From positions 124,001 to 188,000 of the forward strand of contig JAHLLM010000001.1 in assembly GCA_020444175.1 (NCBI GenBank): DNA of 64,000 nt. The letters run 5' to 3'. How positions within the stretch are numbered: the stretch's first letter is position 1; the number at the start of each line of letters is the position of its first letter. The position numbers and the translations under genes were made by a program. The DNA is from Desulfobulbaceae bacterium (GTDB lineage Bacteria; Desulfobacterota; Desulfobulbia; Desulfobulbales; SURF-16). Of the stretch, positions 1 through 64,000 are shown one piece after another. Below the pieces are notes generated by a model. It was given only the letters and a program-made list of their open reading frames with translations. It had not been told where the DNA came from and searched no databases.

Positions 1-3000
1 TGTCCATGTGCCGACCCTTGGGTTGCTCAGCATGTTTCTTGATGCCGGCCTGACTCGCTTTGTTTTTGAGGGCCGCGAAGCAGGAGGCCATGTGGGGCCT
101 TTGACAAGTTTTGTGCTCTGGGAAATGATGATTAATAAACTCCTGCTCTTTCTTGACAAGGGTTCAAAAGCAGAGAACTATCACATCCTCTTTGCCGGCG
201 GCATCAAAGACGGACTCTCCTCTGCCATTGTCGCCGCCATGGCAGCACCCCTTGCCAAGCGCGGCGTACGGATCGGCCTCCAACTTGGCAGTGCCTATCT
301 TTTTACCGAAGAGGCAGTTGCCACCGGAGCCATTGTCAAACGCTTCCAGGATGAAATCATCAAATGCAGGCAAACTATCCTGCTTGAAACCGCGCCAGGA
401 CACGCAGTGCGCTGTGCGAACAGCCCCTTTACCCGAACATTCCTGCAGGAAAGACAACGCTTGCAGACAAACGGCAAAACCGTTCAGGAAATCCGCTCAA
501 TGCTTGAAAAGCTGGAAAAGGGACGATTACGTGTTGCCAGCAAGGGAATCTCCGTCAATCCCGCTCATAAGGACGACCCGGATGTGCCACGACTGATTAC
601 AATCAATGAGGAGGAACAGTTCAGGCAGGGAGAGTATATGATCGGCGAACTTGCCGCCCTGCAGAGCAGCAGCCTGACCCTTGACGCCCTTCATCAGGAA
701 ATAATTGCAAGAGGCGCAGGCAGGCTCACACAAAAAAGCCGCCCACCCGTTGTCTCACAAGCAGAACCAGAGCAGCAACCATCGGATATTGCCATAATCG
801 GCATGAGCTGCTTCTTTCCCCAGGCTGAAAACGTTGCCCAGTATTGGTCGAACATTGTCAACAAGATCAACACGATACGTGAAATCCCCAAGGAGAGATG
901 GGACTGGCAACGATACTTTGACGCCGACCGCCAGGCCCCTGATAAAATCTATTCCAAATGGGGCACCTTTCTTGACGACGTCCCCTTTGATCCGCTGCAG
1001 TACGGCATGCCGCCCAAGGGAATTTCCTCGGTGGAGCCACTTCATCTCATCTCCCTGGAAACGGTCCGCTTTGCCCTGGAGGATGCCGGCTACAGCAATC
1101 GCCCCTTCTGCCGGGACAGCACCGCTGTTTTTTACGGCGTCAGCGGCTCGGGTGAGCTGGGGCAGCTTTACGGCTTCCGCACCATGCTGCCCATGTTTTT
1201 CGGAGAGGCGTCCTCTGATATCATCAACCATTTTTCCTCCACCCTGCCGGAGTGGACCGAGGATTCATTCCCCGGCATTTTAATGAATGTTGCTGCAGGC
1301 AGAATTGCCAACCGTTTTGACCTGGGCGGCGCAAACGCCCTGCTTGATGCCGCGTGCGCATCCTCCCTTGCCGCCCTCTACCTCGGGGTCAAGGAGCTGG
1401 AAACCAGAAGCTGCGACATGGCCCTGGTGGGCAGCACCGACTGTATGCAGAATCCCTTTACCTACATGTGTTTTTCAAAGACCCAGGCCCTCTCTCCCCG
1501 CGGTATCTGCAATTCCCTGGATCAGGGAGCCGATGGTATTGTTATCGGAGAAGGGTCGGTGATGTTCGTCTTAAAACGGCTTGACGATGCGGAACGCGAT
1601 GGAGACAAAATCTATTCGGTTATCAAGGGGATGGGGGCCTCAAGCGACGGCAGGGACAGGAGTCTCACCGCCCCCGGGGTTAAAGGCCAGATGCGAGCCC
1701 TGAAAAGGGCCTACGCCAAATCCGGTATTTCACCTGTGGAGGTGGAGCTGGCCGAGGCCCATGCTACCGGCACGGTGGCAGGCGACAAGGTGGAGATTGA
1801 ATCCCTCAGTACGGTCTATAAGCAGGCTGGCGCTTCACCAAAAAATTGTGCCATCGGTTCGGTCAAATCAATGATCGGCCATACCAAGTCCGCCGCCGGT
1901 CTGGCAAGTCTGATGAAGATTGTTCTTGCCCTTCACCATAAGGTTCTGCCGCCCACCCTTGGCGTTGAGAAACCGAATAAAGGACTGCTGCCCTCTGATT
2001 CCCCTTTTTATGCCAACACCCAGACCCGTCCGTGGCTTACAAAAAACAAAGAAAAAGGCCGCAAGGCGGTGGTCAGCGCCTTTGGCTTCGGCGGTACCAA
2101 CTACCATGCCGTTGTTCAGGAATACCAGGGCGACCACCTTGGCATGCGAGATGCCGCCCCATTCCAGAAGTGGCCAAGCGAGCTCTTTTTCTGGCATGGC
2201 GGATCTGCAGAAGAGATAGTTGAACAGGTGCAAGCCCTGCAGGACAAACTCAGCCCAGCTCTCCACGTGAACCTTGGCGACCTGGCTTACACCTGCGCCT
2301 TGGCAAGCAAGGCCGGAAAAAAAGAGACAGAAAAAAAATGCAGCCTGGCCCTGGTTGCAGCCTCCCTCGATGATCTCAGGGCCAAGCTTGCCACTGCAAG
2401 AGAAAAACTAAGCCAAGACGCCTCTGACATTGTTGATCCGCGCGGTATTTATTTCAGCGCCAAACCGCTTTATCGTGAAGGCAAGGTGGCCTTTGTCTTT
2501 CCGGGACAGGGATCGCAATATGTCAATATGCTTGCCGATTTGGCCGTGCAATTTCCCTTTATCCGCAAGCTCTTTGAACGAAGCGATATCATTCTTGAAG
2601 GCATCCTTGACGCTCCGCTGTCGGCCACTATTTTCCCGGCCGATGTCTTTACCGATGATGAAAAAAAGGCCCAGAAAGTTGCCCTGGCCCACACCAGGCA
2701 TGCCCAGCCTGCCCTTGGCACAGCGGATCTGGCCATTCTCCACCTACTGCGCTTACTCAACATTCAGCCGGACATGACGGCAGGACACAGTTACGGCGAG
2801 TATGTCGCCCTCTGTGCCGCAGGAGTCATGGCCGAGGATGATCTGATCCTGCTGTCAGAGGCGCGGGCCCGTTTTATCCTGGAAGGAGCAGGAGATAATC
2901 CCGGCACCATGGCTGCGGTGCAGGCGAATTTAAGTGAGGTGGAAAAAGGCGTTCAGGGGCTCGAAGGTGTGTGGATTGCCAACCTGAACTCTCCCCGGCA

Positions 3001-6000
3001 GTCGGTCATTACCGGCACATCAAAAGGCATCAAGGCAGCAGTTGAACGATTCTCTGAGCTGGGGATAAAGGCAAGGCCTATTCCTGTAAGCTGTGCCTTT
3101 CATTCTCCCCTGATGGAGCCAGCCTGTGCCAAGCTTGAAGAGTTCCTGGCGGGCATCTCCTTTAACAAGCCGTGCGTCCCTGTCTATTCCAACACCACGG
3201 CGAGTGTCCACTCCGAAGATGGCCTGGAAATCAAGAAGGTACTTGTCCGGCATCTGATAAATAAGGTGGAGTTTGTCAAACAGATTAATGAAATGTATGA
3301 GCAGGGTGCCAGGATTTTTATTGAGGTGGGACCGGGCAGGGTAATGAGCAGCCTTGTTCAGCAGATCATCGGCGACCGACCCCATCTTGCCGCGTCGGCA
3401 AACCTTGCAGGCCGTTCCGGCTTCAGCCAGCTTCATCATCTCATGGCGCAGCTCATCTGCCACGGGGTTCCGGTTCAACCAGAACAGCTTAATACCGGCA
3501 GGAAACTAAAAAAACTCGACCTGGACAATCTCTCAACATCACCCTACGCCCATCTTTCTCCCACCACCTGGCTGGTGAACGGGGCCGGTGTAAGGCCGCT
3601 GAAAGATCAGCAAAAAACCGGCGGACACGCGGATATCACTCCCTACTCTTTTTCTCACACATCCGCCCAGCAAGAAACAGCATCCAGTAACGATAAGATA
3701 TGCCGCATGACGGATAATGCGCTGTCAGGTAGCGGTCCAACCGGAGCAGTAGAGGGCAAAGCACAGGCCATGTTCGGCTTCCAGAAAATGATGCAGCAGT
3801 TTCTGGCCAGCCAGAACAATGTCATGATGAATTTTCTGCAGTCAGGCACCCCAATAGGTCCGACTGTGCCGCACCCGACCGGCAAAGTCTGCGGACAGAC
3901 AGCTCCATGCAAGAAAAAAACAAAGGATGCAGCCCATCTCCTGCCACGTTTCTTACTGAACTACCAGCCAATCAGCCTCCCTCAGCAGACGCGTCCCCTG
4001 GACAAGGGAAAAACCGTCCTCATTACCGATGACAACCAAGGGATTGCTGCAGCAGTGAGTACTCTTTTAAGGGACCAGGGTTACAAAACCGCCCTGCTTG
4101 GCCACGGCAAAGAGACAAAATCAGAAAAACAGTGCTTTTCCCTGCCGGAATGGACCGAGGAGAACATAGCCAAGGCGACTCAAGAAATAGAAAACAGCTT
4201 AGGGCCGGTGGGAAGCATTCTCCATCTTTTTCCCCTGCAGAAATGGCCGGCATTCCAGGACATGAACGCAGAGCAATGGCAAAGCCGTTTGCATAGTGAG
4301 CAGGCAAGTCTCTTTTTTCTGCTGCAATGCTGCCAGCAGAGTATCAGGCAAACAGGACAGGAAGGGGGAGCTGTGATCCTCTGCGCCTCCTCCATGGGCG
4401 GTACGGCAGGCCTTGACCCAGCCACCATTTCCCGGGACTACTTTCCCGGCCACGGCGCTCTGGGAGGTTTTGCTAAAACCCTTGCCCTGGAGTGGCCCGA
4501 GGTGCGCTGCCGCTCCGTTGACCTCTCTCCTGGGGATGGCATGGAGGCCGTTGCAGCGGCCCTTGTCACCGAATGTACGGCTGACGACGGCCTGGTGCAG
4601 GTAGGCTACCGGAATGGCAGCCGTCTGGCTCCAGCTCTTGTTGAGACCTCGCTTGCCTCGCGAAAGACGGAACCTTGCAGGCCTGAATCGTCATGGGTCA
4701 TCGTGGTTACCGGTGGAGCGCGGGGCATCACCGCCACTATTTCAGCTGACATTGCCAAACGCTATCAGCCCACCCTGATCCTGGCCGGACGTTCTCCGAT
4801 GCCTGCAGAAAAGGAAGGGGAGGAAACCTGCCATCTGTCCCAGACTACGGAAATAAAAAAGGCGCTTATCGAAAAACATAAAAAAAGCGGAAAAGCCTTT
4901 CAGATTGGCGACATTGAAAAAGAATGCGCCCAGATCGTAAAAGACAGGGAGATCCGGGCCCACCTTGCCCAAATGCGGCAATACGGTGCCACAGTTTCCT
5001 ACCAGCAGCTCGATGTCCGAAACGAAGACGATGTCGCCGCATTCCTAAAAAAAACCTATGATACATACGGCAGGCTCGACGGCGTTATCCATGGCGCCGG
5101 CATTATAGAGGACAAACTGTTCAATGAAAAAAAATGGCAGTCTTTTTCCAGGGTTGTCAGCACCAAAACGGATGGAGCCTATTTTCTCAGTAAATATCTT
5201 AAGCCCGATTCTCTGCAATTTTTCGCCTTTTTCACCTCGGTTGCCGGAAGCTTTGGCAATATCGGCCAGTGCGACTATGCCGCGGCCAACGAGATCGTCA
5301 ACAAGCTGGCCCTGTACCTGGACAAAAAATGGCCTGATGTCCATCTCTTTTCCCTGAACTGGGGACCCTGGGCCGGATCGGGCATGGCCACCGACGAGGT
5401 GCAGAAACAGTTCCAGGAAAGGCAGGTAGAACTCATTGGTCAGGCTGACGGCGCCCTGACATTCCATGAAGAAATGATCCTGGGCAGCAAGGGGGAAGTG
5501 GAACTTGTTGTCGGCGACGGCCCCTGGCGTTTTGTGGCCTGCGACGAATCATCGAGAAAAACAGGAATACCCCTGCCATTTTTCCAGGATATCTTACTGC
5601 CCCTTCGCTCAGACGGCTCGCTCGTTCTCAGGAAATCCCTTGATCTTGCAAATGATCTCTATCTGCGTGATCATTGCCTTGACGGCAAAGGAGTAGTCCC
5701 GGCAGCCATGGCCGTTGAGCTTATGGCTGAGGCCGCTCTTGCCGGTCGCCGGGGATGGCACTTGATTGCTGTTAAAAAAATCAGGGTGCTCAAGGGAATT
5801 GTCCTGGACAGTGAGCAAAAGATGCTGACCATCACCGTTTCATCGCCAAGAAAGGGACCTTCAGAGGGAGACATAAGGCTTGAGGTAAAAATAAGCGATG
5901 GCCAGAAATCCATCCCTCATTACAGCGGCACCGTGTGTCTCGGTAAAGCACCTGTAAAGGCTGCAAAACACGCACTCCCCCAAGCCAACTCCCTGGCCCC

Positions 6001-6472
6001 CTGGGGCATGACCGTGCAACAGTCCTATGACAAGTGGCTCTTTCACGGCCCTCTCTTCCAATGCATCGACCATTTTGAGGGATGTACGGAAAAGGAGATT
6101 GTCGCCCGCCTCACCACCTCATCTCCCCAAAAATGTCTGGCAGGACACCCTGCGGGACACTGGCTCACCGATCCAGTGGTTCTTGACGGCGGCCTGCAAA
6201 TGGCCCTTCTCTGGGCCAGGAAGCACTGCAACATCACGGTGCTTCCCTCAAGCTTTAAAGGAGTCCTGCTCTATCGCCCCCTCCATGAAGCGGATGAGCT
6301 CGTCTGCCATCTTCAGGTGGTGGAAAGGGTCAGTAAACAGAGCATCCTTTACAATATGTTTTTCACTGACCGGCAGGGGACGCTTTTTGCCATGATTGAT
6401 CGGGTGGAAGCAACGGGAAGCAGAGAATTGAACCGTCTGGTGGGCCACCAGACACCTGGAAAGAAAGTATAA
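1..6472 (+). CDS. PUFA-synthase-like megasynthase, ER-KS-AT-KR-DH (5' partial)
   Basis: Large iterative type I synthase for a fatty-acid or polyketide-type lipid. The reading frame is open to the window edge, so the start is missing; residue numbers count from a GTG at 8. Domains in order: a nitronate-monooxygenase/PfaD-like flavin enoylreductase (about 1-230, with FEGREAGGHVGP), ketosynthase (about 259-715, Cys450 in DAACASS, His585, His625), acyltransferase (about 828-1130, Ser928 in GHSYGE), an amphipathic Met/Gln-rich helix, ketoreductase (nucleotide loop VTGGARG near 1567, Ser1744-Tyr1757-Asn1761) and a hot-dog dehydratase (HxxxGxxxxP from His1889, DGGLQ further on). No acyl carrier domain is present, although the helix usually lies before ACPs in PfaA-type proteins. 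It ends 9 bp before the next synthase gene. The product is unknown; a secondary lipid or polyunsaturated acyl chain is inferred. Confidence 0.88.
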   Translation, partial: VHVPTLGLLSMFLDAGLTRFVFEGREAGGHVGPLTSFVLWEMMINKLLLFLDKGSKAENYHILFAGGIKDGLSSAIVAAMAAPLAKRGVRIGLQLGSAYLFTEEAVATGAIVKRFQDEIIKCRQTILLETAPGHAVRCANSPFTRTFLQERQRLQTNGKTVQEIRSMLEKLEKGRLRVASKGISVNPAHKDDPDVPRLITINEEEQFRQGEYMIGELAALQSSSLTLDALHQEIIARGAGRLTQKSRPPVVSQAEPEQQPSDIAIIGMSCFFPQAENVAQYWSNIVNKINTIREIPKERWDWQRYFDADRQAPDKIYSKWGTFLDDVPFDPLQYGMPPKGISSVEPLHLISLETVRFALEDAGYSNRPFCRDSTAVFYGVSGSGELGQLYGFRTMLPMFFGEASSDIINHFSSTLPEWTEDSFPGILMNVAAGRIANRFDLGGANALLDAACASSLAALYLGVKELETRSCDMALVGSTDCMQNPFTYMCFSKTQALSPRGICNSLDQGADGIVIGEGSVMFVLKRLDDAERDGDKIYSVIKGMGASSDGRDRSLTAPGVKGQMRALKRAYAKSGISPVEVELAEAHATGTVAGDKVEIESLSTVYKQAGASPKNCAIGSVKSMIGHTKSAAGLASLMKIVLALHHKVLPPTLGVEKPNKGLLPSDSPFYANTQTRPWLTKNKEKGRKAVVSAFGFGGTNYHAVVQEYQGDHLGMRDAAPFQKWPSELFFWHGGSAEEIVEQVQALQDKLSPALHVNLGDLAYTCALASKAGKKETEKKCSLALVAASLDDLRAKLATAREKLSQDASDIVDPRGIYFSAKPLYREGKVAFVFPGQGSQYVNMLADLAVQFPFIRKLFERSDIILEGILDAPLSATIFPADVFTDDEKKAQKVALAHTRHAQPALGTADLAILHLLRLLNIQPDMTAGHSYGEYVALCAAGVMAEDDLILLSEARARFILEGAGDNPGTMAAVQANLSEVEKGVQGLEGVWIANLNSPRQSVITGTSKGIKAAVERFSELGIKARPIPVSCAFHSPLMEPACAKLEEFLAGISFNKPCVPVYSNTTASVHSEDGLEIKKVLVRHLINKVEFVKQINEMYEQGARIFIEVGPGRVMSSLVQQIIGDRPHLAASANLAGRSGFSQLHHLMAQLICHGVPVQPEQLNTGRKLKKLDLDNLSTSPYAHLSPTTWLVNGAGVRPLKDQQKTGGHADITPYSFSHTSAQQETASSNDKICRMTDNALSGSGPTGAVEGKAQAMFGFQKMMQQFLASQNNVMMNFLQSGTPIGPTVPHPTGKVCGQTAPCKKKTKDAAHLLPRFLLNYQPISLPQQTRPLDKGKTVLITDDNQGIAAAVSTLLRDQGYKTALLGHGKETKSEKQCFSLPEWTEENIAKATQEIENSLGPVGSILHLFPLQKWPAFQDMNAEQWQSRLHSEQASLFFLLQCCQQSIRQTGQEGGAVILCASSMGGTAGLDPATISRDYFPGHGALGGFAKTLALEWPEVRCRSVDLSPGDGMEAVAAALVTECTADDGLVQVGYRNGSRLAPALVETSLASRKTEPCRPESSWVIVVTGGARGITATISADIAKRYQPTLILAGRSPMPAEKEGEETCHLSQTTEIKKALIEKHKKSGKAFQIGDIEKECAQIVKDREIRAHLAQMRQYGATVSYQQLDVRNEDDVAAFLKKTYDTYGRLDGVIHGAGIIEDKLFNEKKWQSFSRVVSTKTDGAYFLSKYLKPDSLQFFAFFTSVAGSFGNIGQCDYAAANEIVNKLALYLDKKWPDVHLFSLNWGPWAGSGMATDEVQKQFQERQVELIGQADGALTFHEEMILGSKGEVELVVGDGPWRFVACDESSRKTGIPLPFFQDILLPLRSDGSLVLRKSLDLANDLYLRDHCLDGKGVVPAAMAVELMAEAALAGRRGWHLIAVKKIRVLKGIVLDSEQKMLTITVSSPRKGPSEGDIRLEVKISDGQKSIPHYSGTVCLGKAPVKAAKHALPQANSLAPWGMTVQQSYDKWLFHGPLFQCIDHFEGCTEKEIVARLTTSSPQKCLAGHPAGHWLTDPVVLDGGLQMALLWARKHCNITVLPSSFKGVLLYRPLHEADELVCHLQVVERVSKQSILYNMFFTDRQGTLFAMIDRVEATGSRELNRLVGHQTPGKKV

Positions 6473-6481
6473 GGATACCCA

Positions 6482-9400
6482 ATGAAAGAACTCGACAACC
6501 GGGAACCAACACCAACATCGAAGGAGGATGTGGCCATTATCGGTATGGCCGCTGTTTTCCCCAAGGCTTCCGACATAAACGCATTCTGGCAGAATATCCT
6601 TGCCAAGGTTGACGCCATTGTTGATCCCCCGGAAGAAAGTCTTATCAGCCAGGTTTATGATCCTGATTCAAAGGCCAACGACAGAATATACTGTAAACGC
6701 GGCGGCTATATTGACGAACTGCCGCCTTTCCATCCCTCTGATTACGGCATCATGCCGGTGGCCATTGACGGGGCGGAACCAGAGCACTTTATCGCCTTAA
6801 AAATTGCCCAGGACGCCCTGCTGGATGCGGGTATTCCGGAAAAACCGCTTAACCGCGAACGGACCGAGGTACTCATCGGCCGGGGAACCTTTGTCAATCG
6901 CGGCTATATGACCGCCATGCAGCACAGTGTCACCATTGACCAGACCATCCGCCTGCTCGGCGAACTGCAGCCCCATCTCTCCGAAGATGACCTTGCCGAC
7001 ATCCGCAGCAAGTTAAAAAAACAGCTGCCGCCCTTTTCGCCGGAAACCGCCCCCGGACTCTGCCATAATGTCATGGCCGGACTCATTGCCAACCGGCTCG
7101 ACTTAAAGGGTAAAAATCTCGTTCTTGATGCGGCCTGCGCCACCTGTCTCCTTGCCGTGGAGATGGCTGTGGCTGATCTGCAGCAGCATAAATGCGACGC
7201 CGTGCTGGTCGGGGCCATCCAGGTTTCCACCCATGCCCCCATCCATATGATCTTTACCCATCTGGGCGCCCTGTCCCGCTCTCCCCATCTGCGCCCCTTT
7301 GACAAGAATGCCGACGGCACCATGCTCGGCGAAGGGGTGGGCATGATGCTGCTTAAACGTAAGCAAGATGCAATCAGGGACGGTCACCGCATCTATGCCC
7401 TTATCAAAGGGGTCGGTTCATCCAGCGACGGCAGAGGCAAGGGACTGCTTGCCCCCAGTGTGGAGGGCGAGGAGCTTGCAATGCGCCGAGCCTATGAGTC
7501 TTCAAGCATTGACCCGGCCACGGTGGAGCTGATAGAGGCCCACGGTACCGGTATCCCCCTCGGCGACGCAACGGAGTTTCAGGCACTGCGCAGCGTCTTT
7601 CCCGATGGAAGCGAGGTTGCGCCCCGTTGCGGAGTTGGATCGGTCAAATCCATGATCGGCCACCTCATCCCTGCCGCAGGAGCTGCAGGTCTCATTAAAA
7701 CCGCCTGCGCCATGTACCATAAGGTGCTGCCCCCCACCATCTTTTGCGAGGAGATCAATCCGGCCCTGGAGATTGACAAGAGCCCCTTTTACATCAACAT
7801 GGAAACCCGTCCCTGGATTCACGGCGCTTCTTCCTATCCACGCCGGGCCGGAGTCAGCGCTTTTGGTTTCGGCGGCATCAATGCCCATGTTATCATGGAG
7901 GAATACGTTGAGCCGCAAGGTGAAGAAAAGAGCCTTTCGAGCCAAAAATGGGCATCCGAGTTATTTGTTTTCCATGGACAAACGCGCAGCGATGTCATTT
8001 CGCAATGCCAAGAGTTTCTGGACAAGCTCTCTGTTGCGGCAGAAAAGAAATGGTCCATGGCGGATCTTTCTTTCTCGCTGAACAGGTTGTTCAACGATCA
8101 CCCTTACCGTGTTGCCATCATCGCCTCCTCACAGGAAGAACTTGCCAAGAAGATCAGCCACACGGTGGAGCGGTTGCAGGATGAGAGCCGCAACCGCATA
8201 AAAGACAGAAGCGGCATCTACTTTTTTGAAAAACAACTGGCCAGGGAAGGCAAGCTCGCCTTCCTCTTTCCAGGAGAAGGCTCCCAGTACGTCAATATGC
8301 TGGCCGACCTCTGTCTCTCTTTTCCTGAGGCACGGGCCTGTTTCGACCTGCTTGACAGGGCCTATGCCGACCATCCCAGGGGCTATCTGCCCAGCCACTT
8401 TATTTTCCCCCCCACACCCCAGGCGAAAAAAGAGGCTGAACAAACCATCTTTGCCATGGAAGGGGCGGTGGATGCGGTAAGCACCGCCAACCGGGCCTTG
8501 TTTAAAATTGTTTCCTCACTGGGGATCGTGCCGGATGCAATTGTCGGTCACAGCAGTGGAGAGCTTGCCGCCCTGGAGGCATCCGGGGCCGTTGTCCTGG
8601 ACAGTGAAGAGGAAGTACTGCACTACATTCAGCTGGGAAACACAATCATAGAGCACCTGCAAGAATCAAAAACAATCCCGGAAGGACAGCTCCTGGCCGT
8701 GGGCGGCGTTGACATGAAAACCATCGAACAGGTGATCGGGGAAAGCCGTGATTTTCTGCGTATAGCCATGGAAAACTGCCCCCATCAGTTCGTGCTGTGC
8801 GGCACCGAGCAGACTGTACTGGAGGCAGGCAAAAAACTGCAGAAATCAGGGGCAATCTGCCAGCCTCTTCCTTTCCGTCGGCCCTACCATACGGAACGCT
8901 TTGAACCTGCCCTGGCTGCCCTGGAAAAATTCTTCAGCAGTGCCACATTCAACACTCCCCGCGTTCCTCTCTATTCCTGCATGACAGCAGGACTCTTCCC
9001 GCATGAGCCGAAGGGAATCGGCAACTACGCACGGGACCAATGGGCCAAACAGGTCCGCTTTCGCCAGAGCATTGAAAAAATGTATGATGACGGTATACGC
9101 ATTTTTCTGGAACTGGGACCGCGGGCAAACCTCACCGGCTTTATCAATGACACCTTGAAAGGCAAAGACGTCCTGGCAGTGGCTGCCAATGTCCACCACC
9201 GCCCGGCCATTACCCAGTTGCAGCATGCCCTGGCACTACTCCTTACCAACGGCGTTAACATGGATATCATGGCCCTTTACCGTAATCGCCGCAACAGGGA
9301 TCTTGGCCTGTTTCAGGGTGATGGAAAAGAAAAATCACCAGCAAAACGGGGCATGATTCTTTCACGGGAACTTCCCATGCTGAGCCTGCAGGGTGAAAAA

Positions 9401-10084
9401 ATCGCCCTTTCAGCGTCAGCAGAAAAAGAAACGATGTCAGTATCAACTCCGCCTGCGTCGGATAAAAATACGTTGCTTGGACAATCAGAACAATACACAC
9501 CACTTCAACTTGATCAGAAAGAGGAAGAAGAAATGACCGACAAAGTCATGCTGGAATACCTCAAGACAATGGAAAACTTCCTGAAAATGCAGGAAAATAT
9601 AATGCACAGCTACCTCAATCAGGGCGGAGGAAATGCTGTCGACATGACACACCTCAACGAGCTACAGCCACCTGTCTCCCCCCCAGCAGCTCATTCCGGA
9701 CAACCCGCTGAACCGGTGAAAGCACAGATAGCGGAAACCAAAGAGGTCAATGAGTCGCCTGCACCAGCTCCCAAAAAACCTGAAGCCGAAAAGCCCAAAG
9801 ACATAAGCCGCCTTCTTCTTTCCCTGGTCAGCGAAAAAACAGGCTACCCGGAAAATATGATCGAGATGAATGTCAACATTGAAGCCGATCTGGGCATCGA
9901 TTCCATTAAACGGGTTGAAATCCTGGGAGCAGTGACCAAGCAGCTTGGCCTGCCGGATGATTACAGGTCGGAAAAACTGACCGGTCTCCATACCCTGGCG
10001 GAAATCGTCTCCTTTCTTGAAGAGCAGCAAAAAGCTTCGGCAGAGGGGGCTGCCACTCAAAAAAAAAGTCCAGTGACCGGCTAG
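6482..10084 (+). CDS. PUFA-synthase-like KS-AT-ACP protein
   Basis: Second synthase subunit, 1200 residues. Ketosynthase at about 14-460 has Cys219 in DAACATC, His354 (EAHGTG) and His394 (IGHLIP). Acyltransferase at about 592-900 has Ser691 in GHSSGE. A charged amphipathic helix begins near 1023 and resembles the helix in the upstream subunit. One acyl carrier domain (about 1105-1185) carries the phosphopantetheine Ser1141 in the DSIKR motif typical of PUFA and secondary-lipid synthases. It is the only carrier domain visible in the locus. The gene follows the first subunit by 9 bp, with AAGGAT before the ATG, so they are surely co-transcribed. Its last codons include an A9 run (10059-10067), and the following DH domain continues in the -1 frame, so this protein may also be made as a longer fusion. 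Confidence 0.88.
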   Translation: MKELDNREPTPTSKEDVAIIGMAAVFPKASDINAFWQNILAKVDAIVDPPEESLISQVYDPDSKANDRIYCKRGGYIDELPPFHPSDYGIMPVAIDGAEPEHFIALKIAQDALLDAGIPEKPLNRERTEVLIGRGTFVNRGYMTAMQHSVTIDQTIRLLGELQPHLSEDDLADIRSKLKKQLPPFSPETAPGLCHNVMAGLIANRLDLKGKNLVLDAACATCLLAVEMAVADLQQHKCDAVLVGAIQVSTHAPIHMIFTHLGALSRSPHLRPFDKNADGTMLGEGVGMMLLKRKQDAIRDGHRIYALIKGVGSSSDGRGKGLLAPSVEGEELAMRRAYESSSIDPATVELIEAHGTGIPLGDATEFQALRSVFPDGSEVAPRCGVGSVKSMIGHLIPAAGAAGLIKTACAMYHKVLPPTIFCEEINPALEIDKSPFYINMETRPWIHGASSYPRRAGVSAFGFGGINAHVIMEEYVEPQGEEKSLSSQKWASELFVFHGQTRSDVISQCQEFLDKLSVAAEKKWSMADLSFSLNRLFNDHPYRVAIIASSQEELAKKISHTVERLQDESRNRIKDRSGIYFFEKQLAREGKLAFLFPGEGSQYVNMLADLCLSFPEARACFDLLDRAYADHPRGYLPSHFIFPPTPQAKKEAEQTIFAMEGAVDAVSTANRALFKIVSSLGIVPDAIVGHSSGELAALEASGAVVLDSEEEVLHYIQLGNTIIEHLQESKTIPEGQLLAVGGVDMKTIEQVIGESRDFLRIAMENCPHQFVLCGTEQTVLEAGKKLQKSGAICQPLPFRRPYHTERFEPALAALEKFFSSATFNTPRVPLYSCMTAGLFPHEPKGIGNYARDQWAKQVRFRQSIEKMYDDGIRIFLELGPRANLTGFINDTLKGKDVLAVAANVHHRPAITQLQHALALLLTNGVNMDIMALYRNRRNRDLGLFQGDGKEKSPAKRGMILSRELPMLSLQGEKIALSASAEKETMSVSTPPASDKNTLLGQSEQYTPLQLDQKEEEEMTDKVMLEYLKTMENFLKMQENIMHSYLNQGGGNAVDMTHLNELQPPVSPPAAHSGQPAEPVKAQIAETKEVNESPAPAPKKPEAEKPKDISRLLLSLVSEKTGYPENMIEMNVNIEADLGIDSIKRVEILGAVTKQLGLPDDYRSEKLTGLHTLAEIVSFLEEQQKASAEGAATQKKSPVTG

Positions 10085-10188
10085 AGATCGAACTGACCCT
10101 TGATCTTCAAGGGCATCCCTATCTCCATGATCACAGCCTCGGAGGCCGGGTTTCCCGAGATGATGACGAACTCTATGGTCTGCCGGTC
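10058..10188 (+). other. A9 slippery run and start-less DH coding stretch
   Basis: In the frame of the upstream gene the codons read CAA AAA AAA AGT and reach TAG at 10082-10084. In the -1 frame, open from 10021, the sequence encodes HPYLHDHSLGG and GLPVMP, which look like the start of a dehydratase hot-dog domain including its catalytic His (10132-10134). That frame has no ATG, GTG or TTG before 10189. Either -1 ribosomal slippage on A AAA AAA, RNA polymerase slippage adding one A, a CTG start at 10093, or a homopolymer error in the sequence would explain this. Confidence 0.6.
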
Positions 10189-11745
10189 ATGCCCTTTAAT
10201 ATGGGCCTTGAACTTATGGCCGATGCAGCGGCGCAGCACTTCACCAACAAGGCGCTGACAGCAATTGAAAAAGCCAGGGCCCACGGCTGGCTTTTTGTTG
10301 AACAGGAAAAACAACAGATCCGCATTGTCGTATCACCGCAAAATTCTCGAAAAGCCCGCGTATCTCTCTACAAGACCCTTTCACCTTCTGAAGAAAAAGA
10401 GCAGCTTGTCCTGGAGGCGACTCTGCGCTTTGCCGACAGCTATCCTTCTCCTCCCCCTGCTCCACCCGTGCATGACCACGGAGCGGGAAAGGGTCTCTTG
10501 ACCAGGGAAGAAATTTACCCCAAACACATGTTCCATGGCCCTTCTTTTCAAAGTATCGTATCACTGCAGCAATGCGGACAAGACAGCGCCCTGGCTCTGT
10601 TGCAAAAACCTGATTCCGATCTTTTTCAGCCCTGGAAGGAGGAAAGACTTTTTTTCACCGAGCCGCTTCTTCTTGACGGTGCCGGGCAGCTTGTCGGCCT
10701 TTGGGCCGCCAACCAGCTTAAAGAGCATTTTGTTATTTTCCCAGCTGCCGTGGAACAGATCTCCTTTTTTAAGGATTCGCCTCGAAATTTTTCATCCCTG
10801 ACCTGTGAGGTTAACCCCCGGCTGCAGGGCGACTCAACCATCCTCTCAGACATCAATCTGGTCTCCGCAAATGAAACCGTCTTTGCCCAAATCACAGGAC
10901 TCCAGCACAGACGAATCAATATGCCGGAAATTATTCATCGCTTCCGGGGCAGCCGGGAGGTATTTTTAAGTTCCTCCTGGGATTTGCCGCGGCAACACAT
11001 ACCTGCAACCGACTCAGTGTCCTGCTGCCGTCTGCAGAGAGACCTTGTTGATCTTGCCGGCAGCGACCGCAACGTACTGCTGGCGGTCATTGCCCATATT
11101 ATTCTCGGACGCAATGAACGTCGCCACTGGTACGGGTTGAAAGGGTCTCCCAAAAGACGCGAAGAATGGCTGCTGGGGCGGTTGGCAGGCAAAGAGGCCA
11201 TACGGCGTCTTTTGCTTGAACTCGGCAAAACAGATATCCGGCCTGCTGATATCGAAATCATGCCGGATGCATACGGCAAACCGCTGGCCCGGGGAAATTG
11301 GGCGGCAGATCAGGATAAGACTCTTTCACTTTCGCTCAGCCACAGCGGCAATACGTTTGTGGCCCTTGCCGGCGTCCTTGCCCCAAAAGGTTCGCTTGGT
11401 ATTGATATTGAGGAAATGCGGGAGCTGGATGAAGATTTTATAAACTTTGCCTTTTCTGCTGAAGAAAGGGAAATCATACTAAATGATCCCCAAAAGGCAT
11501 TGCGTTGCTGGTGCGCCAAAGAATCCGCGGCCAAGGCTCTGGGATTTGGCATGCCCGGTGGCCCCCGTGATATGATCGTTGAAAGCTGCGATGAACTGAC
11601 GGGCGAAGTAAAACTGAAAGTTTCGGGTCTTCTTGAAAAAGAGCATGGTGGAGATCTTCCCTGCAAAGAGCTTCTGGCCCTCACCAGCATGGATGATAGT
11701 CTTACAGTTGCCCTTACCCTGAATGTCGACACGACGGTGTCTTAA
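10189..11745 (+). CDS. Dehydratase-4'-phosphopantetheinyl transferase fusion
   Basis: Third synthase gene. The N-terminal part (to about residue 260 from the ATG at 10189) is a hot-dog dehydratase with a DGAGQ motif for the catalytic Asp. The C-terminal third is an Sfp/HetI-type phosphopantetheinyl transferase, with the metal-binding GIDIE at about 404-408 and the WCAKESAAKALG motif (Lys444, Glu445). It would charge the DSIKR carrier domain encoded just upstream, making the locus self-sufficient. The ATG at 10189 is the first standard start, but the dehydratase catalytic His lies upstream at 10132 in the same frame, so the true protein almost certainly begins earlier, probably as a frameshift extension of the previous gene. 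Without that extension the DH would be inactive. I am sure of the domains and unsure of the start. Confidence 0.85.
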   Translation: MPFNMGLELMADAAAQHFTNKALTAIEKARAHGWLFVEQEKQQIRIVVSPQNSRKARVSLYKTLSPSEEKEQLVLEATLRFADSYPSPPPAPPVHDHGAGKGLLTREEIYPKHMFHGPSFQSIVSLQQCGQDSALALLQKPDSDLFQPWKEERLFFTEPLLLDGAGQLVGLWAANQLKEHFVIFPAAVEQISFFKDSPRNFSSLTCEVNPRLQGDSTILSDINLVSANETVFAQITGLQHRRINMPEIIHRFRGSREVFLSSSWDLPRQHIPATDSVSCCRLQRDLVDLAGSDRNVLLAVIAHIILGRNERRHWYGLKGSPKRREEWLLGRLAGKEAIRRLLLELGKTDIRPADIEIMPDAYGKPLARGNWAADQDKTLSLSLSHSGNTFVALAGVLAPKGSLGIDIEEMRELDEDFINFAFSAEEREIILNDPQKALRCWCAKESAAKALGFGMPGGPRDMIVESCDELTGEVKLKVSGLLEKEHGGDLPCKELLALTSMDDSLTVALTLNVDTTVS

Positions 11746-11832
11746 AGAGTATTATTCTTGATGAACTTGAATTGTGTTGCATGGAAAAGAGAAATAAATA
11801 AGTAAATATCGAATTAAATATGAAACTTTGAA

Positions 11833-11952
11833 GATCTCGCCAAAAGCTCAAAAGCCGACCATCCGCCAACGTAATATCAACAAGTCACATACGTATCGGC
11901 GGCGGTTGAGTGGGTTTTCACCCTAAAGGGCATAAATACGAAACCGTCAAAT
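11833..11952 (+). repeat. Interspersed palindromic repeat, copy 1
   Basis: First of four copies (others at 47368, 51311 and 54131), all in the same orientation. The core shares GACCATCCGCCAACGTAATA near the left and CGGCGGCGGTTGAG near the right, with outer arms that are roughly complementary. This copy carries about 18 extra bases (CACCCTAAAGGGCATAAA) before the right arm TACGAAACCGTCAAA. It occupies most of the gap between the synthase locus and the universal stress gene. Confidence 0.75.
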
Positions 11953-11976
11953 TCTAAATGAAAAAAGTGGGATAAA

Positions 11977-12915
11977 ATGGAAAAGAAACTCTTGGTTGCA
12001 ATTGGCAATAGCGGGCTTGATACGGTTACCATCAATTATCTGATTAACATTTTTGAGAACAAATCAGACATCTCACTCCACCTGCTCACGGTTATCCCGC
12101 TTTCAGGCATAACAGAAAGCCAACGCCTTTTGGGTGACTTGGAAACAGTTGCCGCATCCCGCCCTGGAGCCCAGAAAAAACGTGTCGCCGCCCGAAAACA
12201 TCAGGAGAGCCTTTTGAGCAAACTCCTGTCCGCAGGCTTTGACAAAAAACAAATGAGCAGCGAAGTTTCTTTCTGCTGGGGAAACGTATCCAGCCTTCTG
12301 GTACAACAGGCCCAGGCCGGAGTCTATGATGCAATCGTTCTTGCCAAAAGAGACCTGTCATTGCTGCAAAAAATGATGTCCGGAAGTATTTCATCCGACC
12401 TGTGGATAAAAAATCATTCGGTTCCCCTCTGGATTATCAATGGCACCCCTGCCAGCCGCAATTTTCTGGTTCCTGTGGACTGCTCGCGCCGAACCCTGAG
12501 TGCAGTTGACCATCTTGGCTTTATCATGCAGGGCAACAAGGAAATCGAGATCACCCTTTTTCATTCCAGTGCACTGCTGGCTGACAATCATATTCCTCCC
12601 AAGGAAGATTTCTACGAAAAATGGGGAAAAGAGTGGTGCGACGAGCACATCAAGGGAAAAGACGACGAACATTTCCATTTTCATGCAGCCAAGCAAATTC
12701 TTCTGGAAAACGGCTTTGCCGAGGAAAAGATACACTGTGACCAGATTGACTCAGGCATTGAACCTGCCCAGATGATTGTCCGGGAAGTCAAAAAACATAC
12801 CTACAGCACCATTGTCATGGGACGCCGAATGGAAAAAGAAAAAAATATATTCAAAGGTGTCAGCGACCGTGTGCTGGCCAATGTCCATGACGTCGCCCTC
12901 TGGATTCTCGGTTGA
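11977..12915 (+). CDS. Tandem universal stress protein
   Basis: A 312-residue cytoplasmic protein with two UspA folds. The first begins KKLLVAIGNSGLD and the second at about residue 165 begins NFLVPVDCSRRTLSAVDHL. The C-terminus ends IVMGRRMEKEKNIFKGVSDRVLANV, close to the usual Usp GxxxxGS-V ending but without the full Gly/Ser nucleotide loop (GRR in place of GSRG), so ATP binding is doubtful. Family members modulate survival under stress or starvation. It stands alone between the lipid synthase locus and the arsenate-reductase-like locus, with GTGGGAT before the ATG. No partner is evident. Confidence 0.85.
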   Translation: MEKKLLVAIGNSGLDTVTINYLINIFENKSDISLHLLTVIPLSGITESQRLLGDLETVAASRPGAQKKRVAARKHQESLLSKLLSAGFDKKQMSSEVSFCWGNVSSLLVQQAQAGVYDAIVLAKRDLSLLQKMMSGSISSDLWIKNHSVPLWIINGTPASRNFLVPVDCSRRTLSAVDHLGFIMQGNKEIEITLFHSSALLADNHIPPKEDFYEKWGKEWCDEHIKGKDDEHFHFHAAKQILLENGFAEEKIHCDQIDSGIEPAQMIVREVKKHTYSTIVMGRRMEKEKNIFKGVSDRVLANVHDVALWILG

Positions 12916-13597
12916 TTGACGGCATGGTCAAACCGGATTTTTTGCCCTGAAGCAAATAATGAGAGATGCAGCCAACCTGAAAATTATCCTGATGTCTATG
13001 GAGGAAGCACTGGAAAAAATTGCCCAGAGCCATCCGGTCGTGTAAAACCATCCCCACCGTCACGGACTATGACAAACTGTTGTTTGGCGACAAAGTCAGA
13101 ACCCATCGAATTTCAAGGCAAAGTGGTTCCGATTGACAGCAAGCGACCAGTCCCTAATCACCATGTCGCTTATTCGCGGGCAAGACCAATTGTGAGCCCC
13201 TATCCACTCCTCTAAGCAAAATTTTACTTTTGCTTCTTTATTTTTTTCTCTAAATATATACAATGTAGTAAAGGATTCTCATTCTCACTTTTGTGGTTGC
13301 ATCGAAAATTAAAAAGGTGAAGAAAGATCCCCTTATATCATACATGGAGCCATAACCGACATTCCCACTGCACGGCAGCTGAATATCTGAGATGCAGCAA
13401 TACATCAATTGCATCATTCTTAAAGCGATAGAGAGCCCGAACACACGAAGAAAAGACAGCAAATCATGTCCGATCAACCGAAACCCTGTTTCTCAAAATC
13501 ATCCACAAGGGTGCTGTTCAGTCCGGCGGCACCATCAAAATAGAGCCTCACAGACAGAACCGGAACAAGCTGTACTCAAAATCAAAAGGAGGGAAGA
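12916..13597. other. 682-bp gene-poor leader region
   Basis: No convincing gene. A 28-codon ORF at 12959-13045 (MRDAANLKIILMSMEEALEK...) continues with sense-like sequence after its stop and may be the remnant of a decayed gene. From about 13230 the DNA is AT-rich and probably holds the promoter of the downstream molybdoenzyme operon, but I cannot choose a -35/-10 pair. The end is the ribosome binding site AAAGGAGGGAAGA just before 13598. Confidence 0.4.
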
Positions 13598-16144
13598 ATG
13601 AAAATCAAGCGAAGGGATTTTTTAAAACTCAGCGCTGCAACGGGTGCTGCGGCTACAGTCTTCAAGAAGCCAGTCCTGAACGCCTTTGCTGAAACGAAAA
13701 AAAAATCCGTACTTGGAGAAAGAGAGGGAAAATGGAAGCCTTCCACCTGCCAGGGATGTACCACCTGGTGTCCTGTGGAAATATTCGTCCAGGACGGCAG
13801 GGCAGTCAAGGTCAGGGGAAATCGCTATTCCAAGCAGAATGACGGCAAGGTCTGCCCCCGAGGACATCTTTCTTTGCAGCAGGTCTATGATCCGGATCGG
13901 CTCAAGGTGCCGATGAAACGTACCAATCCGCAAAAAGGCCGTGGAATTGATCCCCAGTTTGTACCCATTTCCTGGGATGAAGCCCTGAACACCATAGCTG
14001 ACAAAATGATGGAACTTCGCCATGCAGGTGAACCTGAAAAATTTGCGTTAATGCGAGGCCGCTACACATATCTTCGTGATATTATTTATGATGTCATGCC
14101 AAAAGTTTTCGGGTCCCCGAACAATATTTCACACAGCTCCACATGTGCTGAAGCGGAAAAATTCGGCTCCTTTTACACTGAAGGATATTGGGCATACCGT
14201 GATTATGACCTGGACAAAACCAAATACCTTCTTGTCTGGGGCTGTGATCCTGTCAGTTCAAATCGCATGGTCCCGGCTTCCATCAAAAAGCTTGGCGATG
14301 TTATCGACAGGGCAACCGTTGCGGTTGTTGATCCGAAAATGAATAACACTTCGGCAAAAGCCCATGAATGGCTGCCTGTTCTCCCTGGCACTGATGGGGC
14401 CCTGGCTCTTGGCATTGCCCACGTTATGCTCACTGAAGGAATCTGGTATAAAGATTTTGTCGGCGATTTCAAGGATGGCAAAAACCGTTTTAAAGCCGCA
14501 CAAGAAGTTGACGAAACAACTTTTCAGGAAAAAGAATCCCATGGCGTGGTCAAATGGTGGAACATTGCGGTAAAAGACATGACTCCCCAAAAAGCGGCTG
14601 AGCTTTCAGGGGTATCTTTCGACCAGATCGTTCGTGTCGCAAAAGGCATGGCCAAGGCAGCTCCCAATGTCTGTGTCTGGATGGGTCCCGGTTGCGCCAT
14701 GCACGTCAGGGGCGGTTACTCTGCCATGGCCGTGCATGCTTTGGCCGGCCTTACCGGCGGGACGGATAATGAGGGAGGCTCCCTGCAGACCGCCAAAATC
14801 CCTGTCAACAAGCTCGATAAAGATCTGCTTAAGACCTTTCAGGATGATCTTGCCAAAAAACATTCCAAGATGAAAAAGATAGACCAGCGGGGCTACCTCA
14901 ACCTGCCGGCTATCAGCAAAGGCAAATCAGGCGGTGGTGTTGCCACCAATAATGCCGCAAACGGTATTCTGAACAAAGACCCCTATGAGATAAAAATGCT
15001 TGTCGGCTACATGAACAATTTTGCCTTTTCCTGCAATGGTACTGAGCGTTGGGAAAAAGCATTATCATCCGTACCTTTTATCGTTCATCTTACCACCAAT
15101 GCCTCTGAATTTACCCAGTTTGCAGACATTGTTTTACCCTGTGTTGTCAACAAGTATGAAAAGTACGGTTTTGTGAAAACAAAGGCCAATCGCTACGCCA
15201 CATGCACCCTGCTGCAACCTGTTATTGAACCGGTTTGGGATGTCATTACGGATGAAACGGAATTTCCTTTCCTGCTCAGCGAGAAACTGAAAGAACGCGG
15301 TTTCCCGAATTTATACGATGCACTCACCACCATGTACGCTGATCCTGAGACAGGAAGGAAGGCCAAAAATGCCAAAGAATTTACCGAATATGCCCTGAAA
15401 TATTATACCGCTCCATTATGGGATGGGAAAAAAGACAGTCATGGTGACAAAATCAATGGCTGGGAGGACATGAAAAACCGGGGCATGTGGAATTCCGAAG
15501 CCTATAAGTACAAATCCCATTGGGGAGGGAAATATAAAACCAAGACAGGAAAATTTGAGTTTTACAGTGAAACCCTTAAAAAAGCCCTTGGAGGGCACGC
15601 AGAAAAGCATAATGTCGATATCGACAAGGTTCTTGAGGAAAGTAATTACACTGCCCGCGGCGAGATGGCCTTTGTTCCCCATTACGAGCCCCCGCACCGC
15701 AATGGCGACATGAAAAAATATCCTTTTGTCTTTATTGATTACAAATCTCGATTGAATCGTGAAGGACGAAGCCAGAACTGCCCCTGGTACTATGAATTCA
15801 AGCATGTTGATCCTGGTGATGTGTCCCATCAGGATTCATTAAAAATCAACCCGGTTGATGCTCAAAAACTTGGCATCAAAGATGGCGATAAAGTACGAAT
15901 TTCCTCAATCGGAGGCAGTGGTGAATGCGTGGCCCATCTCTGGGAAGGTGTCCGTCCGGGAACGGTGGCCAAAGCATATGGTCAGGGACATTGGGCCTAT
16001 GGACGTACGGCAGCAGCCGACTATGCCAAGGCAAAGGAGCGCGGCATTAACAACAACACCATTATTCCCTGGGATATAGATCGACTCTCCGGCTCCAATG
16101 CCAGGAACGGCGGACAGGCAGTGGTCAAGATCGAGAAGGTTTAA
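13598..16144 (+). CDS. arrA: Respiratory arsenate reductase-like molybdoenzyme, catalytic subunit
   Basis: Large subunit of the DMSO-reductase family, 848 residues, likely reducing arsenate in the periplasm. A twin-arginine signal (KRRDFLKLSAATGAA) leads the protein. A [4Fe-4S] site follows at Cys51, Cys54, Cys58 and Cys86. The molybdenum ligand is Cys183 in SHSSTCAEAEK. Residues reported to bind substrate in Shewanella ArrA all match at identical spacing: Arg155 and Tyr156 (RGRY motif), His179, Ser180, Lys188 and Tyr200. ArxA arsenite oxidases instead carry a GRGWG-type motif there. The C-terminal molybdopterin domain contains PGTVAKAYGQGHWAYGR. The ferredoxin subunit follows after 16 bp. 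Family placement rests on recalled ArrA sequence; a polysulfide or selenate reductase relative is the alternative. No ars resistance genes are in the window. Confidence 0.8.
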   Translation: MKIKRRDFLKLSAATGAAATVFKKPVLNAFAETKKKSVLGEREGKWKPSTCQGCTTWCPVEIFVQDGRAVKVRGNRYSKQNDGKVCPRGHLSLQQVYDPDRLKVPMKRTNPQKGRGIDPQFVPISWDEALNTIADKMMELRHAGEPEKFALMRGRYTYLRDIIYDVMPKVFGSPNNISHSSTCAEAEKFGSFYTEGYWAYRDYDLDKTKYLLVWGCDPVSSNRMVPASIKKLGDVIDRATVAVVDPKMNNTSAKAHEWLPVLPGTDGALALGIAHVMLTEGIWYKDFVGDFKDGKNRFKAAQEVDETTFQEKESHGVVKWWNIAVKDMTPQKAAELSGVSFDQIVRVAKGMAKAAPNVCVWMGPGCAMHVRGGYSAMAVHALAGLTGGTDNEGGSLQTAKIPVNKLDKDLLKTFQDDLAKKHSKMKKIDQRGYLNLPAISKGKSGGGVATNNAANGILNKDPYEIKMLVGYMNNFAFSCNGTERWEKALSSVPFIVHLTTNASEFTQFADIVLPCVVNKYEKYGFVKTKANRYATCTLLQPVIEPVWDVITDETEFPFLLSEKLKERGFPNLYDALTTMYADPETGRKAKNAKEFTEYALKYYTAPLWDGKKDSHGDKINGWEDMKNRGMWNSEAYKYKSHWGGKYKTKTGKFEFYSETLKKALGGHAEKHNVDIDKVLEESNYTARGEMAFVPHYEPPHRNGDMKKYPFVFIDYKSRLNREGRSQNCPWYYEFKHVDPGDVSHQDSLKINPVDAQKLGIKDGDKVRISSIGGSGECVAHLWEGVRPGTVAKAYGQGHWAYGRTAAADYAKAKERGINNNTIIPWDIDRLSGSNARNGGQAVVKIEKV

Positions 16145-16160
16145 TTGACAGGAGGACACA

Positions 16161-16931
16161 ATGAAAACGCAATATGCGATGGTTATAGATTTAAAAAAAT
16201 GCGTAGGCTGTGGAGCATGTGCCCTGGCCTGCAAAACTGAAAACAATACAGCACTCAGAAAAAACGGCCAGACTTACAACTGGGCTGATTTTCTGCATGA
16301 AACGACCGGTAAGTTTCCGGATACCACATATAAAACTCTACCGGTGCTCTGCAACCACTGCTCAAATGCCCCCTGCGTCGAAGCCTGCCCGGTTGAACCC
16401 AAGGCTATGTATAAAACACCTGATGGCATCACAATGCACAATGATGAACGCTGCATAGGCTGCCGCGCCTGTCAGGAGGCTTGTCCATACAGCATGGAAG
16501 AGGTCAGGCGTGACGGCGAATACGGCGAGTACAGTGTTATCAGCTATAATGAGGAAGGTGAACCAACACATCCATTTTACAAGGACAACAGGGAACTTAT
16601 TCAGGGATGTACTTCCTCAGGTATAGACACGGCAAGAGCCGTTGGCGCAACACCTCCTCATAGGACTCTCTATGATCACCCGGACTATGAAGATGTGCGA
16701 CGTCCAAATATTGTTGAAAAATGTATTTTTTGTGAACACAGGGTGAGAAAGGGAAAGCTGCCATACTGCGTAGAAGCTTGTCCCGCCGGAGCCAGGATCT
16801 TCGGCGATATTAATGAACCGAAAAGTGAGGTAAGCAAGCTCCTCAACAAACACAAATCAAAAGTCCTGAAACCTGAAGAAGGAACAAAACCCAATGTCTA
16901 TTACATAAGGGAATACGGTGTAAAAGGCTAA
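16161..16931 (+). CDS. arrB: Four-cluster ferredoxin subunit, ArrB-like
   Basis: Electron-transfer partner of the molybdoenzyme, 256 residues. Four [4Fe-4S] motifs are visible in DmsB/ArrB order: CVGCGACALAC near the N-terminus, CNHCSNAPCVEAC, CIGCRACQEAC, and CIFC...CVEAC with an 11-residue spacer. There is no signal peptide, as expected for a subunit exported together with the Tat-tagged catalytic chain. It starts 16 bp after the arrA-like stop behind a strong AGGAGG. The C-terminus KPNVYYIREYG resembles ArrB. No NrfD/ArrC membrane anchor follows, so the route from quinol to this subunit is not obvious. Confidence 0.82.
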   Translation: MKTQYAMVIDLKKCVGCGACALACKTENNTALRKNGQTYNWADFLHETTGKFPDTTYKTLPVLCNHCSNAPCVEACPVEPKAMYKTPDGITMHNDERCIGCRACQEACPYSMEEVRRDGEYGEYSVISYNEEGEPTHPFYKDNRELIQGCTSSGIDTARAVGATPPHRTLYDHPDYEDVRRPNIVEKCIFCEHRVRKGKLPYCVEACPAGARIFGDINEPKSEVSKLLNKHKSKVLKPEEGTKPNVYYIREYGVKG

Positions 16932-16937
16932 CATTCA

Positions 16938-16987
16938 TCATGTCACCAAAGGCCGCGGCCATTGCTTACCGGCCTTTGGTAACATGA
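16938..16987 (+). promoter_or_regulatory. Intercistronic hairpin between arrB and torD-like gene
   Basis: An 18-bp stem (TCATGTCACCAAAGGCCG against CGGCCTTTGGTAACATGA, one mismatch) closes a 14-base loop. The right arm contains the ATG at 16984, so that candidate start is sequestered and the ATG at 17005 is preferred. There is no U-run, so it is more likely an mRNA-stability or differential-expression element than a terminator. Confidence 0.6.
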
Positions 16988-17004
16988 ATAAAGGAAATTT
17001 GTTC

Positions 17005-17682
17005 ATGAATGAAATTGAAACAAAACTACAGCAAAGCAACGGCCTGAGACTTTTGGCCGCCTGTTTTTACGAGCCCGATCCCACGCTTTTTGAAGAGGAA
17101 AAAATGTGCCGGAATATCAGCGCCATTTGTGCAGATATTTGCCCCCAGGCCTGTGCTGCAGCCAGTGATATGTATCTTGCCCTGCAAAACAGCAGCCTGC
17201 AGGATCTTCAAATTGCCCATGCCGAATTATTCCTCGGCCCTTTTGAACTGAAAGCCTCGCCCTATGGGTCAACGTACCTTGAAAAAGCCCGCCGGATTAT
17301 GGGTGATTCCACTATGCAGGTAGTACAGCTCTACAGGAAAGCAGGGCTGGAGGTTGATATCAAAGAGCCGCCTGATCATATTGTCATTGAACTTGAGTTT
17401 CTATCCTATCTCTTTGCCCTTGAAACTGAAGCTTTGCAGAATAGTGAATCGACACAGGTCGCAAAATTACGGGCCGAGCAGAAAGTCTTCCAGGAAAGGT
17501 ATCTGCTTCCGTGGATGCCAGAATTTATCGAAAACATGAAGAAAGGCACGGAGAACAACTTTTATCTGGCCCTTGCAGACTGTTTGGAGAAATTTCTTTG
17601 TCAACTGACAGTTCCTGATCAGTCTATACCGACATACGAATGCAACGGAACCCAAAAATATGCTGCCGCAACCGCTTATTGA
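17005..17682 (+). CDS. TorD/DmsD-family molybdoenzyme chaperone
   Basis: A 225-residue all-helical chaperone of the TorD family, which binds the Tat signal and guides cofactor insertion into the partner molybdoenzyme. Recognisable features are the N-terminal LRLLAACFYEPDP, HAELFLGPFELKASPYGSTYL and the EPPDHIVIELEFLSYLF stretch, which matches the family's PDHIxxELEFM motif. I chose the ATG at 17005 because AAAGGA lies at the right distance and the upstream ATG at 16984 is inside a hairpin. The next gene starts inside its 3' end (23-bp overlap). It is the expected maturation factor (ArrD role) for the arrA-like protein. Confidence 0.82.
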   Translation: MNEIETKLQQSNGLRLLAACFYEPDPTLFEEEKMCRNISAICADICPQACAAASDMYLALQNSSLQDLQIAHAELFLGPFELKASPYGSTYLEKARRIMGDSTMQVVQLYRKAGLEVDIKEPPDHIVIELEFLSYLFALETEALQNSESTQVAKLRAEQKVFQERYLLPWMPEFIENMKKGTENNFYLALADCLEKFLCQLTVPDQSIPTYECNGTQKYAAATAY

Positions 17683-18652
17683 AAAGCTGCTCTCCGGTTC
17701 AACTGGAAAAATTCAGTTTGAAACTGCCCGTTGCCTGCGGTCGAGATTCAACAAAAACAGATGCATGCATTGTCTTGCTGTCTGCCATGGCGGGGCTATT
17801 GAACTGCAGGGCAGGCAGATCGTTTTTGATGTTGAAAAATGTACGAACTGCATGCAATGTACTGCTGTTTGCCCAAATGATGCCTTTACAGGACCCACCG
17901 ATTTCCTTGCGGATTTACAGCTTCTTCCCAAACAGGAGGAGATGGTCTTGTCCTGTAAAAAAGAACGGCATGCCCAAAATCATATAGCTATTCCCTGTAT
18001 TGGTTCCCTTTCCGAGCCGATACTTGCCTCAATAAACGCTCTGGCACAAAAAGACTGCTTTATTGATATCAGCCAGTGTTTCGAATGCACAAACGGCCAT
18101 TGCCGGAAAACACTGCATAACAACATGCAAAATCTCGCAAATAAAATAAATGGGAAAACAATAATCAGACTGAAGTACCTTTCCACCAATCAAAGTGGTC
18201 TGCCTGCTGATCCAAAAGGGACGAAGCGCTCATTTTTAAAGCTTGTTGGAAAAACCATCGCCGATTTGGGGAAAGAAGCTGCAAACTGTAAGTCTGAAAA
18301 CCTGGTAAATCCCAAAAACAGGCACCCAAAAGCACAGATGAGAAATGCCGCCGCTCTGCACTCCGCATTTTCCATAATGCCAGATGAAAGACTGCATGAA
18401 AAAGAGACCCTCCTCTCCTATTTTTTTTCCGTAAAAGCCAATGAGCAATGTGACTGCTGCCCGGCATGTACGGGAATGTGCCCAACTGGTGCCTTGAAGA
18501 GAAAAAAAGAAAATGCCGGGAAATATCTTTCATTCACAAGTGCCAAGTGCAGCGGTTGCGGATTGTGTGTTCAATTTTGCAGAAAAAATGCCCTTACATT
18601 ACACAGTGGCTTTGCCGGTGACCCCACAATTCGGCAGATTATAAGCCAATAA
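17660..18652 (+). CDS. Cysteine-rich polyferredoxin of the arr-like operon
   Basis: A 330-residue iron-sulfur protein overlapping the chaperone gene by 23 bp. Two cluster motifs lie near the N-terminus (CMHCLAVC with a partner Cys, and CTNCMQCTAVCP) and two near the C-terminus (CCPACTGMCP and CSGCGLCVQFC). Between them is a Cys-rich patch CFECTNGHC in a region that may bind another cofactor. No signal peptide or membrane segment is seen, so it is probably cytoplasmic. Similar proteins accompany TorD-type chaperones in some molybdoenzyme operons and may act in maturation or electron supply; the role here is inferred from position only. Confidence 0.72.
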   Translation: MLPQPLIEKLLSGSTGKIQFETARCLRSRFNKNRCMHCLAVCHGGAIELQGRQIVFDVEKCTNCMQCTAVCPNDAFTGPTDFLADLQLLPKQEEMVLSCKKERHAQNHIAIPCIGSLSEPILASINALAQKDCFIDISQCFECTNGHCRKTLHNNMQNLANKINGKTIIRLKYLSTNQSGLPADPKGTKRSFLKLVGKTIADLGKEAANCKSENLVNPKNRHPKAQMRNAAALHSAFSIMPDERLHEKETLLSYFFSVKANEQCDCCPACTGMCPTGALKRKKENAGKYLSFTSAKCSGCGLCVQFCRKNALTLHSGFAGDPTIRQIISQ

Positions 18653-18845
18653 TTATATCACTGCAGATTGTGTTGTCCTTACTCGTGCCTATCGGAAAGA
18701 CAGCTTAAAAAAATAGCCTTTTACATCTTATAAATGATAGGATGAGCATAGCTGATTATTCACATTTTTCATCACCAAGATGGCGGGATTACTATCTGGA
18801 CGAAACATTATTAATAATAGAAATCTTTTTCTCTTTAATTTTGCA

Positions 18846-18875
18846 TTGAAAACGCTAGGTACATCTGCCTATACT
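18846..18875 (+). promoter_or_regulatory. Predicted sigma-70-type promoter
   Basis: TTGAAA (18846-18851), an 18-bp spacer, then TATACT (18870-18875), about 95 bp before the PstS-like gene. The rest of the 318-bp gap (18653-18970) is AT-rich with no gene seen. The gap separates this gene from the arr-like operon, so it is probably transcribed on its own. Confidence 0.45.
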
Positions 18876-18970
18876 TATATAGAAGATAATTACACACTGA
18901 AATTTGCAATTTGTCGTCAGGCAGTCTCTACAGATAAATTTTCAACAAAAACATTCAAAGGAGTATCTCC

Positions 18971-19765
18971 ATGAAAAAGATCAATTTGAAACTGTTTGTC
19001 TGGTCCCTCTGTCTCGTCCTGTTCAGTTCCATGAATGTCGCGGCCCAAGAGGTGGCACTCTGGGGCTCTACTACCTGCCAAAAACGTTTCCTGGAGCCGG
19101 GTGCTGAAGCACTGGCAAAAGCTACCGGTGTAAAGATCAAAGTATATGGGGTTGGAACCGGCAAGGGCATGATCGCTCTTTTTGAAGGAAAAACTAACGT
19201 TGCCATATCGTCCAATACCCTTGAGGCAAGCATTAATTCAGCACAGAAGGTCAGAAAAAAAGCGGGAAAACCTGCTGTTGATGTCCCTGCAGATCTGCAA
19301 TACCATAAAATTACCGAAGATATCATTGTCCCCATCGTCCATAAGGATAATCCTGTCTCTGCCTTGAGCTGGGAGCAGCTTGCCGATCTGAATACCGGCA
19401 AAATCACCAACTGGAAAGAGGTGGGCGGCCCTGATCTTCCGGTAAAGGTTATTACGAGTCATGCCGGCAGTTCCACAAAAGCAGTCTTCCAGAAAATGGT
19501 CATGAAAAAGGCCGATTACGCGGCAGATGCCCTTGAGGTAAAAAGTACCCGCCTGGAAATCAATGAAGTTTCCAAAGATAAAGGTGGCATTGGGGCAGTC
19601 AGCTCCGGTTTCTACAGTCTCAATCCAGGCAATGCCAAAATTGTCAAGAGTGACACAATCCAACGGCCATTGGGACTGATTACTGTCGGCGCCCCCGCTC
19701 CTGAAGTGCAGAAAATTATTGATTTCTTCCGTTCAGATGAAGGGAAAAAACATATTTTGGATTAA
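18971..19765 (+). CDS. PstS-like periplasmic oxyanion-binding protein
   Basis: A 264-residue substrate-binding protein with a signal peptide (cleavage after about VAAQ, residue 25). The fold is that of phosphate-type binding proteins: an N-terminal GSTTCQKRF loop, VGTGKGMIALFEGKTNVAIS, then THAGSSTKAVFQKMV at the second anion-binding loop, and a C-terminal FFRSDEGKKHIL. No permease or ATPase gene adjoins it, so it may be a sensor rather than part of a transporter. Its neighbours are the arsenate-reductase-like operon and a chemoreceptor. Binding of phosphate or arsenate and signalling to the adjacent receptor is an inference. It has an AAAGGAG ribosome binding site. Confidence 0.78.
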   Translation: MKKINLKLFVWSLCLVLFSSMNVAAQEVALWGSTTCQKRFLEPGAEALAKATGVKIKVYGVGTGKGMIALFEGKTNVAISSNTLEASINSAQKVRKKAGKPAVDVPADLQYHKITEDIIVPIVHKDNPVSALSWEQLADLNTGKITNWKEVGGPDLPVKVITSHAGSSTKAVFQKMVMKKADYAADALEVKSTRLEINEVSKDKGGIGAVSSGFYSLNPGNAKIVKSDTIQRPLGLITVGAPAPEVQKIIDFFRSDEGKKHILD

Positions 19766-19797
19766 AGTTTTTTTTCAAAATATCGTCCGGTTTGCAA

Positions 19798-19837
19798 TCA
19801 ATAAGCCCTGCGGCAATCGTTCCGCAGGGCTTATTGA
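19798..19837 (+). terminator. Hairpin after PstS-like gene
   Basis: A perfect 16-bp inverted repeat (TCAATAAGCCCTGCGG) with an 8-base loop, 32 bp after the stop codon. It is not followed by a clear U-run, so it may be a weak terminator or an mRNA-stabilising hairpin. Confidence 0.55.
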
Positions 19838-19876
19838 GCATATTCTCTGTAACGTCAATGATATCAGGAACATGGC

Positions 19877-21841
19877 ATGAAAATATCTCTTCAGAAAAAA
19901 TTAATAAGCGGATTTACAGTCAGTGCACTGATCTGCGTGGCAGTGGGTATTATCGGCTGGGCGGGAGCACATCTCATCCAGAAAGAAATGCTCACAATCG
20001 GAGAAGAGGAGGTACCTTCCGTGCTGGCCATTTCCAGACTGAAAGAATCTCAGGCCGCGGTCAAAACATCAATACGGACCCTCCTGAATCCTGCCTTGAG
20101 CTTAGAGCGCAGAAAAAGCGAATACGAAATTATTCAAAAATCCTTTGCCACCCTGGACCGAACCGTAAAAGAGTATGAGGCCTTGCCCAAAAATGATGAA
20201 GAACAGGCTAAATGGAAAGAATTTCATACTGCTCTGACGAAATGGCGAGATGACACTTCAAAATGCCTGAATCTCAGTCAGTCCATTGATGCCATAAATA
20301 TTGAAAATCCGCAAAAAATAGCACTTGAGGCAGAGCGGGCCTTTGGCTCATACAAGACATGGGCTGCCAACGCCAGTAAGGCGATCCTGGAGCAGCAGAA
20401 ATTTACGGGAGCTCGAAAAATCGAGGATCTTGATTTTGGCAGATGGCTGCTTGCTTTGAATGTAGCCAATGAGGAAGTGAAGAAGGCGAAAGAGCAACTC
20501 CAGCATGAACTTGAAGAGGTATTCCGTTCTGTTGCAACCATAATGGATTTTATTGAAATCGAGGAATATGATCTCGCCAAGGATGTTTATCTTGCAGAGG
20601 TACTGCCCAGTATTGAAAGCATCCAGATCTATGTTGACAATATGATGCAGCAAGTAAATAATGCCATGGAACTTTACAGCAAGTTCGGTCAGCATGAAAC
20701 AGATATGACCTCGATTTCTCTTGCCCAGACGGAAAAAATTCTCAATCAAATTGTTGGGGCAACAAACAAAAGCGTTGATCGCTCACTGTCGGAAGGGACC
20801 AGAACGGCTGACAGGGTGACAGCCGGGCTTGTCGGAGCCGTCTCTCTAGGCACCTTGCTCGCCCTTGCCATCGGTTTTCTCCTGGCCCGAGGTATTGTCA
20901 AACCAATAAATAGTGTGGCTTCGGAACTGACAGAAAGCGCAGGCCAGGTTACTTCGGCATCCGACCAGATTGCCTCAGCCAGTCTTTCTTTATCGGAAGG
21001 AGCTACCGAGCAGGCTGCTTCCCAGGAGCAGTCTTCTGCAACGCTTGAGGAAATAACGGCAATGACGCGCAGTGTTGCAGAAAACGCCTCGCAGGCTGAC
21101 ACCCTTATGCAAGAAGCCGGCCAGATCGTAGGTAAGGCCAATGAGTCAATGGGGGAACTCGTGCTCGCCATGGCAGAGATCTCAAAGGCCAGTGACGAAA
21201 CATCAAAAATTGTCAAAACAATAGACGAAATAGCCTTTCAAACCAACTTGCTAGCCTTGAATGCAGCCGTAGAAGCCGCCCGGGCAGGTGAAGCGGGAGC
21301 CGGTTTTGCTGTGGTAGCGGATGAGGTAAGAAATTTGGCCATGCGAGCGGCGGAAGCAGCACGAAATACCGCTTCTCTGATCGACGGCACCACAAAACAG
21401 GTGGGTCAGGGAGCTGGAGTCGCTTCCCGAACAAATGAGGCGTTTGCCCAAGTTGCCGAGAGTGCCGGTAAGGTCAAATCGCTGGTTTCAGAAATTTCCA
21501 CAGCCGCAAGTGAACAGGCCCAGGCAATTTCACAGGTTAATTCCACCGCGCATGAGATTAATACGGTGACGCAAAAAAGTGCGGCAAATGCCGAAGAGGC
21601 GGCAGCGGCCTCTGAAGAGCTCAATGCCCAGGCTGCCATGTTGGAAGACATGGTGAGCAAACTTGTCTCTATTGTCAGCGGAGAAAGCAGGTCAGAAACC
21701 AGACGAACTTCGACAAAAGCGCCTCGAATGCAACATGATGCACATGAAAGCCGTAAAACCGCATCTCAAGATGCTGCCGAAAAGCTTATCCCGTTTGATG
21801 ATGAAGAAGGCAAAAAAGAAGAAGAATTTGAAAATTTTTAA
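19877..21841 (+). CDS. Methyl-accepting chemotaxis protein
   Basis: Chemoreceptor of 654 residues. A first membrane segment (about 10-33) and a second (about 315-337, ending GIVKPI) enclose a roughly 280-residue helical periplasmic domain of the four-helix-bundle type. The cytoplasmic part holds the conserved signalling tip [20 protein letters not shown] and flanking methylation helices. After the second membrane segment the helix passes almost straight into the signalling domain, so a full HAMP domain is not evident. There is no C-terminal NWETF-type CheR-binding pentapeptide. It sits 112 bp after the PstS-like gene, which could be its ligand-loading partner. Confidence 0.88.
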
Positions 21842-21909
21842 TTTTTTTTCTGCTTTCAGCCAAGAAGCTCCCACCTTGTCCCATGTGACAAACTTCAAAA
21901 ACATGTCTA

Positions 21910-21951
21910 TTATGATCGTGTCGGCCAAACAAAAGGCCGACACGATCATAA
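21910..21951 (+). terminator. Long perfect hairpin after chemoreceptor gene
   Basis: TTATGATCGTGTCGGCC and its exact complement form a 17-bp stem around AAACAAAA, 69 bp after the stop. It lacks a T-run. It may terminate or stabilise the chemoreceptor transcript, or be a stray repeat. Confidence 0.5.
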
Positions 21952-22420
21952 CTCATAACCTCCGCTGCTTTCGATGCCAATGTTAATGCAATTAGGGCAG
22001 AATCCCTTGCCGGTCCGCTGCTACCCCCAGTCTCATAATTTCCCCATTGCAGAAATATTTCTTTTCTTCCTGGCTTCTGGGCCCTCTTTCCGAAATTTTA
22101 TTTTTTTAGATGCAATACTCCACTCTTACTCTTTGCGAAAAAGGCGATATCTGCTAAATAAAGAGGTGCGACAATTTGCCCACTGTTTAACCATAACGCT
22201 CTGTGTTAAAGCTTCTCATTGAAAAGCTGGACATCTGGGGACAGGGAACCCTTTCCCGATGTACCGGACCTTATGTCGTCATAAGGTCAGTCGCGAGTAC
22301 AAATGACAAATAAACCTTTGCTACTTTGCCTGCAAAATAGCTCTCCGAAGCGCGGCGGTATCGCCAAACAGCGATAAACCAGCCAATCCGCTTTGGACAT
22401 TTTTTATCAGGAAAAAAGAT
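21952..22420. other. 469-bp non-coding region before heme kinase
   Basis: No gene supported. A 9-bp perfect hairpin (GACCTTATG, loop TCGT) sits at 22267-22288. Pyrimidine-rich stretches around 22040-22110 have no recognisable motif. The kinase's ribosome binding site CAGGAAAAAAG is at the end. Confidence 0.4.
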
Positions 22421-24508
22421 ATGAGCAAAAGCCAGTTCCAGGGATTTCTTAATGCAAGCTTGAAGCCCGTCAGGCTCGTTGCCTATTTCCTGCTCGCCCT
22501 TCTTGCCGGCAATCTCGGTGCTCTTGTCGACTTTTTTCTCCATCCGGATATCCCTTACTTTGACCAGGAGCATTTAATCGTTGGCAGCGTTATTTTTCTG
22601 TTGACCGTTATCCTGTGCCTGCTCCTCGAAAACAGCCTTCAGAGAACATCCCTGCCGGACAACAATGCATCGTCTTCTTCCCTGGGGCCGTATGTCTGGT
22701 TCATTGCCGCCTTCTGGACTATAATTGTCATTTTTTCGCTTGCCTGGAACATAGTCCGCCAGAAACAGGAAGTGCTTCAGGTTGCACTCAACGAAGCCAG
22801 AACCATCTACAAAAAAGACTGGGTGTATTACCGCTGGGCCACTGAGCATGACGGAGTCTTTGTACCCATTACAAGCCAGACCCAGCCAAACCCCTATCTC
22901 CAGGAAAATATTACCGAATGTGAGGGAACAACTTCCCTTGGCAAACAACTTATCCTGGTCAACCCGGAGTATATGATCCGCCAGGTATATGAAATGCAAA
23001 CGCCGCTTTCCGGCATCCGCGGCCATATTACCAGCCTCGACCCAATCCGTTCTGAAAATGCTGCCGACGAGTGGGAAACCAATGCCCTTGGCAAATTTGA
23101 AGAAGGCGAGACCGAGGTAAGCTCCATCGAAGAAATTGACGGCGAACCATATCTGCGTCTCATGCGTCCGCTCATCACCGAAAATGGCTGTTTGAAATGC
23201 CATGCCCAGCAAGGCTATGAGGTTGAGGATATCCGTGGCGGCATCAGTGTTTCCGTGCCATTGTCCCTGCTCTTTTCCATCTACAAGAAAGATGTTCTCA
23301 TGCTCTCCCTGGCCCACGGCACCTTATTATGCCTGGGACTCATCGGCATCTTTCTTGGATCATGCAGGATACGACAATCCATGCAGGAAAGAGAACAGGC
23401 TGAGGCCAAGACCAGATCCATCATCGACAATATGCTGGACGGGCTTATCACCGTGGATAAAACAGGCAGTATCGAATCGCTCAACAAAGCCGCCTGTCAG
23501 ATGTTTGGCTATGAATCCACAACCATGATTGTCGGCCAGAACATTGACGGACTCATTGAGTTCCCGGAAAATACGGACTGGAACGCGGAAAAACATAGTG
23601 ATTTTCAATCTGATATCCAGGAAGCCATGGGAAGCCAGCAGGAGCTGACCGGCAGGCGCAGCGACGGCTCAACCTTCCCGGTGCAGATATCGCTGAGCGA
23701 AATGGTGCTGGGCGCAAATCATCTCATTATCATCACGGTTCGGGATATAACGGAAGATAAAATCAGGAAGGAAGAAGCACTCCGTACCGGTCAACTTGCC
23801 GCCATCGGCGAGCTGGCTGCCGGAGTGGCTCACGAGATCAACAACCCCATCAACGGTATTATCAACTACACCCAGATTCTGCTTGACGATGAGGAAGACC
23901 AGGAAGAGGACAATGAGGTCCATAAAGATATCATGGGCCGCATTATCAAGGAAGGAGAACGCATCTCCACAATTGTCAGAAATCTCCTTTCTTTTGCCAG
24001 ACAACGCGATGAGGTTATCGAACATATTCATATAAGTGACATCATCAAAGACAGCCTGTCACTGCTCATGCACCAGCTGCACAAAGATTCCATTCAGCTT
24101 GCAGTCAATATCCCCCAGGATCTGCCTTGTCTGAAAGGCAATCCCCAACAGTTGCAGCAGGTTTTTGTCAATCTTTTGACCAACGCCTGTTACGCTCTGA
24201 ACCAGAAATTTCAGGGTAAAAATCCGGACAAACGGCTTGAAATCAGCAGCAAAGTCGTCAAGCTAGAGGGAAGGGATTTTGTCAGAACTACGGTAACCGA
24301 CTGGGGAACCGGAATTTCACAGGACGTGATAGATCACATTTTCGATACTCTCTTTACCACCAAACCGCCCGGCCAGGGAACCGGTCTTGGCCTCAATATC
24401 AGCAAAGGGCTGGTAAGGGACCATAACGGCTACCTTGCTCTGGCAAGCGCCCCCGGCGAGCCAACCATCGCCACTGTGGATCTTCCCGCAGCGGAAACAT
24501 CAGCATAA
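22421..24508 (+). CDS. Heme-binding (DUF3365) PAS histidine kinase
   Basis: Membrane sensor kinase of 695 residues. Two or three N-terminal membrane segments precede a Tll0287-like DUF3365 domain (about 120-290) whose CLKCH motif (ENGCLKCHAQQ) is a c-type heme attachment site, so it should sense redox state or a gas in the periplasm. Another membrane segment follows at about 293-315, then a PAS domain, a HisKA domain with the phospho-acceptor His in GVAHEINNPINGI, and an ATPase domain with GTGISQDVID and GQGTGLGLNISKG. No response regulator gene is adjacent, so its partner is elsewhere. Its position downstream of the arr-like genes suggests, but does not prove, redox control of respiration. 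Confidence 0.85.
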   Translation: MSKSQFQGFLNASLKPVRLVAYFLLALLAGNLGALVDFFLHPDIPYFDQEHLIVGSVIFLLTVILCLLLENSLQRTSLPDNNASSSSLGPYVWFIAAFWTIIVIFSLAWNIVRQKQEVLQVALNEARTIYKKDWVYYRWATEHDGVFVPITSQTQPNPYLQENITECEGTTSLGKQLILVNPEYMIRQVYEMQTPLSGIRGHITSLDPIRSENAADEWETNALGKFEEGETEVSSIEEIDGEPYLRLMRPLITENGCLKCHAQQGYEVEDIRGGISVSVPLSLLFSIYKKDVLMLSLAHGTLLCLGLIGIFLGSCRIRQSMQEREQAEAKTRSIIDNMLDGLITVDKTGSIESLNKAACQMFGYESTTMIVGQNIDGLIEFPENTDWNAEKHSDFQSDIQEAMGSQQELTGRRSDGSTFPVQISLSEMVLGANHLIIITVRDITEDKIRKEEALRTGQLAAIGELAAGVAHEINNPINGIINYTQILLDDEEDQEEDNEVHKDIMGRIIKEGERISTIVRNLLSFARQRDEVIEHIHISDIIKDSLSLLMHQLHKDSIQLAVNIPQDLPCLKGNPQQLQQVFVNLLTNACYALNQKFQGKNPDKRLEISSKVVKLEGRDFVRTTVTDWGTGISQDVIDHIFDTLFTTKPPGQGTGLGLNISKGLVRDHNGYLALASAPGEPTIATVDLPAAETSA

Positions 24509-24512
24509 GCCC

Positions 24513-24645
24513 GCAGGTTGTTGAAAAAGTACTGCGCTTTTTACTCGTCGCAGGCGACTCGCTCTGCTTCGAGTCGCCTCATTTTCACCATGCAGGGCAT
24601 AAATCCTTGCCTCCGCATCTCTTGCCCCATTTTTCAACAACCTGC
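24513..24645. repeat. MITE-like element with 16-bp terminal inverted repeats
   Basis: The ends GCAGGTTGTTGAAAAA and TTTTTCAACAACCTGC are exact inverted copies enclosing 133 bp. Inside is a second 10-bp palindrome (AGGCGACTCG / CGAGTCGCCT). No transposase is encoded. It fills the gap between convergent genes and could serve as their bidirectional terminator. Confidence 0.75.
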
Positions 24646-24662
24646 CGGAACAGGAATAAACT

Positions 24663-27149
24663 TCACGACAAATCCCGTGATAACTCCTCCACACTGATCT
24701 GCAGGTTACTTCCAAGACGCAGGAATTCATCCAGCCAGAGACGGGCGGTTTCATCTTTTGCATCCGCTTTTTCTCTGGCTGCATGAAATTTATCAGCCAT
24801 AATTTCATAATAAACATTCTGCGTTTCCCAGAGGTTTATCTTGGCGGGAAAAAGAAAAAGAACAGTGAGAAATACATTCAAGCGCTGCAGGACGGTTCTG
24901 CTCGGATTATTCTGCAAGGCTTCCGTTTCCCGGGCAAGCCTGCTTACCATGACGTTTTCGAACCATTCCTGGTCCAATTCGATATCCCAGCCCTTAGTTT
25001 CTTTTATAAGAATTTCCAACTGGTCCGCATCAATTTTTGGGTTGTCCAGCCTCTTTACAATTTCTCTTTTAAGTGCTATCTCAGCCGTGGCCTTAAAGGT
25101 AGCAGGAAGCCTGTGGCCAAGACTTTCCACCAGTCCCATCAGAAAAGATGTTTTATTGTAGGCCTGTTCAAATGTTTTTTCGATGCTCTCAAGCCCCTCC
25201 TGGATAATAATTTTGAGAAGCTGTTGCTGTTCATCCCTGAAAAGATCGCTGATCGAATAAAATGGAGCATCAAAGTGTTTTTCAAATACAGCACGAACTG
25301 CAGCCCTGCCATCTTTTTGGAATGAATCAGCAAGCTCGCCTGCGATTTCCTCCCAGGCGGTTTCCTTTGATTCAGCACGCGAAGAGCCTTCCGTAGCGCC
25401 GACAATTTCAGAGAGCGGACGCACCGCACACTGAAAATCATGGAGGTTCTGCTGCAGGGCGGCATAGACAAAGGTCTTTGAAGACTCAGTCACCAGAGAT
25501 GAAACATAAATCCGACCAGCGGCGATTCCGCTTTCGACATCACCGAGTCTTACGGAATCCTGGCGTATAATGTGAAAACATCCTACCTGCAGGTGTTCCT
25601 GATCCTCCGTGAAAAATGAACTGATAGCGGCATGGGCCGCGACTTTACGCAAACTTACTTTTGAGGGCAGCACAAATTTTCGGTAGATGTCAGCTCCATT
25701 GCCCATGGTTTCGATATTACTGACTGCCCCGGAAAGCTGTTCAAGAAAACTTTCTTCTAGATTTTTCCTGCTGAAATAATTAGCAAGCTCGATGGCTCGG
25801 GCAGCGTAGCAAAGTATCTGGACAGGTTCAATACCGGAAATTTCATCAAAAAACCATCCGCAGCTGGTAAACATCAACATGGCATTGCGCTGCATCTCCA
25901 GAAGCCTCCAAACCTTTTTCAGCTCTTCCCGGCTCAGCGTTTTTGCGGCGGTTTTCTCCAAAAAAGCTTTTTTGCTTTCCTCAGAACGATCCATGATCAC
26001 GTCGAGATAAAGGTTCCTGGCCTTCCATGGGTCTGAAAAAAATGCTGCAGCCTCTCGAGCATAGAGACGTATGAGTTTAAAACGAAGTCGGTCAAGGCTT
26101 TCACGCAGAGGGGCTCGCCAGGACTGATTCCAGCCGGAGTTATAGCCGCTTGAACAACCGCAGTTGCTGCGCCATCGCTCAATACCATGAATGCAACTCC
26201 AGGAGCTGTTATTATGAATCTCCACTTCATGCCCAGGAGGATGCAAGGCAAGATACTCCCCATAATTGGTCATCTTGACCTGGTCGTTTTGTTCCAGAAG
26301 AACATTAGCATAGGCCAGGGCCATATCTCCAAACCTGTGATGGTGACCAAATGTTTCACCGTCAGTGGCTATATGAATCAGGGGCGGAGTATTTGATTTT
26401 TCCTGAACATGGGCAAGAATTCTTTTGGCCAGATTCTCACCGCTGACGAGAAGGTCACCAAAAGCCACATCATGGGCAATCTGCCCGTTATAGAAGAAGA
26501 TGACCATGGAACCGCCGCAGGGCAGTTCCATGACATAGGGCAACCTCGTGTCTATGGCCCCACCTGCAACATTATGCCATCTTCGTTTACCTAAAGGACG
26601 CTTGCGATTGGCCTGGCCTGGAGCAAGGATGGTGAATTTAATGCCCTGATCTGCCAATATTTCCAGGGTTTCAATATCAACAGCAGTTTCAGGAAGCCAC
26701 ATCCCTTCAGGCTGCCGGTTAAAATGTTTCTCAAACGACCTGATGCCCCAGGTGACCTGGGTGACCTTGTCTCTTCGATTGGCAAGGGGCAGGATCATAT
26801 GGTTATACGCCTGGGCAATGGCATTGCCATGCCCGGATCTTTTTTCAATGCTGAGACGATCGGCGTCTATGATTTTCTCGTAGACACTTGGGGCATGTCT
26901 CTGGAGCCAATCAATCAGCGTTGGACCGAAGTTGAAACTGATATTTTCGTAGTTATTAACGATGCGGGTGATGCGTCCTTTGGAATCAAGCATGCGGGAC
27001 GAGGCATTGGGTCCATAACATTCCGCATTAATCCGCACATTCCAATCATGATACGGATAAGCGGAATCCTGGATTTCAATTCTTTCAAGCCACGGATTTT
27101 CCCGCGGGGGCTGATACAGATGGCAATGGATACAAACATAGCTGGTCAT
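24663..27149 (-). CDS. Glycoside hydrolase family 57 protein with DUF3536
   Basis: An 828-residue cytoplasmic enzyme of the GH57 group, which acts on alpha-glucans. The N-terminal catalytic barrel starts VCIHCHLYQPPRENPW and contains GMWLPETAVD, HIATDGETFGHHH and SWSCIHGIERW. The long C-terminal half is the all-helical DUF3536 region. The start is set at 27149 because AAGGAGGGAAAG lies just upstream; the same frame is open 39 codons further but that extension has no family resemblance. It is monocistronic between two repeats. A role in turnover of glycogen-like storage glucan is inferred from the family, not demonstrated. Confidence 0.88.
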   Translation of the reverse strand: MTSYVCIHCHLYQPPRENPWLERIEIQDSAYPYHDWNVRINAECYGPNASSRMLDSKGRITRIVNNYENISFNFGPTLIDWLQRHAPSVYEKIIDADRLSIEKRSGHGNAIAQAYNHMILPLANRRDKVTQVTWGIRSFEKHFNRQPEGMWLPETAVDIETLEILADQGIKFTILAPGQANRKRPLGKRRWHNVAGGAIDTRLPYVMELPCGGSMVIFFYNGQIAHDVAFGDLLVSGENLAKRILAHVQEKSNTPPLIHIATDGETFGHHHRFGDMALAYANVLLEQNDQVKMTNYGEYLALHPPGHEVEIHNNSSWSCIHGIERWRSNCGCSSGYNSGWNQSWRAPLRESLDRLRFKLIRLYAREAAAFFSDPWKARNLYLDVIMDRSEESKKAFLEKTAAKTLSREELKKVWRLLEMQRNAMLMFTSCGWFFDEISGIEPVQILCYAARAIELANYFSRKNLEESFLEQLSGAVSNIETMGNGADIYRKFVLPSKVSLRKVAAHAAISSFFTEDQEHLQVGCFHIIRQDSVRLGDVESGIAAGRIYVSSLVTESSKTFVYAALQQNLHDFQCAVRPLSEIVGATEGSSRAESKETAWEEIAGELADSFQKDGRAAVRAVFEKHFDAPFYSISDLFRDEQQQLLKIIIQEGLESIEKTFEQAYNKTSFLMGLVESLGHRLPATFKATAEIALKREIVKRLDNPKIDADQLEILIKETKGWDIELDQEWFENVMVSRLARETEALQNNPSRTVLQRLNVFLTVLFLFPAKINLWETQNVYYEIMADKFHAAREKADAKDETARLWLDEFLRLGSNLQISVEELSRDLS

Positions 27150-27291
27150 CTTTCCCTCCTTGACTGGGGAAATAATAAAGAGAGGCACGCAGGAAGGAGG
27201 GCAGAATTTATTTTCGTAATGCGGGAGGCAGATTAATTCCCATGGTGTCCCTGGAAACCCATACATGAATCTCCAGGGGCAAAATAATATG

Positions 27292-27317
27292 CGTTCCCAC
27301 GGTGAACCGTGGGAACG
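27292..27317. repeat. REP-like hairpin
   Basis: CGTTCCCACGG-TGAA-CCGTGGGAACG is an 11-bp perfect stem. Hairpins of this form are widespread interspersed repeats in proteobacterial-type genomes. It lies in the gap downstream of the MASE3 kinase gene and upstream of the GH57 gene. Confidence 0.65.
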
Positions 27318-27397
27318 AAGAAAAACATCCCGACACCCTCTCCTAACATCCTTATTATTCGATGATTACTCTTAGAGTATGAGGATGTCAAGGCTGA

Positions 27398-29320
27398 TCA
27401 CCTCTTTTGATCATATGGCCCGGCTAGAGGCAAAATCAGGGTGAACGTCGTACCGATACCAACATCGCTTATTACATTGAGAAACCCATTATGATTTTTA
27501 ACAATCCCGTAGCTGACCGATAACCCGAGCCCCGTCCCTTTCACAGCCGGTTTGGTTGTAAAGAAAGGTTCAAAGATGTGCTCCATATCTTCCGGTTTAA
27601 TGCCTCTGCCGCTATCCTGTATCTGTATGGCAACCGACCTGTCGTTATGCAAACGGGTGACCACGGTAATATCACCACCTTCTTCTCGGATGGCATCAAC
27701 GGCATTATTGAATAGATTAAGAAGCACCTGTTTAATCTGATCCTCTACAGCATGGACAGAGGGCAATTCCTGGGCATACTGCTTTTTCAACGTGATGTTT
27801 TTATTCTTGAATTCTTTTTTCAGGAGCAGGGTTATGTGGTCTATGACTTCATGCACATCCATGGGTGCAATGACTCCATTTGTGGGACGATTGAAATTCT
27901 GCAGGTCCTGGATCAGATATTTAATCCGGTCGCACTCCTCAAGCGCCAAACCCACCAGCTCCTCATCCTCCTCTTCCAGCTTTGCCCTGCTCTCGATACC
28001 TGACAACACATTCCTGATGGCAAAAAGCGGATTATTCAACTCATGGGCGATGGAGGCAGCCAACCGGCCGATGGAACTGAGTTTTTCCGAATGAAGCAAC
28101 TGGGCATGGGTATTTTCCAATTTCCTGTTCCCCGCCTCAAGTTGCTCTTCCAGCATAGTATGCGATTTCTTCCTTTCCAGCTCTTCAAGCTTTCGTTTAG
28201 TGATATCGGAAAAAACCGTGGTGAACTTGCCTTTTTCGGATGAAAAAGCCGAGATTTTGAAAAACTTCCCCTGAACCGGGAAGAATGTTTCAAAAGTAAC
28301 CGGCGTACCGGTTGCCGCAACCTTTGCAAAGATGTCCAGATACGGCGGCGCATCAGATTTATAAAGCTCAGATGCCCTTCTGTTCAGAGCCTCCTGCCTT
28401 TTTATCCCCAATATGGATTCATATGCAGGATTCACATCAACAATTCTGTAGTCCTGCGCTTTGCCTGCACTATCGTAAATGACATCATGAAGGCATAAAC
28501 CTTCGGTCATCGCGGCATAAATACCTCTGAATTTTTCTTCATTTGCTTTAATATTTCTGAAAAGAAGATCAAATGGTCGCACCAGAGCCGTTTCAATGAT
28601 CACCTTGTACACCAGATAAAAGGAAAGGATCTTTAGAAAATGCCCGAGTAGATTAAAAACACCGTAGACGTGGACATAGGAGGCAAACGACAGCTCAGCC
28701 CCGATGGTCAGTATGATGGAGAACAGAATCATTCGATGCGCATCCGGCAGGAAATCAGCACGGTTTTTCAAAAGCAGCGCTATTGTACCCAGCAGGATGA
28801 GACAAATGAGATACTCGCTTAACTTTTTAAATGGCGTGAGCCCTGTTCCCGAAACAAAACAATCAGGGAAAACCGGCCAGTAAAAAATTGTTGCCATGAG
28901 AAAAGAAACAAGCAACAGGTAGGAAAAAAAGAGGACATCGACCCGCAGTTTTTTCTTCAAAAAAAAGAAAGCGACAAGCAAAGAAAGACTTTCCAGGTAG
29001 CGGGCGCATACCCACAGCTGGGTCGGAATATTGGGCTCACTATTGTCAAATGCCCCCATCCCCTTGTAGGTCAGGGTATGCATGAAGTCGACAAAGGCGA
29101 CGAAGAGATAGGCGATGCCGATAAAGAGAAGATAGTGGTTGTCGATATATTTGCGGCAATGCCAGGTGACCATGAAGGCACCGCAGGCAATGACAACACC
29201 GAATATTTCCGAAATGCTGTGAAAAACGAGATAATTTTGAAGGGAAATCAGATACAGGACGAAAAACAGTAAAAGCCAGAGCAGCAATCTTCCTGTCATA
29301 CTATACGAATTCGATTTCAT
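27398..29320 (-). CDS. MASE3-PAS sensor histidine kinase
   Basis: A 640-residue membrane kinase. Seven or eight membrane segments in the first 250 residues form a MASE3 domain (FVDFMHTLTYKGMGAF and IPTQLWVCARYLESLSL are characteristic). A PAS domain follows at about 260-375, a short coiled coil, then HisKA with the His in SIAHELNNPLFAIRNVL and an ATPase domain with DSGRGIKPEDMEHIFEPFF and GTGLGLSVSYGIV. It lies 44 bp downstream of an NtrC-type regulator gene on the same strand, so the two form a two-component pair. The signal sensed by MASE3 domains is unknown. Confidence 0.88.
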   Translation of the reverse strand: MKSNSYSMTGRLLLWLLLFFVLYLISLQNYLVFHSISEIFGVVIACGAFMVTWHCRKYIDNHYLLFIGIAYLFVAFVDFMHTLTYKGMGAFDNSEPNIPTQLWVCARYLESLSLLVAFFFLKKKLRVDVLFFSYLLLVSFLMATIFYWPVFPDCFVSGTGLTPFKKLSEYLICLILLGTIALLLKNRADFLPDAHRMILFSIILTIGAELSFASYVHVYGVFNLLGHFLKILSFYLVYKVIIETALVRPFDLLFRNIKANEEKFRGIYAAMTEGLCLHDVIYDSAGKAQDYRIVDVNPAYESILGIKRQEALNRRASELYKSDAPPYLDIFAKVAATGTPVTFETFFPVQGKFFKISAFSSEKGKFTTVFSDITKRKLEELERKKSHTMLEEQLEAGNRKLENTHAQLLHSEKLSSIGRLAASIAHELNNPLFAIRNVLSGIESRAKLEEEDEELVGLALEECDRIKYLIQDLQNFNRPTNGVIAPMDVHEVIDHITLLLKKEFKNKNITLKKQYAQELPSVHAVEDQIKQVLLNLFNNAVDAIREEGGDITVVTRLHNDRSVAIQIQDSGRGIKPEDMEHIFEPFFTTKPAVKGTGLGLSVSYGIVKNHNGFLNVISDVGIGTTFTLILPLAGPYDQKR

Positions 29321-29364
29321 CCCATATAGGCCTCGCGCAAGGAAAGAAGTGCAACTTCAAGACG

Positions 29365-30720
29365 TTATGCTTCCATTTCCTCCTTGATAAAGCGATAGAG
29401 AGTGGCACGGGCAACACCCAGTATCTTGGCCGTCTCCGTTTTATTGCCCTCAGTCCTGCGCAGGGCTTCCAGCACGGATTGCTCATCGAGTTTTTTCGTT
29501 CGGCCTGCGGCCAAAAATACTGGCTCCTCTCCTTGCTGGTTTCCTTGCAAATAAGCTGGAAAATGATCAGGCTCAATGGTTTCCCCTTTGCTTTTCATCA
29601 TGGCGAACTGAACTACATTCTGCAATTCTCGGATATTACCCGGCCAGTTATACTCTTTGAGCAAAGAAACAGCCGATGAAGAAATACAGGGTGTATTGGA
29701 GCAGGTCCGCCTGCCGAAACGCTTGACAAAATGCCCAACAAGAAGAGGAACATCGTCTTTCCTCATGCGTAGAGGGGGCACATTGATCGGCACCACGCAA
29801 ACCCGGTAGTAGAGATCAAGACGAAAATTGTTCTTTTTTACTTCATGCTCGAGCTGTCGATTGGTGGCACAGATTAAACGAACATTGATCTTGGTTGATT
29901 TTGCATCACCGACTCGTTCGAAAGTATTTTCCTGCAGGACCCGCAACAATTTCACCTGAATTTCCAAGGGGAGTTCACCGATTTCATCAAGAAAAATAGT
30001 CCCATTGTTGGCAAGTTCAAATCGGCCTTTTTTGTCTTGAACGGCCCCGGTAAAGGCACCTTTAACATGACCGAACAATTCACTCTCCACCAGTTCAACC
30101 GGCAGGGCCGCACAGTTTACCGCAATAAAAGGCTTGTCTTTTCTCGGTCCCACATCATGAATATTTCTTGCCACCAGTTCCTTGCCGGTACCGGATTCTC
30201 CCTGAATCAGAACCGGCAGATTCACCCCTGCGGCCTCATGGATTAACTTATCCAATTCAGCCATGGAGGGGTCCTCGCCAACAATCTGATAGGGATATTC
30301 GTCTGTATTGAGAGCTTTTCTGGTATCCTTTTTTATATCGGCAGATGGAGAAGATTTTTTTTCCAGGCAATGCACAACTCGAAACAGCAATTCATCAATA
30401 TTGCAGGGTTTGAGCAGATAATCATCCGCTCCACAACGCATGGCTTCGATAGCTGAATTCAGATCTCCGTGCCCAGTCAGAATAATTGTCGCAGACTCGG
30501 GCCGGGTTTGCTTGACATGCTTTACAACACCAAGGCCGCTCATTCCTTCCATTTTCAGGTCGGTAATGACCAGGTCAAAACTGTTGTCATGAAGTTGGAC
30601 AAGCGCTTCTTCACCGCTTTCAGCCGTTGAAACGGCAAAATTATTGGTTCTCAATTCCCTGGCAAGGGATTTGAGAATTATTTTTTCATCATCCACGAGG
30701 AGAACGTGCGGGGTATCCAT
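29365..30720 (-). CDS. NtrC-family sigma-54 response regulator
   Basis: A 451-residue activator. The receiver domain (1-120) has the acidic pair DDEK and the phospho-acceptor Asp in LVITDLKM. The AAA+ domain has Walker A GESGTGKE, the sigma-54-contacting GAFTGA loop (HVKGAFTGAVQDK) and GNIRELQNVVQFA. A C-terminal Fis-type helix-turn-helix (TEGNKTETAKILGVARATL) binds DNA. It is the first gene of an operon with the MASE3 kinase. No sigma-54 promoter of the kind seen at 54-62 kb is near it, so its targets are probably elsewhere. Confidence 0.9.
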   Translation of the reverse strand: MDTPHVLLVDDEKIILKSLARELRTNNFAVSTAESGEEALVQLHDNSFDLVITDLKMEGMSGLGVVKHVKQTRPESATIILTGHGDLNSAIEAMRCGADDYLLKPCNIDELLFRVVHCLEKKSSPSADIKKDTRKALNTDEYPYQIVGEDPSMAELDKLIHEAAGVNLPVLIQGESGTGKELVARNIHDVGPRKDKPFIAVNCAALPVELVESELFGHVKGAFTGAVQDKKGRFELANNGTIFLDEIGELPLEIQVKLLRVLQENTFERVGDAKSTKINVRLICATNRQLEHEVKKNNFRLDLYYRVCVVPINVPPLRMRKDDVPLLVGHFVKRFGRRTCSNTPCISSSAVSLLKEYNWPGNIRELQNVVQFAMMKSKGETIEPDHFPAYLQGNQQGEEPVFLAAGRTKKLDEQSVLEALRRTEGNKTETAKILGVARATLYRFIKEEMEA

Positions 30721-31076
30721 TAATTGCGCCTGAATAGAGTTATATCATTGCGGCTTATGCCGGGAAGAAAAATCAGCATAATAAAACAAATATTTGGTGC
30801 AATATATATACCGAATATATCGAGAAAAAATATTGAGCAATGTCAACAAATTAGAATGACAACTGGCGACTATGGCATTGTAATGTCGGGTGATATCACC
30901 AATTAATAGGTCATTATACCTATTCCCCGGCAAATAAGTATAATGATAAATTGAGTCGAGCGAGAATTTTTCCCCCTATCAGTGAAGGCAAAATGCAATT
31001 CCCCAGGGGACTCTAAGACATTTTTTCTTACGCAATCCCCTGGGATGAATCAAATTCCGTCTTACGGAAACAGGGT
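30721..31076. other. 356-bp intergenic region after clpB
   Basis: AT-rich and without a supported gene. It should hold the promoter of the NtrC-type operon on the minus strand; a TTGACA is present on that strand at about 30841-30846 but the -10 is ambiguous. Its right end carries the hairpin listed separately. Confidence 0.4.
31002..31044 (-). terminator. Possible clpB terminator hairpin
   Basis: CCCAGGGGA (31002-31010) and TCCCCTGGG (31036-31044) form a 9-bp stem with a 25-base loop containing a T-run. It begins about 32 bp beyond the clpB stop on the minus strand. Confidence 0.45.
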
Positions 31077-33674
31077 TTAGTCTTTCCTGAAAGATAAACC
31101 TTGCGCATCGCCTAGGCGATCAACCACAATGCGATCTCCTTCCAGGAAATTGCCCTCAAGAATCTGCATGGCCAGTCCGTCCTGAATATAACGCTGGATA
31201 GCCCTTTTCAGGGGGCGTGCACCATATGCAGGCTCATAACCGACATTAATAATAAATTCCCGGGCCGCAGGCGTCATCTCAAGTTCATATTTCTGCTCTT
31301 GCAAGCGATTCTGCAGCAGCATGAACTGAATATCAACAATGTTGGCCAGATCATCCTTTGACAGACCGTGGAAAGTGATTATTTCATCAATCCGGTTCAA
31401 AAATTCCGGCTTAAACTGCCTGTGCATGATATCGTCAAGCTGCCTTTTTAAACCTTCCTTGTTGCTGTCACCCATTTCCATGATGAGCTGGCTGCCGAGG
31501 TTGGATGTCATGACGAGAATGGTGTTCTTAAAATCAACGGTTCTCCCTTTGCCATCCGTCATGCGCCCGTCATCCAGAATCTGCAGCAGCACATTAAACA
31601 CATCGGAATGGGCTTTTTCAATCTCATCAAAGAGAATGACGGAATAGGGCCGGCGGCGCACCGCCTCCGTGAGATAGCCGCCTTCTTCATAACCGACATA
31701 GCCCGGAGGAGCGCCAATCAATCTGGCCACGGAATGTTTTTCCATAAATTCAGACATATCGAGCCGGATCATGGCCTGCTCGCTGTCAAAAAGGAACTCG
31801 GCAAGGGTCCTGGCAAGTTCGGTTTTCCCCACACCGGTGGGCCCGAGAAAAATAAAGGAGCCCAAAGGACGATTCGGATCCTGAAGTCCGGCCCTGGCCC
31901 TTCGAATGGCATTGGAAACAGCAGCAATGGCCTCTTTCTGGCCCACCACCCGTTTGGCAAGATTTTCATCGGCATGGACGAGTTTTTCCTTTTCACCCTC
32001 AAGGAGCCGGTCCACCGGAATGCCGGTCCACTTGGCCACAACGGCGGCAATGTCGGTTTCCGACACCTCTTCTTTGAGCATCTGGCGATCCTTCTGGATC
32101 TCGGCAAGATGCTCATTTTCTGCGGCAAGCTGCTTTTCAAGTTCCGTTATTCTGCCGTAGCGGATTTCCGCAACACGGCTCAGATCCCCGCTGCGTTCAG
32201 CCCGCTGTTCTTCAACCCTGGCCTCATCAATACTTGCCTTGATCTGCCGTATCTTCTGGATAATATCCTTTTCAAGGGTCCAGTGGCCTTTCATACTGTT
32301 CAACTGCTCGTTTAAGTCGGCAAGATTTGCTTCGAGTTTACTGAGGTGCTCACGGGACGCCTTGTCTTTTTCTTTTTTCAGCGCCTCTCTTTCTATTTCA
32401 AGTTTGATGCGTTTTCTGTCAAGCTCGTCAATAACAGTGGGCATGGAGTCGATTTCAATACGCAGACGGGAGGCTGCCTCATCAATGAGGTCAATGGCCT
32501 TGTCCGGCAGAAAGCGATCAGTGATATAGCGCTTTGACAAGGTCACTGCCGCCACCGTGGCACTGTCCTTGATCCGCACGCCATGATGCACTTCATATTT
32601 TTCCTTGATGCCGCGCAATATGGCGATGGAATCCTCCTCCGAGGGCTCCCTGACCAGCACCGGCTGGAAGCGCCTTTCCAGGGCCGCGTCTTTTTCTATG
32701 GTGCGGAATTCATTTAATGTTGTGGCGCCGACGCAATGCAGTTCGCCCCTGGCCAGGGCAGGTTTCAGCATATTGGAGGCATCCATGGCACCTTCAGCAG
32801 CACCGGCTCCCACCAGGGTGTGAATTTCGTCGATAAAGAGGATAATCTCGCCCTGCCGCTTTTCAACCTCCTTTATAACAGCCTTCAGGCGATCTTCAAA
32901 TTCACCTCGATATTTTGCTCCAGCCACAAGGGAACCCATATCAAGGGCAACCACCTGTTTGTTACGCAGGGTTTCAGGGATATCCCCCATGACAATACGC
33001 TGGGCAAGCCCTTCGACAATGGCAGTTTTACCCACACCGGGTTCGCCGATAAGCACTGGGTTATTTTTAGTGCGCCGACTCAGCACCTGGACAACACGCC
33101 GCACCTCATCATCCCGTCCTATGACAGGGTCAAGCTTGCCCTGCTTGGCAAGATCCGTCAGGTTTCTGGCATACTTTTCCAGGGCCTGATATTTTTCTTC
33201 CGGGTTCTGGTCGGTCACGCGCTGATTACCGCGAATCTCCACCAGGGCCTTTAAGAAAACATCTTTCCGCACGCCTTTTTCCTGGAGCAGTTCAGCTCCC
33301 TTCCCACCTCGTTCATCAAGAATACTCAAAAAAAGATGTTCCTGGCTGACATACTCATCCCGCATGGATGAGGCCTCCTTAAAGGCATGATCCAGAATGG
33401 CTTTCAATCTCTGCGAGGCGTACACCTGCCCAAATCCTGCTCCACTCACCTTGGGTAAGCTTTCAAGATGGGCATTCACTTCAGCCGCCATGGCTGCAGG
33501 ATTTGCCCCTATTTTCTGCAGCACGGGAATAATAACTCCATCTGCTTCCTGTAAAAGCACTAAAAGTAAGTGCTCAGGCATTATTTCCTGATGTCCCTTC
33601 TGGCCGGCAAGGTTTTGCGCGGCCTGTATCGCTTCCTGGGATTTAACAGTGAATTTATCAAATTGCATACTCAT
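31077..33674 (-). CDS. clpB: ATP-dependent disaggregase ClpB
   Basis: Hsp100 chaperone of 865 residues, the normal length. An N-terminal Clp repeat domain (1-145) is followed by AAA+ domain 1 with GEPGVGKT, the coiled-coil middle domain (about 410-530) and AAA+ domain 2 with [13 protein letters not shown] and GYVGYEEGG. It rescues proteins from aggregates with the DnaK-GrpE system, encoded 10 kb away. Two ATGs six bases apart (MSM) follow GAGGAG; the second is better spaced, but either is possible. It is monocistronic. I found no clear heat-shock sigma promoter upstream. Confidence 0.96.
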
Positions 33675-33997
33675 AATCTCCTCAGCCGAATAACAACGGC
33701 CTTACAAAATACATCATTCTTTAAAATAAAATTTTCCCGGCACATTTTCAGAAAATGCCGGAGCAGATAAAACAGGTCTTTTTTGAGCAGGAAAGAGGAA
33801 AGAGCAGAAGACTTAACAGCATACAAATATTTGTAAGTACCGGATTCTTCTTTGTCAAGCCGGCTTGCAATAAAGATATTCATTTTCCCGATTACACCCT
33901 GCCACACATTGACATTTCCTATTTGACCTATTCATTTTCTTGCTTTAAGAAGAGCAAAAACAAGCACCCTATCAAGAATAATCGAACAGGAGAAAAA
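33675..33997. other. Divergent intergenic region clpB / rhodanese gene
   Basis: 323 bp shared by two divergent promoters. It holds the hairpin CCGGCACATTTTC-A-GAAAATGCCGG (33737-33761, one bulge), placed to fall in the clpB leader. Promoter boxes cannot be assigned with confidence. Confidence 0.4.
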
Positions 33998-34426
33998 ATG
34001 AATACACGAACCATTGCCCTCATCCCCCTTTTCTTTCTATTTCTGACAACGTCCGTTATGGCGGGAAGCTATAATTATGTTGATCAGGACACATTCAAAA
34101 ATTGGCTTGAATCCAGCAGCCCAATGAATATCGTCGATATTCAGGTTAAAGAGGAATTCCCCAAGCATCATTTTAAAAACGCGATTGAAACAAACGCTTA
34201 TCCCGTAAAAACGGATAAAGAGCGGGCTCGAATCGATAAAGCAGTTACTGCGTATAAGGAAAACAATCATAAAGTTGTTGTTGTCTGCCCGAGAGGAGGA
34301 GGCGGAGCCAAACGTTGCTATGATTACATGAAAGCCCAGGGTGTACCGGAAAAAGATTTGGTTATTCTGAAAGGCGGGGTAGAAAAATGGCCCCACAAAG
34401 AAATGCTGCTTTCAAGCGCACATTAA
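33998..34426 (+). CDS. Secreted single-domain rhodanese-like protein
   Basis: A 142-residue exported protein with a signal peptide (residues 1-22, ending SVMAG). One rhodanese domain follows, with the sulfur-accepting Cys in VVVCPRGGGGAKRC; the loop after the Cys is the six-residue type of sulfurtransferases. FPKHHFKNAIETNAYP matches the usual GHIxGAxN region. The start at 33998 is chosen for its AGGAG and signal peptide; the frame is open much further upstream without family resemblance. A role in periplasmic sulfane-sulfur handling would suit a sulfur-metabolising anaerobe, but the substrate is unknown. Confidence 0.82.
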   Translation: MNTRTIALIPLFFLFLTTSVMAGSYNYVDQDTFKNWLESSSPMNIVDIQVKEEFPKHHFKNAIETNAYPVKTDKERARIDKAVTAYKENNHKVVVVCPRGGGGAKRCYDYMKAQGVPEKDLVILKGGVEKWPHKEMLLSSAH

Positions 34427-34446
34427 CATACTGAATAAACTCAGGC

Positions 34447-34486
34447 AGACCTGTAGGGAAAAAAGGAGTTTCCCCCCTGCAGGTCT
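34447..34486. terminator. Bidirectional terminator
   Basis: AGACCTGTAGGG pairs with CCCTGCAGGTCT (one G-U), with A-rich sequence in the loop and a T-run (GGTTTTT) after the right arm. It lies between the convergent rhodanese and DUF3108 genes. Confidence 0.7.
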
Positions 34487-34495
34487 TCCGGTTTT

Positions 34496-35248
34496 TCACT
34501 TTTGCACAGACACTAGCTCGGCCACAAAGCTGCCGACCCTCACCTTGCTTTCCACCTTGACAAGCTGTCTGCGTTCATCATCAGTTATCCAGAGAAGCAT
34601 TCGGGCATTCTTGTCCTTTTCAAAGACGCCACGAACATGGGCAAGGTCGGGTTCTATGACAATTGCCATAAAAGTTCCTGCAGGCAGGTGCACTTCTTCC
34701 CTGCGCAGAATCCTGGCTTTGCCTATGTTGTTGCGTTTCCCATCAGTTACAGGCCGCTTTATGATACCCTCATTGTTAAAATCCGACTGGCGTATAAAGT
34801 AAATCGCGGTCAAGGGGTCAATGGTGCCCGGCATCAGGGAAATGGGTGCTTTTGTTTGGCCGAAATTGGAATATTGCGCCTGTTTCTTATGCCAGTCAAA
34901 GGTGACAACAACGTCCCTTTTGGATTTGCCGGTTTGTTTTTTGATATACAGCAGGGATTGCTCTAAATCCTGACTTGCGTAGGATTCAATACGGTCGCGA
35001 ACCTTATAAAAAAGATCCACAAAAGGACTGGTCTTAACCGTCATGACAAAATGATTCGCTAATTCTCCTCCGCCAGCCATTGCTTCGGGCTGCTCTACCT
35101 CCAGAGTTGCTTCTCCAGCCACGATGAAACTCCACCTGATTCGGTAGGTCAGTTTTTCGCCCACCTGGAATGCGGTCAAGGCGGCCCAGGTTTGACCTGG
35201 AATGATGAACAGGAGAACCGCAACTATAAAACAAAACCTATACATCAA
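34496..35248 (-). CDS. DUF3108 periplasmic protein
   Basis: A 250-residue protein with a signal peptide (cleavage after about QTWA, residue 22). The mature part is the beta-rich DUF3108 fold: AFQVGEKLTYRIRWSFIVAGEATLEV at the start and DDERRQLVKVESKVRVGSFVAEL at the end. Members are envelope proteins of uncertain function, possibly related to lipid or lipoprotein handling. It lies 42 bp downstream of the serA stop on the same strand, so they may share a transcript, although no functional link is obvious. Confidence 0.78.
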   Translation of the reverse strand: MMYRFCFIVAVLLFIIPGQTWAALTAFQVGEKLTYRIRWSFIVAGEATLEVEQPEAMAGGGELANHFVMTVKTSPFVDLFYKVRDRIESYASQDLEQSLLYIKKQTGKSKRDVVVTFDWHKKQAQYSNFGQTKAPISLMPGTIDPLTAIYFIRQSDFNNEGIIKRPVTDGKRNNIGKARILRREEVHLPAGTFMAIVIEPDLAHVRGVFEKDKNARMLLWITDDERRQLVKVESKVRVGSFVAELVSVQK

Positions 35249-35290
35249 GAGAATATCTGTAGGCCCAAAGAAGTATTGTCGTTTGATTCA

Positions 35291-36472
35291 TTATCGATAT
35301 CTGATGACCCTGGTACGAATGACATCTGGATGCTCTTCAATCAGACTGATCACTTCCGCTGAAATTGCGCCTTCAAGATCAATAATGTTGTAGCCCACCC
35401 GACCATTGCTCTCATTAAGATAGCTGGCAATGTTGATGCCATGAGAACCTATTGTCTGGGAAGCAAAGCCAATCATGCCGGGCTTATCATGGTTGATCAT
35501 GATAAGGCGGCTATGCACTCCGTCTCTGGAAATTGATTCAATAGTTGGAAAATTGACACTGTGGGTCACAGACCCTCTTTCAAGGAAATTTTTCAACTCC
35601 TTAACAGCCATGGTGGCACAATGTTCCTCGGATTCCTCGGTGCTTGCCCCAAGATGCGGGGAGGTAATGACATTCGGATGCCCAATGAGGGTTACTGAGG
35701 GGAAATCAGTTATATAGCAGCTCAGTTTCCCTGATTCAAGAGCAGCCAGGATATCCTCATCCACAACCACGCCACCGCGGGCATAATTGATCAGCATGGT
35801 GCCGTCTGGCAATCTGTCAAGAAGCGCCTTATTCATAAATCCTTTTGTTTTATCATTATACGGCATATGAAGCGACAGAATGTCGGCATTTTCTATGACT
35901 TCGTTGAGGGAACGACAGAGGATGACCTTCGGGGAAAGCATATGGATATTTGCCAGGGCGGGATTGGGATCAAAGCCAAATGTTCGCATCTGTCGCCGGG
36001 CACCGCCGTTTGCCACCCTGACACCGATCTGCCCAAGCCCCAGAACCCCCAGGGTTTTACCGGCCAGTTCATACCCACGGAATGCGGCTTTCTGGGCTTC
36101 AACCTCTTTGGACAGCTCATTATCATTCAAGGAAGCAAGCCCCCGGCAGAATTCAATGCCGCGATGAATATTGCGGGCACCAATCCCCGCCATGACAAAG
36201 ACAAGCTCGGCAACGGCATTTGAATTGGCCCCCGGGGTGTTGAAAACACACATTCCACTTGCTGTCGCCTTATCCACCGTAATATTATTTACTCCTGCCC
36301 CGGCCCGGGCTACTGCCAAAAGTGATGGGTAGTCATCAGTATCTATCTTCGTGCTTCTGACGATGAGAGCATGGGGATCTTTTTCCTCGGTGGAAACCTG
36401 ATAACGCTCTCCAAACAGAGCCAACCCTTCCTTGGCAATTTTGTTGACAATTTTTATACGGAATTTTTCCAT
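35291..36472 (-). CDS. serA: D-3-phosphoglycerate dehydrogenase
   Basis: A 393-residue NAD-dependent enzyme for the first step of serine synthesis. The nucleotide fold is marked by GKTLGVLGLGQIGVRVA. The catalytic Arg lies in INYARGGVVVDEDIL, with Glu and His downstream (HLGASTEESEEHC). The C-terminal 75 residues are an ACT domain (MINHDKPGMIGFASQTIGSHGINI), the usual serine-binding regulatory module. It corresponds to the short ACT-only form rather than the long form with an extra domain. Confidence 0.92.
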   Translation of the reverse strand: MEKFRIKIVNKIAKEGLALFGERYQVSTEEKDPHALIVRSTKIDTDDYPSLLAVARAGAGVNNITVDKATASGMCVFNTPGANSNAVAELVFVMAGIGARNIHRGIEFCRGLASLNDNELSKEVEAQKAAFRGYELAGKTLGVLGLGQIGVRVANGGARRQMRTFGFDPNPALANIHMLSPKVILCRSLNEVIENADILSLHMPYNDKTKGFMNKALLDRLPDGTMLINYARGGVVVDEDILAALESGKLSCYITDFPSVTLIGHPNVITSPHLGASTEESEEHCATMAVKELKNFLERGSVTHSVNFPTIESISRDGVHSRLIMINHDKPGMIGFASQTIGSHGINIASYLNESNGRVGYNIIDLEGAISAEVISLIEEHPDVIRTRVIRYR

Positions 36473-36518
36473 TAGCTCATCCTTTTTATGTTCTCTTTAT
36501 CCACGCCTCTCACAAAAT

Positions 36519-36567
36519 AATAAAGGGAAATGTTTTCGTAATTCAACGAAAAACATTTCCCTTTATT
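36519..36567. terminator. Long AT-rich hairpin upstream of serA
   Basis: AATAAAGGGAAATGTTTTCG pairs with its complement (one bulged base) around TAATTCAA. It lies between the serA start and the diguanylate cyclase stop on the minus strand, so it may end cyclase transcripts before serA. Confidence 0.5.
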
Positions 36568-36657
36568 GTATAACCCGATGCAAAATGATGGTCTAGCAAA
36601 AAGTCTCAAATAGAGCCGGAGCTAGACGTCAAATCAACAACTTAAATTGCCTAAACC

Positions 36658-36688
36658 TGATGAAAGCGTATTTTTTACGATTTCATCA
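36658..36688. repeat. Inverted repeat downstream of diguanylate cyclase gene
   Basis: TGATGAAAGCGTA against TACGATTTCATCA, twelve of thirteen pairs, around a 5-T loop. It is 47 bp after the cyclase stop on the minus strand. Terminator or stability element. Confidence 0.4.
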
Positions 36689-36734
36689 AAAGTGAGGCGT
36701 CACTTAGTATTTTTTTAAATACCCGTCACTGAAA

Positions 36735-37751
36735 TTACATCCATACCCGGGAACGTCCATTATCTTTGGCCTTATAGAGCAATGCGTCGGTTTCCTGAAG
36801 CCACTCGTCTTTTGTCATGCCGGGCTCCCATTGACTCAAGCCGATGCTGACTCCGAGTTTCTCTGCAGGGGCCGAGTAAATTTCCAGATCCTCAATAGCC
36901 ATGCATAATCTGTCGGCAAGCACCTTGGCGGAAGCAATGTCGGTTTCCGGTAAAACAACGATGAACTCATCTCCACCCATTCGCACCAGAAGGTCACTGC
37001 TCCGCACCAGAGTTTGAAATGTTTCAGCAACCTTTTTTAATACCCGATCCCCTTCAGCATGTCCCAATTTATCATTAATCTGTTTAAAATGATCAAGATC
37101 CATGCAGGCAATGGTTAATGGGTGGTTATGTCTCTTGCTCCTGTCCATCAGAGGTGTGATTCGCTCTTCAAAGACCCTCCGGTTTGCAAGTCCTGTCAAG
37201 GCGTCCTTGCGGGCTATCTCAAAAAGGTCCTCATAATCAAGGGCTCGTTGCAGGGGTTCACGCAATATCTCCAGGGCCTCACGAATAAGAGCTGCTTCTT
37301 CAGCTTCAATTACTTTATCCTGGCGCAGAACAAGGACAAGGCCGCTTGAGTCCACTGTACCAAGATGCCAGTTCTGGGCGTAGAAATCCTCTTCGTGCCA
37401 GCCATTCCTATCAGGATCTGGAGGTGTGATAAAAAGTTTCTCCGCAACTCTAAAGATACGCTGTCTCTCAGGACCATGACAGGAAGAGTACATGTAACTG
37501 CGCTTCCTGTCCGGATTATGATAGGCAACCAGATCATGCTCAACCAAAGGCATGAGCCAGATTGAAAAGGCCTCTACCATGCCAGGCAATTCGACCGCAG
37601 CCGCGAGACGGGCATGAAGACCGTTGAGAAGAGCCAGTCGCTGATTTTTTTTCTTAAACTGATCAAGTTCAGCCATGAGACTTGGCATATCAATCTGGCA
37701 GAACTCTGCTCTGTTGTTTTCTGTTTGCCTTATAGAAACTGATTCAGTCAT
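36735..37751 (-). CDS. Diguanylate cyclase with GAF-like sensor
   Basis: A 338-residue cyclic-di-GMP synthase without membrane segments. Residues about 30-165 look like a GAF-type sensor. A GGDEF domain fills 175-338, with the intact signature RMGGDEF and an RSSD product-inhibition site five residues before it. MDLDHFKQINDKLGH supplies metal-binding Asp residues. It should be active. It is one of two stand-alone cyclases in the window (the other near 49.5 kb) and seems monocistronic. The signal is unknown. Confidence 0.9.
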   Translation of the reverse strand: MTESVSIRQTENNRAEFCQIDMPSLMAELDQFKKKNQRLALLNGLHARLAAAVELPGMVEAFSIWLMPLVEHDLVAYHNPDRKRSYMYSSCHGPERQRIFRVAEKLFITPPDPDRNGWHEEDFYAQNWHLGTVDSSGLVLVLRQDKVIEAEEAALIREALEILREPLQRALDYEDLFEIARKDALTGLANRRVFEERITPLMDRSKRHNHPLTIACMDLDHFKQINDKLGHAEGDRVLKKVAETFQTLVRSSDLLVRMGGDEFIVVLPETDIASAKVLADRLCMAIEDLEIYSAPAEKLGVSIGLSQWEPGMTKDEWLQETDALLYKAKDNGRSRVWM

Positions 37752-38336
37752 TTAATAACTCCTTTTCCTCGGTAACACGTTCGTTGCCTTTTGAGTACTT
37801 GCCATTTTTATGCCATTTACGATACTCGAAGGCACCCCAAGGAAAAAATCCAAATAACTACTTGAAAACAAAGAACTTTACAAAAACGGTTTTTTTTATA
37901 ATTTCATTGGCCGGAAAAAATTGCCCATCTGCGTCAGTGCAAGCCAGGCAATATATTCAGACTCAGTGTCAAATTTCTAACACCCATATCGGCATTTTTT
38001 TCCATGCACTTAAATAGTTCTTCTTCTCACAACCCATTAACCGGCTCGAATAACAGAAAAAAGGAGGTTATGTGATTGTGAAAAGTGAATTGGTGAGATT
38101 TTGATGTACCAAAATAAGTTGGAGGATAAATATCTGGTATCGTCCTTGGAAAAAACATCACCGAATTCCGAGCAACACAAAAAAAGTTGGCAGGATGAGC
38201 GCTTGAGATGCAATTTAAAATTTGACAGTATTTGAATGATAGGCCACAATCTTAATAGAATTGTTACTTCCAATTTTTAAATGCCGCGATGGCTGCTTGT
38301 CCCCATCACTCGGCTAATCAGACAGGAGAAGTATGC
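37752..38336. other. 585-bp region with a possible small ORF
   Basis: Mostly AT-rich with no established gene. A candidate 43-codon ORF (38104-38235, MYQNKLEDKYLVSSLEK...) begins at an ATG overlapping the TGA of a 10-codon GTG-started ORF (38072-38104), which has GGAGG four bases upstream. This TGATG arrangement would allow translational coupling. There is no homology evidence that I can recognise. Confidence 0.3.
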
Positions 38337-39665
38337 ATGAAAATTATCTGCCCAAAGTGCGGCAATGAACATAACGTCAACCTGAAAAAAATCAACTATG
38401 CCAGGTTCAAGGCACTTTGCAGCTCCTGCAAAACGGCCTTCCTGGTATCCATTGACACCTGCCCCGCCTGTGGAAACCTCCAACTTTCCGGACAAAAAAA
38501 CTGTAAGAGCTGCCAGGCTCCTTTTGAAAGCTTTGAAAAATTAATAACACAGGAAGCAAACAAAGAGGTGACCAGAGAAAAAAAGAATCTGGACAAGAAT
38601 ACAGAGTCTGCAGACCCCATACGCTACAAACCGGAGTTTCTTGGCTCCGGCGCTGAATATTTCCGCATTTGGATCGTCAATCTTGCACTGACCATCCTTT
38701 CCCTGGGGATTTACGCACCTTGGGCCAAGGTCAGGACCCAGCAGTATTTCTACCTTCATAGCCAGGTTGCCGGCCAGCCTTTCGAGTACCTGGCAAACCC
38801 GGTTGCCATCCTCAAGGGCTATTTGATCGTCGGAGCCTGTCTTGTTGTCTACAATCTTACCAACACAATAAACCCGGTCATCGGAGCAATTCTGGTTCCT
38901 GTTTTTATGGTTATTTTCCCTTTTCTCATGTACAAATCCTTGCGCTTCAAGGCCCATAATTCCGCCTACCGGAACATACGCTTTCGTTTTCTCGGCACAC
39001 TCGGCGAAAGCTATATAACATTTCTGCTGCTCCCCATCTTGACTCCTCTTACCCTTGGCTTAGCACTTCCTTACGGTTTATTCCGGCAAAAATATTATGT
39101 GATGGGAAATTTTGTTTACGGTTCCTCGAAAAACATCTTTACCGGCCAAATCGGCAAGTTTTATCTGATTTCCCTGATGACCGCTCTGATTGCCTTAGCA
39201 GCAATTATTCCCTTCGCGATCCCCCTGCACTGGTTTGCTGAAAATATTCTCCCGGCATTACGAAAAAGCGCTCAGCCATCTCAACAAACTACCATGATGC
39301 TTGTCGGAGCCGCGGTCATCGTTTATTTCTTTGCCCTGTTCCTTTTTTCCCTGGTACAACAATATTACTATGCAAGAACAACCAATTATTGCTGGAGCCA
39401 GCTCAATATGGGGGGCGTACAATTTCAAAGCACCCTCAAGGCCCGGCAGCTGATATGGATTCGCTTCAGCAATATCCTGGGGATAATTTTAAGCTTAGGG
39501 CTTTTCATGCCCTGGGCCAAGGTGCGGCGCACCCGCTATTTATTAGACAATATAACCGTTATTACCCCCCGAAATCTGGATAAATTCATTGCAGCCAAGG
39601 AGGATGATGAAAGTGCGGTTGGGGATGCAGCCATGGATTATTTTGATTTTGAAATCGGTCTGTAG
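38337..39665 (+). CDS. DUF898 (YjgN-family) membrane protein with zinc ribbons
   Basis: A 442-residue inner-membrane protein. The N-terminal 70 residues carry two zinc-ribbon-like Cys pairs (CPKCG/CSSC and CPACG/CKSC). The rest is a DUF898/YjgN domain of about eight membrane segments with the repeated motif SLGIYAPWAKVRTQQYF and SLGLFMPWAKVRRTRYL. I start at 38337 because CAGGAG precedes that ATG, and the 16-codon upstream extension has no support. The stop codon directly abuts the ATG of an M48 peptidase gene, so the two are translationally coupled. YjgN proteins have no proven function. Confidence 0.82.
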   Translation: MKIICPKCGNEHNVNLKKINYARFKALCSSCKTAFLVSIDTCPACGNLQLSGQKNCKSCQAPFESFEKLITQEANKEVTREKKNLDKNTESADPIRYKPEFLGSGAEYFRIWIVNLALTILSLGIYAPWAKVRTQQYFYLHSQVAGQPFEYLANPVAILKGYLIVGACLVVYNLTNTINPVIGAILVPVFMVIFPFLMYKSLRFKAHNSAYRNIRFRFLGTLGESYITFLLLPILTPLTLGLALPYGLFRQKYYVMGNFVYGSSKNIFTGQIGKFYLISLMTALIALAAIIPFAIPLHWFAENILPALRKSAQPSQQTTMMLVGAAVIVYFFALFLFSLVQQYYYARTTNYCWSQLNMGGVQFQSTLKARQLIWIRFSNILGIILSLGLFMPWAKVRRTRYLLDNITVITPRNLDKFIAAKEDDESAVGDAAMDYFDFEIGL

Positions 39666-40709
39666 ATGATTATTTATGGGACATATTTTGACGGATCCAG
39701 TTCCCGTCCCAGAAAGGTTCGGCTCAAAGTCCATGAAGAGAGAGTTGAGTGCTCCGAACATGACGGGAAAACTTTTTATTCCGCCTCACTCAGCCACTGT
39801 CGCCTCACTCCCTCCCTGGGAAACAGCCGCCGCTTTCTTAAACTGCCTAACGGGGGCCGCTGGGAAGGTGATGAACATGCAATAGCTGTGATTGAAAAAA
39901 AGATGGCAGGCGGCAGAGGAATGCATTTTGTCCATTCCCTGGAAAAACGCTGGCGAGCGGCACTCACCTCCTTTGTTGTGTTGGGCATTGCCGTTTGGCT
40001 CTTTGTTGATATGGGAATCCCTCTGATGGCAGCTAAAATTGCCGTAGCGGTTCCTGAGGAAATTTTAGACAAGGTCAGCAAGCAAAGTTTAACCATGCTT
40101 GATGAGCGCCTTTTCAAGCCCTCGGAACTGGACTCAGAGGAGCGGGAAAATATGCAGGACACTTTTACCGCTCTTGTCAAAGAGATGGGGCTGGGTGAGC
40201 GCTACAGATTGCAGCTTCGTAAAGGCGGGAAGATCGGAGCCAATGCCTTTGCCCTGCCTTCAGGCACAATTATCGTCACCGATGAATTGATCAAACTTGC
40301 CGAAGATGATCGACAGATCCGAGGGGTTCTTGTCCACGAGGTGGCCCATGTTCAAAATCGCCATGCTATTCGTCACGCACTGCAACAACTCGGCGTGTTC
40401 GCCCTCGTTTCGATCAGCATGGGGGATATCACATCCATCACCTCCGTCGCCACCACACTTCCCATGATCCTCGTCGAGTCCGGTTACTCCAGGGATTTTG
40501 AAAGGGAAGCGGATGATGCGGTAATTCGTTATTTCTCCCAAAAAAGCTGGAATTCAAAACCTTTCCAGGAGATACTTCTGAGCCTGCAACAAGCAAGTGG
40601 TCACTCCCAGCAGCCTTCATTCCTGTCAACTCATCCGGGGATACAGGAACGTATCAAGCGGTTGAAAGAGCTGGAAGCAGAGAACTCGTCCACCCGGCTA
40701 ATATTTTAA
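39666..40709 (+). CDS. M48-family membrane metallopeptidase
   Basis: A 347-residue zinc peptidase. A soluble N-terminal region (1-95) precedes one membrane segment (about 100-120, FVVLGIAVWLFVDMGIPLMA). The catalytic domain contains HEVAH in GVLVHEVAHVQNRH and the third ligand Glu in FEREADDAVI, as in HtpX/Oma1-like peptidases. The ATG immediately follows the DUF898 gene's TAG. The pairing suggests a shared task, perhaps membrane-protein quality control. Its 3' end overlaps the convergent trpS gene by 12 bp. Confidence 0.88.
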   Translation: MIIYGTYFDGSSSRPRKVRLKVHEERVECSEHDGKTFYSASLSHCRLTPSLGNSRRFLKLPNGGRWEGDEHAIAVIEKKMAGGRGMHFVHSLEKRWRAALTSFVVLGIAVWLFVDMGIPLMAAKIAVAVPEEILDKVSKQSLTMLDERLFKPSELDSEERENMQDTFTALVKEMGLGERYRLQLRKGGKIGANAFALPSGTIIVTDELIKLAEDDRQIRGVLVHEVAHVQNRHAIRHALQQLGVFALVSISMGDITSITSVATTLPMILVESGYSRDFEREADDAVIRYFSQKSWNSKPFQEILLSLQQASGHSQQPSFLSTHPGIQERIKRLKELEAENSSTRLIF

Positions 40710-41663
40710 GCCGACTCTATCCCGAACAAGATCAAGAGTCACACTGGCCTTTTCCCTTGCCTTATCGGCTCCTTTGGCCAATACCTCACGCAGGTAGGCC
40801 TGGTCAGCAATGAGTTTGTCCCTTTTTTCACGGGCCGCACGGAAATACTCCCAGAGAATATCGACCAGCTCAAGCTTCAGATACCCATAGGCTGCTCCCC
40901 CGTTTATATAGAGGTCGCGCACCTCCTGCGTCCGTTCCTGGGGAGCAAAGAGCTTGAAGATATTATACAGGTTACATTTATCAGGATCTTTTGGCGCTTC
41001 AACCGGTGCCGAATCGGTAACAATGGCCATGACATTCTTTTTCAAGGCTTTTTCATCCAGGAAAATACCAATGGTATTTCCATAGGACTTGGACATCTTC
41101 TGCCCGTCGAGACCGGGTACGGTGGCAACGTCCGACTCGATGACCGGCTCTGGAATCACAAAGGTTTCACCATAGGTATTATTGAATTTGATGGCAATAT
41201 CCCGCGTCACTTCAACATGCTGCTTCTGATCTTTTCCCACAGGAACGAGATTGGCTTGATAGAGGAGGATGTCCGCCGCCATGAGCACGGGATATGAAAA
41301 AAGCCCGTGACTGGCCGCAATGCCCTTGGCAACCTTGTCTTTATAGGAATGACAGCGTTCAAGGAGTCCAAACGGCGTAAGGTTTGAGAGAATCCATGTG
41401 AGTTCGGTTACCTCGGGAACATCTGACTGTACCCAGAAAGTGCATTTTTCCGGATCAAGTCCAAGGGCCAAAAAATCCGCTGCCGCCTCCATGGTGTCAC
41501 GGGAAAGGGCTTCCCGATCCTGCACCGAGGTCAAGGCGTGAAGATTGACGATAAAGGCGTAAAGCTCCCCACGGTCCATATTATTAATCATGGGGTGCAT
41601 CATGCCGAAATAGTTACCAATGTGTAGTTTTCCAGAAGGCTGGATACCAGAAAGAATTTTCAT
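40698..41663 (-). CDS. trpS: Tryptophanyl-tRNA synthetase
   Basis: A 321-residue class I synthetase that charges tRNA-Trp. The HIGH motif appears as HIGNYFGMM near residue 16 and KMSKS as GQKMSKSYGN near 190. The length is normal for bacterial TrpRS. It is monocistronic, converging with the M48 peptidase gene over a 12-bp overlap. Its upstream region is followed by a cluster of repeats (41.7-42.0 kb). Confidence 0.95.
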   Translation of the reverse strand: MKILSGIQPSGKLHIGNYFGMMHPMINNMDRGELYAFIVNLHALTSVQDREALSRDTMEAAADFLALGLDPEKCTFWVQSDVPEVTELTWILSNLTPFGLLERCHSYKDKVAKGIAASHGLFSYPVLMAADILLYQANLVPVGKDQKQHVEVTRDIAIKFNNTYGETFVIPEPVIESDVATVPGLDGQKMSKSYGNTIGIFLDEKALKKNVMAIVTDSAPVEAPKDPDKCNLYNIFKLFAPQERTQEVRDLYINGGAAYGYLKLELVDILWEYFRAAREKRDKLIADQAYLREVLAKGADKAREKASVTLDLVRDRVGLKY

Positions 41664-41723
41664 GTGAAAGTATACGTGTTATTCAATTGACATTATTAAG
41701 AAAGGTTAAATCGTTAAATCCTA

Positions 41724-41855
41724 GTAACTATTCAGCTGCACCCCATCTTTGAACGATCAGGCCTACTCACATAGAAGGCTATCGGAGTCTCGCAAGCTCG
41801 CATACCTGCTTCGTTGGCCTGCTTGTCCAAATCTGACGCACATCTGAATAGTTAC
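41724..41855. repeat. MITE-like element with 12-bp terminal inverted repeats
   Basis: GTAACTATTCAG and CTGAATAGTTAC bound 132 bp with no coding content, between the trpS promoter region and the dnaK 3' end. It is similar in size and form to the element at 24513 but unrelated in sequence. Confidence 0.6.
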
Positions 41856-41909
41856 GGATTGGAGTGGAGGCTCATTTCGTGCCTTCGCTGAATAGATACA
41901 AATCCTATT
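41851..41909 (+). repeat. Interspersed 59-bp repeat, copy 1
   Basis: About 49 of 59 bases match 58045-58103, including TCGCTGAATAGATAC. It overlaps the end of the preceding terminal inverted repeat by five bases. Confidence 0.6.
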
Positions 41910-41910
41910 C

Positions 41911-41981
41911 ACCACAAAGGCACAAAGTTCACAAAGACGATGTTGTTTCGTTTCTTTTTGTGAACTTTGTGCCTTTGTGGT
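41911..41981. repeat. Long inverted repeat downstream of dnaK
   Basis: The left arm ACCACAAAGGCACAAAGTTC plus five more bases is exactly repeated in reverse at the right, giving a 25-bp stem. Similar ACAAAGGCACAAAG palindromes are common stray repeats in many genomes. Here it could also terminate dnaK transcripts. Confidence 0.65.
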
Positions 41982-42119
41982 TATTAAAAAACAAACACAG
42001 AAACGGCAAATAAAGTCTGCATCATCTTTTATACTCAGCCAACCCAATAAGGACAATAAAAAAAGGGAGCATAATCGCTCCCTTTTTAAACTGCATTGCA
42101 AAAAATATTTTTTTGAAGC

Positions 42120-44036
42120 CTATTTTACTTCTTCAAAATCAGCATCAACAACATCATCGTCATCCTTTTTGCCGCCGCCTGCAGCTCCGGCATCGCCACC
42201 ACCGGCACCTGGGTCGCCACCAGGCTGCCCCTGGGAGGCCTGGGAGTACATAATTTCGGCAAGTTTATGGGATGCCTGGGTCAACTCTTCGGTAGCGGCC
42301 TTAATGGCGTCAAGGTCAGTTCCCTCAAGAGCTTTTTTCAACTTTTCGATACCGTCTTCCACTTTCTTTTTGGTTTCAGCATCAACTTTGTCACCAACTT
42401 CTTTCAGGCTCTTTTCCGTGGCGTAAATCAAGGAGTCGCCGTTATTTTTCGCTTCAACAAGCGCCTTTCTATTTTTATCCTCTTCGGCATGAGCCTCAGC
42501 ATCACGCTTCATCTGCTCGATTTCCTCCTCGGAAAGACCGCTTGAAGCCGTAATCTTAATTGACTGCTCCTTGCCTGTGCCCATATCTTTGGCAGAAACA
42601 TGCAAAATACCGTTGGCATCAAGATCAAAAGTTACCTCAATCTGGGGAACTCCACGTGGCGCAGGTGGTATATCGGACAACTCAAAACGACCGATGGTCT
42701 TGTTGCCTTCCGCCATTTCTCGCTCACCCTGCAGAACATGAATGGATACAGCAGGCTGGTTGTCAGCGGCCGTGGAAAAAATCTGACTTTTCTTGGTCGG
42801 CACAGTGGTGTTCTTTTCAATGAGCTTTGTTGTGACGCCGCCCAGAGTTTCAATACCCAGGGAAAGAGGTGTTACATCCAGAAGCAGAACGTCTTTAACG
42901 TCACCCTGAAGAACACCGCCCTGTATTGCCGCACCAATGGCAACAACCTCATCGGGATTCACGCCCTTATGGGGCTCTTTGCCAAAAATCTGCTGTACCT
43001 TCTCCTGAACCTTGGGCATCCTCGACATCCCGCCGACCAGAATAACCTCATCAATATCGGAAGCTGAAAGTCCGGCATCTTTCAAAGCGGTCTGACATGG
43101 GGCCAGGGTTCGCTCGATAAGATCTTCAACCAGGGACTCAAGTTTGGAACGGCTCAGTTTAATATTGAGATGTTTCGGGCCAGTAGCATCCGCGGTAATA
43201 AAGGGAAGATTGATTTCTGTCTCCATGGTGGTGGAAAGTTCTTTTTTGGCCTTCTCCCCTTCTTCCTTAAGGCGCTGCAAAGCCATCTTGTCATTGCGAA
43301 GATCAATACCCTGATCTCTTTTGAACTCATCGGCCAGCCAGTTGACGATGCGCATATCAAAATCTTCACCACCAAGGAAGGTATCTCCATTGGTTGATTT
43401 TACCTCAAAGACGCCGTCGCCGATCTCCAGGATGGAAACGTCAAATGTACCGCCGCCAAGGTCAAAAACCGCGATAACTTCTTCACCTTTTTTATCAAGG
43501 CCATAAGCCAGGGAAGCAGCTGTCGGCTCATTAATGATTCTCTGTACGTTCAGACCGGCAATGCGTCCGGCATCCTTTGTGGCCTGGCGCTGGCTGTCAT
43601 TGAAATAAGCAGGAACAGTAATAACCGCATCCGTCACAGTTTCACCGAGATACTCTTCCGCAGTCTGTTTCATCTTGGTCAGAACCATGGCTGAAAGCTC
43701 CGCCGCGGTATACTGTTTTCCCTGAACATCAACCACGGGCTCGCCCTTACCGTCAACGATGTGAAACGGGCTGACCTCTACTGATTTTTTTACTTCAGGA
43801 TCCTGAAATTTGCGTCCAATAAGCCTTTTCATGGCAAAAATTGTCCGCTCCGGATTGGTGACAGCCTGCCTTCTGGCAACCTGGCCGACCAGACGCTCAC
43901 CATTATCCGAAAAAGCAACAACTGAAGGAGTTGTTCTGTTTCCTTCAGCGTTGGACAATACCTTCGGGTCTCCACCTTCCATTACTGCAACGCATGAGTT
44001 TGTCGTTCCTAAATCAATACCAATAATTTTACCCAT
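42120..44036 (-). CDS. dnaK: Chaperone DnaK (Hsp70)
   Basis: A 638-residue Hsp70. The ATPase domain begins [21 protein letters not shown] and includes [15 protein letters not shown]. The linker [19 protein letters not shown] leads into the substrate-binding domain, and the C-terminus is Gly-rich ending [14 protein letters not shown]. The length and ending are typical. It lies 159 bp downstream of grpE on the same strand; dnaJ is not in the window. Confidence 0.98.
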
Positions 44037-44195
44037 GATAAATCTCCAAAAAATCGTAATTTATTTTTATATAGTAGAGTCCAAGCTTGGAATTTCGAGG
44101 GTCAAGTGCAGAGCTTCGGAAGCTCTTTTAGCAGGTTAATTACCGCAGCTCCGAACTCGCCATTCCAAATCCTGTACCTGCTCGTTTTTCTTTTA

Positions 44196-44759
44196 TTATT
44201 TCTTCGACACCACAACCTTGGCCGGCCGTATAAGCTTATCTTTAAACATATAGCCTTTTTCAAATTCCCGGAGCACATGATTCGGGTCGACATCATCCGT
44301 TTCTTCCATGGCCAGAGCTTCATGATAATTCGGGTCAAACGGCTCACCGATGCTTTCCATTGGTATAAGTTCAAACTTTTCCAAAGAGGAAACCATTCCT
44401 TTATACGTCAACTCCACTCCGGCAAGAAGATCTTCAGCATTATCTGTTTTCCGGCCCTGCTCAATGGCCCTCTCCAGATTATCTATACTGGGAAGCAACT
44501 CCTTCAGGATTCTTTCTTCCGCATACTTTAAGGATAAGCCGCGATCACGCTCCATACGTCTTTTATAATTTTCAAAATCAGCAGCAAGTCGAAGCAGCTT
44601 GTCTTTTGCCTCTTCCGCTTCCAAACGAGCCTGCTCAAGCTCATCTATCTCGACTGCCGCATCTCCATCAGAGTCTTCTTCAATACCACCTTCGTCTGTT
44701 TCTCCGTCAAGCTCATCTGCTTCCAGAGTTTCTTCGACGACTCCTTCTTTTTCTGCCAC
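44196..44759 (-). CDS. grpE: Nucleotide-exchange factor GrpE
   Basis: A 187-residue DnaK co-chaperone. The N-terminus is an acidic tail rich in Glu/Asp (LDGETDEGGIEEDSDGDAAV), followed by the long dimerisation helix (ADFENYKRRMERD) and the C-terminal beta domain with PNYHEALAMEE and GYMFKDKLIRPAKVVVSK. It is the first gene of a grpE-dnaK operon. No hrcA lies upstream, and I saw no CIRCE operator. Confidence 0.95.
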   Translation of the reverse strand: MAEKEGVVEETLEADELDGETDEGGIEEDSDGDAAVEIDELEQARLEAEEAKDKLLRLAADFENYKRRMERDRGLSLKYAEERILKELLPSIDNLERAIEQGRKTDNAEDLLAGVELTYKGMVSSLEKFELIPMESIGEPFDPNYHEALAMEETDDVDPNHVLREFEKGYMFKDKLIRPAKVVVSKK

Positions 44760-44923
44760 CAGCTCCTCCTTTACTCTTCTACCCAGAAAACCTGCTCCTC
44801 TTTTCCATCTCAGGAATCAAGGAGCAGATCAATTAGTACCCGAAAAAAAATCAATTATGCAAACATCCGGGGAACCCGTTATTTTCACACCAATTTCCCC
44901 GTGGCTGTTCTTCGCTTTGTGCA

Positions 44924-44952
44924 ACAATAAGTATGCTCTTTTTCATTGTCAA
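44924..44952 (-). promoter_or_regulatory. Predicted promoter of grpE-dnaK
   Basis: On the minus strand, TTGACA (44952-44947), a 17-bp spacer and TATTGT (44929-44924), giving a transcription start near 44917, about 160 bases before grpE. It looks like a housekeeping promoter, not a heat-shock one. The rest of the 356-bp gap has no gene seen. Confidence 0.55.
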
Positions 44953-45115
44953 GTAAGCTAAAAAGATTGCCGCATCTTCTGTAAAGTTCTGCGGCCACTT
45001 GACCGACAAGACCAGTATTCCTTGATTTTTCAAAAAGTTATCTGCTAGTGTTATTGCAGAGAGGGAGAAATGAACCGGATTTCTTCCATTTACTGACCCT
45101 CACCCCGTCTTTGTT

Positions 45116-45967
45116 ATGCATAAAAAAAATATCTTCATCATGATGCTTGTTTTCCTTTGCCTCTCTTTGCACCAACATGCCCGGGCAGAAATGCGCCCTG
45201 TGCCGAAAATAAGAGCAGGCGTCCCCCCTTTTGACATCATCAGAGAGATACTGGTGACAAACAGGGCAGATAAACAGAACACTCCTCCAGCCGACAATTC
45301 CACGGCTCCGTATATCACCTGGCTCGCCGATTCAGATGCCAGAGTCCAGGCCGAACTCATACTTGCCAATCCCGTTGCCAAGGTTTTTTCCGTACGAAAT
45401 TTGGGAAATCAACTGGCATCCTCTTTAGCAGCCCTAGACTACGGCATAGAATACCTGCACAGCCCGGTGCTTCTTATTACAGGAAATACCGACAGTGAGG
45501 CAGTGCGCTTCTTTATTGAGGGCTATAAAGATTTTCCCCAGGCTATTGGCAGTGAAATCGACCACCTCAACCTGCCCCTTGGAGATTTTCAGAGACAGGA
45601 CTCAAAGTTGTCTCCCAACGAGAAAGAACGCATGTTTGTTGAAAAAAATGTGGACTACCAGGTATCCATGGCGGTTGAGCGCTACAACGAAAGGATACGA
45701 AAAAAACGTCTTATTGTTGTCGGCTGCGTTTTGGATGTCGTCAATTCATATGGCCTGGGAACGAATCAGTTATTTATCACCAACATCAATGGTGAAACTG
45801 ATGGCAAAAAAATAAAAAAAATGTCTTTGCTGCGAACTATTGACAAAAAACTACTGACCAATGTGGGACGCCCTCAATTGAAAAAAAAGAAGCGAACCAT
45901 CAAAAATACGCAGCAAACGCCTGAAAAAGAAAAGGTCACAGAAAATTATCGACGTAATCTTCTGTGA
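45116..45967 (+). CDS. Secreted beta-carbonic-anhydrase-like protein lacking zinc ligands
   Basis: A 283-residue exported protein with a signal peptide (1-24, cleavage after HARA). The central region follows the beta-carbonic anhydrase fold: WLADSDARVQAELILANPVAKVFSVRNLGNQ, then SLAALDYGIEYLHSPVLLITGNTDSEAV, and RLIVVGCVLDVVNSYG. In active enzymes these read CSDSR, GHxxC and so on. Here the first Cys is Ala, the His is Asn and the second Cys is Ser, so all three zinc ligands are gone, although the Asp-Arg pair is kept. It is probably not a carbonic anhydrase but may bind a ligand. The C-terminus is very Lys-rich. The ATG has no strong SD. Function unknown. Confidence 0.7.
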   Translation: MHKKNIFIMMLVFLCLSLHQHARAEMRPVPKIRAGVPPFDIIREILVTNRADKQNTPPADNSTAPYITWLADSDARVQAELILANPVAKVFSVRNLGNQLASSLAALDYGIEYLHSPVLLITGNTDSEAVRFFIEGYKDFPQAIGSEIDHLNLPLGDFQRQDSKLSPNEKERMFVEKNVDYQVSMAVERYNERIRKKRLIVVGCVLDVVNSYGLGTNQLFITNINGETDGKKIKKMSLLRTIDKKLLTNVGRPQLKKKKRTIKNTQQTPEKEKVTENYRRNLL

Positions 45968-45971
45968 CCTT
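45932..45971 (+). terminator. Terminator hairpin overlapping a stop codon
   Basis: AAGGTCACAGAA pairs exactly with TTCTGTGACCTT (12 bp), spanning the TGA at 45965-45967. It lies between the carbonic-anhydrase-like gene and the convergent aminotransferase gene. Confidence 0.55.
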
Positions 45972-46016
45972 GTTGGGCGGACAGGCATCCCCTTCAACAG
46001 AGAACCGTTGGCAAAA

Positions 46017-47321
46017 TCAACTGCTCAGGTATTGCCCTATGGCCTCTGCCATTGTCTCAAAAATCTTTCTAAAGGCATCCTCATTCCTTTCAAGAAGAGT
46101 TGACCTGAACCCCTGCAAATCAGTGGCAAAGGAAGTGAGGGGCACAACACATATGCCCGTTGCGCCAAGCAGATAATAAACAAACCGTTTATCAAGTGAC
46201 GTATTGGGCTGGCTGACAAGTCTCTCTATTTCCGCCTTGACCTCTTTATTTTCAATTTCAAGAGTCTGCGTATGATTTAAAACGCCCTCCTTGAAAACAA
46301 TACTCATGTAAAAGGCGCCATTGGTTCGATTTACCACGATGCCGTCTACCTTTTTAAGACATTCATAAGCAATATTGGAATATTTTTCATATCTTTCGAT
46401 ACGCTCTGCCAGATAGTTTTCATACTCGGGATGGGTAATCAGTTGAGGCAAAGATTTCTGGGGCAGCGTAGTGGAACACACCTCAACCATCTTGGCATTC
46501 AGGATTGAGGCAACATATTTCTCAAACATGATATCCTTATGGCCGTTAAAGACCTCAATCCAGCCGCATCGCGACCCCGGCCAGGGCATCTCTTTTGAGA
46601 TTCCCCGCATAACCAGAGCCGGAACCTCCCCGATAATGTCTGACAACGGCACTGTCTTTTTGCCGTTATAAACAATGTGATGATAGACCTCGTCGCAGAT
46701 CACAAAAAGGTCATAACGCCTGGCAATATCAACCATACCACGCAATATGGACTCAGGATATACCGCTCCAGTGGGGTTATCCGGGTTGATAATCAATATA
46801 CCTGCTACAGCCGGGTTATATTTTATACGTTTTTCCAGGTCATCCAGATCCGGATACCAGTTGTTGGCGGGATCAAGCTTGTACGTAACCGGCATTGCTC
46901 CGGCATGAGCCGCTTCTGCTGAAGAATGGGTCGTATAACTTGGCGTAGGCACGACAACACGGGCTGTACGCCGCAGAAAGCCAAAAACCTTGCTTATGGC
47001 ATCACCGAGTCCATTGAAAAAAATGATATCATCTGCCGTTATCTGGGCACCGCCCCGCAAATTCGTTTGTTCCGCGATAAATTCACGGGTTTCCAGGATT
47101 CCACGGGTGGGACAATAGCCATAGGTTGCATCCTCCATGGCAAAGTCTGCCACGATCTCTTTCATCCAGACCGGAATTTTCTCTCCCTTGGCCACCGGAT
47201 CCCCAATGTTTTCCCAATGGGTTTTCATGCCAAGTTCCTGCAATTTCATCCCAACATTAACAATATTGCGGATCTCATATGTTAACTCACCCGCACCTAT
47301 ATGAACGATATCTGTACGCAT
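46017..47321 (-). CDS. PLP-dependent aminotransferase, class I/II
   Basis: A 434-residue fold-type I aminotransferase. The cofactor Lys lies in RGISKEMPWPGSRCGW. The substrate and PLP motifs NPDNPTGAVYPE and FVICDEVYHHIVY are clear, and SQPNTSLDKRFVYYLL is near the C-terminus. The start is placed at 47321, after AAGGAAAC; the frame stays open 33 codons upstream but runs toward the palindromic repeat at 47368. Likely substrates are aspartate, alanine or aromatic amino acids; the sequence alone does not tell which. It stands alone. Confidence 0.88.
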   Translation of the reverse strand: MRTDIVHIGAGELTYEIRNIVNVGMKLQELGMKTHWENIGDPVAKGEKIPVWMKEIVADFAMEDATYGYCPTRGILETREFIAEQTNLRGGAQITADDIIFFNGLGDAISKVFGFLRRTARVVVPTPSYTTHSSAEAAHAGAMPVTYKLDPANNWYPDLDDLEKRIKYNPAVAGILIINPDNPTGAVYPESILRGMVDIARRYDLFVICDEVYHHIVYNGKKTVPLSDIIGEVPALVMRGISKEMPWPGSRCGWIEVFNGHKDIMFEKYVASILNAKMVEVCSTTLPQKSLPQLITHPEYENYLAERIERYEKYSNIAYECLKKVDGIVVNRTNGAFYMSIVFKEGVLNHTQTLEIENKEVKAEIERLVSQPNTSLDKRFVYYLLGATGICVVPLTSFATDLQGFRSTLLERNEDAFRKIFETMAEAIGQYLSS

Positions 47322-47367
47322 CGACTGTTTCCTTTTTGCCGTAAAAATTCTACTACCGAAATAGCAT

Positions 47368-47470
47368 GGATTCGCAAAAAACTCTGAAGCTGACCATCCG
47401 CCAACGTAGTATATGAACAAGTTGCATGCGTGTCGGCGGCGGTTGAGCGATTTTTACGAAACCGTCAAAT
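47368..47470 (+). repeat. Interspersed palindromic repeat, copy 2
   Basis: Contains TGACCATCCGCCAACGTAGT and GCGTGTCGGCGGCGGTTGAG, with outer arms GATTCGCAAAAAA and TTTTTACGAAACC that pair imperfectly. It is in the aminotransferase upstream region. Confidence 0.75.
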
Positions 47471-47711
47471 AGAGTGACGATATAAATCGAATCAAAAAAA
47501 ATTGTGTACCACACCGGTCAAGGATAGTCAATAAAGCGTTAATCCCCCCAATCATACAACCGATAAGAAATATAACAGTGCAATTTGGGCAAAATCATAA
47601 AAAATGCGATTTTATCAAATTAAGCCTTTTGAACTTATTGATTTTCCGTATTTTTTCTGGATCACCCCGAGACTTATCACGAGACCATCACATCTTCCAG
47701 GGAGGGATATC

Positions 47712-47918
47712 ATGGCAGCAATCTGGAGGTTTTCAGTAAAATACGACGTGGTTGAAAGCGGAAACAGACAGAGAAGGAAAATCTCGCAAAATGGCTGCAA
47801 TGAACCATTCAAAGACAGATACTGGTGCCCGAAGCTGCAATGGTTCCGCAAAGAGGTATGCCCCTTCATGAACCGCCGGGAATGCGAAAATTACGAAGTG
47901 ATGTGCGGCAGCCTGTAG
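47712..47918 (+). CDS. Small cysteine-containing protein of unknown function
   Basis: A 68-residue basic protein with four Cys (NGCNEP, YWCPKL, EVCPFM, RECENY, plus one near the end, VMCGSL), which could form a metal site or disulfides. The start at 47712 follows GGGAGGG at good spacing; the frame is open upstream but lacks support. There is no signal peptide. It converges with the gene at 47930. I do not recognise a family. Confidence 0.55.
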   Translation: MAAIWRFSVKYDVVESGNRQRRKISQNGCNEPFKDRYWCPKLQWFRKEVCPFMNRRECENYEVMCGSL

Positions 47919-47929
47919 ACCACGGATTA

Positions 47930-48838
47930 TTATACTGAGATTTCAAATCCACGAGAACTGCGGGGAGCAGCCTGATACCCGGCAAAAGCCCTGGCGCTTA
48001 CGGCAGATTTCTTATTGCCCGCCCCATCAGATTCACCTTCAGTAACATCCGATGCTGCATTTCCCGTTGATTCTTTCCCCTCAGTTTTTTGAACATTTAA
48101 CTCCTGACGGGCCTTTGACATTGAAGAAGCGGCAGCAGCGGCTACTTTCCTGTCCTGGGGGGAAGGATTTGCCGGGGCAAGGGCTGCAGCCCGCACCCGC
48201 ATCATTTTTGACAGAGTCTCTTCCGGAGTCGCCCCTTTAGAAGTATCTATCTGTACCTCTCCGCCAACGGCATACTTGCGCCCATCCGGTCCCTGTTTAT
48301 AGGAGAAGGAGGCTCCGCCCTTGGCGAGTCCACCGGCTGCGGTCAGGTGCGCCTGCTCATGAGCCCGCACGGCGGCATCCGCATGTTTTAATGCGGTCAG
48401 CTGGGCAAGCTCATCCCTGGAGAGAGGTTCTCCATCGCTTCCTTTAGCCTCTGAAGACATTGAAGTTGTAGTTTCTGCATTTTCTTCGCTCACGGTTTCA
48501 GGCCCGCCTTCAACTTCTTGATTAACGGCGGCATCGTCGCCATCTTCTCCAGGCACGGATTCCGGGCTGCCAAGAGGAGCGGTTCCTGCTCCCTGATCAC
48601 GATAGGCCTTAGCCGCGTACTGGGAGGAATAACTCCCGCTTCGGCTATCGGCTCCGGCCTCATTCGCCCCAGACGTGGCTCTGTTTTTCCACCACTGCCC
48701 AGACTGAAACAAGTCCTGCTCTTGGACAGTCGAAGGAGGCCCCTGGGTCCTGTCAGGTTGCGAAACCCCAAAGGCATCTCCCCGCGAGACACTGACGGAT
48801 GAATAGACACCTGATAAAATTGTATTTAATCCAGACAT
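47930..48838 (-). CDS. Putative metalloprotease, CJM1_0395/SprA-like family
   Basis: A 302-residue protein. The first 150 residues are low-complexity (Ser, Gly, Glu). The conserved part carries a HExxH-type motif in AAVRAHEQAHLTAAGG, then SFSYKQGPDGRKYAVGGEVQIDTS and a helical PEETLSKMMRVRAAALAPANPSPQD segment typical of this family of predicted metalloproteases. The start at 48838 gives MSGLNTILSG; the longer frame has no support. There is no classical signal peptide. The function is unproven. Confidence 0.78.
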   Translation of the reverse strand: MSGLNTILSGVYSSVSVSRGDAFGVSQPDRTQGPPSTVQEQDLFQSGQWWKNRATSGANEAGADSRSGSYSSQYAAKAYRDQGAGTAPLGSPESVPGEDGDDAAVNQEVEGGPETVSEENAETTTSMSSEAKGSDGEPLSRDELAQLTALKHADAAVRAHEQAHLTAAGGLAKGGASFSYKQGPDGRKYAVGGEVQIDTSKGATPEETLSKMMRVRAAALAPANPSPQDRKVAAAAASSMSKARQELNVQKTEGKESTGNAASDVTEGESDGAGNKKSAVSARAFAGYQAAPRSSRGFEISV

Positions 48839-49096
48839 AGCAAATTCTCTAGCGCAGCAGAATGATTCAAAATGCCAAAACGCACGCACAAAACCCAATT
48901 CTAGTTTATCATAACTATTATCGGCAACAAACAGCGCAAACTTTAATTTTTTTTTCGCTTCCCGGTTATTTAAGCCAACATGCCGCGAATCAGCTCCAAG
49001 TCAAGAGGGAAGACGCCATGAGAGGAACAGATTGCACTTTCAAAACAGCCCTGATTTTCATTACGCTGTTACGAAGAAAGAGTATTCCTCATTAAT

Positions 49097-49987
49097 TCAT
49101 TTCCCTTCTGCACTGACAACTACCCGATTCTTACCGTTTTTCTTGGCTTGATACAGTGCAGCATCTGCTTTCTCCACAAGGTCTTTATACGTCCCGGCAT
49201 CTTTCCCGCACGAGGCCACACCTATGCTTACGGTCACTGTCCAACCGCCAGGCAAATGTTCCGCCAGTTCATTTTTCAGTCTATCGGCAATTGTGCCGGC
49301 CTCATGAACATCAGTCAAAGGCAGGATTACCGCAAACTCTTCTCCACCATAACGACAGCAAATATCCGAATCTCTTGCCACCCTTATGAGTGTTCTTCCC
49401 ATGGCGGCCAGAATTCTGTCCCCTTCCAGGTGGCCGTATGTATCATTAACCTTCTTGAAGTCATCGATATCGATCAGCACCAGGGAAACCATAGTGCCAT
49501 ATCGCGTATAGCGCCTCACTTCAAAGTCGATCTGTTGAAAAAAATAAGTATGATTGAAAAGCCCGGTTAGACCGTCGCTCAACGAAAGACCGACTATTTC
49601 TTCAATATGCGCTTCGACAACCAACGTAGCGGAACCCATGTTGCCTGTTATGTTGGACAGATAATCCAGGGCAGCAACAGCGATTCCTACGTTTCGTCCG
49701 AGAGCAGTCGACAGCTCATATTTGTGCTGCAGGACTTCATCCCACAGTTCTTCGGCAACTTCCGGGGCAAAATACTGGTGAGTAATCGAATAGAGAAGAT
49801 CGGAAAAAAATCTAAGTCCGCGCCTTTTTTTGATTTCGCTGAGACGATTCTTTTCAGCTTCCGTAAGGGATCTATCTCCGGCCAGAGCAGACACCAGATC
49901 CAGAGACAGGGAATCATCGGCAAGGATACCCCGCCGACGATCAGCATCGGTCTCTTTTAAGTGCGAAGAATTGTTCGATTCCATCAT
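49097..49987 (-). CDS. Diguanylate cyclase
   Basis: A 296-residue protein. An all-helical N-terminal half of about 125 residues (no recognised sensor family) precedes a GGDEF domain with an intact signature CRYGGEEF and an RDSD inhibition site, so it should make cyclic-di-GMP. The start at 49987 is preferred because GGAGGT lies 11 bases upstream; a GTG nine bases earlier is too close to it. It is 27 bp downstream of the RelA/SpoT-like gene, so two nucleotide second messengers may be encoded in one transcript. Confidence 0.9.
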   Translation of the reverse strand: MMESNNSSHLKETDADRRRGILADDSLSLDLVSALAGDRSLTEAEKNRLSEIKKRRGLRFFSDLLYSITHQYFAPEVAEELWDEVLQHKYELSTALGRNVGIAVAALDYLSNITGNMGSATLVVEAHIEEIVGLSLSDGLTGLFNHTYFFQQIDFEVRRYTRYGTMVSLVLIDIDDFKKVNDTYGHLEGDRILAAMGRTLIRVARDSDICCRYGGEEFAVILPLTDVHEAGTIADRLKNELAEHLPGGWTVTVSIGVASCGKDAGTYKDLVEKADAALYQAKKNGKNRVVVSAEGK

Positions 49988-50014
49988 GGCTTCCACGTAC
50001 CTCCACAGAAAACA

Positions 50015-51148
50015 TTACCACCTTGATCGCTCTTTTCGCCACCTCAAAGCAGACCTTAACCCTTCCTGCGCCACCCTTTCACCTTGAATTTCAACGTACA
50101 GTGCAAAATTTATAGCATTTATTGCATCAACATTTCTATTGCTTTTGTCTTCAAATGCTTCACGATGAAGAACTTCTCGAAAAATATTTTTAAATTCCTG
50201 CAGCCTGTTCTCCATGAAAATTTTCTGGTATTGAGCTTGAGTTTGCCCTGCATACCCCAACTCTTCAAGACGTTTCAAAATGTACGTTAGCGTCCTGACT
50301 GTCAGCTTAAACCCAAAGGTCTTTTCCAATAATTTTTGCAGGGCGGGCGGAAATATCGCCTGGGCAGGCCCATCCTTACGCGCTTCGTGCACTCCATCCC
50401 CAACAATAACCGGAGTCTTTCCCTTGGTTTTTCCGGTTCTCGATAGCCTGTAAGCCTCTGCCTGTCGACATAAATGTTCCGCCTGCAGGGCAGCAGCCTG
50501 GAGGTAAGCGCTCAAATTATAGAATCCAGAGTGTATATACTCAGGAAGTGTATCTCCGCTTCGACTGAACACATATCTATACTTGTGATCAATCTCGCCC
50601 CAGGCCTCCTCAAGAATAGTACGTAATTGAAACTCGGCCTGAAGCCCTTTCAATTCATCTGTTGCACCGGAATTTTCGCCCAGCACAACCTGGTAGTGAA
50701 TGGATGAGTATCCACTGTAGCGAAGATCAATGCCCTCCGGAATCGTTTCACCCGGGTCTACAGGCAGGACAAATGACCTCTTGTGGTCCGGTGTTCGAAT
50801 GAATCGGAAAACTTTCTCCTCAGCCAGAAGCCCAAGATACGCTTCGACTCTCTTAATATCTGAAAGACGGAGACATATTAGCCTGATTCCCAGCAGGTCG
50901 CCGATTCTTTGCTGGAAATTCTTCTGGGTAATAGGCGATGCCTCAGGATCATTTTTTTTATTCTCGGCTTCGATCTTTTCAATGAGCCTTGCATTATCTT
51001 TGATCCGGTAGATAATTGTATGCAGGCTTTCCCTTGGAGATGAAGGATCGTCCCTGATGAGATGAACAATGTACTCGGCAAGTTTCTCGTATTTCTCTTT
51101 TTCTTTGAAGAACGAAATTAATATATCTTCCTTCAGACGTTTTTTCAT
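50015..51148 (-). CDS. RelA/SpoT synthetase-domain protein
   Basis: A 377-residue soluble protein with a (p)ppGpp synthetase-like domain at about 30-225: IGDLLGIRLICLRLSDI, LRYSGYSSIHYQVVLG and AEFQLRTILEEAWGEIDHKYRY correspond to the conserved RelA motifs, including the Glu of the substrate-binding EFQLRT. No hydrolase, TGS or ACT domain is present. The C-terminal 150 residues are helical and of unknown role. It is probably a small alarmone synthetase; a degenerate or toxin-like member cannot be excluded. It is the first gene of a pair with a diguanylate cyclase. Confidence 0.8.
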   Translation of the reverse strand: MKKRLKEDILISFFKEKEKYEKLAEYIVHLIRDDPSSPRESLHTIIYRIKDNARLIEKIEAENKKNDPEASPITQKNFQQRIGDLLGIRLICLRLSDIKRVEAYLGLLAEEKVFRFIRTPDHKRSFVLPVDPGETIPEGIDLRYSGYSSIHYQVVLGENSGATDELKGLQAEFQLRTILEEAWGEIDHKYRYVFSRSGDTLPEYIHSGFYNLSAYLQAAALQAEHLCRQAEAYRLSRTGKTKGKTPVIVGDGVHEARKDGPAQAIFPPALQKLLEKTFGFKLTVRTLTYILKRLEELGYAGQTQAQYQKIFMENRLQEFKNIFREVLHREAFEDKSNRNVDAINAINFALYVEIQGERVAQEGLRSALRWRKERSRW

Positions 51149-51310
51149 GTACCAGGCCTCCTATGAAGATTTCAGATTTGCCTATCCGCAACTGACAGTA
51201 TCTCTTAAGGCAAAAAACGTGTCCGCATAAAATGCTCTGCTCATTATTTGTTTCATGTCTTGGTTGACTCAAGGATCTCTCTTTATCAAAACGTAGTTAT
51301 GATAAATGAT

Positions 51311-51412
51311 GAATTCGTAAAAACCTCTAAACCTGACCATTCGCCTACGTAATATCAACAGGTTACATGCGTGTCGGCGGCGGTTGAGAGGCTTTTTGCA
51401 AAACCGGCAAAA
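51311..51412 (+). repeat. Interspersed palindromic repeat, copy 3
   Basis: Contains TGACCATTCGCCTACGTAAT and GCGTGTCGGCGGCGGTTGAG; the outer arms CGTAAAAACCTCT and AGAGGCTTTTTGC pair well. It lies in the 583-bp gap (51149-51731), whose remaining part has no gene seen and must hold the promoter of the following activator gene. Confidence 0.75.
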
Positions 51413-51731
51413 ATATTTGCTTAAATGTAAATCCGCGTCTATACTCATAGACGCATGATTATCAGACCAATTGTTACAACATCTTACGGGATATTAATTA
51501 AATAATCTCTCCAAATATCATTTTTTGCCGCAACAAATTAAGAAACAATCAGCTGTATTACTGGAAGCCCAAAAATCAAAGATGTGGCCAGGAGTGCAGT
51601 TACATTTATGTCGTTTCCGGTTGCCAAGATAACGGTGACAAATAATTCTGGCAGCGATGATTCCGGCAGGAAACAATTTCCTTTCTCCATCTTTTTTGTG
51701 ATATATATTGATGATAATTTAAGGATTTAAA

Positions 51732-53825
51732 ATGAAAAAAAATATTGAAAAAGATAGGTTAACGATCCTTCGAGAGAGGGCAGAAACCTTTCTTGGGCAG
51801 AAAGGTTGCCAGCTCAATGATAATCTTCCTGACGAAATCCGTAAGATTCTTCATGAGTTGCACACCCACCAGATCGAACTCGTCCTGCAAAACGAGGAGT
51901 TACTGGAGACGCACATCAAGCTTGAGGAGTCCCGTGCTCTGTATGTGGATCTTTATGATTACGCCCCGGTTGGCTATTTTTCCTTTAATGTCAAAGGGCT
52001 GGTTCTTGCTGCAAATCATACCGGCTGCCGGCAGCTGGGACTGGAAAAAGACACCCTGCTCAACAAATCTTTTTCTTTTTTTATGAGTCAGGATGACGCG
52101 GATCTTTTTTATCTTCATTTGCAAAAAGTATTTACAACGGGCGTCAAACAGTCATGCTCTCTGAAAATTTTTCAAAAAAACGGCAATTCATTTCACGCTC
52201 GGCTGGATAGTATTCCTTCTTCCAGGGGCTCCGGCAAAGAGCGGCTATGCCGAACAACGGTCACCAACGTTAATGAGAGTGCGGAACTGGAGGAGGCGCT
52301 CAAGGTTTCGGAAACCCGTTACCGCCGTCTTTTTGAGGCAGCTCGCGAAGGAATATTGATTCTTGACGCCGAGACAGGTCAGATATCGGATGTCAATCCA
52401 TTCCTGATGGAGATGCTGGATTATTCCCATGAGGAACTGTCGGGGAAAAAACTCTGGGAGATCGGCTGTTTTCAAGACATGGAGGCCTCAAAAGGCGTAT
52501 TTGAAAAATTGCGGAGCAAAGGGTTTGTGCGCTACGATAATTTGCCGCTGGAGACCAAAAACGGCAGAGTCATTGCCGTTGAATTTATCAGTACACTCTA
52601 TCTGGTGAACAACCATAAAGTGATTCAGTGTCATATCCGCGATATCACCCGGCGTAAACTTTATAAGGAGAATTCATGGCAACCTTATGCCGGGAAGGAG
52701 CGACGAGTCGAGGAACGTAGGACCGAACCGCGGATGCTCAGTGAAAGCCTGGAGTATGAAAAATATGAACATCAGCAGACTGAGGAAACTCTTCGAAAGG
52801 CCCTCGAGGAAATCGAAACATTGAAAGACCGCTTGGTGGGCGAAAATATATATTTTCATCAGCAGATCAAAAAGAAACATCTGTTCGACGATATTATCGG
52901 ACAAAGTGATGGCCTCAAGTATGTTCTCTATCGAGCCGAACAGGTTGCTCCGATCGACACGACGGTCCTCATCCTTGGTGAGACCGGCACAGGAAAAGAG
53001 CTTATTGCCGCTGCCATCCACCAGTTAAGTCCCCGTCGTGACCGGCCGCTGATGACCGTCAACTGTGCCGCCCTGCCCGCCAATCTGCTGGAGAGTGAAT
53101 TGTTCGGTCGGGAGAAAGGGGCATTTACCGGGGCTGATTGTCGTCAAATAGGTCGGTTCGAGATAGCGGATGGGGCCACCCTTTGTCTGGACGAAATAGG
53201 GGAACTGCCGCTTGAAATGCAGGCCAAGCTGCTCAGGGTGATCCAGCATGGCGAGTTTGAACGGTTGGGCTCGTCAAAAACCATCAAAGTCGATGTACGT
53301 ATCATCGCCACCACCAACCGGAATCTCGAAGACGAGATTGAGACCGGCAGATTTCGAAAGGATCTTTTCTATCGGCTGAATGTTTTTCCTATCACCGTGC
53401 CGCCACTCAGGCGGCGTTCAGAAGACATCCCCATCCTGGTCCAGACCTTTGTCGAACGATATGCCCGAAAACTGGGAAAACAGATAACCTCGATCCCGAA
53501 GCAAACCATGAAGATTTTGCAGGAGTATCCGTGGCCTGGGAATATCAGAGAATTGGAAAGTATTATTGAACGGTCCGTCATTCTTTGTGCCGGGCCAGGA
53601 TTTCAGCTCGCGGACACGCTGACATCTTCATTCTCCGAGTCCTTTCCGACCGGAACAATAAAAGACATGGAACGGCAGCTCATCCTGCAGGCACTGTCGG
53701 AAACCGGGTGGCGCATTGAGGGCAAGGACGGTGCCGCCAGGGTCCTGGGGCTTCACCCGAGCACCCTGAGGGCGAGGATGCACAAACTCAGCATCGTGCG
53801 CCCTCATTCCGTATCGCCGGTTTAA
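51732..53825 (+). CDS. PAS-PAS sigma-54 activator (enhancer-binding protein)
   Basis: A 697-residue transcription activator without a receiver domain. A helical N-terminal module ([20 protein letters not shown]) leads into PAS 1 (about 70-175) and PAS 2 (about 190-300), then a charged linker and coiled coil. The AAA+ domain (about 390-625) has Walker A GETGTGKE at 416 and the sigma-54-contacting GAFTGA at 463-468. The C-terminus is a Fis-type helix-turn-helix ([18 protein letters not shown]). No membrane segments, so it senses an internal signal. A sigma-54 promoter with a palindromic upstream site begins 11 bp after its stop, and two more copies follow within 9 kb; it is the best candidate to bind them. 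Confidence 0.9.
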
Positions 53826-53835
53826 CCAGCGCTTT

Positions 53836-53884
53836 CCCTCAATATTTTGAGGGAACCGCCATATGTCGAGGCCGGACAGCTCCC
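53836..53884 (+). promoter_or_regulatory. Upstream activator site A
   Basis: A perfect palindrome CCCTCAA-TATT-TTGAGGG (53836-53853) followed by a flank AACCGCCATATGTCGAGGCC that recurs at sites B (61075) and C (62308). The palindrome centre is about 130 bp upstream of the GG of promoter A, the usual range for sigma-54 enhancer sites. Confidence 0.75.
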
Positions 53885-53973
53885 TCTCACCCTTCTCTTC
53901 TGTTTGCGTCGTCCCTTCTCAATCCTTGTCAGTAAATGTTTTTCCCTTATATTTCTGTTTGCCTCCGGTTGCA

Positions 53974-53987
53974 GGCACACCTCTTGC
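53974..53987 (+). promoter_or_regulatory. Sigma-54 promoter A
   Basis: GGCACACCTCTTGC matches the GG-N10-GC consensus (TGGCAC-N5-TTGCW type). The predicted transcription start is near 53999. Downstream an ATG at 54000 opens a 10-codon ORF (MINGEIEKQY, to 54032) whose stop abuts the GGAGG used by the 21-residue peptide. Confidence 0.8.
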
Positions 53988-54043
53988 TATGCTCTCTGTA
54001 TGATCAATGGCGAAATTGAAAAACAATACTGAAGGAGGTAATT

Positions 54044-54109
54044 ATGGGATTAGTAATCGGCATTTTGGTTGTCGTTATTCTCGTTATCGTTATCATGAGG
54101 ATAACCTAG
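54044..54109 (+). CDS. 21-residue single-span membrane peptide, copy 1
   Basis: A tiny ORF with a near-perfect ribosome binding site (GAAGGAGGT, five bases before the ATG). The product is almost only Val, Ile, Leu and Met (MGLVIGILVVVILVIVI, then M-R-I-T), so it is a single transmembrane helix with little else. It is the first real product of sigma-54 promoter A. A nearly identical copy lies 330 bp downstream. No family is recognised; stress-induced membrane peptides are the closest analogy. Confidence 0.65.
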   Translation: MGLVIGILVVVILVIVIMRIT

Positions 54110-54130
54110 CACACATGAGGGTTCGGCAAA

Positions 54131-54239
54131 ATTGACAATCTCGCAAAAAGTCCTGAAGCTGACCATCCGCCACTGAAATATCAACGCCTTACACACGTTC
54201 CGGCGGCGGTTGAGAGGGTTTTTACGAAACCGTCAAAAT
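54131..54239 (+). repeat. Interspersed palindromic repeat, copy 4
   Basis: The best-preserved ends of the family: ATTGACAATCTCGCAAAAA on the left and TTTTTACGAAACCGTCAA on the right are imperfect inverted copies. The core contains CTGACCATCCGCCACTGAAA and CGGCGGCGGTTGAGAG. It lies between the two membrane-peptide genes. Confidence 0.78.
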
Positions 54240-54295
54240 GAAGCCCTTGCAATAAAAATTATGTCCTCATCCGGCTGGTCAAAACGGCATAAAAA

Positions 54296-54340
54296 GCCGT
54301 AATGAAAAAACGAAGAAGGCGGATGTTATTTCATTACGGC
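54296..54340. repeat. Inverted repeat before second peptide gene
   Basis: GCCGTAATGAAA pairs exactly with TTTCATTACGGC across 21 bases. It lies 32 bp before the second copy of the membrane-peptide gene and could terminate the first transcript or control the second. Confidence 0.5.
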
Positions 54341-54372
54341 CCCTAAAGAGGGAATGCTGAAAGGAGGTAATT

Positions 54373-54438
54373 ATGGGATTAGTAATCGGCATTTTGGTTG
54401 TCGTTATTCTCGTTATCGTTATCATGCAATTAACGTAG
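54373..54438 (+). CDS. 21-residue single-span membrane peptide, copy 2
   Basis: The DNA is identical to copy 1 from the GGAGG through the codon for Met18, including the silent positions; only the last three residues differ (Q-L-T instead of R-I-T). This implies a recent duplication or gene conversion. It has the same AAGGAGGTAATT binding site but no sigma-54 promoter of its own; readthrough from promoter A across the repeat and hairpin is possible. Confidence 0.62.
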   Translation: MGLVIGILVVVILVIVIMQLT

Positions 54439-54600
54439 TGCCCATGCGAGTCTGGTCAGCCAATATTCTTTCTTGACCCCCAGCAGGCAAGGGATTTCTG
54501 AAGGTAACGCCGTTTGCCGTCAGTCCGTTTTGCAACAGGCAGCGAAGACTCTTTTTGTTGCCTGCTTAAAGTTCCATTTTAAAAGATACGACGATAATAT

Positions 54601-55281
54601 ATGCAGCTCGAAATCTTGAATCTGACAAAGCTCTATGACCAAAAAAGAGGTCTGCAGCCCACCAGTTTTGCAATAAAAAAAGGCGAACTGATAGCTGTTG
54701 TCGGACACAACGGCGCCGGCAAATCCACTCTGCTGAAAATGCTGGCAAACTGGATTCTGCCGGACAGAGGTCAAGTCACGATTGACGGCATCGATCTGAA
54801 GAACAGGACGGCTGTTGTTAAAAAAGTGGGTTTTGTTCCGGAAGTGCCCAATCTTTTTGATTTTTTCAGCGTTGAATACAATCTCAAACTCTTTGCTTTT
54901 CTCTTTCAAACTCCCTTTCTGCGGGTGGATGAGATCTTGCAAGAGTTCAATCTGCTCGCTTTTCGAAAAAACAAAATACAGGAACTGTCAAAGGGGTTAA
55001 AGCAAAGGGTGAACATTGGGCGCGCCCTGTTGGCAGACCCTCCTGTGCTCCTTTTTGACGAGCCGACATCGGCCTTGGACTTCGAGATGACAAAAGAATT
55101 TTACCGGCTGCTGCACACTATACATGAGGCCGGGAAAACTATCCTTTTCACTTCCCACCGGCCGGAAGAGATTAAAAGCCTGGCGACGCGCATCATGGTG
55201 CTGCACAAAGGCAGTCTGGTTTTTGATGGATCTCCGCAGAAATATTTTCAATCCGAAGTCCATGAGAATCTCTACGCATGA
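54601..55281 (+). CDS. ABC transporter ATP-binding protein
   Basis: A 226-residue ATPase. Walker A GHNGAGKST (35-43), signature LSKGLKQR (about 130) and Walker B VLLFDEPTSALD (about 152), with the switch His in LFTSHRPEEI. It resembles CcmA/NatA-type exporters. The stop overlaps the start of the permease gene by four bases (ATGA), so they form one exporter. The substrate is unknown; its position after the membrane-peptide genes raises the untested idea that it handles them or responds to the same stress. Confidence 0.9.
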   Translation: MQLEILNLTKLYDQKRGLQPTSFAIKKGELIAVVGHNGAGKSTLLKMLANWILPDRGQVTIDGIDLKNRTAVVKKVGFVPEVPNLFDFFSVEYNLKLFAFLFQTPFLRVDEILQEFNLLAFRKNKIQELSKGLKQRVNIGRALLADPPVLLFDEPTSALDFEMTKEFYRLLHTIHEAGKTILFTSHRPEEIKSLATRIMVLHKGSLVFDGSPQKYFQSEVHENLYA

Positions 55282-56309
55282 TGATCAGAAATATTCTTGC
55301 CCTCGCATTCAATGATTTAGCCGTCGCTTTAAAGAATAAAACGATTTATCTCATTCTTTTTATTCCTCTTTTTGTTTTTGTTTCTTTAAAATTGCTGGAC
55401 CGGACCGACGTGGACATACACAAAATCAGAATCGGTCTCCTGCAGCATTACGCCTATGCGCCCCAGATCTTGGGCAGCGTCAAAGCAGCCGAAAAAATTA
55501 TAGAAGTTACCTGGGTGCAGAATGAAGAGGAAGGCACTCGTCTTTTGCAAGAAAAAAAAATAGACGGGGTTTTGCTGAGAAATGAAAAAGAACCCGGCAG
55601 CCTTGCCCTCCTGGTTTTAAAAAAAGAGTCTCTCCCCACCCTTGCCATCGTGGAAAGTTTTTCAGCTTTGCAGAAAGCGGCGGAAGGAATCAGTACCAGT
55701 TGGATCACCGACATTAAACCGCTGCACGAGGGCGGTATTCAAAGACAGACTTTGCCGACCTGGATTTTGATGCTTGTCCTGCTCGTCGGTTTCATAATTC
55801 TTCCGGCGCAAGTCGCCGAGGAAAAAGAAAAAAAGCTGCTCCTGGCGCTCCTCCAGACGCCCATACGTGAGATGCAATGGCTCATTGCCAAAGTAATCAT
55901 GGGGATGGTTCTGACCATGATGGCGGTTTTATTTCTCCATCTTTTGGGAAGATTTACTGTTGTCAATCTCTTCGACTATATCGCCTTCATTTTTGCAGGC
56001 AGTTTCTGTTTCAGCGCCTACGGGGTTTTCCTGGGTTTTCTCTGCCGCAATCAAGCCAGCGCCAGAACCCTAGGGGTTCTCTTTTATCTGCCGCACCTTC
56101 TACCTTCCGCACTGTCCGAATTTTCACAAAAATTGACCGTTGTTGCGCCTTTAATGCCGTCCTACCAATTTTATGAGCCGCTTAAAGCCATCCTGCTGGA
56201 AGACGGCAGGGCAGCGAACATGTCTTTTGAGTTGGTTTATTTATTTTTCGTGGGATTATTTACCTTTTATCTTTCCTCTTTATTAATGAAAAGACGCTGG
56301 TTGATGTGA
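55278..56309 (+). CDS. ABC-2 type transporter permease
   Basis: A 343-residue membrane protein. One N-terminal membrane segment (about 18-36), a roughly 120-residue external domain, then five or six segments from about residue 165 (WILMLVLLVGFIILPAQVAEE onward) and a basic C-terminus MKRRWLM. The layout is that of ABC-2 exporters such as NatB. It overlaps the ATPase gene by four bases, and its TGA overlaps a possible GTG start (56306) of the following kinase gene, so all three are co-translated. Confidence 0.85.
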   Translation: MMIRNILALAFNDLAVALKNKTIYLILFIPLFVFVSLKLLDRTDVDIHKIRIGLLQHYAYAPQILGSVKAAEKIIEVTWVQNEEEGTRLLQEKKIDGVLLRNEKEPGSLALLVLKKESLPTLAIVESFSALQKAAEGISTSWITDIKPLHEGGIQRQTLPTWILMLVLLVGFIILPAQVAEEKEKKLLLALLQTPIREMQWLIAKVIMGMVLTMMAVLFLHLLGRFTVVNLFDYIAFIFAGSFCFSAYGVFLGFLCRNQASARTLGVLFYLPHLLPSALSEFSQKLTVVAPLMPSYQFYEPLKAILLEDGRAANMSFELVYLFFVGLFTFYLSSLLMKRRWLM

Positions 56310-56311
56310 TT

Positions 56312-58033
56312 ATGGACAAACAAAAACTTGATGAGTTACGCAAACGGGCGGTAGAAAAGCTTGAAGCCGGCAACCACGACTTTTCAGAGAATTTCCAAGA
56401 TGGATTCCGAGCAGTGCTTCATGAGCTTCAGACCCATCAGATCGAGCTTGAATTGCAGAATGAGGAGCTTCGCCGCCTTCAGCAAGAACTTGAGGAAACC
56501 CGCGATCAGTATGTTGATCTCTATGATTTTGCTCCAGTCGGTTATCTCACCCTAAGCGATAAGAATCTGATCGTGGAGGTAAATCTGACCATGGCCGACC
56601 TGCTGGTCGAAGAAAGGAAGTCGCTCATCGGCCAACCCTTTTCCCGCTTCATTTTCCCTGAAGATCAGGACATTTTCTATCAACACCTCAGGGAACTCAT
56701 TGGTACGAAAAGTCAGCGGGTATGCGATCTGCGGATGCAGAAAAAAAATGGTGACTGGTTCTGGGCCAGGCTGGAATGTGTTCCCAGGGAAAGAAGCGAT
56801 AAGCGCGGGATGCGACTACGAATAACCGTCAATGACATCACGGAGGCAAAGCGACTGGAAAACGAAATCATCAAGGCTAAAAAGCTTGAAGCCACGGCGC
56901 TGCTCGCCGGCGGCATTGCCCATGACTTCAATAATCTTCTCGCTGTAATCCTGGGTAATCTTGAGATGGCTCAAGAAGATATACTGCTTAACCGATCAAT
57001 TGACAAAGAATTGCGGAATGCAAGGGAAGCGTGTCTGAGCGCCGGAAATCTGACCAGAAAGTTCCTCACTTTTTCATCAGGCGGTGACCCTTTTAAAAAA
57101 CCTACCCCTGCCGAGGCATTCATTACAGACGCGGTGAGTCTTGCGCTTGCCGGATCAAATGTCAATTTCGAAAGTTCATTCGCAGAAGGGTTGCGGCCTT
57201 TGGTAGTTGATGCCGGTCAGATGACTCAGGCAATTGCTAATGTGATCGGTAACGCAAGAGAGGCCATACCCACAGGAGGTGTGCTTCGCGTTCGTGCTGA
57301 AAATGTTGACTCGATTCCCGGGAAAAACCGGGAATTGTCGGGCGATCAAGAAGCTAAGTATGTCAAGGTTTCAATCCAGGATCAAGGGGTGGGCATACCA
57401 GGGGATATTCTCCCCCAGGTATTTGACCCTTATTTTTCATCCAAGGAGATGGGACAGGAAAAAGGAATGGGCCTGGGGCTCACGGTTGCCTATTCCATAT
57501 TAAAAAAGCATGGCGGTGCTATTGATATTACATCGCAACCAAATATCGGCACGACGGTCTCGATGTATCTGCCTGCCATCGACATGCCGACCCTCTCCGT
57601 GGAGACCAGAACCGAAATCACCCCTCTGGCGAACAACAGAATTCTGGTCATGGATGATGAGGATTTGATAAGAATGGTAACCCGTAATATGCTGGAAACA
57701 TTGGATTATGACGTTGAAGTGGCATGCGATGGGGAAGAAGCCGTCGAGCTCTATCTGCAGGCGCAACTTGAAGGGTCGCCTTTTGGAGCGGTTATTCTCG
57801 ATCTGACCATCAAGGGCGGCATGGGGGGCAGGGAAACCATCAAACGGCTTAAGGAAATGGATCCGCATGTCAGAGCCATTGTTGTCAGCGGCTATTCCAA
57901 TGACCCGGTTATGGCAAACTTCGAGGAGTACGGCTTTCTTGATGCACTTCATAAACCATATCTATTGGAAGATCTTGACAGATCCCTGCGGGCAGCCGCA
58001 TGCGCTTGTGGAAATAACATTTCCCGGGTATAA
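56312..58033 (+). CDS. Hybrid PAS histidine kinase with receiver domain
   Basis: A 573-residue cytoplasmic kinase. The N-terminal helical module (HELQTHQIELELQNEELR) and PAS domain (DLYDFAPVGYLTL) resemble those of the activator at 51.7 kb. HisKA follows with the His in GGIAHDFNNLLAVILGN, then an ATPase domain (DQGVGIPGDILPQVFDPYF, GMGLGLTVAYSIL) and a C-terminal receiver with the acceptor Asp in AVILDLTIKGG. A GTG at 56306 is an alternative start. It could pass phosphate to another protein, since the activator itself has no receiver. Confidence 0.88.
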   Translation: MDKQKLDELRKRAVEKLEAGNHDFSENFQDGFRAVLHELQTHQIELELQNEELRRLQQELEETRDQYVDLYDFAPVGYLTLSDKNLIVEVNLTMADLLVEERKSLIGQPFSRFIFPEDQDIFYQHLRELIGTKSQRVCDLRMQKKNGDWFWARLECVPRERSDKRGMRLRITVNDITEAKRLENEIIKAKKLEATALLAGGIAHDFNNLLAVILGNLEMAQEDILLNRSIDKELRNAREACLSAGNLTRKFLTFSSGGDPFKKPTPAEAFITDAVSLALAGSNVNFESSFAEGLRPLVVDAGQMTQAIANVIGNAREAIPTGGVLRVRAENVDSIPGKNRELSGDQEAKYVKVSIQDQGVGIPGDILPQVFDPYFSSKEMGQEKGMGLGLTVAYSILKKHGGAIDITSQPNIGTTVSMYLPAIDMPTLSVETRTEITPLANNRILVMDDEDLIRMVTRNMLETLDYDVEVACDGEEAVELYLQAQLEGSPFGAVILDLTIKGGMGGRETIKRLKEMDPHVRAIVVSGYSNDPVMANFEEYGFLDALHKPYLLEDLDRSLRAAACACGNNISRV

Positions 58034-58044
58034 ACCAGATGATG

Positions 58045-58103
58045 ATTACGGCCTGGAGTTGAGGCCCATTTCGAGCCCTCGCTGAATAGATACGAATCTT
58101 GTT
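58045..58103 (+). repeat. Interspersed 59-bp repeat, copy 2
   Basis: Matches 41851-41909 at about 49 of 59 bases (TCGCTGAATAGATAC shared). It sits between the hybrid kinase and CheB-CheR genes. Confidence 0.6.
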
Positions 58104-58120
58104 AGTTGCCGGAGTTGAAT

Positions 58121-60826
58121 ATGCCCGCCAGAAAAGAGAAAAAATCCACGATCCACACCCCCGGGGCGACTGCCGGGACAAAAAAGGCCGTACCACCAAA
58201 AAATGAAACCAAGGCCAATGCCCTGCCGATTTCCTGTGAAGACGCTTTCCGGCCCAGGACGACACTGCCGGTTGTCGGCATAGGCGCTTCGGCTGGCGGC
58301 CTGGAAGCCTTTGAAGCATTTTTTAGCGCCATGCCGGCTGACGCAGGCCTTGCCTTTATTCTGGTGCCTCATCTTGATCCAACCCATGGCAGCATCATGC
58401 CTGAACTGATCCAGAAGCGCACCACCATGCCTGTCCTGCAGATCAAGGACGGGATGCGGGTGGAACCGGACACCGTCTATGTCGTGCCGCCTAACCAGAA
58501 CCTCTCCATTCTGAACGGCACCCTGCAGCTCATGGAACTGAGCCGGCCCCGCGGCGTCAATCTGCCGATTGACAGCTTTCTCCGGGCCCTGGCCCGGGAC
58601 CAGGGGGCAAATGCGGTGGGCATTATTCTCTCAGGAACCGGCAGCGACGGCACCCTGGGAGTAAAAGCGATCAAGGGTGAGGCCGGCATGGTGATGGTGC
58701 AGGACGAAGAGTCCGCCAAATATGACGGCATGCCGCGAAGCGCCATTGCCACAGGGCTTGCCGACTATGTCCTGCCGCCCGGCGAAATGCCGGGGCAACT
58801 GGTCAAATACCTGCGGCACGCGGTCAATAAAAAAACGGCAACGATTCTGGCCGATGACGGGAGGATGCCCGACGCCCTGCAGAAAATCTGTATCCTCCTG
58901 CGCAGCCGCACCGGACACGACTTTTCCCTCTATAAAAAAAACACGATCCTGCGGCGCCTGGAAAGGAGGATGCACGTCCACCAGATCGACGAGGTCAAGG
59001 ACTACGTTACCTATCTCCAGAAAAGCGAGGTTGAAGCTGATATCCTGTTCAAGGAACTGTTGATCGGGGTGACCAATTTTTTTCGGGACGCTCAAGCCTT
59101 TGAGGCGCTCCGGGGAAAAATCCTGCCCGAACTGCTCAAGGAGAAGCCAGACGGCGATACCCTGCGGGTCTGGGTTGCCGGCTGCAGCAGCGGAGAGGAG
59201 GCCTATTCCGTTGCCATCCTCCTGCAGGAGGTCATGGAGGATCTGGGGCGCCGCTTTAACGTCCAGATATTCGGCACCGATATTGACGAGGACGCCGTGA
59301 ATGCCGCCCGGGCCGGGATTTATCCGGCCAGTATCGCAGGTGACGTGAGTGCCCTACGCCTGAAGCGCTGGTTCTCCAAGCAGGATAATCAGTACCGGAT
59401 TAAAAAATCGATCCGGGAGATGCTGGTCTTTGCCGAGCAGAGTATTATCAAGGACCCGCCGTTTACCAAACTGGATCTGATCTGCTGCCGTAATCTGCTC
59501 ATTTACCTCGGCCCGGAACTACAGAAGAGGCTCATACCCCTTTTCCACTACAGTCTGAAACCGAACGGCATTCTTTTTCTCGGTTCCTCGGAAGCCATTG
59601 GTCAGGCCCTGGACCTCTTTGCCGTAGTGGACAAGAAATGGAAAATATACAAACGCAAGTCGTTATCGGCTGCCGCCGCACGCCTGGGGTTGGAACTTCC
59701 GGTGGCTCCCGCCATCAGGGAGAGTACGCAACCACAACTGCCGGAACCCATCAGAAAGACGGAGGAACTGAGCGCCTTCCAACTGGTCGAAACCATTCTG
59801 CAACAGGTCAACGCCCCTCCCTGCGTCATTATCGATGAGACGAGCAACATCATCTATGTCCATGGCCGCACCGGCAAATATCTGGAACCGGCCATGGGCA
59901 AAGTCAGCGTCAATATCCTGGATATGGCGCGTCCCGGTTTGAAAATGGACCTGGCGGCCGCAATCCGCGGGGCCACGGCCAACCAGCAGGAATGTATCCG
60001 GCATGGAGTAGCCATCGAGCATGAAGGCGGTCATCTGTCCATTGATCTGATTGTGAAGCCGGTCCTGGATCACAGAGCCTTGCGCGGCCTGATGATGGTC
60101 ATTTTTCAGGAAATCGACCTTCCCGCCAAAAAAAAGAGCGCCGTAAAACAGTCAAGTACGCGGAAAAAAAACGATACTGTCGAAAACCTCGAACAGGAGT
60201 TGCAGTACACCAGGGAAAATCTGCAAACCACCATCGAAGAGCTTGAGACCGCCAATGAAGAGCTTAAATCCACCAATGAAGAGTTGCAGTCAACCAATGA
60301 GGAGTTGCAGAGCACCAATGAAGAGCTGGAGACCTCCAAGGAGGAACTCCAGTCCTTAAACGAGGAAGCCGCCACGGTCAACGCTGAATTGCAGAGCCGC
60401 ATCGACGAGTTGTCTATAACCAATGATGACATGAAAAACCTGCTGGACAGCACTCAGATTGCCACTATTTTTCTTGATATCGATCTGTGCGTCAGAAGGT
60501 TCACCCCAAAAGCCGTGGACATCATCCCCTTATCCGGCATCGATGCCGGCCGACCCATCAACCATTTTGCCACCGCGTTGATCGACACCGACCTGGCGGA
60601 GGATGCCCACGAAATTCTCCAGAACCTCGGCATGAAGGAAAAGGAGGTGCGGAGCAAGGAAGGCGCCGTTTACCGCATGCGGATCCGGCCCTATCGCACG
60701 GTGAATAATGTGATCGACGGCGTGGTGATCACCTTCGAAGATATTACCGTACTCAAAGAGGCCCAGGCGGCGCTTAACACATTGAATGCGGAACTTGAAC
60801 AACGGGACCGGCAACGTTCCTCATAA
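58121..60826 (+). CDS. CheB-CheR-PAS fusion protein
   Basis: A 901-residue protein. A CheB methylesterase domain (about 50-240) keeps its Ser-His-Asp triad (GASAGG, PHLDP, SGTGSDG). A CheR methyltransferase domain follows (about 250-515, VWVAGCSSGEEAYS and LDLICCRNLLIYL), then a PAS-like region, a heptad coiled coil rich in repeated TNEELQS units, and a final PAS domain (DSTQIATIFLDIDLCVRRF). No kinase domain is attached. The start at 58121 follows CCGGAG; a TTG 15 bases earlier is less likely. Relatives are usually signalling hubs fused to kinases or activators; here the adjacent hybrid kinase may be the partner. Confidence 0.9.
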   Translation: MPARKEKKSTIHTPGATAGTKKAVPPKNETKANALPISCEDAFRPRTTLPVVGIGASAGGLEAFEAFFSAMPADAGLAFILVPHLDPTHGSIMPELIQKRTTMPVLQIKDGMRVEPDTVYVVPPNQNLSILNGTLQLMELSRPRGVNLPIDSFLRALARDQGANAVGIILSGTGSDGTLGVKAIKGEAGMVMVQDEESAKYDGMPRSAIATGLADYVLPPGEMPGQLVKYLRHAVNKKTATILADDGRMPDALQKICILLRSRTGHDFSLYKKNTILRRLERRMHVHQIDEVKDYVTYLQKSEVEADILFKELLIGVTNFFRDAQAFEALRGKILPELLKEKPDGDTLRVWVAGCSSGEEAYSVAILLQEVMEDLGRRFNVQIFGTDIDEDAVNAARAGIYPASIAGDVSALRLKRWFSKQDNQYRIKKSIREMLVFAEQSIIKDPPFTKLDLICCRNLLIYLGPELQKRLIPLFHYSLKPNGILFLGSSEAIGQALDLFAVVDKKWKIYKRKSLSAAAARLGLELPVAPAIRESTQPQLPEPIRKTEELSAFQLVETILQQVNAPPCVIIDETSNIIYVHGRTGKYLEPAMGKVSVNILDMARPGLKMDLAAAIRGATANQQECIRHGVAIEHEGGHLSIDLIVKPVLDHRALRGLMMVIFQEIDLPAKKKSAVKQSSTRKKNDTVENLEQELQYTRENLQTTIEELETANEELKSTNEELQSTNEELQSTNEELETSKEELQSLNEEAATVNAELQSRIDELSITNDDMKNLLDSTQIATIFLDIDLCVRRFTPKAVDIIPLSGIDAGRPINHFATALIDTDLAEDAHEILQNLGMKEKEVRSKEGAVYRMRIRPYRTVNNVIDGVVITFEDITVLKEAQAALNTLNAELEQRDRQRSS

Positions 60827-61074
60827 AAGCTTGATATATTGAGCGCAATTTCAATATGTTATGCCACCGCCAGGGATTTTGTCCTGTTGCCAGCTTACGT
60901 GCCTTGCGCCCCATGAGGGTATAAAGTTAAAGGAGTTATCTGGTCAGAAAGTACCACAACTTTAAGTGCTTTAGGCACTCTTCTCGAATCGCAATCCTGG
61001 TATCAAAGTAAAATCTGCCGAGATCAGGTTATCTGAATTTGTTGAATTGGAACTCCTGAACTCCCTCTCCGTTC

Positions 61075-61123
61075 CCCTCAACATCATGAGGGTCCACCAC
61101 ATATTGAGGCCGGATCACTCCCG
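61075..61123 (+). promoter_or_regulatory. Upstream activator site B
   Basis: Palindrome CCCTCAA-CATC-ATGAGGG (61075-61092, one mismatch) with the flank TCCACCACATATTGAGGCC seen at sites A and C. The centre is about 127 bp before the GG of promoter B. Confidence 0.72.
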
Positions 61124-61209
61124 CCATTCTCCTTTGCTGTTTTATCCGCTTTGCCTAATCCATCGGGAATAATCGATTTATCCCTAACATTCGTTAGTAT
61201 TTTCCCGGC

Positions 61210-61223
61210 GGCATGCGTCTTGC
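61210..61223 (+). promoter_or_regulatory. Sigma-54 promoter B
   Basis: GGCATGCGTCTTGC fits GG-N10-GC. The predicted start is near 61235, leaving a leader of about 150 bases before the PEP-CTERM gene. Confidence 0.75.
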
Positions 61224-61383
61224 TCATATGCTTATCTATAGTCTTGTCATCATGCCCTCACCTGAGGGTGTTTGCTGAAAAACGTGAGGATTTGCCCCTG
61301 GTGGTTGCCTCTCAATCAGTCATCATGGGAAGGCTTATAACGCATAAGCGTTATAAAAAAATGAAGTAAATTGGAGGGAAAAG

Positions 61384-61974
61384 ATGAACAAAAGACTGGC
61401 AAAAGGTTTGGCCCTGGCTATCGGCGTCGGGGTGATGCTTGGAGGAACGAGTGTCTGCAGTGCAACCCCTGTGACATGGAGCAGCAACGGCCATCAGTAT
61501 GAAGTGGTTGGTTCAGGAAGTATTTCCTGGGACAACGCACGCCTGGCTAGGCAAAACAGGGGGGCCGGATGGGATCTGGCCACCATTACATCCCTTGATG
61601 AACAGAACTTTATTACCGGTTTGCTTGGGCCGGCCGATGGAAGTCTGGTCGAGTATTACATCGGCGGGATGTATGAAGCCGGTGCCTGGAAATGGGTCAC
61701 AGGTGAGCCCTTTTCCTTCCATTATTGGGGTAATGGGGAACCAAACGGCAATGCGAATGAGCCTCGCATGGCTCTTGACGGCAGATATAATGCCAATAAT
61801 TGGGGGTGGAATGATTACACGGGCGCCGCGGCGCCTTTCGTGTGGGGTTACGTAGCAGAAATGAACAACGTAGCAGCTCCCGTTCCTGAACCGGCCACCA
61901 TGCTGCTCATGGGCACCGGGCTGGCCGGTCTTGCCGGCGTCGCCCGCCGCCGTCGTTCTGCCAAAAAAATGTAG
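61384..61974 (+). CDS. PEP-CTERM protein with C-type-lectin-like domain
   Basis: A 196-residue surface protein. A signal peptide (1-27, ending CSATP) is followed by a lectin-like fold: SWDNARLARQNRGAGWDLATI, a WKWVTGEPFSFHYWGNGEPN segment and EPRMALDG, the usual CTLD signature. The C-terminus is a canonical exosortase sorting signal: VPEPATMLLMGTGLAGLAG, with the basic tail RRRRSAKK. Exosortase should cleave after the PEP region and release it toward the exopolysaccharide layer; no exosortase gene is in the window. Expression from sigma-54 promoter B agrees with the known link between PEP-CTERM genes and sigma-54 regulators (PrsK/PrsR). Confidence 0.9.
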   Translation: MNKRLAKGLALAIGVGVMLGGTSVCSATPVTWSSNGHQYEVVGSGSISWDNARLARQNRGAGWDLATITSLDEQNFITGLLGPADGSLVEYYIGGMYEAGAWKWVTGEPFSFHYWGNGEPNGNANEPRMALDGRYNANNWGWNDYTGAAAPFVWGYVAEMNNVAAPVPEPATMLLMGTGLAGLAGVARRRRSAKKM

Positions 61975-62041
61975 TTTAAGTGAATAAGCTTCCCCGTGCA
62001 AAGAGGGAGGCCTCCGTAGGTGTAATACAAAGGAAAACAAC

Positions 62042-62221
62042 ATGAAATCAAGCACAAAGGACAAAATCGAAGGCAAGATGCATCAAGTGAAAGGCAAGAT
62101 AACAGAGATTGTCGGGAAAATAGCCAAGAAGCCTGATCTGGAAGCCAAAGGCAAAGTTGAAAATGTAGAGGGAAAAATCCAGGAAAAGATCGGCCGGATT
62201 GAAGAAGTTGTGGAACAATAG
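62042..62221 (+). CDS. CsbD-family stress protein
   Basis: A 59-residue highly charged protein starting MKSSTKDKIEGKMHQVKGKI, with Lys/Glu-rich repeats (AKGKVENVEGKIQEKIG) typical of the CsbD family, small hydrophilic proteins induced by general stress in many bacteria. It has AAAGGAAA before the ATG. It lies 67 bp after the PEP-CTERM gene on the same strand and probably shares promoter B. The molecular function of CsbD proteins is unknown. Confidence 0.85.
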   Translation: MKSSTKDKIEGKMHQVKGKITEIVGKIAKKPDLEAKGKVENVEGKIQEKIGRIEEVVEQ

Positions 62222-62251
62222 TCTGCCGGCTTAATGAAAATAGGATTTTTG

Positions 62252-62282
62252 GGTCGTTTGTGATGAATCATCATGAACGACC
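62252..62282 (+). terminator. Hairpin after CsbD gene
   Basis: GGTCGTTTGTGATGA pairs with TCATCATGAACGACC (13 of 15), 30 bp after the CsbD stop and just before site C. Likely the end of the promoter B transcript. Confidence 0.5.
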
Positions 62283-62307
62283 TCAGAACCAATTTCAATC
62301 TTCTTTT

Positions 62308-62356
62308 TCCTCAACATTTTGAGGAACCACCATATATGGAGGCCTGGCAGCTCCTG
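62308..62356 (+). promoter_or_regulatory. Upstream activator site C
   Basis: Perfect palindrome TCCTCAA-CATT-TTGAGGA (62308-62325), then ACCACCATATATGGAGGCC, the same flank as sites A and B. The centre is about 126 bp before the GG of promoter C. Confidence 0.75.
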
Positions 62357-62441
62357 CCAGCCTTCTTTTTTTATTCCTTCCTCTCAGTTAATCCACTGTT
62401 ATGAAAGACTAATTTTATCTCTGCGCATATTATCGACTACA

Positions 62442-62455
62442 GGCATGTTTCTTGC
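62442..62455 (+). promoter_or_regulatory. Sigma-54 promoter C
   Basis: GGCATGTTTCTTGC fits GG-N10-GC. The predicted start, near 62467, is only about three bases before the ATG at 62470. Confidence 0.78.
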
Positions 62456-62469
62456 CATTACTCTTTGTT

Positions 62470-62766
62470 ATGATCCTGGTCATTAAGCAAATGAAGGTGT
62501 CCTTTGAAAAACGCAAGGAGCTGGTTCAGACGATAACCTCGCTGCTCAGTCACATCAGGACTGCAGAGGGATGCCTGCGATGCGATTTTTTTCACAGCAT
62601 GGAGGATGAACAGGTCCTCTGCTTGATTACAGAGTGGGATAGCCGTAAGAACCTTGAAAAAAATCGCAACTCCGAGTGGTTCAGGGTGCTGCGTGGGGCT
62701 ATGCATCTTCTTGAAGAGCCATGTGAAATAATTTCCAGGCGTCTTCGCCTGGGTGACACTTGTTAG
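62470..62766 (+). CDS. Antibiotic-biosynthesis-monooxygenase-fold protein
   Basis: A 98-residue single-domain protein of the ABM (dimeric alpha-beta barrel) family: MILVIKQMKVSFEKRKEL at the start, RTAEGCLRCDFFHSMED and LITEWDSRKNLEKNRNSEWF in the core. Family members are small quinol monooxygenases or heme-degrading enzymes, but many have no known activity. I start at 62470 because the family begins there; a TTG at 62452 would fall inside the -12 box, and the ATG at 62491 would cut the first strand. With promoter C the message would be nearly leaderless. The gene probably heads an operon with the BON gene. Confidence 0.72.
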   Translation: MILVIKQMKVSFEKRKELVQTITSLLSHIRTAEGCLRCDFFHSMEDEQVLCLITEWDSRKNLEKNRNSEWFRVLRGAMHLLEEPCEIISRRLRLGDTC

Positions 62767-62847
62767 GTAAATTAGCCGTCACCTCCAGGTGATTTTAAGA
62801 TAAAGGCTTGGAAAAACAACAACAAAATAAGAAAGGAGAAAGCACTC

Positions 62848-63642
62848 ATGAAACCAATGTGTCGTGTAGCTTTGCTGGTAGTTGCCGTTGCTCTGCTGGT
62901 GTCCGTCGGCCCTGTGCTCGCGTCCGCGACCGGGACGGATGAGCGTATCGAATCAGCGGCCAAGCAGTCGTATGTTTTTAAGACATACCTCAAGGACGAT
63001 GACGTTACAATCGAATCCAAGGATGGTGTCGCCACCTTGACAGGGACAGTCGTAGAAGAGAGCCACAAATCTCTGGCCCAGGATACCGTGGCAAACCTGC
63101 CCGGGGTCAAAAGCGTGGAAAACAAACTGGAAGTCAAAGGTGAACCACTTGCCGAGGATTCGGATGTGTGGGTCAGCATGAAAGTGAAGTCCGCGCTTCT
63201 GTTCCATCGACACGTGAGCGCCATGACTCAGGTTAACACCAAGGCCGGCATCGTAACCCTGCAAGGCGAAGCAGATAGCCAGGCCCAGAAGGATCTGACG
63301 ACTGAATACGTCAAGGATATCGAAGGCGTGAAAGGCGTAGAAAATGAGATGACCCTGCCAAATACAGCCGGAAATCCGGAACAAAAAACGATGGGTCAAA
63401 AAATTGATGCCGTGGGCGAATCAATTGATGACGCATCCATCACGGCCCTGGTCAAGATGACATTACTCTATCATCGCTCTACCAGCGCACTCGACACCAG
63501 GGTCAAAACGGAAAATGGCATGGTAACGTTGGAGGGCAAGGCAAAAAATGCGGCTGAAAAGGATCTGGCCACAAAATATGTGCAGGATGTTTACGGAGTC
63601 AAAAACGCGGTCAACAACATAACCATCGAGGAGGCCAAGTAA
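62848..63642 (+). CDS. Periplasmic triple-BON protein (OsmY-like)
   Basis: A 264-residue exported protein with a signal peptide (1-26, cleavage after VLASA). Three BON domains follow at about 30-98, 105-170 and 195-262, each with the VTLxGxVxSxxxKxxA pattern (GVATLTGTVVEESHKSLA, GIVTLQGEADSQAQKDL, GMVTLEGKAKNAAEKDL). OsmY-type proteins protect the envelope during osmotic and other stress, probably by binding phospholipid. It has AGAAAGGAG before the ATG. It follows the monooxygenase-fold gene by 81 bp and is likely expressed from promoter C. Confidence 0.9.
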   Translation: MKPMCRVALLVVAVALLVSVGPVLASATGTDERIESAAKQSYVFKTYLKDDDVTIESKDGVATLTGTVVEESHKSLAQDTVANLPGVKSVENKLEVKGEPLAEDSDVWVSMKVKSALLFHRHVSAMTQVNTKAGIVTLQGEADSQAQKDLTTEYVKDIEGVKGVENEMTLPNTAGNPEQKTMGQKIDAVGESIDDASITALVKMTLLYHRSTSALDTRVKTENGMVTLEGKAKNAAEKDLATKYVQDVYGVKNAVNNITIEEAK

Positions 63643-63725
63643 ATCTGAGGCGGCAAACTCGTCAATGCGAGTGGGTCGCGTTGACAGGGTCAAGGCCATA
63701 AAAAAACAATGCAAAGGAGAACAAA

Positions 63726-64000
63726 ATGAAACATAAGTATTCGATAGGCATTGCAGCAGCACTATTCTCCGCGCATCTTTTCACTCCCGCCACAACATTA
63801 GCCACGCCAATTCTGGGAGATGATTTGGCAAGCTTTACGGTACTGGGTGCCTCGACAGTGACCAATGTGCCGACGAGCACCATTGTCGGTAATGTCGGTG
63901 TCTGGTCCAGCGGTGGCGCGAATTCGATAACGGGCTTTCTCTCCTCGCCAGGTGTTGGGGTATCGGACCCGCAGGTGACAGGAGGAAGCGTATACGCCGG
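63726..64000 (+). CDS. DUF3494 ice-binding-like surface protein (3' partial)
   Basis: Runs off the right edge; 91 codons are visible. A signal peptide (1-26, ending TTLATP) precedes the start of a DUF3494 beta-solenoid: GDDLASFTVLGASTVTNVPT, then STIVGNVGVWSS and ITGFLSSPG match the family's N-terminal pattern. Proteins of this family bind ice or act as extracellular adhesins, and in many anaerobes they end in a PEP-CTERM signal, which cannot be checked here. It has AAAGGAG before the ATG and may belong to the promoter C operon. Ice binding itself is only a family-level possibility. Confidence 0.78.
   Translation, partial: MKHKYSIGIAAALFSAHLFTPATTLATPILGDDLASFTVLGASTVTNVPTSTIVGNVGVWSSGGANSITGFLSSPGVGVSDPQVTGGSVYA

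Follow-up and report, generated by a model that had tools for sequence, protein, structure and literature searches.

A nine-adenine run at the ACP-dehydratase junction of a PfaA-like synthase gene and its possible slippage

The window analyzed here, a stretch of 64,000 nucleotides, contains two adjacent synthase genes, and in the second of these the reading frame changes at a run of nine adenines (A9). KS, AT, and ACP are encoded ahead of the run, and a dehydratase (DH) and PPTase follow in the -1 frame. The locus raises the question of how the DH-PPTase part is produced, whether from a start of its own or as the end of the upstream protein, and, in the latter case, how the base missing at A9 is to be explained. 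Coordinates are collected in Table 1.

Table 1. Features of the synthase locus, in window coordinates, with the basis of each assignment.
Feature	Position	Strand	Basis
First synthase gene, ER/NMO - KS - AT - KR - DH	8..6472	+	Pfam, NCBIfam
Second synthase gene, upstream half, KS-AT-ACP, 1200 aa	6482..10084	+	Pfam, motifs
SD-like motif AGAGGGGG, 10 nt upstream of slippery heptamer	10042..10049	+	anti-SD duplex, published motifs
A9 run; slippery heptamer A_AAA_AAA in phase at 10060-10066	10059..10067	+	sequence
Downstream half, -1 frame: PKS dehydratase (double hot dog), then 4'-phosphopantetheinyl transferase, 559 aa	10066..11745	+	Pfam, AlphaFold, Foldseek
TAG stop, unshifted frame	10082..10084	+	sequence
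Catalytic His codon CAC, DH motif HxxxGxxxxP, invariant in 19 sequences	10132..10134	+	alignment
First in-frame ATG, Met of conserved LPVMP motif	10189..10191	+	alignments, Pfam

The synthase genes and the reading frames at A9

The open frame of the first gene begins 5' of the window (GTG approximately 1.3 kb before window base 1), and the ATG of the second gene is located 9 nt past the first-gene stop. The NCBIfam model TIGR02813 (omega_3_PfaA) was the best match for both synthase genes; the first gene scored over the cut-off, and the second, with 709 bits against 1010, scored below the PfaA cut-off. As in PfaA-like secondary lipid synthases, the KS-AT-ACP core is nearest PfaA and is accompanied by DH and ACPS (PPTase) matches in Pfam. 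The KS-AT-ACP half carries intact catalytic motifs (DAACAT, GHSSGE, and GIDSI, the last of these marking its one ACP), the DH His/Asp and PPTase motifs are also intact, and the -1 frame is free of stop codons from 10021 to 11742; with no further defect, the gene has therefore not decayed.

Read from ATG 6482, the upstream frame crosses the junction, which lies in the flexible ACP-DH linker, as CAA AAA AAA AGT CCA GTG ACC GGC TAG. In the DH frame, the last stop before the domain is the TGA at 10018, and reading of the frame from 10021 to 10188 confirmed the statement of a preliminary description that ATG, GTG, and TTG are absent ahead of 10189. Its coordinates for A9, the TGA, the His codon (10132), ATG 10189, and the stop 15 bases past the run were likewise found to be correct on recheck. 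A start at the upstream stop, as in coupled gene pairs, is absent as well, and the only start-like codons of the DH frame ahead of ATG 10189 are ATC 10087, CTG 10093, and CTG 10180.

The coding frame was followed with a hexamer model, which was used in place of a plain codon-usage frame scan that lacked power. The hexamer coding score switches from the upstream frame to the -1 frame exactly at A9 (+21 before the run and +12 after it). As a control, both flanks of every A/T run of at least 7 were scored across 1.14 Mb of this genome. Frame was kept at 13 of the 14 coding A/T runs of at least 9, the sole break being the A9 studied here, and at 112 of the 117 coding runs of 8. Those exceptions among the latter that were inspected, like the apparent frame changes at other A7-A8 runs, proved to be mostly gene junctions. 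The frame switch at A9 is more than chance, since the score jumps at the run while nearly all comparable runs stay in frame.

Alignments and a structural model both bear on the first in-frame ATG of the DH. A Pfam match to PKS_DH_N begins at 10072 and disappears entirely if the protein is started at 10189, which upheld the earlier claim that the DH begins upstream of this ATG. Residues His23, Asp204, and Gln208 of the DH are invariant in the 19 aligned sequences. In the AlphaFold model of the downstream half (pLDDT 84), for which PKS DH domains were the best Foldseek matches (8qk4, 5hst, and 3kg6), a strand at residues 6-13 and a helix at residues 18-22 precede Met42; according to this model, a protein started at 10189 would lack the first beta strand, the catalytic His23, and the helix that runs up to it. 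Because the LPVMP Met is conserved in relatives and the PKS_DH_N match, the first strand, and the His would be lost, ATG 10189 is read from the alignments and the model as an internal Met and an implausible start.

Relatives of the second synthase gene

Homologues were searched in 38 near genomes, in class-wide and phylum-wide sets of 258 and 395 genomes, and in the contig collection of GTDB. In the GTDB contig scan, the window DH-PPTase as a single-protein query gave no match and an alignment-based query gave matches; a plasmid collection yielded distant relatives only. Among the relatives found, the DH-PPTase part as a rule forms the C-terminal end of a single long protein. One uninterrupted frame covers ACP and DH in ten genomes (G254, G056, G057, G540, G282, G258, L131, L135, L142, and L164), and for G254, G540, G282, and G056 Pfam gave the identical domain order with a full KS in the same ORF. 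Many further relatives are KS-AT-DH-PPTase fusions that lack an ACP at the corresponding place. In an Acidobacteria MAG (L155, approximately 5234), the DH frame is broken inside the domain, probably through an assembly error.

In the KS-AT tree the window groups with G254 (59% identity; support 86/85), and in the DH-PPTase tree it groups with G254, L131, and G029 (support 100/100). The closest relatives carry the fused gene: G254 by KS-AT, and G254 and L131 by DH. The sole split exception among the ACP-DH relatives found is G029, a genome of the same order, in which KS-AT-ACP and DH are separate genes, coupled in the usual manner by a GTGA overlap with a GGGGAG SD upstream, likewise in the -1 frame; it is not the sister of the window in either tree. 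The G029 junction is located at 8840-8870 of L033 (G029:C13), and its downstream protein has no recognizable PPTase and ends in another ACP-like segment. With fused relatives and a G029 that is sister to the window in neither tree, fusion is likely ancestral and the frame break of the window derived, as judged from these sequences.

Because ACP and DH share a single open frame in ten other genomes, the second gene is best read as a single gene with the order KS-AT-ACP-DH-PPTase, from which one base is lacking at A9, and not as two genes with a hidden start; together with the first gene it makes up a PfaA-like secondary lipid synthase. The preliminary description had held that a -1 slip or one extra A fuses the two proteins, and the relatives carry exactly such a join as a single ORF. 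Its proposal of a hidden DH start was correct in that DH coding sequence precedes 10189, but was not sustained as to two genes, the relatives showing one fused gene. The comparison of the junction in related genomes that it had called for yielded a normally started DH gene in one relative (G029, GTGA with SD) and a single fused gene in the others. The A-run at the junction is shared by none of the homologues found, so that neither the frame break nor the slippery site is conserved among them; the synthase is absent from G001, the one congener covered by the search, and the A9 site is known from one genome only.

Possible slippage signals and homopolymers in the genome

At A9, the pattern X_XXZ_ZZN is present in phase between two -1-related ORFs. 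The run length is also within the range of poly-A slippage (at least 8-9 needed), and long A/T runs are avoided in the genes of the organism. The SD-like motif AGAGGGGG was noticed before its statistics were computed. Its predicted anti-SD duplex of -11.0 kcal/mol is equalled at 0.6% of coding positions, and in strength it ranks 2 among 261 in-phase slippery A-runs in genes. When compared with the list of SD stimulator motifs in PMC4066793, it contains three published motifs (GAGG/AGGGG/GGGGG, 11-14 nt before the second base); three overlapping SD motifs occur at 1.25% of positions, and any SD motif at 16%. A stimulatory hairpin 3' of the run was weighed and rejected as ordinary in stability: over 60 nt, structures as stable as that of the downstream RNA are formed at 21% of coding positions, and a z of -2.5 was given by one chosen 63-nt segment starting 6 nt past the heptamer.

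A genome-wide search for SD motifs followed by A-runs returned many ordinary gene starts. Two of its scored frame changes, L179 and L182, were rejected as gene starts with an ATG between SD and run. In L107 (G000:C14), a minus-strand gene with unbroken frame, GGGAGGGAG is followed by A8 in slip phase. An SD this strong beside an A8 in an unshifted gene indicates that pairing of SD and A-run arises by chance; L107 itself may be a place of unwanted or truncating -1 frameshifting. The dnaX of the organism is a single 611-aa open frame and offered no comparison.

A/T runs were counted in 831 kb of genes of the same genome and compared with a codon-shuffled expectation. Runs of A>=10 are six-fold depleted (3 seen, 19 expected), and runs of T>=10 number 0 against 6 expected; runs of exactly nine are mildly below expectation (A 24 against 32, T 9 against 15). 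A8 is above expectation (142 against 90), giving a sharp length threshold against A>=10. The depletion of long runs fits selection against slippery or hypermutable runs from approximately nine to ten, and an unbroken A10 would therefore be rare in the genes of this genome.

A systematic homopolymer error in the assembly is unlikely because 13 of the 14 coding A/T runs of at least 9 are in frame, which leaves room for a single error. Calls of a one-strand frameshift HMM were mostly false (shadow strand and gene junctions). Two apparent breaks were observed elsewhere in the 1.14 Mb, neither of them with a long homopolymer. In L089 (G000:C7, approximately 2640-2690), a multi-BON-domain protein shows an apparent -1 break between two BON domains near GGGGGAAAAG, with BON matches on both sides; in L128 (G000:C29, approximately 19110, minus strand), a SWIM zinc-finger protein changes frame without a nearby ATG, and the SWIM match is on the upstream side only. 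From these two breaks, random indels or errors are not rare in the DNA of this genome and occur at about the frequency that they indicate.

Readings of the junction and comparison with known systems

The likeliest reading, given about an even chance, is that A9 is real and that slippage on it, ribosomal or by polymerase, yields some fusion, so that part of the product would be rejoined; on a run like this one, slippage is to be expected provided that the run is real. By the ribosomal route, two Lys-tRNAs would slip back one base on A_AAA_AAA, aided by the SD-like motif upstream; by the polymerase route, RNA polymerase would insert an additional A while copying A9. Without a shift the product would be the KS-AT-ACP protein with a 5-residue tail, SPVTG, past the run, and with a shift the full protein of 1754 aa. 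We infer the correctness of A9, the occurrence of slippage, and its route. The narrower proposal of the preliminary description, that the slip is programmed and sets a regulated ratio of ACP protein to fusion, is at best improbable, also in the form of a -1 slip stimulated by the SD-like motif that would set the ratio of KS-AT-ACP to KS-AT-ACP-DH-PPTase: no relative has the A-run, the 3' RNA is ordinary, and a break known from a single genome is by default ascribed to indel or error (PMC3711429). In its workings the site resembles poly-A frameshift genes, but it was not assigned to the programmed frameshift class because conservation, the defining feature of that class, is not seen in the data.

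The reading that would dispense with slippage most simply is an assembly or sequencing error, the true run being A10 (or a nearby base having been lost from the sequence) and the gene having one normal ORF like its relatives. It is unlikely, though to be taken seriously: the relatives are fused, the A-run is the most error-prone spot in the gene, and single-gene frame breaks validated by homology (BLASTp) are regarded as mostly errors or indels (PMC3711429), but the frame is kept at nearly all comparable runs of the genome, and the scarcity of A>=10 in its genes leaves few sites open to a change from A10 to A9. A real indel without a programmed role is likewise a serious rival, though somewhat less probable than an error; it could be a mutation of recent date or an A9/A10 tract that is phase-variable, replication slippage turning the full-length synthase off and on. 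Homopolymers as long as A9 are prone to mutation, two or more further frame breaks are present in the 1.14 Mb (the BON and SWIM proteins), and the ancestral state was likely fused; against this, the 1754 codons contain no other inactivating change, the SD-like motif, of unusual strength and spaced 10 nt from the heptamer, would be without reason, and A9 cassettes in the literature still yield substantial fusion, which would leave the gene partly active.

The readings in which the DH-PPTase is a protein of its own are far less probable. Translation as a separate gene from a non-standard start at ATC 10087 or CTG 10093, coupled to TAG 10082, has a parallel in the split GTGA overlap of G029 with its SD and -1 frame, and a start at CTG 10093 would leave the His and some of the first strand in place. 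It is nevertheless very improbable, the DH frame having no ATG, GTG, or TTG, the SD-like motif being too distant at 37-43 nt upstream of these codons, and G029 and the window not being sisters in the trees, so that the split was not evidently inherited. That a shortened DH begins at 10189, the first in-frame ATG, is hardly credible: such a protein would start at the internal Met of LPVMP, dropping the catalytic His, first beta strand, and whole PKS_DH_N match, and the codons ahead of 10189 remain conserved coding sequence.

Gene callers would list two proteins at this locus, a synthase without DH and a DH without its catalytic His; reading across A9 restores the full enzyme and alters the predicted chemistry. 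If slippage on A9 is real, the megasynthase subunit would exist in two forms, one without the dehydratase and the carrier-protein-activating PPTase, and the reduction level of the product or self-activation could change. No report of recoding in a polyketide or PUFA synthase was found in the literature, which is weak evidence given the limited coverage of papers; a programmed slip, if true, would be the first recoding event known to us in a PKS/PUFA-type megasynthase.

Among known systems, E. coli dnaX shares with the window an A-rich slippery heptamer and an upstream SD-like motif. Its spacing from SD-like motif to heptamer is 10 nt. It differs in using A_AAA_AAG with a downstream hairpin, whereas no unusual hairpin is present in the window, and in the window it is the longer protein that would be the shifted product. 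In the magnesium chelatase genes of a GeneTack cluster (PMC3711429), an A-run with in-phase A_AAA_AAA and a -1 shift likewise connects two ORFs that correspond to a fused gene elsewhere, and a native cassette with nine A's from one of these genes frameshifted at 40% in E. coli; however, the break is conserved there in 23 genes of six genera and is known once here, and the phase of the A-run is slightly other, being AA_AAA_AAA_A in the window. A9 is a recognized length for transcriptional slippage, and RNA polymerase slips on nine A's in Thermus thermophilus dnaX to give two products (PMC1088944), but there the unslipped message encodes the long protein and in the window the short one. With the PfaA-like secondary lipid synthases (Shulse and Allen 2011, PMC3098273) the locus shares a PfaA-like KS-AT-ACP, an ER/NMO partner gene, and a PPTase in the cluster; it differs from them in that the second gene is below the PfaA cut-off and that its KS-AT-ACP-DH-PPTase order was matched here to no published type.
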